From IMG/VR virus record IMGVR_UViG_3300020187_000085, positions 1 through 37,250 of that record: a stretch of 37,250 nt of DNA; one strand, 5' to 3'. Position 1 is the first letter of the stretch. Each line of letters starts with the position of its first letter. This DNA is from a virus. The notes beneath the pieces were generated by a model. The model made no database searches. It worked only from the letters and a program-made list of their open reading frames with translations, and was not told where the DNA came from. Both the position numbers and the translations under genes were made by a program. Of the stretch, positions 1-37,250 are shown one piece after another.

Positions 1-570
1 GGCACAACGGCTCAGGACTTTATGAGTCCCTATATAAATGCCGCACTAGAACCGCAAATGGCCGAAGCGCAGCGCCAAGCAGAAATACTGCGGGTGCAAA
101 ATGCAGGTAGGCTAGGCAAAGCAGGTGCGTTTGGTGGGTCACGTCAAGCTATTATGGAGTCCGAAGGGCAGCGAAACCTGACGCGAAACCTCGCAGATAT
201 ATACGGCACAGGCATGCAGACAGCCTACACCCAAGGTATGAACCAGTTTAACACCGAGCAAGATCGCGCTCGCCAAGCTCAAGAAATGACTAACAGATAC
301 GGCTTCGATGTTGCTAAGTCTCTTCAAGATGCAGGGGCTACTCAACGGGGTATCGAGCAGCAAGGTATTACAGCGGACATCGCGCAGTTTACAGAAGAGC
401 GGGACTACCCGTATAAACAAATTCAGTATGCTCAATCGCTGCTACAGGGTCTTCCTATTTCGACTCAAGACTACCAATATGCAGAACCCAGCACGCTATC
501 TAATGTTATGAGCGGGGCAGGCGGTATTTTGGGGCTTTTGGAATCTTTATCTAAGTTGGGTAAACAGTAA
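1..570 (+). CDS. Putative virion structural protein, 3' part
   Basis: The frame is open from base 1 to the TAA at 568-570, so the gene begins outside the window; the ATG at 22 is only an internal methionine. The visible 190 residues are hydrophilic and Gln/Ala-rich, with probable helix in the first 130 residues, and end in a Gly/Leu-rich hydrophobic tail (MSGAGGILGLLESLSKLG). I recognise the general style from virion proteins of uncultured marine phages but cannot name a family. Its stop overlaps the start of the next gene (TAATG), which suggests translational coupling, and all three genes in this block are read rightward up to 9310. A role as a virion (internal or tail) component is inferred from position only. 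Confidence 0.6.
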   Translation, partial: GTTAQDFMSPYINAALEPQMAEAQRQAEILRVQNAGRLGKAGAFGGSRQAIMESEGQRNLTRNLADIYGTGMQTAYTQGMNQFNTEQDRARQAQEMTNRYGFDVAKSLQDAGATQRGIEQQGITADIAQFTEERDYPYKQIQYAQSLLQGLPISTQDYQYAEPSTLSNVMSGAGGILGLLESLSKLGKQ

Positions 571-2852
571 TGGCTAATATAGACTCGCAAATCAACGATA
601 GAATGCAGATGTATTCTGGTAACCCCCAAGCACTACAACAACGCTATGCTCAGACCCAAGAGCTAGTGGACTTGCTTGCGTTGCAGAAAATGAAAAACGA
701 CCGAGCTGCTGCTACTAGTGCAGTGCAGGGCGCGATGCAGACCGACACTAGTACCTACAAAGGTCAGTTAGAGCAAGAAGCTATGCAAGGTGCACGTAGT
801 GATGTCATGCGTAGCATGGGTCCGGGCATACAACAGCAAGGGCAACGAATGGCCCAAATGCAAAACCGCGCGGCTGTGGGTATGCCAACAACAGGACTAC
901 CTGCACAACCTGCTCCTAATATGCGGGGTATGGCTATGGGCGGTATTGTTGGGTACGCCCAAGGCGGACAACCTATGATGGGACCTCCCGAGCCTAATCT
1001 TTATCAACGCATGGGCCAAGGACTTAAGAACTACGGCGCTAATGCCCAAGAGAGTATGGGTATACTAAAAGCGGCTAAAGCCGGAATCGGCGTGCCCTAC
1101 GAAGAAAGATCAGCGGTAATGAAGCAGGTGCGTGATGAGATAGAAGCGCAGAACCAAAACAGAGACCCTAACTTTATAGAGCGTATGGGTCAGAAGCTTA
1201 TGGACACAGGGCTTAACGTAGAAGAAAGCAAGTCCATCCTTAAGAAGTTCTACAACAACATGGGTAAAACCTACGAAGAGATGGCTAACCCCGGTATGGC
1301 TATGGGCGGCGCAATTAGGGGGTATGCAGGTGGAGGAGAGATCAGGGCTTACTTGTCTTCTATAGGCCGAGACATCGCAGACTTTAGTCAGGAACAGATA
1401 GCCGCTATAAGCCAGATGCTAGACAGCCAAGTTGCGCGTGGGCAAAACGATACCCTACGTGGAGTAGGCCGTGGTGCTATAGATGTACTGCGAGACAGAA
1501 TGCCGTCGGGGGCTACTAGTGACGCTGCTAGAGATTTTAATCGTGAAACTATGCAGGCTCGTAACGAGAGAGACAGGAGTCCTTCACTTACAGACCAGTT
1601 AAATGCAGCGCAGCGTGCTATAAACGCCGAGAACAGCGCGAGTATGCAAGATGTAATGACTAGCCCAGATAACAACATGGGTATCGCTAACATACTGGGC
1701 GGCATAAGAGACTTTTCCGCAGAACGCGACCCAAGAAAGTCCAAGATGGGCCGGACTATATATGACCAAGCCAAAAAAGATCTTGGTAACCTTGGTTCTA
1801 TGTCAGATTTCGCAGAAGGCTTAGGGCTAAACAACCTTAATGACATGGTTAACAGAGGCGTACAATCTGTTAGAGACAGTGACTTCTTTAGCGGGGTTCC
1901 GTCTTTAGAAGAGTTATATCCTGCGTTGCCGGAAGATTCGCGGGGGTTATACAGAGTAGGTAGAGGGATAAACGCGGCTGCTATGACTATACCCAAAGTA
2001 GTAAGTGGTTTCTTACAGCCCGAGCGAGGTATGACGTTTGCAGACGTAGCGCCAATGGCGCAAGACCTTGGTCGCGGTATACTCGGTGTTGAGCAAGGAA
2101 CAAGAACTCCAACCGAAGTAGAGCAAGACCAAGCGAAAGGCAAAGAAACGGCATCCGCAGGTGGGGGAGATATAGTAGAAGCAGTTACCACTCCTACAAG
2201 TACCACTCCTACAAGTACCGTTGCTGAGCGTAGGCTAAATAGTATGGCTGGCATAGATGACCAAGCTTTGGCTACAGCGTTACGTGCTGCTATGCAAACC
2301 GCCGAAGAGAAAGGAGTTGCGGGAGAAAAGCCTAAAAGCGAATTAGACTTACGTCCGTTACGTGAGTTCTTAGTAGGTGGTGCGGGGCAAACAAGCACTG
2401 CGGGCGCATTGGCCGGTGGAGCTAGAGGCTTGGGTGCATTCCAAGCTGCGGAACAAGGCCGTTTAGATAAGATTGCACAAGCCGGCGCCGATCGAAAGAT
2501 GCGCCAAGATTTACTCAGAGAAGAGTACGGGTTTAGAGATAAAGAACTTCGTAGTAAACTGCTGTCAGAATCTATGGCAGGCGAGCGCGAGGCGGACCGT
2601 GAACTGCTAGAAAAAATAATGACGAGCATAGAAAGCGATCCAGAATTTTTGCGCGCGGCAGAAGAATTTAAAGATACTTATGATGTATTCTTTGGTAGCT
2701 ACGACAAAGACAAGTATGCCGAAGCCCTCGCTAAGAAACGCCAAGAGCTGATAGAGAAAAGATTTAACGAAACTAAGGCCCAACTGGCGGGTGTTCTAGG
2801 AGGCTCAAGCGCGTCTAGTGCTATGGACGACTTAGCTAAATACGGCAATTAA
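570..2852 (+). CDS. Putative virion protein with repeated Gly/Met motif
   Basis: A 760-residue protein whose ATG overlaps the stop of the preceding gene. The N-terminal ~110 residues are Gln/Met-rich. Two related blocks follow: each has an 'RMGQxL...ESxxILK' stretch, and a GMAMGG-(I/A)-x-GYA-x-GG motif occurs near residues 119-132 and 244-256, so the region looks internally duplicated. The middle is polar. Residues ~540-550 carry a TTPTS tandem repeat from a 15-bp duplication, and the C-terminal ~150 residues look helical and charged. There is no enzyme motif. The GGIVGYA-type Gly/Met motif recurs in structural proteins of marine phages, as I recall. Placement between two other large late genes supports a virion role, but the specific function is unknown. 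Confidence 0.6.
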   Translation: MANIDSQINDRMQMYSGNPQALQQRYAQTQELVDLLALQKMKNDRAAATSAVQGAMQTDTSTYKGQLEQEAMQGARSDVMRSMGPGIQQQGQRMAQMQNRAAVGMPTTGLPAQPAPNMRGMAMGGIVGYAQGGQPMMGPPEPNLYQRMGQGLKNYGANAQESMGILKAAKAGIGVPYEERSAVMKQVRDEIEAQNQNRDPNFIERMGQKLMDTGLNVEESKSILKKFYNNMGKTYEEMANPGMAMGGAIRGYAGGGEIRAYLSSIGRDIADFSQEQIAAISQMLDSQVARGQNDTLRGVGRGAIDVLRDRMPSGATSDAARDFNRETMQARNERDRSPSLTDQLNAAQRAINAENSASMQDVMTSPDNNMGIANILGGIRDFSAERDPRKSKMGRTIYDQAKKDLGNLGSMSDFAEGLGLNNLNDMVNRGVQSVRDSDFFSGVPSLEELYPALPEDSRGLYRVGRGINAAAMTIPKVVSGFLQPERGMTFADVAPMAQDLGRGILGVEQGTRTPTEVEQDQAKGKETASAGGGDIVEAVTTPTSTTPTSTVAERRLNSMAGIDDQALATALRAAMQTAEEKGVAGEKPKSELDLRPLREFLVGGAGQTSTAGALAGGARGLGAFQAAEQGRLDKIAQAGADRKMRQDLLREEYGFRDKELRSKLLSESMAGEREADRELLEKIMTSIESDPEFLRAAEEFKDTYDVFFGSYDKDKYAEALAKKRQELIEKRFNETKAQLAGVLGGSSASSAMDDLAKYGN
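2187..2216 (+). repeat. 15-bp perfect tandem duplication in virion gene
   Basis: The unit ACCACTCCTACAAGT occurs twice in a row, in frame, encoding Thr-Thr-Pro-Thr-Ser twice. It adds five residues to a flexible Thr/Pro segment and looks like recent replication slippage. Confidence 0.85.
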
Positions 2853-2869
2853 ACTTCTAGGTAGCAGAC

Positions 2870-5800
2870 ATGGCTGAATTAAGTAGCGTCCTCAATGCAA
2901 TCCGTAACGCAGAGGCAGCAGGGGATACGCCCGCCGTATTAAGACTAACCCAGCTAGCTAGAGATATATCCGCGCAAGATAGGGCACAACAAGCTCCTAG
3001 AGAGGTGGATTACCCCGAAGAAAATAGACGCTTAAGTGGGTATTTAGGCACTATACCGAGGGGTATTGCTGCGGGTATAGCAGGGCTTGGTGAGTCTGCT
3101 TTGCTTGGTGCGTCTAATCTTTTGCCCGAAGAGCAAGAACTAGCTGCGCGTGAAGCTATAGCCCGTGGTGGGGCGGCTGTACAAGAAGCCATAGGGCCGA
3201 AAGAGCTGTACCGTGACACCTTAGTCTCTAAACTTAGTCAGGGTCTTGGTTCTACTGTACCTTTCCTTGCTGCGGCTCCGTTCGGTGTTCCGGGTCTTAT
3301 TGCTGCGGGCGCTACTGGTGTAGCTGCGGGTTCTGGTGAAGCTACTCAACGCGCTATTGCTGCGGGTGCTACTGAAGAAGAGATTGGTGACGCTGCCCTT
3401 TTGGGTATCGGTCCGGGCGCACTAGAGATGTTTGCGCCTTTAGCTATAGTAAAACGCTTTGGTACGCTCAAGAAGGCCCTAGGTTCTGGTACTGCTACCG
3501 ATGTTGTCAGTAGGCTACGTAGAGTAGCGCAATCTGCGGGGGAAGAAGGATTACAGGAAGCTGTTACTGAAGTAGGACAGAACTTAATCGCGCAGGGTGT
3601 GTACGACCCCAATACAGGTACCTTCTTAATTGCGCAGGGTGTATACGACCCCAATACAGGTACCTTCTCCGGTACAGGCGAGTCTTTCGGTTTAGGTGCG
3701 GGTGTAGGTGGCTTGCTCCAAGGCTTGTTTGAATTAGCGATACGAAGACCGCGTGGCGGTAGTGGGGAACTTTCTGTAGTAGAAAGACAGGCGCTTGGGC
3801 TAGACGAAGAAGGTGTGGTGGCTGAAGAAGGCGCGGTGACTGGGGAATTACTGCCTCCAGAACGAGCGTTAGCCGGTCCTCCTGAACCTCAAGAACGAGT
3901 TGGGTTACCTGCTCCAAGACCAAGCAGGAAGTGGATCGTAGCGCCAGACGGTATCGCATTCCCAGAAAGATATTTGGACGACTACCGTGCCTACCGTCGT
4001 CTGCGCAGCGCAGAGTTAGCTGCGGTTGCCCCAGAAACACGTCAAGCCCGAGAAGCGGAACTAGCAAGAAAGTTCTTAGCGGATAAGGAAGTTGAAGAAG
4101 CCACTGCGGTAACAGAGGCGGCACGCTTACGTAGGGAAGCTCCACAGATGGAGTTATTCCCAGACCTGCGCGGTCAAGAAAAGACTAAGGTAACAATAGA
4201 AGACCTGACCAAACTAGGTATACCAAAAACTTCTCGCTTTGCTACTACCCTACCGAAACTTGACCTTACTAAGCCGGAAGAAGCCCGCACTGCGGCGGCA
4301 GAAATTGTACGGTACGCAAACCTACCCACAACCAAGAAGAACCCTGCCAGAAGAGAGGCGGCGTTCGGTCTGCTAAACCTGCCTGCTATACGGGCCTTGG
4401 AAGCTACTGCACCTACACCTACGCCTACCTCAATCGAGGAAGCGTCACGGCAAATGAGTATTCAAGAGCCGATAGCTACTAGCCGTATAGAAGAGCAGCG
4501 TGCCCAAGAGGCCGCACGGGTAGCAGCAGAAAGAGACGCGGCGTTCGCCGCCGCCGAAGCAGAGCGAGCAGCCCAAGAAGCAGCTATACCTCAGCAGACT
4601 GAAGCTGCATTCGAAGAAGCCCGAGACCGCAGGCGTGAAGAACTACTTGCTGCGGATACGCGTGCGCGCATGGCTACTCCCGAAGCGGAGGCTATTACTA
4701 GTCCTGTAGCGTTAGCTTTAGAGCGCGCTAAAACAGTGGGTGGGCAGCGCCTCGGGCAGGCACAATTAGAAATACAAGACAATGTTGCGCTTAGTACAGG
4801 CCAGCAAGATAGCTTTAGCCCAGAGGCTGTGGGTACAGTACCTACTCAACAAGGTCCTACTATAGACGAGCAGATAGCCGAAGCGCAGCGTGTGCTTGCT
4901 CAGTTAGAAACTCAGAAAGCGGAACAGGGCGAGATGTTCGGTCCTGAAGGTGGTGTACTACGCGGAGCAGATCGGTTTGCTTTTACCCGCGAAGGGGAGG
5001 CAGAAGCCGCCGAAGCTAGGGCTATGGAGAAAGAAATCACTACCAAAGCTAGGCGTACTGGTGCGGCTAGAAAAGCTGCGGCAACCAAAGCCGCTAAGAA
5101 AGAGGCAGAGGAAAAAGCCGCGAATAAAGCTGCCGAAGAAAAAGCCGCAGCTAAAAGGGCAGCAGCCGCTAAGAAAGCCGCCGAAGAAAAAGCCGCTAAG
5201 GCCAAAGAAGCAGAGACCGCTAAAGCCGAAACTGCTGCTCGTTCTGCCGCTGCCGCCGCTGCCGCTCCTGTGGTTGAAGAAACTGTTGTAGAAGATGTTG
5301 TAGAAGATGTTGTAGAAGATGTTGTGGAAGAAGGGGTAACTACTCCTGAAGAAGAGGTGGACGCTGCTGAATTCGACGCAGATACGGACGTGGACGCGGA
5401 AGCGGCTCGCTTAGAGCTTATTAAAAACGCTAGCCGCAAAGCAAATAACAAAGCTAGCAAGCCTAAGAAAGCCTCCAAGCGCGCGGCCAACGTAGACGAA
5501 GATATTAAGAAACTCAAAGCTCTTAAGAAGGGTAACCCCTTCTACGAGTACTTTAACAAAGATAAAGATATAAACAGCGCGCTGTCCAGACTAGCCGCCG
5601 ACATAGCAGACCGAGGCACAAAAACTGACGCCGCGCGAGCCGCAGAGGCTTGGGTAAACCAGAATTTATCCAATGATAGTAACGTCTACTTCTCAGAGAT
5701 AGTACGCCTAGAACGCGCGTACATGGGTATGCCTTTACCTACAGCTAGTATGGCACAAACTTCGGCACCATTGTCTAGCGATGTAATTGCCAAGTTAGAA

Positions 5801-8800
5801 GCTGGAGACTTGCGTGGGGCTATAGACGAACTGGCAAAGAGTAAAGACAACAACGTCAAGCGCGTTGCGTCCGCCATTTCAAAAGGCTTGGGCAACACTA
5901 AAATCGTCATGGCTAGCAATGTAGTCAGCGAATCCGGTGAGCCGGTTGCAGGTTTGTACGACCCTAAGACAGACACTATTACGCTAAACCAAGACGTTGA
6001 TCTGTCTAACCACGTCCTACTCCATGAGGCTATGCACGCTGTAACCTCTCACGAGATTGCTAAAAATACTCCTGCTGCCAAACAGATGAGGGCTTTGTTT
6101 GAGTCTATACGTGAAGGTCTGGATACTGCATACGGCGCTACTAACTTAGATGAATTTGTTGCTGAAGCGTTCAGTAACCCAGACTTCCAGTCCAAGCTGG
6201 CGGGTATAACCGCCAAGGGCGAGCGAATTACTTTGGGGGAAAAGTTCAAAAACATAGTCCTGAATATATTACGCCGATTCCGTGGGCAGCCTAGCAAGAA
6301 AATCGAGTCCGCTATGGACAAGGTGGACATGTTAGTAACCGACCTGATCTCTCCGGCTCCTGAGTACCGCGATGCAACGGCATTACCACTAGCTGCGGCG
6401 AAGGGTGCGGAAAGGAAAGTCATAGACAGCTTAGGTAAGTTTGTTAACGACAACGTATCTTCTCAGGACATAGCCGCTGTGTCTGGCTTTATGCGGGATA
6501 CGGGGCGCTCCGCGCGCAAGACCTTACTGGATATGCTCCCGCTTACTGCTATAGCCGACATAGTAGAGAAAGACATGCCCGCTATTAGTAAGTTAGGTAA
6601 GCAGTTGGTTAACACGATACAGGATAAGGCTGGTGCGCGGCAGCGGTACCTACGCAAGACTAGTGACACGGCAGCAGAACTTACTAAAGCGTTTAAGGGT
6701 AAGGCTGAGCAGAAGAAGATTTTTGACGATGTGGTAGCAGCCAGTACTGTATCTAGGGTAGACCCGTCTAAACCGCGCTCATATTACAAAGATAAGGGTG
6801 CGGGCAAGTTAGAAGAGTATGGCCGGTTACAGAAGGAGTACTGGAGCAAGCTAGATGCCGACAGCCGTAAGGCGTACTCCACGCTGCGTGATGCCTACGC
6901 GGAAATGTACGAAGAGCTTAAGAATACTCTGTCCGCTAGAATCGACGCTATCGAGAAAGACCCCAAGCTTAATAAGCAGATCAAGGACCGCTTACTGCAA
7001 GAGATACTGGGTAAAGAAGCTATTGAGCCTTACTTCCCACTCTACCGCAAGGGCGACTACTGGCTACAGTACAACGCGGTAAACCCAGAAACAGGCAACA
7101 TAGAGCCGTACAAGGAAGCGTTTGAGACCCAAGCCCAAAGAGAAAAGGCAAAGGATCAAATCTTAAACGACCCAGAAATACTTAAGGCGTTGCGCGACCC
7201 TAAAGTAAACAAATCTGGTGCCGCCCCAGAAACGCTGTTCGACTTTTCTGAGTACGACCGTATAGACGAAGCCAAGAAGCTACGGCAGGGTAACATAGAC
7301 ACTGCGTTTGCCTTTAAGCTATTGGGTGAAATACGCAGACCGCGCAAAGACGATAAGACCGGTGAGCCTATAAAGCTAGATAAGCAAACCGAGAAGATGG
7401 TCATGGAGATGTTGTTAGATGCCATGCCAGAGCGCGGACTAGCTAGGGCGTTACAGAAACGTGAGGGCATACTGGGTTTTGAAAGAGACTCTATTAAAGT
7501 CTTCCGAGAGCGCATGCCAAATATTGTTACTCAGACTGTAAACTTACAGTACGAAACGGAGTTAGCTAAACTAAACGCGGAGCTAAACGACGCAAGGGGT
7601 GAGGCCATAAACGAGCCGGGCCTTACGCTAAAGGATAAGCAGAACATAACGCAGACTGTGGGCCACTTCCAAGAGTACATAGAGTTTGCTAAGCACCCGC
7701 AGCTAGATACGTGGAGTCGTGCACTTAAGTCTGCGGGCTTTGGTATGACCCTAGGCTTTAACGTGTCTTCCGTACTGGTCAACTGGACTAACTTACCGGT
7801 TGTTGTACTGCCATACCTAGGCGGCAAGTACGGATTTAAGGATGCTAATAGGGCGCTCTTCGATGCGCATAAGCGGTTTATGTCTACACCTAAGAGCCGC
7901 ACTATGACAGGCTTTGGGGATACTGTATTCGGTACGGCCGCAGAAGGTCCGTCGCTTACCAACGTGAATTATGACGACCCGACCACCCCTCCAGAGCTAG
8001 CGCGGTATAAGGTCTTGTCTGAACTTTTGGACAGGCGCGGTCAGGCTAACACGACTATGACTTCAGACGCGCTAGATATGGAGAATCCTGCTAGCAGCAC
8101 GTGGACTAAGATAAACGCTATGATGGGCTACATGTTCCACCAAGGCGAACGACTAAACCGTCAAGTAAGTGCTATGGCTACGTTCGATTTAGAAATGGCT
8201 AAGATAGCGAAAGATAAGCATGGCGGGGATGTTACTAAGTTAACAGATGCAGAGTTGCAGGCTGCGGCACAAGAAGCACTGGACGCTACCGAACTTACTA
8301 ACAGTGGCGCACTTACAGAAACAGCTCCTCGTTTCGCACAGAGTAATCTGGGCAGTGTTATCTTTATGTACAAGCGCTTCGGCGTGTCGATGCTTTACTT
8401 GCAAGCCCGTATGGCGAAGCAAGCAGTCTCTAAGATGTCCACGGACGAAGAGAAAATCATCGCTAAGAAACAACTGGCCGGGCTGTTCGCTACTTCTGGA
8501 CTACTTGCGGGCGTGCAGGGCTTACCGTTATACGGCGTCGTCTCGTTCATTATGAACACTGTATTCCTCGATGATGAGGATGAAGACTTCGATACTATAG
8601 CTTCTACGTTCTTCGGTGAGGGTATGTACTCCGGCGCTATTAACGCGATAACCGGCGCAGATGTGGCCCCACGTATTGGTATGACTAACTTGGTATTCCG
8701 TAGTCTACCTAATAAAGAAGAAGATAGTCTGGTACTGCAAGGTCTTGAGCTAGTAGCCGGTCCTGTATACGGTGTTGCGAACCGCGCACTGAGTGGTATT

Positions 8801-9310
8801 GGACTGCTAAGCGAAGGGGAAGTCTGGCGGGGTTTTGAGAAGATGGTACCTAGCGCGGCTAGTAACGTAATGAAGTCGGTTAGATACGGTACTGATGGTG
8901 TTACTACACTGCGGGGCGACCCTATTGTGGAAGATATTGGTCCTCTGGCTATTGGTGCTCAGGCTATCGGTCTGGCCCCTGCAAGCTACACGCAGATGCT
9001 GGAAAGAAACGCAGTAGATAAACGTATTGACAGGAATGTTAACGCCCGTCGTACTAAGCTCCTACGTGAGTACTACCTAGCCAAACGCAGCAATGACTTT
9101 GGGGCTATACAGGACATAAGTGAGGAAATGAGGGAGTTCAATCAGGACAACCCAGACTTCCCGATCACACCGGATACTATAGACCGCTCGCTAAAGCAGC
9201 ACGAAAGAACTAGTGACGTTACTAAGCAGTTCGGTGGGGTTACGATTAGCCCTAGACGTAGAGAATCTGTGTTGCGCGATAGAGCAGAAGCGGCTGGAGA
9301 AGAGTACTAA
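2870..9310 (+). CDS. Very large virion-associated polyvalent protein with zincin-like HExxH motif
   Basis: A 2146-residue protein. In order: a Gly/Ala-rich hydrophobic segment (~residues 60-190); an in-frame 14-residue tandem duplication (239-266); a long Lys/Glu/Ala-rich helical stretch with a VVED repeat (~600-830); a metallopeptidase-like site HEAMH (1052-1056) followed ~40 residues later by DEFVAEAF (1094-1101), whose Glu could be a third zinc ligand; then ~1000 residues of mixed helix with short hydrophobic segments around residues 1860-1920 and 1970-1990. Giant phage proteins of this type, with a zincin and large-polyvalent-protein domains, are thought to be ejected with the DNA and to act early in the host. 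Being last in the late block fits an internal virion protein. The metallopeptidase assignment rests on the motif only. Confidence 0.65.
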   Translation: MAELSSVLNAIRNAEAAGDTPAVLRLTQLARDISAQDRAQQAPREVDYPEENRRLSGYLGTIPRGIAAGIAGLGESALLGASNLLPEEQELAAREAIARGGAAVQEAIGPKELYRDTLVSKLSQGLGSTVPFLAAAPFGVPGLIAAGATGVAAGSGEATQRAIAAGATEEEIGDAALLGIGPGALEMFAPLAIVKRFGTLKKALGSGTATDVVSRLRRVAQSAGEEGLQEAVTEVGQNLIAQGVYDPNTGTFLIAQGVYDPNTGTFSGTGESFGLGAGVGGLLQGLFELAIRRPRGGSGELSVVERQALGLDEEGVVAEEGAVTGELLPPERALAGPPEPQERVGLPAPRPSRKWIVAPDGIAFPERYLDDYRAYRRLRSAELAAVAPETRQAREAELARKFLADKEVEEATAVTEAARLRREAPQMELFPDLRGQEKTKVTIEDLTKLGIPKTSRFATTLPKLDLTKPEEARTAAAEIVRYANLPTTKKNPARREAAFGLLNLPAIRALEATAPTPTPTSIEEASRQMSIQEPIATSRIEEQRAQEAARVAAERDAAFAAAEAERAAQEAAIPQQTEAAFEEARDRRREELLAADTRARMATPEAEAITSPVALALERAKTVGGQRLGQAQLEIQDNVALSTGQQDSFSPEAVGTVPTQQGPTIDEQIAEAQRVLAQLETQKAEQGEMFGPEGGVLRGADRFAFTREGEAEAAEARAMEKEITTKARRTGAARKAAATKAAKKEAEEKAANKAAEEKAAAKRAAAAKKAAEEKAAKAKEAETAKAETAARSAAAAAAAPVVEETVVEDVVEDVVEDVVEEGVTTPEEEVDAAEFDADTDVDAEAARLELIKNASRKANNKASKPKKASKRAANVDEDIKKLKALKKGNPFYEYFNKDKDINSALSRLAADIADRGTKTDAARAAEAWVNQNLSNDSNVYFSEIVRLERAYMGMPLPTASMAQTSAPLSSDVIAKLEAGDLRGAIDELAKSKDNNVKRVASAISKGLGNTKIVMASNVVSESGEPVAGLYDPKTDTITLNQDVDLSNHVLLHEAMHAVTSHEIAKNTPAAKQMRALFESIREGLDTAYGATNLDEFVAEAFSNPDFQSKLAGITAKGERITLGEKFKNIVLNILRRFRGQPSKKIESAMDKVDMLVTDLISPAPEYRDATALPLAAAKGAERKVIDSLGKFVNDNVSSQDIAAVSGFMRDTGRSARKTLLDMLPLTAIADIVEKDMPAISKLGKQLVNTIQDKAGARQRYLRKTSDTAAELTKAFKGKAEQKKIFDDVVAASTVSRVDPSKPRSYYKDKGAGKLEEYGRLQKEYWSKLDADSRKAYSTLRDAYAEMYEELKNTLSARIDAIEKDPKLNKQIKDRLLQEILGKEAIEPYFPLYRKGDYWLQYNAVNPETGNIEPYKEAFETQAQREKAKDQILNDPEILKALRDPKVNKSGAAPETLFDFSEYDRIDEAKKLRQGNIDTAFAFKLLGEIRRPRKDDKTGEPIKLDKQTEKMVMEMLLDAMPERGLARALQKREGILGFERDSIKVFRERMPNIVTQTVNLQYETELAKLNAELNDARGEAINEPGLTLKDKQNITQTVGHFQEYIEFAKHPQLDTWSRALKSAGFGMTLGFNVSSVLVNWTNLPVVVLPYLGGKYGFKDANRALFDAHKRFMSTPKSRTMTGFGDTVFGTAAEGPSLTNVNYDDPTTPPELARYKVLSELLDRRGQANTTMTSDALDMENPASSTWTKINAMMGYMFHQGERLNRQVSAMATFDLEMAKIAKDKHGGDVTKLTDAELQAAAQEALDATELTNSGALTETAPRFAQSNLGSVIFMYKRFGVSMLYLQARMAKQAVSKMSTDEEKIIAKKQLAGLFATSGLLAGVQGLPLYGVVSFIMNTVFLDDEDEDFDTIASTFFGEGMYSGAINAITGADVAPRIGMTNLVFRSLPNKEEDSLVLQGLELVAGPVYGVANRALSGIGLLSEGEVWRGFEKMVPSAASNVMKSVRYGTDGVTTLRGDPIVEDIGPLAIGAQAIGLAPASYTQMLERNAVDKRIDRNVNARRTKLLREYYLAKRSNDFGAIQDISEEMREFNQDNPDFPITPDTIDRSLKQHERTSDVTKQFGGVTISPRRRESVLRDRAEAAGEEY
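3584..3667 (+). repeat. 42-bp in-frame tandem duplication
   Basis: Two adjacent 42-bp units (3584-3625 and 3626-3667) differ at only two bases, and both encode LIAQGVYDPNTGTF. The duplication keeps the frame of the giant virion gene. Both differences are synonymous, so the second copy seems to have been kept as protein. Confidence 0.9.
5285..5332 (+). repeat. 12-bp minisatellite encoding VVED repeats
   Basis: Three identical copies of GTTGTAGAAGAT (5285-5320) are followed by a fourth diverged copy (5321-5332). They encode Val-Val-Glu-Asp repeats within an acidic linker of the giant virion protein. This is slippage-prone, low-complexity sequence. Confidence 0.85.
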
Positions 9311-9333
9311 AAAAAGCCCCCGAGTAGGGGGCT
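9308..9333 (-). terminator. Intrinsic terminator of the leftward replication operon
   Basis: A 7-bp GC-rich stem (9315-9321 with 9327-9333) and GAGTA loop. On the minus strand the hairpin is followed directly by seven T residues (9315 down to 9309), the classic layout for leftward termination. On the plus strand no T-run follows, so it is mainly a leftward terminator. It overlaps the stop codon of the rightward giant virion gene and separates the two convergent transcription units. Confidence 0.85.
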
Positions 9334-9370
9334 AAGTTCTCGACTAAGAGAATGATGAACCTTTAGTTTA

Positions 9371-9595
9371 TCATACGACGCGCCAAATCCGTACTCCGTA
9401 CTTGTCCGCTTCGATTACTACCCTGTGTTCTATTTGCTCTGGGTTTAGTTTTGCTATCTTTCTTAACTGCCTTATGGCTTTCTTAGTGTCTATACACGGT
9501 ATAAACATAGACGTACCCACGGTAAAGCGCTCTAAGTCTATCTCGAACGCCACACCGTCTGGGTTTATCTTTTTCCTCTTAGGGCTTAGGCTCAT
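9371..9595 (-). CDS. Small hypothetical protein
   Basis: A 74-residue protein, last gene of the leftward replication operon and 38 bp before its terminator. Its start lies inside the 3' end of the PrimPol-helicase gene (17-bp overlap), which suggests translational coupling; the Shine-Dalgarno is weak. The N-terminus is basic (SPKRKK), and a Lys/Arg-rich helix in the middle (TKKAIRQLRKIAKL) could contact nucleic acid. I do not recognise a family. The overlap and absence of a competing gene support a real gene. Confidence 0.6.
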   Translation of the reverse strand: MSLSPKRKKINPDGVAFEIDLERFTVGTSMFIPCIDTKKAIRQLRKIAKLNPEQIEHRVVIEADKYGVRIWRVV

Positions 9596-12494
9596 ATAAG
9601 GATTCTACTTTTTCAGGTATGTCTAGCTCTTCCTCGTCTACATCCCCTGCGTCGAAGCTAAGACTTAACACATACACACTACCAATGTTTACCGTAGTAC
9701 CTTTCCCTAAGTGGACTTTCTTCTTTTCCCCCCGCATATGTTTCTCTATTTCTTCAGCAACTTCTGCGTAGTTAATCCCGGGTTTCTTTTCAATCCACGC
9801 TTTAAACGGTTTTATGAGAAGATACAACTGCTTTACATCGTACTCGTACCTACCTACCCAAGCATAGTGGGGTAGCTTTTCGGGGTTAACCAACGTTTCA
9901 ATTAGCCCAGACTCGTCCTTACTTCTACCGTCTTGCGTACTCTTGATGCGGATTATCTGCCCCTGCTTTTCGAAGTAGTAGTTCCTAATCAAGTCGCCTA
10001 TGTTTATACCTAGCGCGCTGTCTACAGCCTTCATGTGTCCTAAGCGCGATAGACTCCACTCGAATAGCTTGTCTACGTCTATGTTCCACAGACCACAACG
10101 CTTCATTAGAATCGCTCCGGCAATAGTACAGGCAGTAGCCGCCGACCAGTTTCGGTTTTGGTCGTTAAGGTTTGCACGAGCTATAACTAACTTACGTAAG
10201 CTAAATACTAAGTCCTGCGCTTTAGTTATATCACGTAAAATCTCTTGTACTACTTTCTCTCCTGCAAGCCCGTGGTTCTTCGTTAACGCCATGTTTAACG
10301 CAAAGGTTTCTTCTTCAGGTATATCTAGCTTCTCCAAACGAGTTTCTATAACACGCTGAATTTCGCCCTTCGGTATTTCCTTAGCTCTTGCAAGACCGTC
10401 TATAAAGCTAGCGTTACCATTACTACCTAACATTAAAGACCAAGCCTTACCCTGATAGCGTTCTTTGTTATGGCCCCCGTTAGTCATACGAGTTTTTTGT
10501 TTACCACTCGTAACCGCGTAGGCTATGTCACTAATATCGTTACCTTCCATATTAGTAGCTTCGTCTATGTAGATGGGTAGATTCTTCATGGCCTCCGCCC
10601 TGTTCCATATAGAGTTAGCAGTAGATTGCCCATTCATTATGTATTCCTCCGGATTAGCCCATATAGACGCGCCTACTATCATGCCGGTAGATTTGCCGTA
10701 CCCAGAACCAGTACTGTATACGTGGTTAATACACCCCCGTATGTTCGGTACGAAATTCATTAGTATAGAGCCTATAGAAGTAGCTACCATAAACTGGTGA
10801 GGCTCCATGCCGTCCTTCTCGTAGAACTTCATAGCTTCTGCCCAAGCTTCTAGCGTGCCCCGTCTCTTAAACATAGGTATATACTGTGCGGTAAAACTTG
10901 AAGCGGGATTTTCTTCCACACGGTCCGCAAATATTTCTCTGTCGCCAAGGACGAAGGACTGCATGTTTTCAGTCCAACCAAATTGAGTTTTAGCTTCCAC
11001 GGGACTCTTGCTGCTTTGTAGCTCTTTAACCCAAGCTTGAATGTAGTTCATCATGTTGTCCGGTCTTATTAAGTGTATGTCGTTCTCACCTAAAACTTTA
11101 CGGCACTCGTCTTTTGAAGTTAAGGCAGTTCCTTTCGCAACAAAAGTTACTATACCTTCTAGTTTGGTATGGTGTTTAAATTCAAAACAAGGCCCGTCAA
11201 TGGGGTCCTGTATCCTTTTAGTTAAGTACAAATCCCTATCGTATACAGCAACTTCATCCATCTCTTTTGTATCTTTGTTAAAGCTGCGTACGTACACGCC
11301 CCCATACGCTCCCCTAAAGTAAGGTTTTGGGTATGCGGGTATCTCGTAGTCTATAGTGGCTACCGGATTGAACTCTTCTTCGTTGTTATCAAACAACCCC
11401 GAATCCGCAGGCACAGTGGCAGACGGGTCGGGTATTTGTATTATGTTATCTTCTTCTGTAGCTTCTTTTATTTCGTAAGATAGGTTTATCGGGCTTTTAA
11501 TCTTGCCTCGTAGTGGGCAGCCGTCACATCCTTTGGGATTGTCCCCCTCAAACGTAGTACATAAATGCGGTGAGTGTAACGAGTCAGCCACCTTCTCCGT
11601 CTCTGCATGCGAGTAGCCTTTGTACCCCTGTGATACTACGTGGATAGCTTCCGGTTCTTCGCAGTGTTTAGCTACAGATAGTACGTGCGTCCAATCGTTA
11701 TATGATAGAGCATCAGGTTCGAACAAAGCCCTACGTATCTGGGCGCAGCCTTTACCTTCAGCGTCTTTTATAAGTATGTTAGAGAACTTCTTGACGAGGT
11801 TGTTGCCTGTCAGGTTCTTAGCATTCTCTCTGTCCGCATCGGTGTAGTCCCTTTCTTGCATCACTGGCATCAAGTCTGGGTAGGGTAGTAGCTTGGCAAA
11901 CTCTTCCAAAATTATAGTAGGGTTTACCTGCCCTAGTACTTTAACATCGGCAGGGGTTTCAAACTTAAAGTTACGGCTGTTAGGTAATCGTAATATTCTT
12001 GCAGCGTCAGCCGTTACTGCGGGGTCTATCTCAAAGCCATTATCCAAACAAGTTTTCTTAAGTCTGGTAGCCACGGGCAGCCACTCTTGTCTAGTACACG
12101 GCTTATCAAAAGCCCAGTACGCGTGCAGCCCACCGCCAGAGTCGACGGTAATAGTTGGTTTAGGTAGAGAGAACTGCTTACAGAATCCCTGCAAAGCACG
12201 TAAGCCGCTAGATTTATCTGGGTATGGCTTTCCCTTCCCGCAGTCTATATCGAGAAAGAAAGAACGCATCTGCTTAACATTTTCTGCTTGTCTGTTGTTC
12301 TCCTCTATGAAAGTGCCAAGCGCATAGTATGCGTCGTAGCCTTCAAAATCGAGGTTCAGTGCTGTGTCGATTATAGAGTCTATTGAACTGTAAAACTTTG
12401 ACTTATGCTTACCGTCTTTAAGCCGTATACCGTACGCGCAATAGTACCCTTCCTCCCCTAGCACCGTACTTAGAAACTCCTTCGTGTTCATCAT
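9579..12494 (-). CDS. Primase-polymerase/helicase fusion
   Basis: A 971-residue protein that probably primes and unwinds DNA at the phage fork. The N-terminal ~180 residues carry archaeo-eukaryotic primase (PrimPol) signatures: an acidic pair in FFLDIDCG (~82-84) and the SGGGLHAYW motif (~119-127). A Cys-containing segment (C312, C323, C326) follows, perhaps a zinc-binding linker. The C-terminal half is a helicase-type P-loop ATPase: Walker A GSGYGKST (~596-603), Walker B PIYIDEAT (~640-647), then a SGKQKTR segment. The frame can also open at GTG 12497; I chose ATG 12494, which sits 5 nt from an AAGAG Shine-Dalgarno. It is followed by a small overlapping gene and lies downstream of the putative SSB gene. 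The helicase family (SF3-like or DUF927-like) is uncertain. Confidence 0.8.
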   Translation of the reverse strand: MMNTKEFLSTVLGEEGYYCAYGIRLKDGKHKSKFYSSIDSIIDTALNLDFEGYDAYYALGTFIEENNRQAENVKQMRSFFLDIDCGKGKPYPDKSSGLRALQGFCKQFSLPKPTITVDSGGGLHAYWAFDKPCTRQEWLPVATRLKKTCLDNGFEIDPAVTADAARILRLPNSRNFKFETPADVKVLGQVNPTIILEEFAKLLPYPDLMPVMQERDYTDADRENAKNLTGNNLVKKFSNILIKDAEGKGCAQIRRALFEPDALSYNDWTHVLSVAKHCEEPEAIHVVSQGYKGYSHAETEKVADSLHSPHLCTTFEGDNPKGCDGCPLRGKIKSPINLSYEIKEATEEDNIIQIPDPSATVPADSGLFDNNEEEFNPVATIDYEIPAYPKPYFRGAYGGVYVRSFNKDTKEMDEVAVYDRDLYLTKRIQDPIDGPCFEFKHHTKLEGIVTFVAKGTALTSKDECRKVLGENDIHLIRPDNMMNYIQAWVKELQSSKSPVEAKTQFGWTENMQSFVLGDREIFADRVEENPASSFTAQYIPMFKRRGTLEAWAEAMKFYEKDGMEPHQFMVATSIGSILMNFVPNIRGCINHVYSTGSGYGKSTGMIVGASIWANPEEYIMNGQSTANSIWNRAEAMKNLPIYIDEATNMEGNDISDIAYAVTSGKQKTRMTNGGHNKERYQGKAWSLMLGSNGNASFIDGLARAKEIPKGEIQRVIETRLEKLDIPEEETFALNMALTKNHGLAGEKVVQEILRDITKAQDLVFSLRKLVIARANLNDQNRNWSAATACTIAGAILMKRCGLWNIDVDKLFEWSLSRLGHMKAVDSALGINIGDLIRNYYFEKQGQIIRIKSTQDGRSKDESGLIETLVNPEKLPHYAWVGRYEYDVKQLYLLIKPFKAWIEKKPGINYAEVAEEIEKHMRGEKKKVHLGKGTTVNIGSVYVLSLSFDAGDVDEEELDIPEKVESLYEPKP

Positions 12495-12524
12495 CACATC
12501 TCTTAGTACTTTTTTGGAGGGTCA

Positions 12525-12544
12525 AGGGTTCCCTAGAGAACCCT
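12525..12544 (-). promoter_or_regulatory. Hairpin in the leader of the primase-helicase gene
   Basis: A 7-bp inverted repeat (AGGGTTC / GAACCCT, 6-nt loop) lies in the 84-bp gap between the putative SSB gene and the primase-helicase gene, about 30 nt before the latter's start. No T-run follows it on the minus strand, so it is not a standard terminator. It may stabilise or process mRNA, or attenuate transcription. Confidence 0.4.
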
Positions 12545-12578
12545 AGCCCGTTTGTTTTAGTGCGTCTAACTTAGGGGT

Positions 12579-13502
12579 TTAATCGTCCCATTCTTCTAGG
12601 AGATTAGAGAGGTCTTCGTCTTCTTTAGGCTTCTCAGCTTTCTTCTTAGAGACCTTAACTGTAGGCTCTTCGATTACTTCTTCCGCTGCTACTGGGGCAG
12701 CTACAGCTTCAGCTTCTGGAAACAAAGGCGGGAGTGCCTTCGGCTCTTCTACTGCGGGGCCATCTTCTTCAGACTTCTTGCTTACAGTAAGAGTAAGCAT
12801 CTTAGTTACTTCTTCTGTCTTCTGTAGGTCGATAGCCATTAACAGCTCTTCTTCTTCCAGAGGACGTAGCGGCTTGAAGCACAGCTTAGGAGTAGACGCA
12901 TCAGTATCGAAACGTATTTCTGTAAGCACTGAAGCTACCGGGGACTTGTGACTATCTAACAATCTAGCGTAGGCTTGCATAGCCATCTTGTCCTGCTTAT
13001 CGCCGAACACACTAGTGGCGGGCAGAGATAGTTGATACACGTCACTCGATACTACTTTACCGTTCTCGTCTGCTAGCAGTAAAGCTACACGCTGTTGGAA
13101 TCTACAGGCGCGGCTTTCGCCTTGTCCAGAACCTTTAATATTCTGAGCGCAGTCTCCACACTTGTTAGCTTGTCTATCGCTAGCTACAACATCGTCAGAA
13201 GGAAAGCCTTTGCTAGTATCCGCAGACCAACATACTGGAGGGTTAGCCTCTCCCGCAGTGTACGTACCTTTGTAGTACATCCTTGAAATCGGTGCAGCTT
13301 TGATGATAACTGCTCTGATAGTTCGGCTTTCTAGTTCAGCTACTTCTTTCCCGTTTACTATCTTACGGAATACACCACCACGAATACTAAGCCTGTGGTT
13401 GTTAGAGTACTCGCCGCCTGTTAGGTTTTTCTCTGGCGCTAACTGCGCCAAAAGGTCTTTATATGCGGCAGGCATGTTTTCGAATAATTGTACGTTGCTC
13501 AT
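12579..13502 (-). CDS. Putative single-stranded DNA-binding protein with Cys4 motif and acidic tail
   Basis: A 307-residue protein. A beta-rich N-terminal ~210 residues contains four cysteines spaced as a metal-binding site (~91, 115, 118, 133), then a Pro/Ala/Glu linker, and the protein ends in a strongly acidic tail (EDEDLSNLLEEWDD). A folded core plus acidic C-terminal tail is the layout of phage ssDNA-binding proteins (T4 gp32, T7 gp2.5), whose tails recruit polymerase and helicase. The position just upstream of the primase-helicase fits. Two adjacent ATGs follow GGAG; I chose the second (13502, spacing 6). The SSB assignment is inference from architecture and context, not from a recognised fold. 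Confidence 0.55.
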   Translation of the reverse strand: MSNVQLFENMPAAYKDLLAQLAPEKNLTGGEYSNNHRLSIRGGVFRKIVNGKEVAELESRTIRAVIIKAAPISRMYYKGTYTAGEANPPVCWSADTSKGFPSDDVVASDRQANKCGDCAQNIKGSGQGESRACRFQQRVALLLADENGKVVSSDVYQLSLPATSVFGDKQDKMAMQAYARLLDSHKSPVASVLTEIRFDTDASTPKLCFKPLRPLEEEELLMAIDLQKTEEVTKMLTLTVSKKSEEDGPAVEEPKALPPLFPEAEAVAAPVAAEEVIEEPTVKVSKKKAEKPKEDEDLSNLLEEWDD

Positions 13503-13511
13503 CATTTACTC

Positions 13512-13820
13512 CTAAAAGTCTTCGTTTTCATCTAAGTCTAAGCCCAATTCTTCTTCTAGGCTCACTGGGTTTTTGTTAGTTACACCAATCGTGACAGTAC
13601 CTACAGTTGCTACAGCGGCATCTAGCCTAGCTTCTGGCGGCTCGTCTTGCGTCAACGACTCCAAAACCTTTGGGACATTAAACCGATAGGTGTTAGCTAC
13701 TTTTATATAGGTATCTCGTGGGATAAACCCTTGGCGTACCCATGTTCGTACAGTGTTTGTTTTAACTGATAGCTTTTCTGCTAATACGTCTATTGGGACG
13801 TAGGTTTCAACGCTGCTCAC
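13512..13820 (-). CDS. Helix-turn-helix (excisionase/MerR-like) DNA-binding protein
   Basis: A 102-residue protein. The N-terminal ~55 residues (VPIDVLAEKLSVKTNTVRTW through FIPRDTY and YRFNVPKVLESL) match the winged HTH of excisionase/MerR-like proteins: a recognition helix followed by a wing that ends in an aromatic. The C-terminal half is acidic and probably flexible. The start is GTG, overlapping the stop of the upstream gene (GTGA), with a good GGAG seven bases before it. It sits among replication genes with no integrase in view, so it may be a transcription regulator rather than an excisionase. Confidence 0.65.
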   Translation of the reverse strand: MSSVETYVPIDVLAEKLSVKTNTVRTWVRQGFIPRDTYIKVANTYRFNVPKVLESLTQDEPPEARLDAAVATVGTVTIGVTNKNPVSLEEELGLDLDENEDF

Positions 13821-14230
13821 TTTTTGCTCCTTCTTACTGTTATTGTGAACTCCCTATCCGTGTTAAGGCCGGGAGGGTGTAGGTCTGGATTCTCTTCTAA
13901 AAACTGCTTCATGTTCCCTTGGTGAATCCGTTTTTCTAGCAAGTCTACTGCGTCGTTCTGTACCATAAACTTGTTCATAGAATCCCAATCGCTAGTCCAG
14001 TACTTAGTTCTCACTGACCTATAGAACGAACCTAGCTCTGTTTTTCCAGACTCAAGCCCAGTAGCTTTGCAATGCTCTAGTAGAGCGGTCTTTACTTTCT
14101 CTAACTTCTCTTCTAAGTCTTGCTCTTGCTTCTTCATCTCGGTAACGATCTGCAACTTCTTGTCTCGTATCTTTATGTATACCCCGACAAGTTTATTCAA
14201 CCGTGTTTGGTCTATATCTTCTTCGCCCAT
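13817..14230 (-). CDS. Coiled-coil phage protein, Gam/Gp157-like layout
   Basis: A 137-residue protein. Residues ~10-55 are a charged coiled coil (KLQIVTEMKKQEQDLEEKL). They are followed by a compact domain with GLESGKTELGSFYRSVRTKY and a WDSMNKF...LLEKRIHQGNMKQFLEENP stretch. The order (long helix pair, then small beta/alpha domain) resembles the Gam-like/Gp157 families, whose Mu and lambda members protect DNA ends or inhibit host nucleases. I infer a possible DNA-end or nuclease-inhibitor role. It overlaps the HTH gene by 4 bp, and AGAGGA lies before the ATG. Confidence 0.55.
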   Translation of the reverse strand: MGEEDIDQTRLNKLVGVYIKIRDKKLQIVTEMKKQEQDLEEKLEKVKTALLEHCKATGLESGKTELGSFYRSVRTKYWTSDWDSMNKFMVQNDAVDLLEKRIHQGNMKQFLEENPDLHPPGLNTDREFTITVRRSKK

Positions 14231-14293
14231 TTAATTGTCCTCTTTAAGCTGTTTTAGTTTTGTCTAGCGAAGTGCAGTGTATTCTAGGTTATT

Positions 14294-15835
14294 TTATTTA
14301 TCAAGTACCTCTCGGTACAAATCTATCATTTTTGTGTGGACATTTATTTTTTGATCTAACAGTTTATAAACATGTTTCTCTACAGCAGAACCTTGCAGTT
14401 GCACTACGGTGCTAGGATGTTTTTGTCCTGACCGATGTACTCTAGCGTTTGCTTGCGCGTACGTTTCTAACGAGGGCACAGGTCCCCACCATACGATAGT
14501 GTTAGCTGCGGTTAGAGTGACGCCGTGCGCCGCCGCTTGCGGTTGAATAATTAGTACTCGGGGGTTGTCGGTTTCTTGAAACTCTTTGAATATAGCAGTA
14601 CGCTTATTAGCGGACACGTCCCCGTTTATTATCGCGTTGGTTATGCCATCTTTGTTTAGTTTCTCAGCGAGTATTCCTATGACGTGCTTGAACGGCACGA
14701 ACACTAAAACTTTTTGACTGGACTCGGCGATTACTTCGGATAGTACCTTGTAGCGATTCTTTACGTCAAACTCTACTGTCTCCCCACTGTCGGAGTAAAC
14801 CGCCCCGCAAGATATTTGTAAGAGTTTGTTCATGTTAACAGCCGCGTTAGCAGCCGATATAGATTCCCCCGCAGCTACGGCTAGCATTTGTTTACGCAGT
14901 ATTTCGTAAAACTTCTTTTGTTGCGCTGTAAGTTCTACTTCACGTTTAACATAAGTCATCTCAGGTAGGTCTAAACATTGCTCTTTAGTAAAACGAATGG
15001 CGGGTTGTAGCGCGTTATATACAATGTCCTTAGCGCTCTCTTTAGGGACCCACTTGAACTGCGTCACTTTGGTCATAACCATTTCTTTGAAGGCCCCCGC
15101 AAAACGGGGTACTGCCTTTGGGTTAACGAGTTTCGCTAGTCCGTAGGCGTCTACTGGTGATTGCGCGGCAGGCGTACCGGTCATCATCCAAAGCCAAGTT
15201 GTTGGTTTAATTATAGAATTAAGAATCTTCCAGCGTTTCGCTTGTGGGTTCTTGTAGTGGGTAGCTTCGTCCGCAATGATAAGATCGAACCCGCCTTCTG
15301 CTATTACGTCTCGTACAATCTCCACACCGTCGTAGTTTATAATTACATACTCAGCGTTACCGTTAATTATCTCTTCGCGTTTCTTCTTAGCTCCGTGCGC
15401 TATGTCTACCCTGCGGTGCATAGCAAAAGAGAATAGGTCAGCGCGCCATGCTGAATCCATAATCGACAGCGGGCATATTATAAGAACACGTTTTACTAAC
15501 CCCACAGTCATCAGAAAATCCGACGCCCATATAGAGCTAGCAGTTTTGCCTGTACCCTGCTCATTAAAGCAGAAGGCTCGTTGGTTCATCGTCAGAAATG
15601 CAGCGGTAGTTTTTTGATGTTCGAAAGGTTTAAACTTCCCCGCCCAATCGTATCGGCCTAGTATCGGTGACGGCACATTCTTTACTCCTAAGTTCTTTAG
15701 TACCCGTGCTTCTTCTAATCCCCACTTAACTAACACTTCGTTATTACCCAAGTACTTACTGCGGGGTATGGCTGTTGTTATTTGCGTTGGGTTACGCACT
15801 TTAAGTCGCAATGCTTTGTTGTCTACTACCTGCAT
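14294..15835 (-). CDS. SNF2-family DNA helicase/ATPase
   Basis: A 513-residue superfamily 2 ATPase. Visible motifs: Walker A EQGTGKT (motif I), LIICPLSIMDSAW (Ia region), DLIIADEATHYKN (motif II), MMTGTPAAQ (motif III), and in the second RecA lobe VLVFVPFKH, VLIIQPQAAAHGVTLTAA (motif V) and QANARVHRSGQ (motif VI). Phage SNF2 proteins of this size are common next to replication genes and are thought to remodel recombination or fork structures. The ATG at 15835 is preceded by GGAG at six bases. A 63-bp gap separates it from the downstream coiled-coil gene. Confidence 0.9.
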   Translation of the reverse strand: MQVVDNKALRLKVRNPTQITTAIPRSKYLGNNEVLVKWGLEEARVLKNLGVKNVPSPILGRYDWAGKFKPFEHQKTTAAFLTMNQRAFCFNEQGTGKTASSIWASDFLMTVGLVKRVLIICPLSIMDSAWRADLFSFAMHRRVDIAHGAKKKREEIINGNAEYVIINYDGVEIVRDVIAEGGFDLIIADEATHYKNPQAKRWKILNSIIKPTTWLWMMTGTPAAQSPVDAYGLAKLVNPKAVPRFAGAFKEMVMTKVTQFKWVPKESAKDIVYNALQPAIRFTKEQCLDLPEMTYVKREVELTAQQKKFYEILRKQMLAVAAGESISAANAAVNMNKLLQISCGAVYSDSGETVEFDVKNRYKVLSEVIAESSQKVLVFVPFKHVIGILAEKLNKDGITNAIINGDVSANKRTAIFKEFQETDNPRVLIIQPQAAAHGVTLTAANTIVWWGPVPSLETYAQANARVHRSGQKHPSTVVQLQGSAVEKHVYKLLDQKINVHTKMIDLYREVLDK

Positions 15836-15909
15836 CAGTTTCTCCAGAGGACAAGAAATAGAGAGAAACCGCTGTGTGCTTCTCCCTAACTACTTCTTGT
15901 ATTGTTTTA

Positions 15910-16212
15910 CTACTTACTTTTAGTTTTACTCTTAGTTTTCTTTTTTGCTGCTTGTCCGTTACGGCTACGGTTCTTACTAGAGCTTTCTATCTTATAGCCG
16001 TCTTTATTAGTACCACCTTTACTCAACATCTTGTTGTGGCTAATATCTTTGCCTTCCCGCTTATCTGCCTTACCGTTTTTGTTTTTGTCTGCCCCAGTCT
16101 TATCTACTGCTCGTCTGGCGCGTTGCCTCTCCATTCGGTCGGCGTGTTCGCCCCGTTCTTTCTGTTGCTCATACTCTTTCTTGTATGGGCGAGGCTTATT
16201 TTTGTAAGGCAT
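15910..16212 (-). CDS. Small, very basic protein, possibly DNA-binding
   Basis: A 100-residue protein extremely rich in Lys and Arg (ends KKKTKSKTKSK) with almost no hydrophobic core. A segment GKDISHNKML...TNKDGYKIESSSKNRS resembles the core of small phage HNH-like proteins, where 'DIDHK...N...NLRV.S.SKNRS' is typical, but the first HNH histidine region is incomplete (SHNK). It could be a degenerate HNH protein or simply a basic DNA-binding protein. GGAGG precedes the ATG, and the gene lies just downstream of a 152-residue protein in the same leftward operon. Confidence 0.55.
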   Translation of the reverse strand: MPYKNKPRPYKKEYEQQKERGEHADRMERQRARRAVDKTGADKNKNGKADKREGKDISHNKMLSKGGTNKDGYKIESSSKNRSRNGQAAKKKTKSKTKSK

Positions 16213-16223
16213 TGTGGGACCTC

Positions 16224-16682
16224 CTAGCCATGCGGCTCTGCATCGTCAGCGTAATCAGTACGCTTCTTGTAAGTAAGTAAGTCTTTCTCTTTCTGAGTAG
16301 TCGCATTACCTACAAAATCAGAGAAGCTAACATAGGTTATATCTTTATCATCTTTGTCGATAGGTTGTCCGCGATAAGACCACACATGCGATGGTGCAGT
16401 GACCTTGCCTTCTATGAAATCCCTACCGTAGCTACTTATTATCCACACGCCAGACTCTTGTTCACGTCTACCCACAAGCCCCCAGTACCTAAGTTTCTGG
16501 AAATTAGAGCGGGGTATGTAGTCCAGTTGCAGCGCGTTGAGGTGGGCACTACCTCCTACGTCATACAGCCTCTTAAGAGAGATAACTAGACCAACATTTA
16601 GTTTATGTCTGTAGTCTACCATCTTTGCGCCGCAGCTATCACACGTCTTTGGTTGTTCTTCTAACCCTTGGAAATCGTTCAT
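16224..16682 (-). CDS. Hypothetical protein with zinc-knuckle-like N-terminus and winged-helix-like body
   Basis: A 152-residue protein. A CDSCG pair near residues 14-18 suggests half of a zinc ribbon, with no second Cys pair visible. The middle (LVISLKRLYDVGG...NALQLDYIPRSNFQKLRYWGLV...GVWIISSYGRDFIEG) reads like a winged helix: helices followed by a turn and two strands. It may bind DNA. A GGAG lies nine bases before the ATG, inside the short gap after the nuclease gene. The exact family is not recognised. Confidence 0.55.
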   Translation of the reverse strand: MNDFQGLEEQPKTCDSCGAKMVDYRHKLNVGLVISLKRLYDVGGSAHLNALQLDYIPRSNFQKLRYWGLVGRREQESGVWIISSYGRDFIEGKVTAPSHVWSYRGQPIDKDDKDITYVSFSDFVGNATTQKEKDLLTYKKRTDYADDAEPHG

Positions 16683-16687
16683 TATTT

Positions 16688-17362
16688 TTATCTCCGCCCA
16701 TTATGTGGGCATTCTAGTACTATACAATGCGCCCTACACAATCCCGTAGGACGCGGGTTCCAAACGTCTACTTCGTAGGCTTTCGCCATCTTGGCGTAGT
16801 CGGCCAACCACTTCTGCCATAACTCCGATTCTTGCTCTATGGTGTAAGTGTCCTTGATAAACGCGTTACAGACTACGAACAACAAGCCGCCTTTAATGGT
16901 TTTAACCTCGGGAAAATGCTTGAACATGGCCAAAGCCATTAGTTCTAACTGTCCCTTATCGGCGTACTTCGCAGACTTACCCGTTTTATAATCTATTACT
17001 TTTGCCGTACCGGCTTCTCTGTCTAAGATGGCAAGGTCAACTACCCCTCTCCACCACACGTTCTTATCGAAGAAACCGCACGGCTCTAAGTCTGCCGTCA
17101 GCCCCATCTTGTACTCGCATAGCTTGTCGCCTTTCGAGTTCTTTAACTTATCTAGCGCACGTAACGCGTAATCGAACCTTGCCTCTAAGGCTACATCGTC
17201 TCGTATGTACTCCTCTGCGGCTTTGTGAAACTCGTTGCCGTAGAGTATCGCGTCGGTGTTAAAGTCTTCTTGGTAATCCTTAGCTACCTTTGTGTGGTAG
17301 TACTTCTTGGGACATTGTTCGAAAGTTTTTATGCTGCTGAAGGACCATGTGGGTTGAGCCAT
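16688..17362 (-). CDS. PD-(D/E)XK nuclease, RecB/Cas4-like
   Basis: A 224-residue nuclease. Motifs in order: SFSSIKTFEQCPKKYY at the N-terminus (Cys17), GNEFHKAAEEY (~42-52), GVVDLAILD (Asp109), KVIDYKTGK (Asp124, Lys126) and QLELMALA (motif IV Gln ~138). These are the RecB/Cas4 nuclease signatures. Three further cysteines near the C-terminus (209, 213, 218), with Cys17, could bind an Fe-S cluster as in Cas4 and AddB. The frame opens at 17371, but that ATG is one base from the Shine-Dalgarno; ATG 17362 has a GGAG nine bases upstream. It overlaps the end of the polymerase gene by 34 bp, so it probably acts in recombination or DNA-end processing with PolA. Confidence 0.8.
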   Translation of the reverse strand: MAQPTWSFSSIKTFEQCPKKYYHTKVAKDYQEDFNTDAILYGNEFHKAAEEYIRDDVALEARFDYALRALDKLKNSKGDKLCEYKMGLTADLEPCGFFDKNVWWRGVVDLAILDREAGTAKVIDYKTGKSAKYADKGQLELMALAMFKHFPEVKTIKGGLLFVVCNAFIKDTYTIEQESELWQKWLADYAKMAKAYEVDVWNPRPTGLCRAHCIVLECPHNGRR

Positions 17363-19191
17363 TCGGTACATTCTCCGTAGTTCTTTCCAGTTTCCACGTC
17401 ACCACGCACCGGAAGGCCCTTTGCCCACTCAGGAGTGTGTCGCATACAGGAGTCGACGTAAGCCGCAGCTTTGTCAAGCTCTTTATCTGGAACAGAGCAT
17501 ACCACAGAATCGTGTACTGTTAATAACACACGGTACTTCTTTGAAATCATTAACATCTGTTCTGCCATAATACATCTGGCTATCGCTTGGCATACGTTCT
17601 CCACAACCTTACCGCCGTAGATACGTACGTCTCCTCTACGTGTTTTGTAGAAATACTCTAACCCCTTCTCACCCTCTTCAGCTTTCAAGTTGTCGTAGCG
17701 CATCATCAACCCGTTAGGTAACTGTATACCGTTTTGATTAGGTACTACTTGTAGCACCCCGCTAAGTCCTATTGCGTACGCATCACCCTGCCTCATACCT
17801 TCTAGGGCTACTTGGCATTCTCTCCACAACTTAGTTATAGAACTGTTCGTCTGCCTGTATATCTTAATAATACGTGCGGCTTCTTCTTGCTCCATGTCTA
17901 CGCCGAAACTTTGTAGCTGCTCTTTGAACCGCACCGCCCCCATACCGTAACCGCATCCTAGGATTGTAGTTTTACCAATGAAGCGTTCAGCGGCAGATAT
18001 GTCCTCTTCTTTCTTACCGTAGATGGAACCTGCCATCTTCTTATACACATCCTCCCCATTCTCGAACGCCCTAACTAGATCAACTTGTTGGGATAACCAA
18101 GCTAACACCCGGGCCTCTATCTGCGCAGAGTCAGCTTCTATTATGGAGTAGCCTTCGGGCGCGCAAATACTAGACTTAAGTACCTTTGCATTCGGGCCGC
18201 GTGATGGTAGGTTTTGTAGGTTTATCTTATCGGAACCGCCCCACCGTCCGGTGTGTGCAGCGTAGTATTTAATAGGAACTGGCATCTTGCCGCGAGAGGC
18301 AACCTCTATAAACCGTTGGGTACGTGTCTCTTCTAGTGTACTTTTTAATCCGATGCGCGCAGCAACTAAGGCTTGTACCTTGGGGTTCTCATGTTCCTGT
18401 AACGCCTTGAATGCTTCGTCGCTCTTAGCGAAAGCAAAAGATTCTTTGCCTGTACGCAAACTAGTTTTCATAGGTGGTACAACACCCAGCGCTTCGAGTG
18501 CCTTAGCAAACTTAGGGTTCGACATAAGCTCGGACTTTTCTATCCCTGCTTCTTCTAGTAGGTCGTCCTTCTGATCTTTGAGTACGTCTAAGTGGCGCTT
18601 CAACTTTTCCACGTTTAGTTCTAGTACTGGGTCAATGAACATACGTAGAGTTAGGTCTATGATTTTAAGCTCGACCACAGGGAAATCCTTCTCAAACTTC
18701 TTGTACAGTTTGTAAGTAAGTTCCGTATCGTTGACGCAGTAATCACCATAGCGGCCTAGTTCTTCTTCGTTAAAGTCAGTAAGGCGTTTACCGACAGCGT
18801 TTACTATCTCGTTACCCTTTACCCCCAACCCGTACTTCTCAGCTAGGAACGCAAGCGAGCCGCCAACTTCTGTACCGTGCAATGCGCGCGCCATACACAA
18901 AGTGTCAAGCCATACCCTAGGGTGAATATCAAACAGCCAACTAAGAATAGCGCCGTCAAACATAGTGTTATGGGCAAGAACAGCAGAGTTCTCCCAATCG
19001 TAATTAGCGTGTAAGTATTTTTTGAGTGCATCGTGAGGCCCACTTAACCATGCAGTTTCTTCGTTGTTAACTTTAACGCTTACGCCAATAACTTCGAACT
19101 GCTCGTGGCGTACGTACTCCTCGGTCGTTAACTTACGTAGAGAGATGTCTTTGTCATAATAAGTTTCGAAGTCTACCGTTATTATATTCAC
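17329..19191 (-). CDS. polA: DNA polymerase, family A, with 3'-5' exonuclease
   Basis: A 620-residue replicative polymerase. The exonuclease (~1-180) has DFET (Asp7, Glu9), HNTMFDG (Asp79) and YCVNDTEL (Asp155). The polymerase domain has TGRWGG, motif A DSAQIEAR (~354-361), motif B RFIGKTTILGCGYG (~403-416) and motif C TVHDSVV (HD 560-561). There is no 5'-3' exonuclease domain, as in T7-type replicases. The residue equivalent to E. coli Phe762 is Leu411, a state proposed to go with slower polymerases and often temperate phages. The start is GTG; an AAGGG lies upstream inside the SNase gene, which ends one base before. A separate polymerase accessory such as thioredoxin is not seen. Confidence 0.92.
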   Translation of the reverse strand: MNIITVDFETYYDKDISLRKLTTEEYVRHEQFEVIGVSVKVNNEETAWLSGPHDALKKYLHANYDWENSAVLAHNTMFDGAILSWLFDIHPRVWLDTLCMARALHGTEVGGSLAFLAEKYGLGVKGNEIVNAVGKRLTDFNEEELGRYGDYCVNDTELTYKLYKKFEKDFPVVELKIIDLTLRMFIDPVLELNVEKLKRHLDVLKDQKDDLLEEAGIEKSELMSNPKFAKALEALGVVPPMKTSLRTGKESFAFAKSDEAFKALQEHENPKVQALVAARIGLKSTLEETRTQRFIEVASRGKMPVPIKYYAAHTGRWGGSDKINLQNLPSRGPNAKVLKSSICAPEGYSIIEADSAQIEARVLAWLSQQVDLVRAFENGEDVYKKMAGSIYGKKEEDISAAERFIGKTTILGCGYGMGAVRFKEQLQSFGVDMEQEEAARIIKIYRQTNSSITKLWRECQVALEGMRQGDAYAIGLSGVLQVVPNQNGIQLPNGLMMRYDNLKAEEGEKGLEYFYKTRRGDVRIYGGKVVENVCQAIARCIMAEQMLMISKKYRVLLTVHDSVVCSVPDKELDKAAAYVDSCMRHTPEWAKGLPVRGDVETGKNYGECTEWLNPHGPSAA

Positions 19192-19192
19192 T

Positions 19193-19600
19193 TTATACCA
19201 ATCCCTTCTCTTTTAGAATTTCGTAGTTAGCCGCGTGTGCGTCTTCTACTTCTTGTTTGCTTTGACCGTGATATGGTACGGCAAGATGTTCTATAACTAG
19301 CGCTGCGTTGATAGAAGTTTTATCTGAAATAAATATTACCCCCAAGTATCGCCCGAACTTTCCTTTTTCTCTCGTGGTGAGAGTGTAAATTCCGCCGACG
19401 TGCAGTGCGTCTTCGACAAACGCCTTTGCCAAGAGTCCGGCAGCTTTCTCTTCTGCATCTCGTGTGCGGCACTCTGGAGTATCAACACCGTACAGACGAA
19501 TGCGCTCCCCGCACTTCCAAGTATCAAAGCCAAGATCAATATCCACATCTACTGTATCTCCATCAACGACTCTTACGATCTTGCAGTTATATTCGTACAT
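19193..19600 (-). CDS. Staphylococcal nuclease-like (SNase/TNase) nuclease
   Basis: A 135-residue OB-fold nuclease. The catalytic set is intact: the calcium-binding Asp of VVDGDTVDVDID, Arg35 and Asp40/Glu43 in IRLYGVDTPE, and Arg84 in GRYLG (equivalent to Arg87). It would degrade DNA or RNA to nucleotides, possibly to recycle host DNA for phage synthesis. No signal peptide is visible, so it should act in the cytoplasm. The ATG has a GGGAG upstream and abuts the stop of the 82-residue gene; it is followed at once by polA. Confidence 0.88.
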   Translation of the reverse strand: MYEYNCKIVRVVDGDTVDVDIDLGFDTWKCGERIRLYGVDTPECRTRDAEEKAAGLLAKAFVEDALHVGGIYTLTTREKGKFGRYLGVIFISDKTSINAALVIEHLAVPYHGQSKQEVEDAHAANYEILKEKGLV

Positions 19601-19849
19601 TTATTCACTCCCGCCTTTGTTTTTTGTAGGGCGCATCGCACCTATGTCTCGGTTGGATGGGTCGGTTAGCGAATCAAACTGGCTGCCGTCAAACTTACGT
19701 TTTGTCTTATCTCTTTGCGTGAATGCGCGCGGAGGGCACTGTGTTACCGTACCGCCTGCTTCCACATACTCTCTAACTTGTCGCTCTAATTCCAAGCTCA
19801 ATCTTTCTTTCTCGACGGGGGTCATTACATTTATCTTAGTAGTGGTCAC
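19601..19849 (-). CDS. Small hypothetical protein
   Basis: An 82-residue hydrophilic protein. The N-terminal half is a charged helix (VEKERLSLELERQVREYVEAGG) followed by TVTQCPPRAFTQRDK, and the rest is polar and probably flexible. The GTG at 19849 shares a base with the stop of the cell-wall hydrolase gene (TAGTG); an internal ATG at 19825 is an alternative, and neither has a clear Shine-Dalgarno. I do not recognise a family, although the helix + GGTVTQCPPR pattern feels like a conserved small phage protein. Confidence 0.55.
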   Translation of the reverse strand: MTTTKINVMTPVEKERLSLELERQVREYVEAGGTVTQCPPRAFTQRDKTKRKFDGSQFDSLTDPSNRDIGAMRPTKNKGGSE

Positions 19850-20256
19850 TAGTTAATACCTGTATAAAAAATATGTTTGTTAATCTTAGTGGTTATCTCG
19901 CCGTTGTATGCCCACTGCGGAAACACCGTTGTACTATGGTAGTGGGTCGCGCCATCTGTAGTATCAGGTACGAACCCACTTAAGTGCGCTATGTAGAGCG
20001 CATTAAACCATGCCTGTTTGTTCTTCGGGTCGTCCGACTTACCGTCACAATAAAAACTAAACTGGCATTTGTTTCTTATAGGTACACCGTTCCAGTAGTA
20101 CCCCTGCTTAACCACGTCACACGCATTGTCTGGGTAACGTGGGTCTTCTATTCTGTTTTGAATTACATGAGCTACAGCAATCTGTCCCGCTGTCGGCTCC
20201 CCCCTTGCTTCAAAGTACACTGCCATAGCAACGCACATCATCGCAGGGGTAATCAT
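19849..20256 (-). CDS. SleB-type cell-wall hydrolase (putative endolysin)
   Basis: A 135-residue protein with the hydrolase-2/SleB pattern: AMAVYFEARGEPTAGQIAVAHVIQNRI near the N-terminus with the catalytic-type Glu in YFEARGE, then CDVVKQG, CQFSFYCDG, GATHYHS and KHIFYTG at the end. Family members cleave peptidoglycan. The likely job is lysis of the host, or wall opening at entry. The frame extends to 20283, but ATG 20256 overlaps the previous stop (ATGA), as is usual in this operon, so I chose it. No signal peptide is evident, so release would need a holin; no holin lies next to it. Confidence 0.85.
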   Translation of the reverse strand: MITPAMMCVAMAVYFEARGEPTAGQIAVAHVIQNRIEDPRYPDNACDVVKQGYYWNGVPIRNKCQFSFYCDGKSDDPKNKQAWFNALYIAHLSGFVPDTTDGATHYHSTTVFPQWAYNGEITTKINKHIFYTGIN

Positions 20257-20432
20257 CTGAAAAACCCTTGGGTTTCTAAACAACGTATTGTTTTCGTCGC
20301 CCGCATACGTGTTTCATCATCAAACGTATTCCATCTACGCTTAATCATTCTAATGCTTTCTTGGTTAGCCGCTCTTTCTTTAGGCGAAAGACGGCGGGGT
20401 GGTTTTATACCATAGCTATCTATTACAAACAT
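20253..20432 (-). CDS. Small basic hypothetical protein
   Basis: A 59-residue Arg-rich protein (KPPRRLSPKERA, IRMIKRRWNTF, ETRMRATKTI). AGGAG lies six bases before ATG 20432; the in-frame ATG at 20438 abuts the Shine-Dalgarno and is unlikely. Its stop overlaps the hydrolase start by four bases. The basic amphipathic character could suit nucleic acid or membrane contact, but no function can be assigned. Confidence 0.55.
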   Translation of the reverse strand: MFVIDSYGIKPPRRLSPKERAANQESIRMIKRRWNTFDDETRMRATKTIRCLETQGFFR

Positions 20433-20441
20433 AATCATCTC

Positions 20442-20801
20442 CTATCTTCTGTATATTTTTCCACCGCTGAGTAGAAAGTAGTGGTCGTATATTTTAATTT
20501 GTTTAGCGCCGTTAGCAGCACACGCATATACTTGTTCTGGAATATGGTCTAAGTTCAACTCTCTGAGCGCATGGCAAAGGAGCAAGTTATACTTATCCAA
20601 CTCACGAAAAACTAAATCTCCGTACTTATCTTCCGCAAAGAATTCATGTAAGTGCCTCCCCACTCCGGGGCTTACCTTCGATACGTACATCCACGGGTCT
20701 ATCCTTTCGCCGTACATTTCCTCTTTAGTTATCGGTCGGTTGGCGGTAATGTGGGTTAGCAAGTGCCCCGCTCCATCCGTTCTAGCATATGCTGTTGGCA
20801 T
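20442..20801 (-). CDS. Hypothetical protein
   Basis: A 119-residue soluble protein, unrecognised. The longer frame opens at 20852, but ATG 20801 has a good GAGGTG seven bases upstream and lies past the preceding gene's end. It is mixed alpha/beta, with a MYVSKVSPGVGRHLHEFF stretch and a C-terminal IKIYDHYFLLSGGKIYRR beta-like end. It sits in a run of small leftward genes between the GNAT gene and the hydrolase. Confidence 0.55.
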   Translation of the reverse strand: MPTAYARTDGAGHLLTHITANRPITKEEMYGERIDPWMYVSKVSPGVGRHLHEFFAEDKYGDLVFRELDKYNLLLCHALRELNLDHIPEQVYACAANGAKQIKIYDHYFLLSGGKIYRR

Positions 20802-20812
20802 TTTTAGCACCT

Positions 20813-21010
20813 CTAGTCGTATATGTTGTGGTTCTCCTCGAAGGGAACGCACGTTTCCAATATTATACCGCCCAACTCTAAAGCGGTTTTTTTCGACACA
20901 ACTACAATCATGTTAGGTTCAACTTCGACCACACACATAGTGCGCTTCTCTTCTTTTGCCACGTACTCTGCTTCTTCTAGCGCAGCCATAGGGTCAGTGA
21001 AGTATGACAT
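20813..21010 (-). CDS. Small hypothetical protein
   Basis: A 65-residue acidic protein (MSYFTDPMAALEEAEYVAKE...). ATG 21010 has GAGGTG four bases upstream, inside the 3' end of the GNAT gene (17-bp overlap); the frame opens further upstream at 21067 without support. The helix-strand-helix pattern (EEAEYVAKEEKRTMCVVEVEPN) is common in tiny phage proteins, but I cannot name it. Confidence 0.55.
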   Translation of the reverse strand: MSYFTDPMAALEEAEYVAKEEKRTMCVVEVEPNMIVVVSKKTALELGGIILETCVPFEENHNIYD

Positions 21011-21509
21011 CGGGCACCTCGTACTCGTAATTAACACACTGGCTGTTGGTAGAGAATATATCTGCACCGTTGTTTATATGGAAACGCATTGCTGTATCTG
21101 TATGCGGCGACATAGTTATTACTGCGTCTACCTCTGGGTGCATTACAGGCGCGGCTTCTAATAGGTTGTTGATTAACTTTCTACCATGCCCACGCTGATA
21201 AGACCACACCGAATAGGGGCACAGTACTGTGCCCAACTCCCCGTGCAGTTCTTCTCGTTCTTTTAGCTGTTCTTCTATCCGTTCGGTTTTACCCATGGCA
21301 ATGAGTTTTATCTGGTACTCATCTTGTGGGACAAACTTGCAGATGATTGTACAAACAACTGCGGCTATCTCACCCGTCTCCTCGTTCACTTCTGCATACA
21401 CATGGAACGGGTCTTCAAACCGCACGCTGTTATCTTTAAACAACTTAGGGCGTACTGGGTCGTCTTCTATAAGATACGCATGGTCGATGGCGTTACACTT
21501 TATCAGCAT
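20994..21509 (-). CDS. GNAT-family N-acetyltransferase-like protein
   Basis: A 171-residue protein. The acetyl-CoA-binding motif A appears as YSVWSYQRGHGRKLINNLLE (QRGHGR is the Q/R-x-x-G-x-G/A loop), followed by a strand and TAMRFHINNGADIF as the motif B helix. The N-terminal strands (VYAEVNEETGEIAAVVCTI) fit the GNAT fold. The substrate is unknown; phage GNATs can modify host proteins, antibiotics or toxins. The ATG has GAGGAG seven bases upstream inside the preceding 42-codon gene, so the two are coupled. Confidence 0.75.
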   Translation of the reverse strand: MLIKCNAIDHAYLIEDDPVRPKLFKDNSVRFEDPFHVYAEVNEETGEIAAVVCTIICKFVPQDEYQIKLIAMGKTERIEEQLKEREELHGELGTVLCPYSVWSYQRGHGRKLINNLLEAAPVMHPEVDAVITMSPHTDTAMRFHINNGADIFSTNSQCVNYEYEVPDVILH

Positions 21510-21621
21510 CTTCGAACTCCTCGAGTATAGCTTCTAGTTTTTCCACCGCCTCTGCTGCACGTTGTACTAGGGCAACAAGTTCTTCGGCATCAGCGCCATC
21601 TACTTCTATTGTTATTTTCAT
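21493..21621 (-). CDS. Very small acidic protein (42 aa)
   Basis: A short frame encoding MKITIEVDGADAEELVALVQ followed by a Glu-rich helix and ending DADKV. The ATG at 21621 overlaps the stop of the DUF3310 gene (ATGA), and its 3' end carries the Shine-Dalgarno of the GNAT gene, so it fills what would otherwise be the only gap between these two genes. It is a single strand followed by an amphipathic acidic helix. Function unknown. Confidence 0.6.
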   Translation of the reverse strand: MKITIEVDGADAEELVALVQRAAEAVEKLEAILEEFEDADKV

Positions 21622-21875
21622 TTGACGTTGTGTATCTCGATTAGCAGGTCGATGCAGTGCTTAGCTTTCTCTAAGTCCGACAAGGGTTGCCCCTTCAGCT
21701 TCCACCTAGTTATATACTTAACCACGTTACCTTCTAAAAGGGATAGGCCGTTCTTCTCTGCGTACTCGGCAGGTTGGATAGCCATGTTCTTATAGTGTGT
21801 CCCGCCCGTCTGTTTCTGTAGCGGGCTGTCCTTCTTCGGTTCCATGTTCAAGTTCGGTATCTCTGCTGTTAACAT
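21618..21875 (-). CDS. DUF3310 family protein
   Basis: An 85-residue protein with the DUF3310 signature: QTGGTHYKNMAIQPAEYAEKN, then LEGNVVKYITRWKLKG and DLEKAKHCIDLLIE. This is a widespread small phage protein of uncertain function, sometimes annotated as nucleotide-kinase-like. The frame opens at 21977, but that stretch overlaps another real gene; ATG 21875 has AGGAAG upstream and gives the normal family length. It is embedded in the 3' half of the preceding 63-residue gene. Confidence 0.8.
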   Translation of the reverse strand: MLTAEIPNLNMEPKKDSPLQKQTGGTHYKNMAIQPAEYAEKNGLSLLEGNVVKYITRWKLKGQPLSDLEKAKHCIDLLIEIHNVK

Positions 21876-21981
21876 TCTCTTCTTCCTTCTGTTTTGGTTT
21901 CTCAAAGATTTTTGCCCAGTTCTCCCCGAACTCGTGCATCGGTACGAACGTGGGTCTGCGTCTACTACCTTTACCATTCAT
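21790..21981 (-). CDS. Small conserved phage protein (MGKGSRRRP type)
   Basis: A 63-residue protein beginning MNGKGSRRRPTFVPMHEFGENWAKIF. A 'GKG-x-RRP...F-x-x-NW-x-x-IF' start is a familiar small phage protein found beside DUF3310 genes, of unknown function. The C-terminal half is acidic and overlaps the DUF3310 start region in another frame by 86 bp. GAGAGG lies before the ATG, which overlaps the stop of the 28-residue gene (ATGA). Confidence 0.65.
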   Translation of the reverse strand: MNGKGSRRRPTFVPMHEFGENWAKIFEKPKQKEEENVNSRDTELEHGTEEGQPATETDGRDTL

Positions 21982-22064
21982 TTGTTTTCCTCTCGTAAGT
22001 GTTTGTGTTTGTTTAGTTCTTGCGCAAACAACTTAAGCATCGCTCTAATTTCTTCGTTACTCAT
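21978..22064 (-). CDS. Possible 28-aa micro-protein
   Basis: The frame encodes MSNEEIRAMLKLFAQELN followed by a basic KHKHLREENK end. ATG 22064 has GGAG six bases upstream, and the stop overlaps the next start as ATGA, matching the spacing habit of the operon. It could be a real peptide or only a translational relay for the next gene. It is a single amphipathic helix. Confidence 0.45.
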   Translation of the reverse strand: MSNEEIRAMLKLFAQELNKHKHLREENK

Positions 22065-22087
22065 TACCATCTCCTAGAGAACTGGCT

Positions 22088-22213
22088 TCAGTCTTCTTGG
22101 TCAGCTAGATACTCAGCACGTTCACGCGCGACATCAGCGGGGTCTACGTAGTCTTCGTCTTGCTCGTCTTGCCATCTATCTAAGTCTGCGTCTAAAGAAT
22201 CTCTGTTACTCAT
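22088..22213 (-). CDS. Small acidic hypothetical protein (41 aa)
   Basis: A 41-residue, Asp/Glu-rich protein (MSNRDSLDADLDRWQDEQ...). ATG 22213 has GGAGG eight bases upstream, inside the 3' end of the 98-residue gene (8-bp overlap); the longer start at 22279 is unsupported. Such acidic mini-proteins in phage early regions sometimes mimic DNA or inhibit host enzymes; nothing here shows which. Confidence 0.5.
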   Translation of the reverse strand: MSNRDSLDADLDRWQDEQDEDYVDPADVARERAEYLADQED

Positions 22214-22502
22214 TAGCGTGCCCTCCATTATTCTCAGCCATCTTAGCTGCCCAGTACTCCTCAGCTTTTTTCTCCGCATCTAACTCTGCTTCCCACTTTT
22301 TCTTGTTCTCCTCGAAGTGGGCTTCCCAGTCATACGGCCTGTACGTAATGACAGTAAAGTAAGGTATGGAGGAATCACCGCCGCCTATTTGGTAGACGCT
22401 ATGTAGAGTCCAATGGTCTGTTGCCATTTCATTTAGATGTTCCTCTAAATCGTGAAGACTTACATCATTTACTGCAAAAATTTTATCCGTCATATCCATC
22501 AT
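22206..22502 (-). CDS. Hypothetical protein
   Basis: A 98-residue protein with strands in the middle (WTLHSVYQIGGGDSSIPYFTVITYRP) and a long charged helix at the C-terminus. AAGG lies six bases before the ATG. It is the first gene of this run, after a 252-bp gap. On the minus strand its leader contains TATAACTAA close to the Shine-Dalgarno, the same right half found in the 19-bp palindromes further right, but without the left half. Confidence 0.55.
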   Translation of the reverse strand: MMDMTDKIFAVNDVSLHDLEEHLNEMATDHWTLHSVYQIGGGDSSIPYFTVITYRPYDWEAHFEENKKKWEAELDAEKKAEEYWAAKMAENNGGHANE

Positions 22503-22754
22503 CGTTCACCTTAGTTATATTTAAATTATGGTGCGTGCTTCCACTAGCAAGTATCCCCACCCATTCAGTTCAACTTGTTTGCTTAACACGACTAACCGTC
22601 TCGTGGCTTACTCGGCAACGCATCACGTAGGAGGTACGAACTCAAGGCTCAATACCGTGGACGAGATCGTTAACTGAGGGTGTTTTGCTGAATATGCCCA
22701 CCGCCCACTGGGACACGGGGTAGGAAACCGTAAAAAAACCTACCCCCTACCAAA
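22503..22754. other. 252-bp gap with inverted repeats, no gene recognised
   Basis: No convincing frame. A 10-bp imperfect stem can form between TCTCGT near 22600 and ACGAGA near 22660, flanked by AAC/GTT pairs. An 8-bp perfect inverted repeat (22717-22724 with 22739-22746, GGGGTAGG/CCTACCCC) encloses a T7 run on the minus strand. This separates the VRR-NUC unit from the downstream small-gene unit and may hold a promoter, processing site or structured RNA. Confidence 0.4.
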
Positions 22755-23054
22755 CTACAAAAACTTTCTAAACATTAAGGCAACTGCATCAACATTCTCT
22801 TCGTTGATTACCCACGCTTCACCACGTGCGTTACGTATAGCGTTAAGTTCTCTGTCCTGTAAAGCAGTCGTGGTGTTCTTGCCCGCCTTACATTCTATTG
22901 CCCAGAACTTACCGTTGAAGCATCCTACAATATCGGGCACGCCACTACGCCCGAAACCACCCGTTGCAGGAAAGAAATAATATACAGAATCTCCGAACAA
23001 CTTCAACTGTTTTACTATAGCGTTCTTAACTTTCTTTTCCGGTGTCAGTGCCAT
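22755..23054 (-). CDS. VRR-NUC domain nuclease
   Basis: A 99-residue protein that is almost entirely a VRR-NUC (PD-(D/E)XK) domain: a helix with KKVKNAIVKQL, then RSGVPDIVGCFNGKFWAIECKAGKN, with the catalytic Asp41, Glu54 and Lys56, and ALQ (Gln66) after it. Stand-alone VRR-NUC proteins of phages are structure-specific nucleases, likely used to resolve branched or Holliday-type DNA before packaging. GAAGGAG lies six bases before the ATG, inside the end of the preceding gene (29-bp overlap). Confidence 0.88.
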   Translation of the reverse strand: MALTPEKKVKNAIVKQLKLFGDSVYYFFPATGGFGRSGVPDIVGCFNGKFWAIECKAGKNTTTALQDRELNAIRNARGEAWVINEENVDAVALMFRKFL

Positions 23055-23328
23055 CGTCTTCTCCTTCGTAGAATATCCAGTAAACGTATTTGTCTATCCT
23101 CCTACCGATCTTATTAACAAACTCGGTAGGAGGTTCGTATGACATGGTGCACAGTACAGCAACACGTCGTGTCATCCAGTCGGGTAGCTCAGCAATAGGT
23201 AACACTGTCTCCTCTTCGAACTCTGCGCATGCGTGTATGGGTATACCAAAACATTGCACTCTGGCTGTATCCCCAACGAATTCGACTCGGTAGGTGTACT
23301 CGTCTGCAACAGGCTTAGTATCCGACAA
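23026..23328 (-). CDS. Hypothetical acidic protein
   Basis: A 100-residue protein, mostly beta-like in the N-terminal half (YTYRVEFVGDTARVQCFG) and with an acidic C-terminus (YEGEDDGTDTG). It overlaps both neighbours, by 14 bp upstream and 29 bp downstream, so it is translated as part of the leftward unit ending with VRR-NUC. No family recognised. Confidence 0.55.
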   Translation of the reverse strand: MSDTKPVADEYTYRVEFVGDTARVQCFGIPIHACAEFEEETVLPIAELPDWMTRRVAVLCTMSYEPPTEFVNKIGRRIDKYVYWIFYEGEDDGTDTGKES

Positions 23329-24298
23329 GAGTTTCTACCTCAGCCATTGTTTCGGGCGAGATGTATACACACATAGCGTCTTCAACAAAGTCATAGTCGT
23401 ATGCGTCTTTCGTCACGCAGCCAATACTAGTCAGCACCCTAGTCTCATACGAATACCCTACATTATCCATCGCATCTATACCTGTAGCTTGCAACACAGA
23501 CAGCTTAGCCAGAACTTCTTGGGGTAACTTGTTTACGTCGTCTACGTGCTTGACGCGCTGCATCTCACCTGCGGTAGTGTCTCTGTAATGAAAGAACACC
23601 TTGTCTATGTTCTTCAGCTTGTATATAGAAAGAGTCTGTAGTCCATCGCACGCAGCAATAGAGTCACCTAAGTCTTTCTTAGCCTCTAGGTACTTGTTAG
23701 TGCAGTCCTCAACTTCGTGTCGTATGTCAGCGCGTACTGGGCGTTGTTCCACAGCAGCTAAGGAGTATTCGAGCAGCGCCTGTTCTCTTTGGTAGCCCCT
23801 CATTGAGCCGAACACTCGAGACTGGAGTTCGTCTAACTTCTCCTGCGCTTGTTTAAGACCTCGACCATAGGGGTCTATAGTTCCCTGCATAACTTTCTCT
23901 AACACACGTTCGCCTGTCACGCTTTTGGTGTCTTTGATTAGCTTAGTCGCGCGGGCTAGGGTCTTGGTTATGCTAGTGAAACGTCTATCACTGTAGGCTA
24001 TGTTGCCGCGGTGCTCGGTGTAGGGTAGTTCGCGTTCGCGGCGGGTGCTTACAGTCATAACTATGTAGGCGTCCGTGTCCCACGATACCTTGGCATCGAA
24101 GCACATACTCTGGGGGCTAAGTTGTATAGCTAACGCGTCGTCTGCGGTGTGTCTGAACTTAGCAAGTGGGTGAGTCTTCTTAACACGTTTCTGTAACGCG
24201 ACTAACTCCTTTGCCATGCGTGGAGAATAGTTGTCTACCTCCATCTCGCGGTTGAGTGATACGTCACAACCGAATGTTTTTTCTATGATGTTTCTCAT
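23315..24298 (-). CDS. Hypothetical protein in MoxR/VWA module
   Basis: A 327-residue protein without recognisable catalytic motifs. The N-terminal ~120 residues are mixed alpha/beta; ~130-220 look helical (RGLKQAQEKLDELQ, EQALLEYSLAAVEQ); the C-terminus contains VFFHYRDTTAGEMQRV. AGGAG lies before the ATG, and the leader holds a degenerate form of the 19-bp palindrome that retains CTATAACTAA and overlaps the stop of the VWA gene. Being directly downstream of VWA and sharing its leader element suggests it belongs to that module. Confidence 0.6.
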   Translation of the reverse strand: MRNIIEKTFGCDVSLNREMEVDNYSPRMAKELVALQKRVKKTHPLAKFRHTADDALAIQLSPQSMCFDAKVSWDTDAYIVMTVSTRRERELPYTEHRGNIAYSDRRFTSITKTLARATKLIKDTKSVTGERVLEKVMQGTIDPYGRGLKQAQEKLDELQSRVFGSMRGYQREQALLEYSLAAVEQRPVRADIRHEVEDCTNKYLEAKKDLGDSIAACDGLQTLSIYKLKNIDKVFFHYRDTTAGEMQRVKHVDDVNKLPQEVLAKLSVLQATGIDAMDNVGYSYETRVLTSIGCVTKDAYDYDFVEDAMCVYISPETMAEVETLVGY

Positions 24299-24312
24299 GA
24301 TGTTGCTCCTGT

Positions 24313-24335
24313 TAGTTATAGGTTTATGTGTAACG
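24313..24335 (-). promoter_or_regulatory. Degenerate copy of the palindromic leader element
   Basis: On the minus strand this reads CTATAACTAACAGGAG into the Shine-Dalgarno of the 327-residue gene. The right half of the 19-bp element (CTATAACT) is intact, the left half is degraded. It overlaps the stop codon of the VWA gene and keeps the close spacing to GGAG seen at the perfect copies. Confidence 0.5.
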
Positions 24336-25542
24336 TCTTGCCGATTGTGGGTCGGGCACTCTTGTTATCTAGGATTCCCCACAGCAGGGGCATAGTCCAA
24401 GCACCCCAGTCACCACCTAGATAGCCATCAGTCAGCACGATCACTGCCTGTGCGTTGATGTTGTTCTTCTGTATGTAGTCAGGCACACACTGCACCCTCG
24501 TACCTCCACCACCTGCGGGCTTGGTTGTTTGTGTAAGTTGTTCCAGAGAAGCACAAGCGCCGGGCACGTCACCGTACACCTCGTCACTGCACACCTTGGT
24601 ATCCCAGTACAGTATGCGAACGGATTCGGGCCTTACTGTATCGCACACACCCTTGATCTCACTCAGGCACTTGGTCAGCTCGTGTTGTCCGATACTACCC
24701 GACGTGTCTATTGCAATGACTAGCTCACCAACACGTTCTGTAATACCACTAGGTCGAAGCATGCCCATCGCTAGATGTCGTCTGCTAGGTTGTCTCCATG
24801 TGCTGTCGTCGTTACCTCGACACGTTTCTGTAATGAACTCACGTAACACCTCGCGCCAGTTAACCTCGGGCTGTAGCAGTTGGTCGATAGCTCGGTTGCC
24901 CCCACTACCTACCTTACCTGCGGTCAGCGCACCTTGGCGTATGGCTTGGTCGATCTCTTGTGCTAGATCACGCTGTTCATCTGCGCTCATCTCCTGCGCA
25001 CCTTCCCAGTCGTGCTCGTCTAGTCCTGCACCTGCACCTTCGCCCTCACCTTGGTCGCTGTCGTCTGGGTTATCTTCCTGTTCTTGTTTCAGTATCTTGT
25101 ATACCTGTGCCGTGTCCATGTTGCGGAACTTCTCATCGAGCAAGCCTATGTTGTTACCCTCTGCGTCCTTGGGCATAGTCGCAAACCCATCACGGTTCTC
25201 GTCGTCAATCATCAGGTTGATTACATAGTCACACGCCATGTTGGCTAGCTGTGCATCGTCTTTATATAGGTGTTCCCATGTAGTTAGATGCTTGAACAGC
25301 TTGTGGTATGTCTCGTGCAAGATAAGGAACCGGAACTCTGAGTCACTTAGTCCATCAGCAAACGCACGACCATAGTAGTCATCGCGTCCGTTAGTGTAGG
25401 CAGTAGGGCAGTCGTCCTTGATACCCTTCTCACCGATCATCAGTACACCTGCGAGCGCCACGTACTTCGGGTTGCCCATGATCGCTGTGATGTTCTTAGA
25501 CAGCCGCTGTTCGGCGGATAGTTGTGTGTTAATTGCTAGCAT
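24316..25542 (-). CDS. VWA-domain protein with putative metallopeptidase domain (DUF2201-like), MoxR partner
   Basis: A 408-residue protein. The N-terminal domain has an HExxH-type motif, HETYH (76-80), in EFRFLILHETYHKLFKH, followed by a helix with NMACDYVINL; this matches the putative metallopeptidase half of DUF2201-type proteins. An acidic, Gly-rich linker spans ~155-185. The C-terminal von Willebrand A domain has a complete MIDAS: DTSGS (279-283), Thr348 in GGGGT and Asp372 in TDG. Such proteins work with MoxR-type AAA+ ATPases, and the ATPase is the next gene upstream. GGAG sits before the ATG, with a perfect 19-bp palindrome six bases further upstream. The substrate of the pair is unknown. 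Confidence 0.85.
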   Translation of the reverse strand: MLAINTQLSAEQRLSKNITAIMGNPKYVALAGVLMIGEKGIKDDCPTAYTNGRDDYYGRAFADGLSDSEFRFLILHETYHKLFKHLTTWEHLYKDDAQLANMACDYVINLMIDDENRDGFATMPKDAEGNNIGLLDEKFRNMDTAQVYKILKQEQEDNPDDSDQGEGEGAGAGLDEHDWEGAQEMSADEQRDLAQEIDQAIRQGALTAGKVGSGGNRAIDQLLQPEVNWREVLREFITETCRGNDDSTWRQPSRRHLAMGMLRPSGITERVGELVIAIDTSGSIGQHELTKCLSEIKGVCDTVRPESVRILYWDTKVCSDEVYGDVPGACASLEQLTQTTKPAGGGGTRVQCVPDYIQKNNINAQAVIVLTDGYLGGDWGAWTMPLLWGILDNKSARPTIGKTLHINL

Positions 25543-25560
25543 GATTCGATCTCCATAATT

Positions 25561-25579
25561 AGTTATAGAATCTATAACT
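25561..25579 (-). promoter_or_regulatory. 19-bp palindromic element, copy 1 (VWA gene leader)
   Basis: Perfect copy of AGTTATAGAATCTATAACT (9-bp arms, one central base). On the minus strand it lies 6 nt upstream of GGAG for the VWA gene and touches the stop codon of the frame-shifted MoxR tail. A CTGACA hexamer 16 bp before TATAAC would make the right arm a -10 box here only. Confidence 0.85.
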
Positions 25580-25654
25580 TACTTGTCAGCACTAAACATG
25601 TAGTTGTTAGCCATGCACCAGTCTTGAAACTTCTTGTGCTGCACTACGTAGTCG
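25579..25654 (-). pseudogene. Detached C-terminal tail of the MoxR gene
   Basis: In the frame used after deletion of one copy of the 8-bp duplication (25655-25670), the MoxR protein would continue as RRDYVVQHKKFQDWCMANNY and end MFSADK at the TAA of 25579-25581, right against the palindromic element. As it stands, the sequence runs into TAG at 25644. The tail looks like true protein (Trp/Cys/Tyr-rich helix), and it fills the otherwise empty 65 bp before the element, so I read it as the lost end of the ATPase rather than as a separate gene. Confidence 0.6.
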
Positions 25655-26687
25655 CGTCGGCTCGTCGGCTGTACTGTGGTGCGCGTACGCCATTGACGAA
25701 CAAACCCTGTGCTTCCTTGGATAACCTGTTCATGTAAGTCAGCCAAGGGTCTACCCATGTGCGCTCGATAGTTGCTAGTGCTCGATACACCACCATGCAC
25801 ACAGCAGCCGGACTGTCAGGTACAGGCGCATTCATCGGGTCGTTCTCTATCTGGTCACGGGTTGGTAGCTTGTCAGCCAGTGCAATGAACGCAGCTAGGT
25901 CTAGCGCAGCTCGGTCACCAATCGTACCAATGAGCGCAGCGGTGAGCTGTGTGTCGTCCAACAAGTGGCGCATTTTGAGTATGTCACTAGCCCTGTGCAG
26001 TGAGCGTGGGGTAGTAAAGGCAGCACGGTTGCTGCGTGGGTGAGGTATGTAAGGGTTCTCGTCTGGGTTCTCGTACTGCTCGAAGCTGTGGAATAGCTCG
26101 GGCTTCTCCTTACAGAAACCAAGTAGTGCAGGGTCGAGGTTGTTGTTGATACCGAAGTCCTCGATGAACTCCATGTTGTCAGGGTTACGCATGGTCACTA
26201 CGGTGATGCGGTTACGAGTATGTGCAGGTAGCAAGTCACCTAGACCCTCCGCACCTAAGTTAGTTGTAGCGAACACAATACTATCAGGGTGCAGCTCATA
26301 CCCACTGTGCTTACGTTCGAGCATGATGCGGTTACAGGCTAGGATTACTGAGCGGTTACACTTACCGATCTCGTCTAGCATTAGGATTACAGGTTGGTCG
26401 GGCAGGTGTAGCCCAAGGTCTTCGAGTGGTACGGTCTTGAATGTCTTGCCGTCCTCTGAATACTTCACCATAAACATATCAGCCGAATCGACCATCGTTG
26501 TGCAGTCTAGGTAAACAGGTTTGTGAGTGGGTCGCATCAGGGCAATGATGTTGATGATCGAAGACTTGCCTGTGCCCATGTTGCCCTGCACTACTACCGT
26601 GATGGCTTGCCCGATAGTGTTGATGAGCTGTGCAGTTTGGTTGATGCCGAGTGCGTACATTGCTTGTGCTGTGTTTGCGTTATTCAT
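25644..26687 (-). CDS. MoxR-type AAA+ ATPase, C-terminus frameshifted
   Basis: A 347-residue AAA+ ATPase. Walker A is GNMGTGKSS (35-43), Walker B LMLDEIG (102-108), sensor 1 FATTN (139-143), and arginine-finger candidates lie in HTRNR (~156-160). A helical lid-like domain follows (PRSLHRASDILKMR). MoxR-type ATPases couple ATP hydrolysis to remodelling of a target presented by a VWA partner, here the next gene. The last five residues (ADATT) come from a frameshift caused by a perfect tandem 8-bp duplication; without it the protein would be 366 residues. The leader has a consensus sigma70 promoter and a 19-bp palindrome eight bases upstream of GGAG. Confidence 0.85.
   Translation of the reverse strand: MNNANTAQAMYALGINQTAQLINTIGQAITVVVQGNMGTGKSSIINIIALMRPTHKPVYLDCTTMVDSADMFMVKYSEDGKTFKTVPLEDLGLHLPDQPVILMLDEIGKCNRSVILACNRIMLERKHSGYELHPDSIVFATTNLGAEGLGDLLPAHTRNRITVVTMRNPDNMEFIEDFGINNNLDPALLGFCKEKPELFHSFEQYENPDENPYIPHPRSNRAAFTTPRSLHRASDILKMRHLLDDTQLTAALIGTIGDRAALDLAAFIALADKLPTRDQIENDPMNAPVPDSPAAVCMVVYRALATIERTWVDPWLTYMNRLSKEAQGLFVNGVRAPQYSRRADATT
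25655..25670. repeat. 8-bp perfect tandem duplication causing frameshift
   Basis: CGTCGGCT occurs twice in a row (25655-25662, 25663-25670) inside the MoxR coding region. Eight bases is not a multiple of three, so the duplication moves the frame to an early stop. Removing either copy restores an open frame to the operator-adjacent stop. Confidence 0.85.
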
Positions 26688-26706
26688 TGTGTTGCTCCAG
26701 TTAATT

Positions 26707-26725
26707 AGTTATAGAATCTATAACT
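26707..26725 (-). promoter_or_regulatory. 19-bp palindromic element, copy 2 (MoxR leader)
   Basis: Perfect copy in the leader of the MoxR gene, 8 nt before its GGAG. It lies about 40 bp downstream of the -10 box at 26767, that is, within the transcribed leader. Confidence 0.85.
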
Positions 26726-26766
26726 TTCGTTGCTGTGTGTTGGTGTTTCTTGCTGTTACGATGTCT

Positions 26767-26794
26767 ATTATAAGGATATGTTATGTTAAGTCAA
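26767..26794 (-). promoter_or_regulatory. Sigma70-type promoter of the MoxR gene
   Basis: On the minus strand: TTGACT (-35, 26794-26789), 16-bp spacer, TATAAT (-10, 26772-26767). The predicted start of transcription near 26760 gives a leader of about 73 nt containing the palindrome. The spacer shares TAAC and AACATATC blocks with the promoter at 29046-29073. Confidence 0.75.
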
Positions 26795-26799
26795 CTAGG

Positions 26800-27711
26800 C
26801 TAAAAGCCTAGTGACGGTAGGTTCTTGATGATCTCATCGACGTTGCGCTTGGTGTTGCTACGCAAGTACGGGTCTCTGCGTAGTCCGTCTGTCGTTACGC
26901 CTTTGAGTGCGTTGGTCAGGTCGATGCGTACCTGCTCCATCTTCGGGTCGTTGTTCACGTTACATGCTTTGAGTACATCTACTACTGTGACCACGTGGTC
27001 TACTAGCGTGCCGTGAAACCCAGTCGCGCGCTCACCCTCGCCATAGTCGAGCATCTTAGACATGTGCTGTAGAGGTTCCAGAACACGTTGCCATACGTCG
27101 CTCATCGCGCTGGTTAACTGCTCGTCATAGAACTTACTGTAGCTTTCTTCTAGTACCGCTTTGGCTTCGGTGTTTATGTCCAGTCGGAAGTCGCCTCGCT
27201 CAGGTACAGGCATGTAGTTCACGCGTATCTTAAACTTACTGCGTACTGTCTCGACCGAAGGGTAGTCGTCTGGGTTATACAATGTGCCTAGCTTGGCTTG
27301 CGTGTCTGCTACCTCCCACGAATACGCATCTAAAAACTCCTCAACTAGTTGGCGAAAGTTCTCCATCATCTCGTCCATGTGTCGCTTGTAGTCTAAGAAG
27401 TAGTTGTTGGTGAGGAGTCTGTGCCCCATGTTAGACCAAGGTAGCGTAGCGTTACGGTGGAAAGACCTTATGGTTTCCCTGTATGTTTTGATAGCTTTCA
27501 GTTCTTCGCAGTCTACTAGCAGGTCTTTTGTTACCCTCGCTGCATTCTTCTTGGCGTTATTCCTAGAGGTAACGTCGTTGGTTGCCTTCTTATCCTTCTT
27601 GCGCCCCTCCCAGATACCTATACTTAGTTCTGCTAACAGTGCGCTGCTAGCGATAGAGGGTGCGTGGTTTGTCTGTGGTGCTACGTGTAGCTGAGTTACG
27701 GTTGCGTTCAT
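26800..27711 (-). CDS. DUF3150-like protein of the MoxR/VWA module
   Basis: A 303-residue protein. The N-terminal region has ELSIGIWEGRKKDKKATND, then a charged helix, and RNATLPWSNMGHRLLTNNYFLDY; this order matches my recollection of DUF3150-type proteins, which are often encoded beside MoxR (CobS-like) and VWA (CobT-like) genes in phages and integrative elements. Long helices fill the middle (MDEMMENFRQLVEEFLDAY), with beta strands near ~170-190. It has no catalytic motif and may be the third, structural component. AAGGAG precedes the ATG. It ends only 6 bp before the -35 of the MoxR promoter. Confidence 0.6.
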   Translation of the reverse strand: MNATVTQLHVAPQTNHAPSIASSALLAELSIGIWEGRKKDKKATNDVTSRNNAKKNAARVTKDLLVDCEELKAIKTYRETIRSFHRNATLPWSNMGHRLLTNNYFLDYKRHMDEMMENFRQLVEEFLDAYSWEVADTQAKLGTLYNPDDYPSVETVRSKFKIRVNYMPVPERGDFRLDINTEAKAVLEESYSKFYDEQLTSAMSDVWQRVLEPLQHMSKMLDYGEGERATGFHGTLVDHVVTVVDVLKACNVNNDPKMEQVRIDLTNALKGVTTDGLRRDPYLRSNTKRNVDEIIKNLPSLGF

Positions 27712-27713
27712 GG

Positions 27714-27908
27714 TTATTGCTCCTTAGTTAGTAAGTCGTTGATGGTTCGGTCGATCAGGTTATTGAGAGCCACGCTGTGTGGCAGGTTCTCCATCGCGTC
27801 AAACAAGGCATGCCTATACATGCCGTCCTCTAAAAACTTCCGCTCGTTCTCGGTCAGCTCCACCTCATCCACCCAGTCCAGTGTCGCGTTATCGTTCAAG
27901 TCTTTCAT
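27714..27908 (-). CDS. Small acidic hypothetical protein
   Basis: A 64-residue protein, acidic N-terminal half (WVDEVELTENERKFLEDG) and helical C-terminus. GGAGG lies ten bases before the ATG. It is two bases upstream of the DUF3150-like gene, so the two are co-translated. No family recognised. Confidence 0.55.
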   Translation of the reverse strand: MKDLNDNATLDWVDEVELTENERKFLEDGMYRHALFDAMENLPHSVALNNLIDRTINDLLTKEQ

Positions 27909-28071
27909 GGTCGGTTATCCTCCACAGGTAGTTAAACAAGTTTATGTGCGCAGCGCATGGCTCGCAGAAGTCGTTCCCTTTAGTTGCACGTATCTGCGCA
28001 CTGCACATCTCGCAGGGTTTTTTGTTGGTAACGGTGTAATGCTTGGGTTTGGGCTTTGGTTGTGCTGTCAC
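27889..28071 (-). CDS. Small zinc-finger-like protein
   Basis: A 60-residue protein with two CxxC pairs, CEMC and CEPC, about 13 residues apart, which could bind one zinc. The N-terminus is basic and Pro/Lys-rich (AQPKPKPKHY). The start is GTG with an excellent AGGAGG seven bases upstream, and shares a base with the upstream stop (TAGTG). Possibly nucleic-acid-binding. Confidence 0.6.
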   Translation of the reverse strand: MTAQPKPKPKHYTVTNKKPCEMCSAQIRATKGNDFCEPCAAHINLFNYLWRITDHERLER

Positions 28072-28307
28072 TACTCGTCCTCCTCTGTTCCTAGATAAAC
28101 AAGTTTGCGTATGGCATAGAACGACACCACTGCGCTAGGCAGTAGCCAAACCAATCCGAGCGTAAGCCCAAATTTCTTAGCTGCCAGATCGGACAACACC
28201 ATAAGCACGAGGGTCATAGGTATGCCCATGAAAACTAGCGTAAGCCCAAACTGTTCATTCAGCCGACTTTCGCGCCTTTCCTTCGCCCACAATTCGTAAT
28301 CTTTCAT
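28071..28307 (-). CDS. Small membrane protein, two predicted transmembrane segments
   Basis: A 78-residue protein. After a charged N-terminal helix (MKDYELWAKERRESRLNEQ) come two hydrophobic segments, roughly FGLTLVFMGIPMTLVLMVL and FGLTLGLVWLLPSAVVSFY, separated by a basic DLAAKK turn, and an acidic end. The two-segment layout would suit a class II holin or another inner-membrane protein, but it is far from the lysis gene at 19849. ATG 28307 overlaps the stop of the upstream gene (ATGA). Confidence 0.6.
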   Translation of the reverse strand: MKDYELWAKERRESRLNEQFGLTLVFMGIPMTLVLMVLSDLAAKKFGLTLGLVWLLPSAVVSFYAIRKLVYLGTEEDE

Positions 28308-28513
28308 AACAACATCCCCAAAAAGACTAGGCAGTAAATGCCTGTGAACAATCCCAGTACACCAACGCCTCGCGCCATCCACACCCAAGCAGGTAACTCC
28401 TCTTCCTTCCAAGCGTACTTGTTATCGGGGTCGTGCAGGTTCAGCTTCGCATAGGGTTTGTACACTTCGCCGACTGCGTGGTTTGGTGTTCGGTTTAGCT
28501 TGATTACTTTCAT
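28304..28513 (-). CDS. Small protein with one C-terminal membrane segment
   Basis: A 69-residue protein. Polar N-terminal ~40 residues, then WVWMARGVGVLGLFTGIYCL and more hydrophobic residues to the end, a single likely transmembrane anchor. ATG 28513 has GGAG before it and a perfect 19-bp palindrome six bases further upstream; its start overlaps the stop of the upstream gene. It is followed by the two-segment membrane protein, so the pair may act together at the inner membrane. Confidence 0.6.
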   Translation of the reverse strand: MKVIKLNRTPNHAVGEVYKPYAKLNLHDPDNKYAWKEEELPAWVWMARGVGVLGLFTGIYCLVFLGMLL

Positions 28514-28725
28514 GACTGCTCTCCACAATTAGTTATAGAATCTATAACTTTCCGGTCTGGGTTAAGGTCGTAGAACCTCGCGCGCTCAGTACGTGCGAAC
28601 TTTGCTAGCATGACGCCACATTCGAAACAGGTGGTGAATCCCGCGTTAGCACGGGACTGGTCATATAAGGTGTCGCACATTAAACAGCCGACTTCGGTCA
28701 GCAGATGTATTTTTGCTTTGCTCAT
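28510..28725 (-). CDS. Zinc-ribbon-like small protein
   Basis: A 71-residue protein with two CxxC pairs, CLMC and CFEC, about 16 residues apart. The C-terminal residues KVIDSIT are encoded by the 19-bp palindrome (28531-28549), so coding and regulatory sequence coincide. GGAGG lies seven bases before the ATG, which overlaps the upstream stop (ATGA). Probably a small nucleic-acid or protein-binding zinc protein. Confidence 0.6.
   Translation of the reverse strand: MSKAKIHLLTEVGCLMCDTLYDQSRANAGFTTCFECGVMLAKFARTERARFYDLNPDRKVIDSITNCGEQS
28531..28549 (-). promoter_or_regulatory. 19-bp palindromic element, copy 3 (inside a coding sequence)
   Basis: Perfect copy within the last codons of the 71-residue zinc-ribbon-like gene, 6 nt upstream of the GGAG of the 69-residue membrane-anchored protein gene. 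Confidence 0.8.
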
Positions 28726-28946
28726 TGGGTAACCTCCGCGTGTCGGGCGTGACGCTCTCTTAAATCACGCAGTATGTACTCGACCGCTTCTAGCTTCGGC
28801 GGGTTACGCTCGGTGAGCGCGATCAACGCTCTTTCCAAATCCCTTTCGGTATCGTCGGCTAACATGCGCAGCTTGTGTTCTGCATCAGCCAGCTCGTCGT
28901 GCTTGTGAATTAGTTGGTGCCTGTAGTACTCCACGTTTTTGCTCAT
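28722..28946 (-). CDS. Small coiled-coil protein, first gene of leftward unit
   Basis: A 74-residue, mostly helical and charged protein (YYRHQLIHKHDELADAEHKLRML...YILRDLRERHARH). AGGAG precedes the ATG, and a perfect 19-bp palindrome lies eight bases further upstream. It is the first gene after the consensus promoter at 29046-29073 and overlaps the next start (ATGA), so it leads the leftward unit. Function unknown. Confidence 0.6.
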   Translation of the reverse strand: MSKNVEYYRHQLIHKHDELADAEHKLRMLADDTERDLERALIALTERNPPKLEAVEYILRDLRERHARHAEVTQ

Positions 28947-28967
28947 ACTGTCTTGCTCCTGTTAATT

Positions 28968-28986
28968 AGTTATAGAATCTATAACT
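28968..28986 (-). promoter_or_regulatory. 19-bp palindromic element, copy 4 (leader of 74-aa gene)
   Basis: Perfect copy, 8 nt before the GGAG of the 74-residue gene and about 60 bp downstream of the -10 box at 29046, again inside the transcribed leader. Confidence 0.85.
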
Positions 28987-29045
28987 TTTTGTTATGTTGA
29001 AAACATGTTTGTGTAACTTGGCTGTTACCCCGAAACACAATAACT

Positions 29046-29073
29046 ATTATACGTTGATATGTTGTTAAGTCAA
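29046..29073 (-). promoter_or_regulatory. Sigma70-type promoter of the leftward 28.9-kb unit
   Basis: On the minus strand: TTGACT (29073-29068), 16-bp spacer, TATAAT (29051-29046). It is nearly the twin of the MoxR promoter, sharing the -35, the -10 and AG after it, and AACATATC in the spacer. It would transcribe the 74-residue gene and the genes behind it. Confidence 0.75.
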
Positions 29074-29202
29074 GTGCTGTGCTTTTTGGTTATGTTTAGT
29101 TATTGGCGGTGTTGTTTTGGTAATATTCCAAATATTCTTTTTATACAAAAGAGGGGCGAAAAAAAGAATAATGTAAGTGCTTGATATTGCTAGGTTTGGT
29201 TT

Positions 29203-29238
29203 TGTAATCTTCTTTTTTGGCTGTAATCTTCTTTTTTG
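29203..29238. repeat. 17-bp direct repeat, period 19
   Basis: TGTAATCTTCTTTTTTG occurs at 29203-29219 and again at 29222-29238, separated by two bases. It lies in the AT-rich candidate origin region and resembles iterons or a slippage product. Confidence 0.8.
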
Positions 29239-29654
29239 AAAATGGCTGATTTTGACGTAAGTGCTTGATTAGATTGAAGTTGGCTTTGTATTATTCTTTT
29301 TTGGCTTTTTTAGACATAGGCTAGGGAATTTTATAGGCAAAAGGGGGGTAAACGAACAGTACGGCAACGTGTTCTGGTAAGTGCCCAACTGGGTCTTTTT
29401 ACTTTTCTTATTATTATAATAAAAAAAGAATAATATAGTAGTAATAGGTAAAAAAGGGCTAAATCTATACACCTACAAAGCACTACTCTTTAACAAACAA
29501 AGTTAAACGACACTAAACGATAAAGGGCAAAATGCCCTACCCAAAAAAGAATAATAGAATAATAGGTAACAAAGTCTAACGAATTCAATAGCTTGCGCGT
29601 GCATGGCAAAACACCGAAAAAGAAGATTAGTTAATTTTTTGCACTTTGTAGGAA

Positions 29655-29673
29655 AGTTATAGAATCTATAACT
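29655..29673 (-). promoter_or_regulatory. 19-bp palindromic element, copy 5 (no adjacent gene)
   Basis: Perfect copy in the AT-rich intergenic region. No Shine-Dalgarno or credible start codon lies downstream on the minus strand, unlike copies 1-4, so here it may act as a DNA site. Confidence 0.75.
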
Positions 29674-29684
29674 TTTTGGCTGTC

Positions 29685-29765
29685 AGGCGGCACGCCGCTA
29701 GATAACTGGTCTCGCTTGGTTTGAACTGCGCGCGCTTCGTAGGCGGCACGCTGCTAGGTAACTGG
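29685..29765. repeat. 25-bp GC-rich direct repeats, 56 bp apart
   Basis: Units at 29685-29709 and 29741-29765 match at 23 of 25 bases (AGGCGGCACG followed by C/T GCTAG, then A/G TAACTGG). Each contains GGCG-GCA-CGCC-like dyad symmetry, perfect in the first unit. They lie just right of palindrome copy 5 and contrast with the AT-rich surroundings. Confidence 0.75.
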
Positions 29766-29880
29766 CATCGTTTGCTTGGCGCGATGTGGTGGGGCAGGGA
29801 TTGTACTGATACGCAAAGTGGTTGGGTGTTAGATAGAGAAACGTATTGGAGAGGGTGATAGGGGCAGGAATTACAGGCAC

Positions 29881-29904
29881 AAAAAAGCCGCCTTGCGGCG
29901 GCTT
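29881..29904 (-). terminator. Intrinsic terminator of the 188-aa gene
   Basis: 8-bp stem AAGCCGCC/GGCGGCTT with a TTGC loop (29885-29892 with 29897-29904). On the minus strand it is followed by a T-run (six A at 29881-29886 on the plus strand). It lies 18 bp beyond the stop of the leftward gene at 29922. Confidence 0.85.
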
Positions 29905-29921
29905 AGTGTAACGTGGTGGGT

Positions 29922-30488
29922 TTACTTGCCTTTGATTGAGTTAAGCTTTTCGAGTAGATCGCCGATTAGCTTTTTAATCTCATCCCTTTTCGCTTCGGTT
30001 AATTGCGACACCGGTATAGCGTTAACTACATCGCGGCCAGTCGATACGTGCTCAATATAAGACTTGAGCGGCGTGGCGCTTGTATTGTTCGCGGCCGGTG
30101 CTGCCGGTGTTGCCGACTGATTAGTCGATCCGCCAGTAGCGCGTTCTACTTTAGGTTCACGCGCTTTGAGTAGCCGCGCAATATCACCCATTCGAGCGCC
30201 GATCTTTTGTTGAATGGTTTTCTTGAGCGCCTTGGTCGCATCGTCCATCGACTTGGTATCGGCGACTAAAAGCTTGCGATCGGCGACTGTGAAAGCGGCG
30301 ACTACCGCCTTTTTAAGCGCTACGTAGTCAGTGCGATCTAATCCCTTCGCGGGTGCCTTGAAATCTACCGAGCGCATTCCATCGGCGTAGAGTTCATCGA
30401 GAGGTTTAACAAGCGCCTTCTCTTTTGACTCGATAGTCTTGGTAGCGGCAGTTACGTTCGCGAGGATTGTAGTAGTAGTTTTTTGCAT
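29922..30488 (-). CDS. Hypothetical helical protein of unusual codon use
   Basis: A 188-residue protein, Lys/Ala/Thr-rich. Residues 1-110 look helical (ATKTIESKEKALVKPLDEL, KALKKTIQQKIGARMGDIARLL), then a Ser/Thr/Ala/Pro linker (~117-140) and a C-terminal helix (EAKRDEIKKLIGDLLEKLNSI). It stands alone, with its own promoter, terminator and an upstream palindromic element, so it is transcribed separately. Its codons (many TCG, GCG, GAT, CTC) and frequent GATC sites differ from neighbouring genes, which suggests later acquisition. A DNA-binding or regulatory role is possible because of the basic helices and the location beside the candidate origin, but no motif proves it. GGAG lies seven bases before the ATG. 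Confidence 0.65.
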   Translation of the reverse strand: MQKTTTTILANVTAATKTIESKEKALVKPLDELYADGMRSVDFKAPAKGLDRTDYVALKKAVVAAFTVADRKLLVADTKSMDDATKALKKTIQQKIGARMGDIARLLKAREPKVERATGGSTNQSATPAAPAANNTSATPLKSYIEHVSTGRDVVNAIPVSQLTEAKRDEIKKLIGDLLEKLNSIKGK

Positions 30489-30540
30489 GGTATTGCTCCA
30501 GCCGGTTTATCTGGGCGATATTGCCCCCGACTTGGTAACC

Positions 30541-30569
30541 ATTAGAACATCTTTCCGTATCGTTTGCAA
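30541..30569 (-). promoter_or_regulatory. Possible promoter of the 188-aa gene
   Basis: On the minus strand: TTGCAA (-35), 17-bp spacer, TCTAAT (-10). The predicted transcript starts about 46 nt before the ATG at 30488. The match to consensus is moderate. Palindrome copy 6 lies just upstream, at about -50 to -70. Confidence 0.45.
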
Positions 30570-30585
30570 GCGTTTTATGGTGTTT

Positions 30586-30604
30586 AGTTATAGAATCTAT
30601 AACT
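30586..30604 (-). promoter_or_regulatory. 19-bp palindromic element, copy 6 (upstream of the 188-aa gene)
   Basis: Perfect copy 98 bp upstream of the start of the 188-residue gene and upstream of its likely promoter. There is no nearby Shine-Dalgarno, so this copy would have to act as a DNA site or within a longer transcript. Confidence 0.8.
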
Positions 30605-30876
30605 TATTGGCGGGGCCTTTTTTGTAGGACTTGGTGGCCTGCCGACCCACCCCTAGGGGCACCCCCACTTGCAGCACGCTGGTACCATGCACGCGTAGTA
30701 ATACTATTTCACATGAATGATTGCGTTTAAAAACATGTTTTGGTAACTAACACTCGCCCGGGAACCCTTAAGTATACTTTTTCGACCCCCACCCCCTTCT
30801 TTCTACCATGCGGCTACTTCGCACCCCACCCCCCTCTATATAGGAAAGGCCCCCCCATAGGAGTCCCAAGCCCTTG
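30605..30876. other. Intergenic region between divergent units
   Basis: No gene is seen. The stretch is rich in C-runs (CCCCCAC, CCCCCTC, CCCCCCC) and contains the 10-bp palindrome AAACATGTTT at 30731-30740, also found at 29001-29010. It separates leftward early genes from the rightward packaging operon, and is a natural place for a control region or for a packaging site next to the terminase genes. Confidence 0.4.
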
Positions 30877-30905
30877 TTGCAAATAAATTTTTTGTATCCT
30901 ATACT
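30877..30905 (+). promoter_or_regulatory. Sigma70-type promoter of the packaging/head operon
   Basis: TTGCAA (30877-30882), 17-bp spacer, TATACT (30900-30905). Transcription should begin near 30912, about 29 nt before the terminase small subunit start. The spacer is very T-rich. Confidence 0.6.
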
Positions 30906-30940
30906 CCGCCCATCAGCTTAACCGCTTGCGAGACATCCCG

Positions 30941-31534
30941 ATGACGACAGCTATCATTCCCGACTTTGGGGTTGATATACCGCCCGGCATTTCCTACTTA
31001 GACCTACGAGAGAGGGCTGAGGCGGCCTGCAATACCGTAAAATTACTCGAAGAACAAGGTCTGGACGTTACCCCCGACGAGGCAGACAACACCGTGGCTA
31101 GCATACTGGCGACGACTTACGCAGAGGACCCCGATAAAACCTCTAAAAAAGTAAGTAACACTAAGCTAACTACTCTTACTCCTGCCTCCATAGTACAGAC
31201 ACAGCTAATACTCAAAGAATTTAGTCACTTAGTAGCCACAAACGCTGCCGAGATACGTAACCTCGTAACAAACAAGCTGGTACTGGAAACAGAAAACGCT
31301 GATCCGCGCATACGAATGCGGGCTTTGGAACTACTGGGCAAGATTTCAGACGTTGGTCTCTTTGCAGAGCGTAAAGAAGTTACTATTACCCACCAAAACA
31401 CCACAGAACTCCAAGAAAAATTGCGAACTAAGCTTGAGAAGCTCAAAAACCTTAAGAAGAACGTAGAGGGTGTCTATGAGGTTGTCGATACTGAAGACAT
31501 TGAAGATGCTGAGATTGTAGAGGCCGACGAGTAA
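30941..31534 (+). CDS. Putative terminase small subunit
   Basis: A 197-residue protein directly upstream of the large terminase subunit. It is mostly helical: DLRERAEAACNTVKLLEEQG near the N-terminus, a middle helix pair (SIVQTQLILKEFSHLVATNA; EIRNLVTNKL), RMRALELLGKISDVG, a coiled-coil ELQEKLRTKLEKLKNLKKN, and an acidic tail. No sequence motif defines small subunits, so the call rests on size, helical character and position. The frame also opens at TTG 30926; I chose ATG 30941, although neither has a good Shine-Dalgarno. It would recognise the packaging site and recruit the motor. Its stop abuts the next ATG. Confidence 0.65.
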   Translation: MTTAIIPDFGVDIPPGISYLDLRERAEAACNTVKLLEEQGLDVTPDEADNTVASILATTYAEDPDKTSKKVSNTKLTTLTPASIVQTQLILKEFSHLVATNAAEIRNLVTNKLVLETENADPRIRMRALELLGKISDVGLFAERKEVTITHQNTTELQEKLRTKLEKLKNLKKNVEGVYEVVDTEDIEDAEIVEADE

Positions 31535-33142
31535 ATGGTGGGCAACGTCGGCGCAGCCGAAGACTTTGAAGGGTTTAGCCCAGAAGAAGTCCAGACCATG
31601 ATCGACAACCTAGACGACTACACGCTAGAAGAACAGGTTGAGATAAACAGCTTGCTGGAAGCGTTGGAAGAGCGGCAGGCCATAGAGAATGCGCACGCAG
31701 ACTTGATAGAGTTTTGTTGCTTAATGCAGGAAGACTATAAAGTAGGTAAACACCACAGAATACTAGCCAGCCTCCTTATGGAGATTGAAAAAGGTAAAAC
31801 CACAGACGGAGAGAACGGGCGAGCAGTGGCCGTAGATGGAAAAGACCGGGTTTGTGTAAACATCCCCCCACGTCACGGCAAATCACAACTCGTCTCTATA
31901 TACTTTCCGGCTTGGTACTTAGGGCGTAACCCAGATAAGAAGGTCATGATGGTGTCGCATACCACGGACCTCGCTGTGGACTTTGGTAGAAAGGTGCGTA
32001 ACTTAATATCAACGCCTGAGTACCAGAAGATATTCCCGAATGTACAGCTTGCTAGCGACTCTAAGTCGGCGGGTCGTTGGAATACAAACAGAGGTGGGGA
32101 GTATTACGCGTGTGGTATTGGTTCAGCGCTTGCTGGTCGCGGCGCTCACTTGCTCCTTATTGACGATCCACATTCAGAGCAAGACGTGATTAACGGCAAC
32201 TTCGATGTCTTTGATAAAGCGTACGAATGGTTTACCTACGGTGCACGAACACGTCTTATGCCTCATGGGCGGGTAGCTATCATCCAGACTAGGTGGCACT
32301 TGGACGACCTGACTGGTCGCGTGACTAGGGATATGGCTCAGAACGAGCTGGCCGATAAGTATGAGGTAGTAGAGTTTCCGGCGATACTGGAGTTTGAGCA
32401 ACCCGACGGGGATATAAAAGAAAAGCCGCTGTGGCCTGAGTTCTTTGACCTTGAAGCCCTACACCGTACGAAAGCGTCAATGCCGTTGTTCCAGTGGAAC
32501 TCGCAGTACCAGCAGAAGCCGACTGCGGAAGAGGCAGCCCTTGTTAAGAGGGAGTGGTGGAAGGAATGGCCGCACGAAGACCCACCTAGCTGTGAGTATA
32601 TAATCATGGCGCTTGACGCCGCAGCAGAAAAGCACAACCGAGCTGACTTCACGGCACTGACTACGTGGGGTGTGTTCTTTCACGAAGAAGAGAATTGTTA
32701 CTGCATCATCCTGCTCAATGCTATTAAGGAACGGTTAGAGTTCCACGAGCTTAAAGAGATGGCAACCCGTGAGTACTTAGAATGGGAGCCAGATGCGTTT
32801 ATTGTGGAGAAGAAGAGTAGCGGTACGCCGTTGTATCAGGAAATGCGTAGGTCAGGACTAATAGTGCAAGAGTACACCCCGCATAGAGGTACAGGCGATA
32901 AAACTGCTAGACTTAACTCTGTTTCTGATATAGTACGTTCAGGACTTGTGTGGGTTCCACAAACACGTTGGGCAGAAGAAGTGGTCGAGGAAGTTGCAGG
33001 CTTTCCGTTCATGTCTAATGATGACTTGGTGGATACTACTATAATGGCGCTGATGCGGTTTAGGCAAGGTGGATTTATATCCCTACCAACTGACGAAGCC
33101 GAAGGCGAGCCTATGTACAGGCATCGCGGTGGATATTACTAA
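31535..33142 (+). CDS. terL: Terminase large subunit (packaging ATPase/nuclease)
   Basis: A 535-residue packaging motor. The ATPase domain has Walker A PPRHGKSQ (111-118), MMVSHTTDLAVDFGRKVR, Walker B LLLIDDPHSE (206-215) and the coupling-type motif IIQTRWHLDDLTG (~249-261). The nuclease (RNase H-like) domain begins near ~355 with IIMALDAAAEKHNRADFTAL (catalytic Asp), continues with FIVEKKSSG and ends with DDLVDTTIMALMRF. It cuts concatemeric DNA and pumps it into the prohead through the portal, the next gene. The start abuts the stop of the small subunit gene (TAAATG). The length is normal for this type. Confidence 0.93.
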   Translation: MVGNVGAAEDFEGFSPEEVQTMIDNLDDYTLEEQVEINSLLEALEERQAIENAHADLIEFCCLMQEDYKVGKHHRILASLLMEIEKGKTTDGENGRAVAVDGKDRVCVNIPPRHGKSQLVSIYFPAWYLGRNPDKKVMMVSHTTDLAVDFGRKVRNLISTPEYQKIFPNVQLASDSKSAGRWNTNRGGEYYACGIGSALAGRGAHLLLIDDPHSEQDVINGNFDVFDKAYEWFTYGARTRLMPHGRVAIIQTRWHLDDLTGRVTRDMAQNELADKYEVVEFPAILEFEQPDGDIKEKPLWPEFFDLEALHRTKASMPLFQWNSQYQQKPTAEEAALVKREWWKEWPHEDPPSCEYIIMALDAAAEKHNRADFTALTTWGVFFHEEENCYCIILLNAIKERLEFHELKEMATREYLEWEPDAFIVEKKSSGTPLYQEMRRSGLIVQEYTPHRGTGDKTARLNSVSDIVRSGLVWVPQTRWAEEVVEEVAGFPFMSNDDLVDTTIMALMRFRQGGFISLPTDEAEGEPMYRHRGGYY

Positions 33143-33153
33143 AGGATAAGACG

Positions 33154-35613
33154 ATGGCTATTGAAAAAGGTTTGTACGGCATGCCCGAAGGCATAGATGA
33201 AGAGTTGATGGGTGAAATGGGCGAACCAGATGCCGTAATCGAGATGGCTATTGCTACTGACGAGGATATGCCCGTCATGGTAGAGCTTGAAGACGGCAGC
33301 GTTGAGATTAGCTTCGGAGAAGAAAACGAAGATGCCGACATGGCCCCGTTTGATGCAAACCTCGCTGAATACCTAGACGACGGGCAGCTAACCGAAATAG
33401 CTGGGGACTTAGAAGAAGCCATTGACGCAGATACTTCAGCTCGCCGTGATTGGGCAGACAGCTACGTTGCGGGTCTTGATGTTCTCGGTATGAAGTACGA
33501 AGAGCGTACGGAGCCTTGGGAAAACTCTTGTGGCGTATACAGCAACATTTTGGCGGAAGCGGCTATTCGATTCCAAGCTGAGGCCATGAGCGAGACGTTC
33601 CCTGCTGCCGGTCCTGTTAAGACAAAGATTCTTGGTGAACCCACTCAAGACAAAGAAGACGCAGCCCTCCGTGTAAAAACGGATATGAATTACGAACTTA
33701 CAGAAGTTATGGTAGAATACCGCCCCGAGCATGAGAGGCTGCTGTATAGCCTTGGTTTGGCAGGTTCCGCCTTTAAGAAGGTGTACTATGACCCCAACAT
33801 GGGACGCCAAACTGCCCTGTATATCCCTGCCGAAGATGTAATCGTACCCTACGGTGCCTCTAATATTGAGTCAGCGGAGCGTGTTACGCACGTCATGCGC
33901 AAGACAAAGAACGAAGTTGTGAAACTTCAGGCTGCTGGATTCTACCGCGAAGTAGAATTAGGTGATCCAGTATCTTTCTTTACGGATATAGAAGAGGCGA
34001 AAGCAGAGCAATCTGGCGTATCGTTAACTTCAGATGATCGTTACACCATACTTGAGGTCCATGCTGACCTGATTATTGACGGTGTAGATACTGAGGGTGA
34101 AGACGACGACCTACAGATCGCAAAGCCTTATGTGGTAACGCTTGAGAAGGGTACGGGTAAGATTCTAGCTATACGACGTAACTGGAATATTGACGACCCT
34201 CTGATGCTAAAACGTCAACATTTCGTACACTATGCGTACGTCCCCGGATTTGGATTTTATGGACTCGGCCTCATTCATATTATTGGTGGTTATGCTAAAG
34301 CTGGCACTAGTATTATCCGTCAACTCGTGGACGCTGGAACCCTATCCAATCTCCCCGGTGGTCTCAAGTCTAGGGGACTACGAGTTAAGGGCGACGACAC
34401 ACCAATTGGTCCGGGTGAATTCCGTGATGTAGATGTGCCTTCTGGCAGCATCCGCGATAACATCATGCCGCTGCCTTACAAAGAACCTTCTCAGACGTTG
34501 CTGGCGTTATTGCAGCAGATCACAGAAGAAGGCCGACGTTTGGGCGCTATCTCAGACATGAACATATCCGACATGAGTGCTAATGCTCCTGTTGGAACTA
34601 CACTCGCTCTACTGGAGCGTACTCTAAAACCAATGGCTGCGGTGCAATCCCGTGTCCATTACGCGATGAAGCAGGAGTTTAAACTTCTTCGTAAGATTAT
34701 TGCCGAGTACGCGCCCGAAGAGTATCTGTACGTGCCTGACCGTGGCGAACCTCGTGCTAGACAAGCCGACTACGCTATGGTGGAAGTGATCCCCGTCAGC
34801 GATCCTAATAGCAGCACGATGGCACAAAGAGTTGTGCAGTATCAGACTGTTATGCAGATGGCGCAGGCCGCCCCACAAATCTATGACCTACCACAGCTTC
34901 ATCGCCAGATGATCGAGGTCTTGGGTATCAAGAACGCCGACAAGCTCGTACCTACTGAGGACGACATAAAGCCGATAGATCCTGTTAGTGAGAACATGAA
35001 CGCCCTAGTTGGTAAACCGATAAAGGCGTTTTTAACTCAAGACCATCAGGCACACATCGCTACTCACCAGTCGTTTATGCAAGACCCACAGGTAGCTGCG
35101 CTTATTGGGCAAAACCCGGCTGCGCAGCAGATCATGGCGTCATTACAAGCTCATTTAGCAGAGCACACTGCGTTCTTATATAGACAGCAGATGGAGCAAA
35201 AGCTAGGCGTAGCGCTACCTGCACCGAACGAAGAGCTTGCCCCAGAGGCAGAAGTCTTGCTCGCTCAAACTATGGCTCAAGCAGGTATGCAGCTCACGCA
35301 GCAGAAACAACAGCAAGCGGCCCAACAGCAGGCTCAGCAACAAGCCCAAGACCCAATTATCCAGATGCAGCAAGCTGAGCTACAGTTGAAGCAACAAGAG
35401 CAACAACGCAAGGCAGCTAAGGATCAGGCAGACGCTGCGGTTGACGTTGCTAAACTCCAGTTGGACGCACAAAAAGCGGAGCGTACCGCTGCTATCGAGG
35501 CAACTCGCATAGCCACCCAAAACGAACAAGCCCAAGCCAAGAATGATTTGGACGAAGCTAAAGCTATTTTGGACATGGCGAAAGCCAATAGAGAGGGGCA
35601 GATGCCCCAGTAA
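33154..35613 (+). CDS. Portal protein
   Basis: An 819-residue protein. After an acidic N-terminal ~100 residues comes a portal-like core: WADSYVAGLDVLGMKYEERT and PWENSCGVYSNILAEAAIRF, then SLGLAGSAFKKVYYDPN and YIPAEDVIVPYGA, a helical wing/stem region with HYAYVPGFGFYGLGLIHIIG, and a very Gln-rich coiled coil at the C-terminus (~700-815). Large portals with a long C-terminal helical barrel are typical of podoviruses (P22-type layout). It forms the 12-fold ring at the packaging vertex. Location right after terL supports this. AAAGGA lies ten bases before the ATG. Confidence 0.88.
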   Translation: MAIEKGLYGMPEGIDEELMGEMGEPDAVIEMAIATDEDMPVMVELEDGSVEISFGEENEDADMAPFDANLAEYLDDGQLTEIAGDLEEAIDADTSARRDWADSYVAGLDVLGMKYEERTEPWENSCGVYSNILAEAAIRFQAEAMSETFPAAGPVKTKILGEPTQDKEDAALRVKTDMNYELTEVMVEYRPEHERLLYSLGLAGSAFKKVYYDPNMGRQTALYIPAEDVIVPYGASNIESAERVTHVMRKTKNEVVKLQAAGFYREVELGDPVSFFTDIEEAKAEQSGVSLTSDDRYTILEVHADLIIDGVDTEGEDDDLQIAKPYVVTLEKGTGKILAIRRNWNIDDPLMLKRQHFVHYAYVPGFGFYGLGLIHIIGGYAKAGTSIIRQLVDAGTLSNLPGGLKSRGLRVKGDDTPIGPGEFRDVDVPSGSIRDNIMPLPYKEPSQTLLALLQQITEEGRRLGAISDMNISDMSANAPVGTTLALLERTLKPMAAVQSRVHYAMKQEFKLLRKIIAEYAPEEYLYVPDRGEPRARQADYAMVEVIPVSDPNSSTMAQRVVQYQTVMQMAQAAPQIYDLPQLHRQMIEVLGIKNADKLVPTEDDIKPIDPVSENMNALVGKPIKAFLTQDHQAHIATHQSFMQDPQVAALIGQNPAAQQIMASLQAHLAEHTAFLYRQQMEQKLGVALPAPNEELAPEAEVLLAQTMAQAGMQLTQQKQQQAAQQQAQQQAQDPIIQMQQAELQLKQQEQQRKAAKDQADAAVDVAKLQLDAQKAERTAAIEATRIATQNEQAQAKNDLDEAKAILDMAKANREGQMPQ

Positions 35614-35624
35614 GGAGGTGATCC
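35611..35624 (+). promoter_or_regulatory. Extended Shine-Dalgarno, 14-nt perfect anti-SD match
   Basis: TAAGGAGGTGATCC matches the complete 3' end of bacterial 16S rRNA (GGAUCACCUCCUUA) without mismatch. It overlaps the portal stop codon and is one base from a TTG start. Confidence 0.85.
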
Positions 35625-35625
35625 A

Positions 35626-35823
35626 TTGTCTACTACCGTCTTTGACGTGCTGAACAAAAAATTAACGGAGCTTCAAGGCTCTAGCGAAGATTTCCTGAAA
35701 AGCGGCGGAGCTAAAGACTTTGCTGAATATCGGGAGGTATGTGGCGTGATTCGGGGTCTAAACGCCGCATTAAGAGAAGTAAGTGACCTTTCGCGTAACT
35801 ATATGGAAGATGAAGATGACTGA
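35626..35823 (+). CDS. Small hypothetical protein with TTG start
   Basis: A 65-residue helical protein (VFDVLNKKLTELQGSSEDFL; YREVCGVIRGLNAALREV) with an acidic end. The start is TTG at 35626, directly after a 14-nt perfect Shine-Dalgarno that overlaps the portal stop. A small helical gene between portal and scaffold could be a head assembly or joining factor; I do not recognise it. It overlaps the GroES-like gene by 8 bp. Confidence 0.65.
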   Translation: MSTTVFDVLNKKLTELQGSSEDFLKSGGAKDFAEYREVCGVIRGLNAALREVSDLSRNYMEDEDD

Positions 35824-36274
35824 AACTATAACGGTTAGCGGGGTGGGAGCGGAAGCTTCAGTATCCCCAGCAATGACTGCATTGGAAGAGAAAAGGCAAA
35901 AGAAAATAGCCGAAGACATCAAAACCCAAGAGGAGCTAGAAGCCTCGATTCCGAAACCGGTGGGGTACAGAGTGCTTATTGCCCTTCCTAACGTGGAGGA
36001 AACCTTTGGGGATAGTGGTCTTATTAAGGCCGACCAGACTCGGCGGGAAGAGTACATCCTGTCTACTGTTGGCTGTGTGTTAGATATGGGTGCAGAAGCC
36101 TATAGTGACAAAGAAAGATTTCCTACTGGGCCTTGGTGCGAAGTAGGTGATTACGTGATGTTCCGCGCCAATACTGGCACGCGCTTCAAAGTTGGGAAGC
36201 AGGAATATCGTTTAATGAATGACGACTCGATTGAAGCCGTCGTCGATGATCCGCGAGCAGTCTCGCGCGCATAA
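35816..36274 (+). CDS. GroES-like co-chaperonin
   Basis: A 152-residue protein. After an ~45-residue polar, helical extension comes a GroES fold: PVGYRVLIALPNVEETFGDSGLI (~49-70, the first strand pair), a mobile-loop-like stretch around ADQTRREEY, STVGCVLDMGAEAY, CEVGDYVMFRANTGTRFKVG (the GDxV/F strand and following strand) and a NDDSIEAVVDD end. It would cap host GroEL and help fold the capsid protein, as T4 gp31 does. The frame opens at 35783, but ATG 35816 has GGAAG six bases upstream. Its position in the head operon fits. Confidence 0.8.
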   Translation: MTETITVSGVGAEASVSPAMTALEEKRQKKIAEDIKTQEELEASIPKPVGYRVLIALPNVEETFGDSGLIKADQTRREEYILSTVGCVLDMGAEAYSDKERFPTGPWCEVGDYVMFRANTGTRFKVGKQEYRLMNDDSIEAVVDDPRAVSRA

Positions 36275-36284
36275 GGAATAGACC

Positions 36285-37250
36285 ATGCCTAGACAACAAG
36301 TAGAGTTTGAATTTCCAGACCCCGATAAAGAAGATAATACCCAAGAAGTAGAAGTGGATATTGCCGAAGAAGACGCGCCTTTAGAAGTAGAGGGTGCCGT
36401 TGGTCGGGAAAATATGAAGTCCGCCAAAGATACTATACAGGCGGGGGAAGTAGAGATTGAGGTAGAAGACGATACCCCAGAAGCTGATCGTGGGCGAAAG
36501 GCGTCTCCACCGCCAGAAGAGGTTACTAACGAGGAGCTAGAGAACTACTCCGAAAAAGTTAAGAACCGTATTAAGCACTTTAGTAAGGGTTATCACGACG
36601 AGCGTAGAGCTAAAGAAGAGGCCCAACGCCAGCGAGAAGCCCTAGAAGAGTACGCCAAAAACCTTATAGCTGAGAACAATAAGCTAAAAGGTTCAGTAGA
36701 CCAAAGCCACAACAGTCTAATCCAGTCTGCTAAAAAACAAGTAGAAGGCGAGCTTAGTATGGCTAAAGCTAAGTACCGCCAAGCGTACGAGTCTGGCGAG
36801 CCTGACGCTATAGTCGAAGCACAAACTGCGTTAAATACGGCACAAATCCGTATGGAGAAGGTAAATGGCCTAAAACCAAAGCTTGTAACAAAGGGGGAAA
36901 CTTCTTTACAATCAACAACTACTCCTGTACAAACGCAGGTAGATGCACCCCAACCTCAAGTGCAGCGAGACGAAAAAGCAGATTCATGGCGCGATGATAA
37001 CCCATGGTTCGGCTCAGACGACGAGATGACTGCCTTTGCATTAGGGTTGCATAACAAGTTAACGAAAGACGGGGTAGACCCCCAATCAGATACTTACTAC
37101 GAGAAAATTAACTCTCGTATGCGACAAGTATTTCCCGATCAGTTTGATGATGGGATTGAAGATGAACCAGCTAGTACTCAGAGAAAATCTAGCAATGTGG
37201 TTGCCCCCGCTACGCGGAGCACTGGACCTAAGAAAATTAGGTTAACTCAA
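36285..37250 (+). CDS. Putative scaffold protein, 5' part
   Basis: The frame opens at ATG 36285, 7 bases after AAGGA, and runs without a stop to the end of the window (322 residues visible). The N-terminal ~90 residues are very acidic (PDPDKEDNTQEVEVDIAEED), then come a long charged coiled coil (~95-200, e.g. HDERRAKEEAQRQREALEEY), a Thr/Gln/Pro linker and a second part with SWRDDNPWFGSDDEMTAFAL. Acidic and coiled-coil content in this place, after portal and before the expected capsid gene, fits an internal scaffold. It could also be a head-associated protein of another kind. Confidence 0.65.
   Translation, partial: MPRQQVEFEFPDPDKEDNTQEVEVDIAEEDAPLEVEGAVGRENMKSAKDTIQAGEVEIEVEDDTPEADRGRKASPPPEEVTNEELENYSEKVKNRIKHFSKGYHDERRAKEEAQRQREALEEYAKNLIAENNKLKGSVDQSHNSLIQSAKKQVEGELSMAKAKYRQAYESGEPDAIVEAQTALNTAQIRMEKVNGLKPKLVTKGETSLQSTTTPVQTQVDAPQPQVQRDEKADSWRDDNPWFGSDDEMTAFALGLHNKLTKDGVDPQSDTYYEKINSRMRQVFPDQFDDGIEDEPASTQRKSSNVVAPATRSTGPKKIRLTQ

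Follow-up and report, generated by a model that had tools for sequence, protein, structure and literature searches.

Six identical copies of a 19-bp palindrome lie in the early block of leftward genes of this phage, and the question they raise is what the element does and which molecule reads it. The window analysed here is the entire 37,250-base IMG/VR record (classed as linear), which is probably a fragment because related phages reach ~60 kb.

Palindrome copies in the window and in related phages

The palindrome AGTTATAGAATCTATAACT occurs exactly, as the original prediction had reported, at 25561, 26707, 28531, 28968, 29655 and 30586. Shuffled sequence yields 0.03 matches, so that six exact copies stand far above chance, and a search of the window found no further copy within three mismatches. 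The centre base is the same in all six, and the described leader arrangement of copies 1-4 was confirmed, with AATT after each copy and the GGAG of a leftward gene 6-8 nt downstream. The copies and the genes that follow them are:

25561..25579, no strand assigned, putative operator copy 1, upstream of the VWA gene and overlapping the true MoxR stop codon
26707..26725, no strand assigned, putative operator copy 2, upstream of MoxR, centre at ~+44 of a sigma70-like promoter
28531..28549, no strand assigned, putative operator copy 3, within the end of a 71-aa Zn-ribbon ORF
28968..28986, no strand assigned, putative operator copy 4, centre at ~+62 of a sigma70-like promoter
29655..29673, no strand assigned, putative operator copy 5, in a non-coding block, with a copy at the corresponding place in contigs L008, L016 and L019
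30586..30604, no strand assigned, putative operator copy 6, 116 nt upstream of the start of the 188-aa gene, centre at ~-62 of its likely promoter
24316..25542, minus strand, VWA/DUF2201 gene, candidate target
25579..26687, minus strand, MoxR-type AAA+ ATPase gene, frameshifted near 25662 in the record, candidate target
28304..28513, minus strand, ORF after copy 3, starting at the ATG at 28513, candidate target
28722..28946, minus strand, 74-aa ORF downstream of copy 4, candidate target

The proposal that the element marks a regulon including MoxR and VWA is supported, both genes being candidate targets. The supposed degenerate fifth leader at 24313, CTATAACTAA before GGAG, turned out to be the ordinary end of the VWA coding sequence; it is no decayed element, because it is VWA coding sequence conserved in phages that use quite different palindromes. 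At the MoxR frameshift (window 25579-25800), the last 27 family residues continue in another frame, are 85-100% identical to those of L036 and G013, and end at the stop codon that overlaps copy 1; the shift is either a sequencing error or real. The region between copies 4 and 6 (29000-29900) is mostly non-coding and contains repeats of AAGAATAAT-like tracts as well as a strong stem resembling a terminator (29885-29904).

Four related contigs (L008, L016, L019, L036) keep AGTTATAGAATCTATAACT exactly or nearly, in the more distant of them within DNA that has diverged to ~66-82%. Conservation of orientation, which had been read from the window, does not extend to them: the other centre base is found at L016:2269 and at L008:6404/L036:10676, and the centre varies freely in phages with other palindromes. 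Outside this phage group, exact-pattern matches are mostly single copies. Close relatives lacking the element, which the original prediction named as evidence against it, do exist, as nearly all contigs with a homologous VWA gene are without AGTTATAGAATCTATAACT, even some that are 92-95% identical in the VWA protein. The functional claim nevertheless survives, since most such relatives with enough sequence carry, in their early block, a perfect dispersed palindrome of their own, for example TGTTATCGAATTCGATAACA, TGCGGACACGTGTCCGCA, GTTAGGGAATTCCCTAAC or GTTAGTGnnnCACTAAC. Across the group these palindromes span 15-20 bp and follow the rule of one phage, one palindrome. A near-complete record has roughly 5-12 copies, most of which fall in the early block to the left of TerL. 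No dispersed palindrome was found in HTVC027P and DSL-LC04, the two named phages checked among the nearest by TerL (~42-45%).

The association with translation starts is real in the sense direction, yet not universal. A start codon lies within 40 nt of 40% of 85 sites, compared with 9% of random places, and about 60% of the sites are not close upstream of one. The argument that a DNA operator need not hold a fixed spacing to the ribosome site, raised in favour of an RNA element, loses force in view of these counts, the loose spacing in relatives and a homologue of copy 3 in L008 and L036 that sits within the ORF, just past the ATG.

Copies acting in the mRNA as leader hairpins (8-bp stem, 3-nt loop), bound by a protein or processed, could control translation or stability. 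Such hairpins would account for the strand bias, a ribosome site plus start codon following within 40 nt in 40% of the 85 sites in the sense direction and 1% in the antisense direction, and for five of the six leaders in the window the predicted fold contains the 8-bp stem. Transcripts would include copies 2 and 4, because two of the following promoters lie upstream of them:

26767..26794, minus strand, sigma70-like promoter TTGACT-16-TATAAT, upstream of copy 2
29046..29073, minus strand, sigma70-like promoter TTGACT-16-TATAAT, upstream of copy 4
30541..30569, minus strand, promoter-like TTGCAA-17-TCTAAT of the 188-aa gene, with TTG[C/T]AA and TCTAAT kept in close relatives

However, when the leaders were folded, one of the suggested checks, they were not clearly more stable than their shuffles (z -0.03 to -2.2), and the sites are almost all exact (173, against 7 with one mismatch), G.T pairs being rare (two of the seven single mismatches). 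Several palindrome types are symmetric through the centre, would-be loop bases included; the L008/L036 homologue inside its gene has the other centre base; the likely promoter of the 188-aa gene has its -35 box downstream of copy 6; and no Rfam covariance model matched in 24200-30900. We consider leader hairpins improbable, although of the alternatives to a DNA operator they fare best.

A candidate reader encoded next to the terminase genes

The palindrome changes between phages that are otherwise close. G003 and G005 are mostly ~85-98% identical in shared proteins, yet their palindromes differ (GTAGTT and GTAGTG), and they also differ in the gene next to TerS. In the window, this gene is the first leftward one next to the terminase genes:

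29922..30488, minus strand, gene of the 188-aa regulator (g188 family), which covaries with the palindrome and is the putative cognate DNA-binding protein
30159..30242, minus strand, long helix, codons 83-110, from the AlphaFold2 model and covariation
30183-30188, minus strand, residues 101 (Gly) and 102 (Asp), which track half-site bases

The family is highly diverse. The L011 protein is only 26% identical to that of the window, yet the two phages have in common the half-site GTTATAG and Gly101-Asp102. At 61 of 81 loci a palindrome lies 20-200 nt upstream of the g188 gene, compared with 16% of random positions; in 38 of 45 it is a member of the dispersed family. By tblastn, the window protein had no match in the collection of named phages, and an alignment-based locus search was defeated by the shortage of conserved stretches in the family.

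Another protein that goes along with the early block could in principle read the operators, namely the DUF3150 protein (26800-27711), the Zn-ribbon protein (28510-28725) or the HTH protein (13512-13820), the last of which has a weak helix-turn-helix match. DUF3150 was favoured by identity contrasts, at 74% identity between phages that share a palindrome and 42-45% otherwise, against 75-97% for MoxR and VWA, and in a smaller set one of its columns reached familywise P 0.04. Its tree, however, does not follow the palindrome, as close DUF3150 proteins occur with quite different palindromes (G013, L053/L054, G012, L061), and its window scan in that set was not significant (P 0.36). G003 and G005, despite their different palindromes, have HTH proteins that are 93% identical. 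Column tests in this group covered DUF3150; a reader among these proteins seems improbable, slightly more so than leader hairpins.

Evidence for the g188 protein as reader comes from individual residues. In a first set of 47 aligned members, the residues that best predicted the inner triplet of the half-site were 101, 95, 98, 55, 102 and 99, five of them in one helix, and in a window scan corrected for overall similarity the eight best windows fell within residues 87-107 (familywise P 0.024). Since significance in this discovery set was only moderate (familywise P 0.024-0.042), new loci were collected by anchoring on three further TerL proteins, adding 81 regulator/palindrome pairs. The test set comprised 44 representatives below 50% identity, chosen and assigned their half-sites by our own script, with phages of ambiguous palindromes, the TTCGGG group included, excluded.

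Among these representatives, Asp102 accompanied G as the third base of the inner triplet (21 of 26, against 1 of 18; p=5.7e-7), a basic residue, Gln or His at 102 accompanied C at the same base (8 of 9, against 4 of 35; p=2.3e-5), and Lys or Arg at 101 accompanied G as the second base (10 of 13, against 2 of 31; p=6.4e-6). Lineages from the new set alone agree. The Lys/Arg101 rule, read from the first set before the new one was drawn, gave p=0.0055; the values for Asp102 with G (p=0.0058) and for basic, Gln or His102 with C (p=0.0017) are less strictly independent, since the rule for residue 102 was noticed on the pooled set, which was then split. Of 504 column-base tests, residue 102 with base 3 came out strongest (z 9.3, familywise P<0.001), and residue 101 alone against base 2 did not reach familywise significance (P=0.16). 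When evolution was simulated on the TerL tree and on one built with residues 90-111 left out, each of the three rules gave P<1/4000. The controls are not fully clean, given the single DUF3150 column noted above, and phylogeny does contribute, as TerL control columns also carry some signal (tree-simulated P 0.0035-0.094; phi 0.24-0.57, against 0.70-0.77 for the regulator residues). The chemistry of the pairs can be interpreted as sensible, with Asp suiting cytosine, and Lys guanine, on the opposite strand. Sequences from more than 100 related phages thus indicate that sites and two regulator residues change together, so that part of a DNA-reading code would be visible from sequences alone.

The AlphaFold2 model of the 188-aa protein is all-helical (pLDDT 84), with a well-defined three-helix domain at residues 37-115 (pLDDT 93, pTM 0.76). 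An alpha helix that reads an RNA stem sequence-specifically is uncommon, which we count against leader hairpins. Searches of Pfam, PHROG and NCBIfam gave single-member, chance-level matches only, PDB sequences gave none, and fold searches of the PDB with the full model and the domain, and of viral predicted structures with the full model, gave no confident match. Without family, PDB sequence or confident fold matches, the g188 regulator is a previously unnamed protein family with no recognised DNA-binding fold. The protein may still belong to a known helix-turn-helix family despite the missing fold match. We lean, somewhat cautiously, towards a broader view of g188 as a large unnamed phage regulator family without a recognisable DNA-binding fold, in which an adjacent two-residue code in a long helix reads palindromic half-sites, and which would form many mutually specific pairs in phages without a detectable integrase.

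Promoter geometry and a possible mode of action

Taken together, these patterns make it very probable that the palindromes serve as DNA operators for the phage's own 188-aa regulator, which would bind them as a dimer. Each subunit would read one half-site, GTTA-xxx, through the long helix (residues 83-110); within the inner triplet, the third base would be specified by residue 102 and the second by residue 101. From the options originally left open, the operator is thus strongly favoured and gains a cognate protein, whereas the RNA hairpin and the N4-type promoter are disfavoured.

The sense strand has few strong sigma70-like promoters. With a cut-off score of at least 10 out of 12, 12 sites lie at +30..+70 of a scoring promoter (1.15 expected), six at -80..-50 (0.8 expected) and one within the RNA polymerase footprint (2.0 expected), while many sites have no strong promoter nearby. 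The sites cluster at ~+38 to +64 of strong sigma70-like promoters and at ~-56 to -78 of the regulator's own, where most of the upstream sites are found (-62 in the window and in G005, -64 in G008, -56 in G003, -74 in G007 and -78 in G001); the distant L011 retains only TTG.AAAC of the regulator promoter. This geometry suggests that the factor blocks early operons and also controls its own gene.

The simplest reading would be a downstream block at early promoters combined with autoregulation at the regulator's own promoter. Bound ~40-60 bp past a transcription start, or between genes of an operon, the protein may block RNA polymerase in a stoperator-like manner, whereas the operator position at the regulator's own promoter, ~60 bp upstream, would be suited to autoregulation, possibly activation. 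The likely outcome would be a timed shut-off of the early leftward operon, MoxR and VWA included; physical binding, dimerisation, repression and its timing are all steps that we infer from sequence patterns. Two other arrangements were considered and rejected. A palindrome overlapping the -10 box fits in the window only at copy 1 (CTGACA-16-TATAAC), and across the genomes the sites avoid the polymerase footprint. A GalR-like loop between flanking sites, considered because sites in G003, G005 and G009 lie at ~-102/-110 and +58/+62 of one promoter, is seen at too few promoters.

A reading of the copies as phage-specific or N4-type hairpin promoters, from each of which the next gene would be transcribed, is very improbable: copies 1-4 do stand ~20 nt before start codons, and a 2146-aa protein (2870-9310) with DarB-like C-terminal PHROG matches has a weak PHROG match to a virion RNA polymerase (9e-6), but standard sigma70-like promoters lie at defined distances from the sites, many copies have no downstream start and one is inside a gene, and searches of nine records, run without a positive control, found no T7-type or virion RNA polymerase family match.

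Comparison with known regulatory systems

On the features compared here, the closest known systems are mycobacteriophage stoperators and the SAS/ESAS elements. In the cited accounts, cluster A stoperators are asymmetric 13-bp sites of temperate phages, bound by a monomeric repressor (PMC6550527, PMC9283540). As there, many nearly identical short sites are dispersed in the phage genome, their consensus varies with the regulator of each phage type, the regulator would be a phage-encoded DNA-binding protein, one site lies at its locus, and the placement could stop an elongating polymerase. Unlike the asymmetric, one-orientation stoperators, the sites described here are perfect palindromes whose centre base flips in L008 and L016, they are mostly confined to one early block, and a search of nine records found no phage integrase. 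No protein relation of g188 to known systems was found in the Pfam, PHROG, NCBIfam and PDB sequence libraries.

In cluster K, SAS elements are asymmetric and located at the translation initiation sites of a subset of genes, and ESAS are imperfect 17-bp inverted repeats, mostly with a 4-13 bp spacer, whose half-sites differ between subclusters; the authors did not know what either element does or what reads it (PMC3203893). The present repeats resemble them in being tied to the translation starts of some genes and in having inverted-repeat half-sites that vary. The two systems differ in that a candidate reader is proposed here, the association with starts is partial, and no 13-bp GGGATAGGAGCCC-type sequence occurs at the start, where another sequence stands upstream of GGAG at variable spacing.

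Covariation of site sequence with regulator residues, a general criterion for an operator and its regulator, is what we found. It is also the approach of GntR- and IclR-family coevolution studies, which are reported to have predicted protein-DNA contacts from correlated residue and base changes (PMC4494728, PMC8222616); those are known bacterial regulator families, whereas the present one, from phages, is unnamed. An abundant phage gene family that lacks annotation would thereby acquire a putative function, with a rule for predicting part of the operator from residues 101 and 102, and with many natural regulator-operator pairs for studying the evolution of DNA specificity. Related phages would have switched specificity many times, helix and operators changing together, which raises the question of why phages without a detectable integrase diversify their operators as temperate phages diversify immunity.

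Several contigs depart from the common pattern or add minor detail. One short contig came from a Rhodobacterales bin of a genome collection, a weak hint of the host. In L079 and L081 two families of dispersed palindromes occur together, GTTAGTCCACGGACTAAC and GTTATGCCACGGCATAAC (the latter also present in L083-L085), perhaps reflecting two regulators or a switch in progress. In L182, L186, L190 and L178, which have a divergent branch of the regulator, TGxxxACAyrTGTxxxCA palindromes lie only ~35 nt before the gene.
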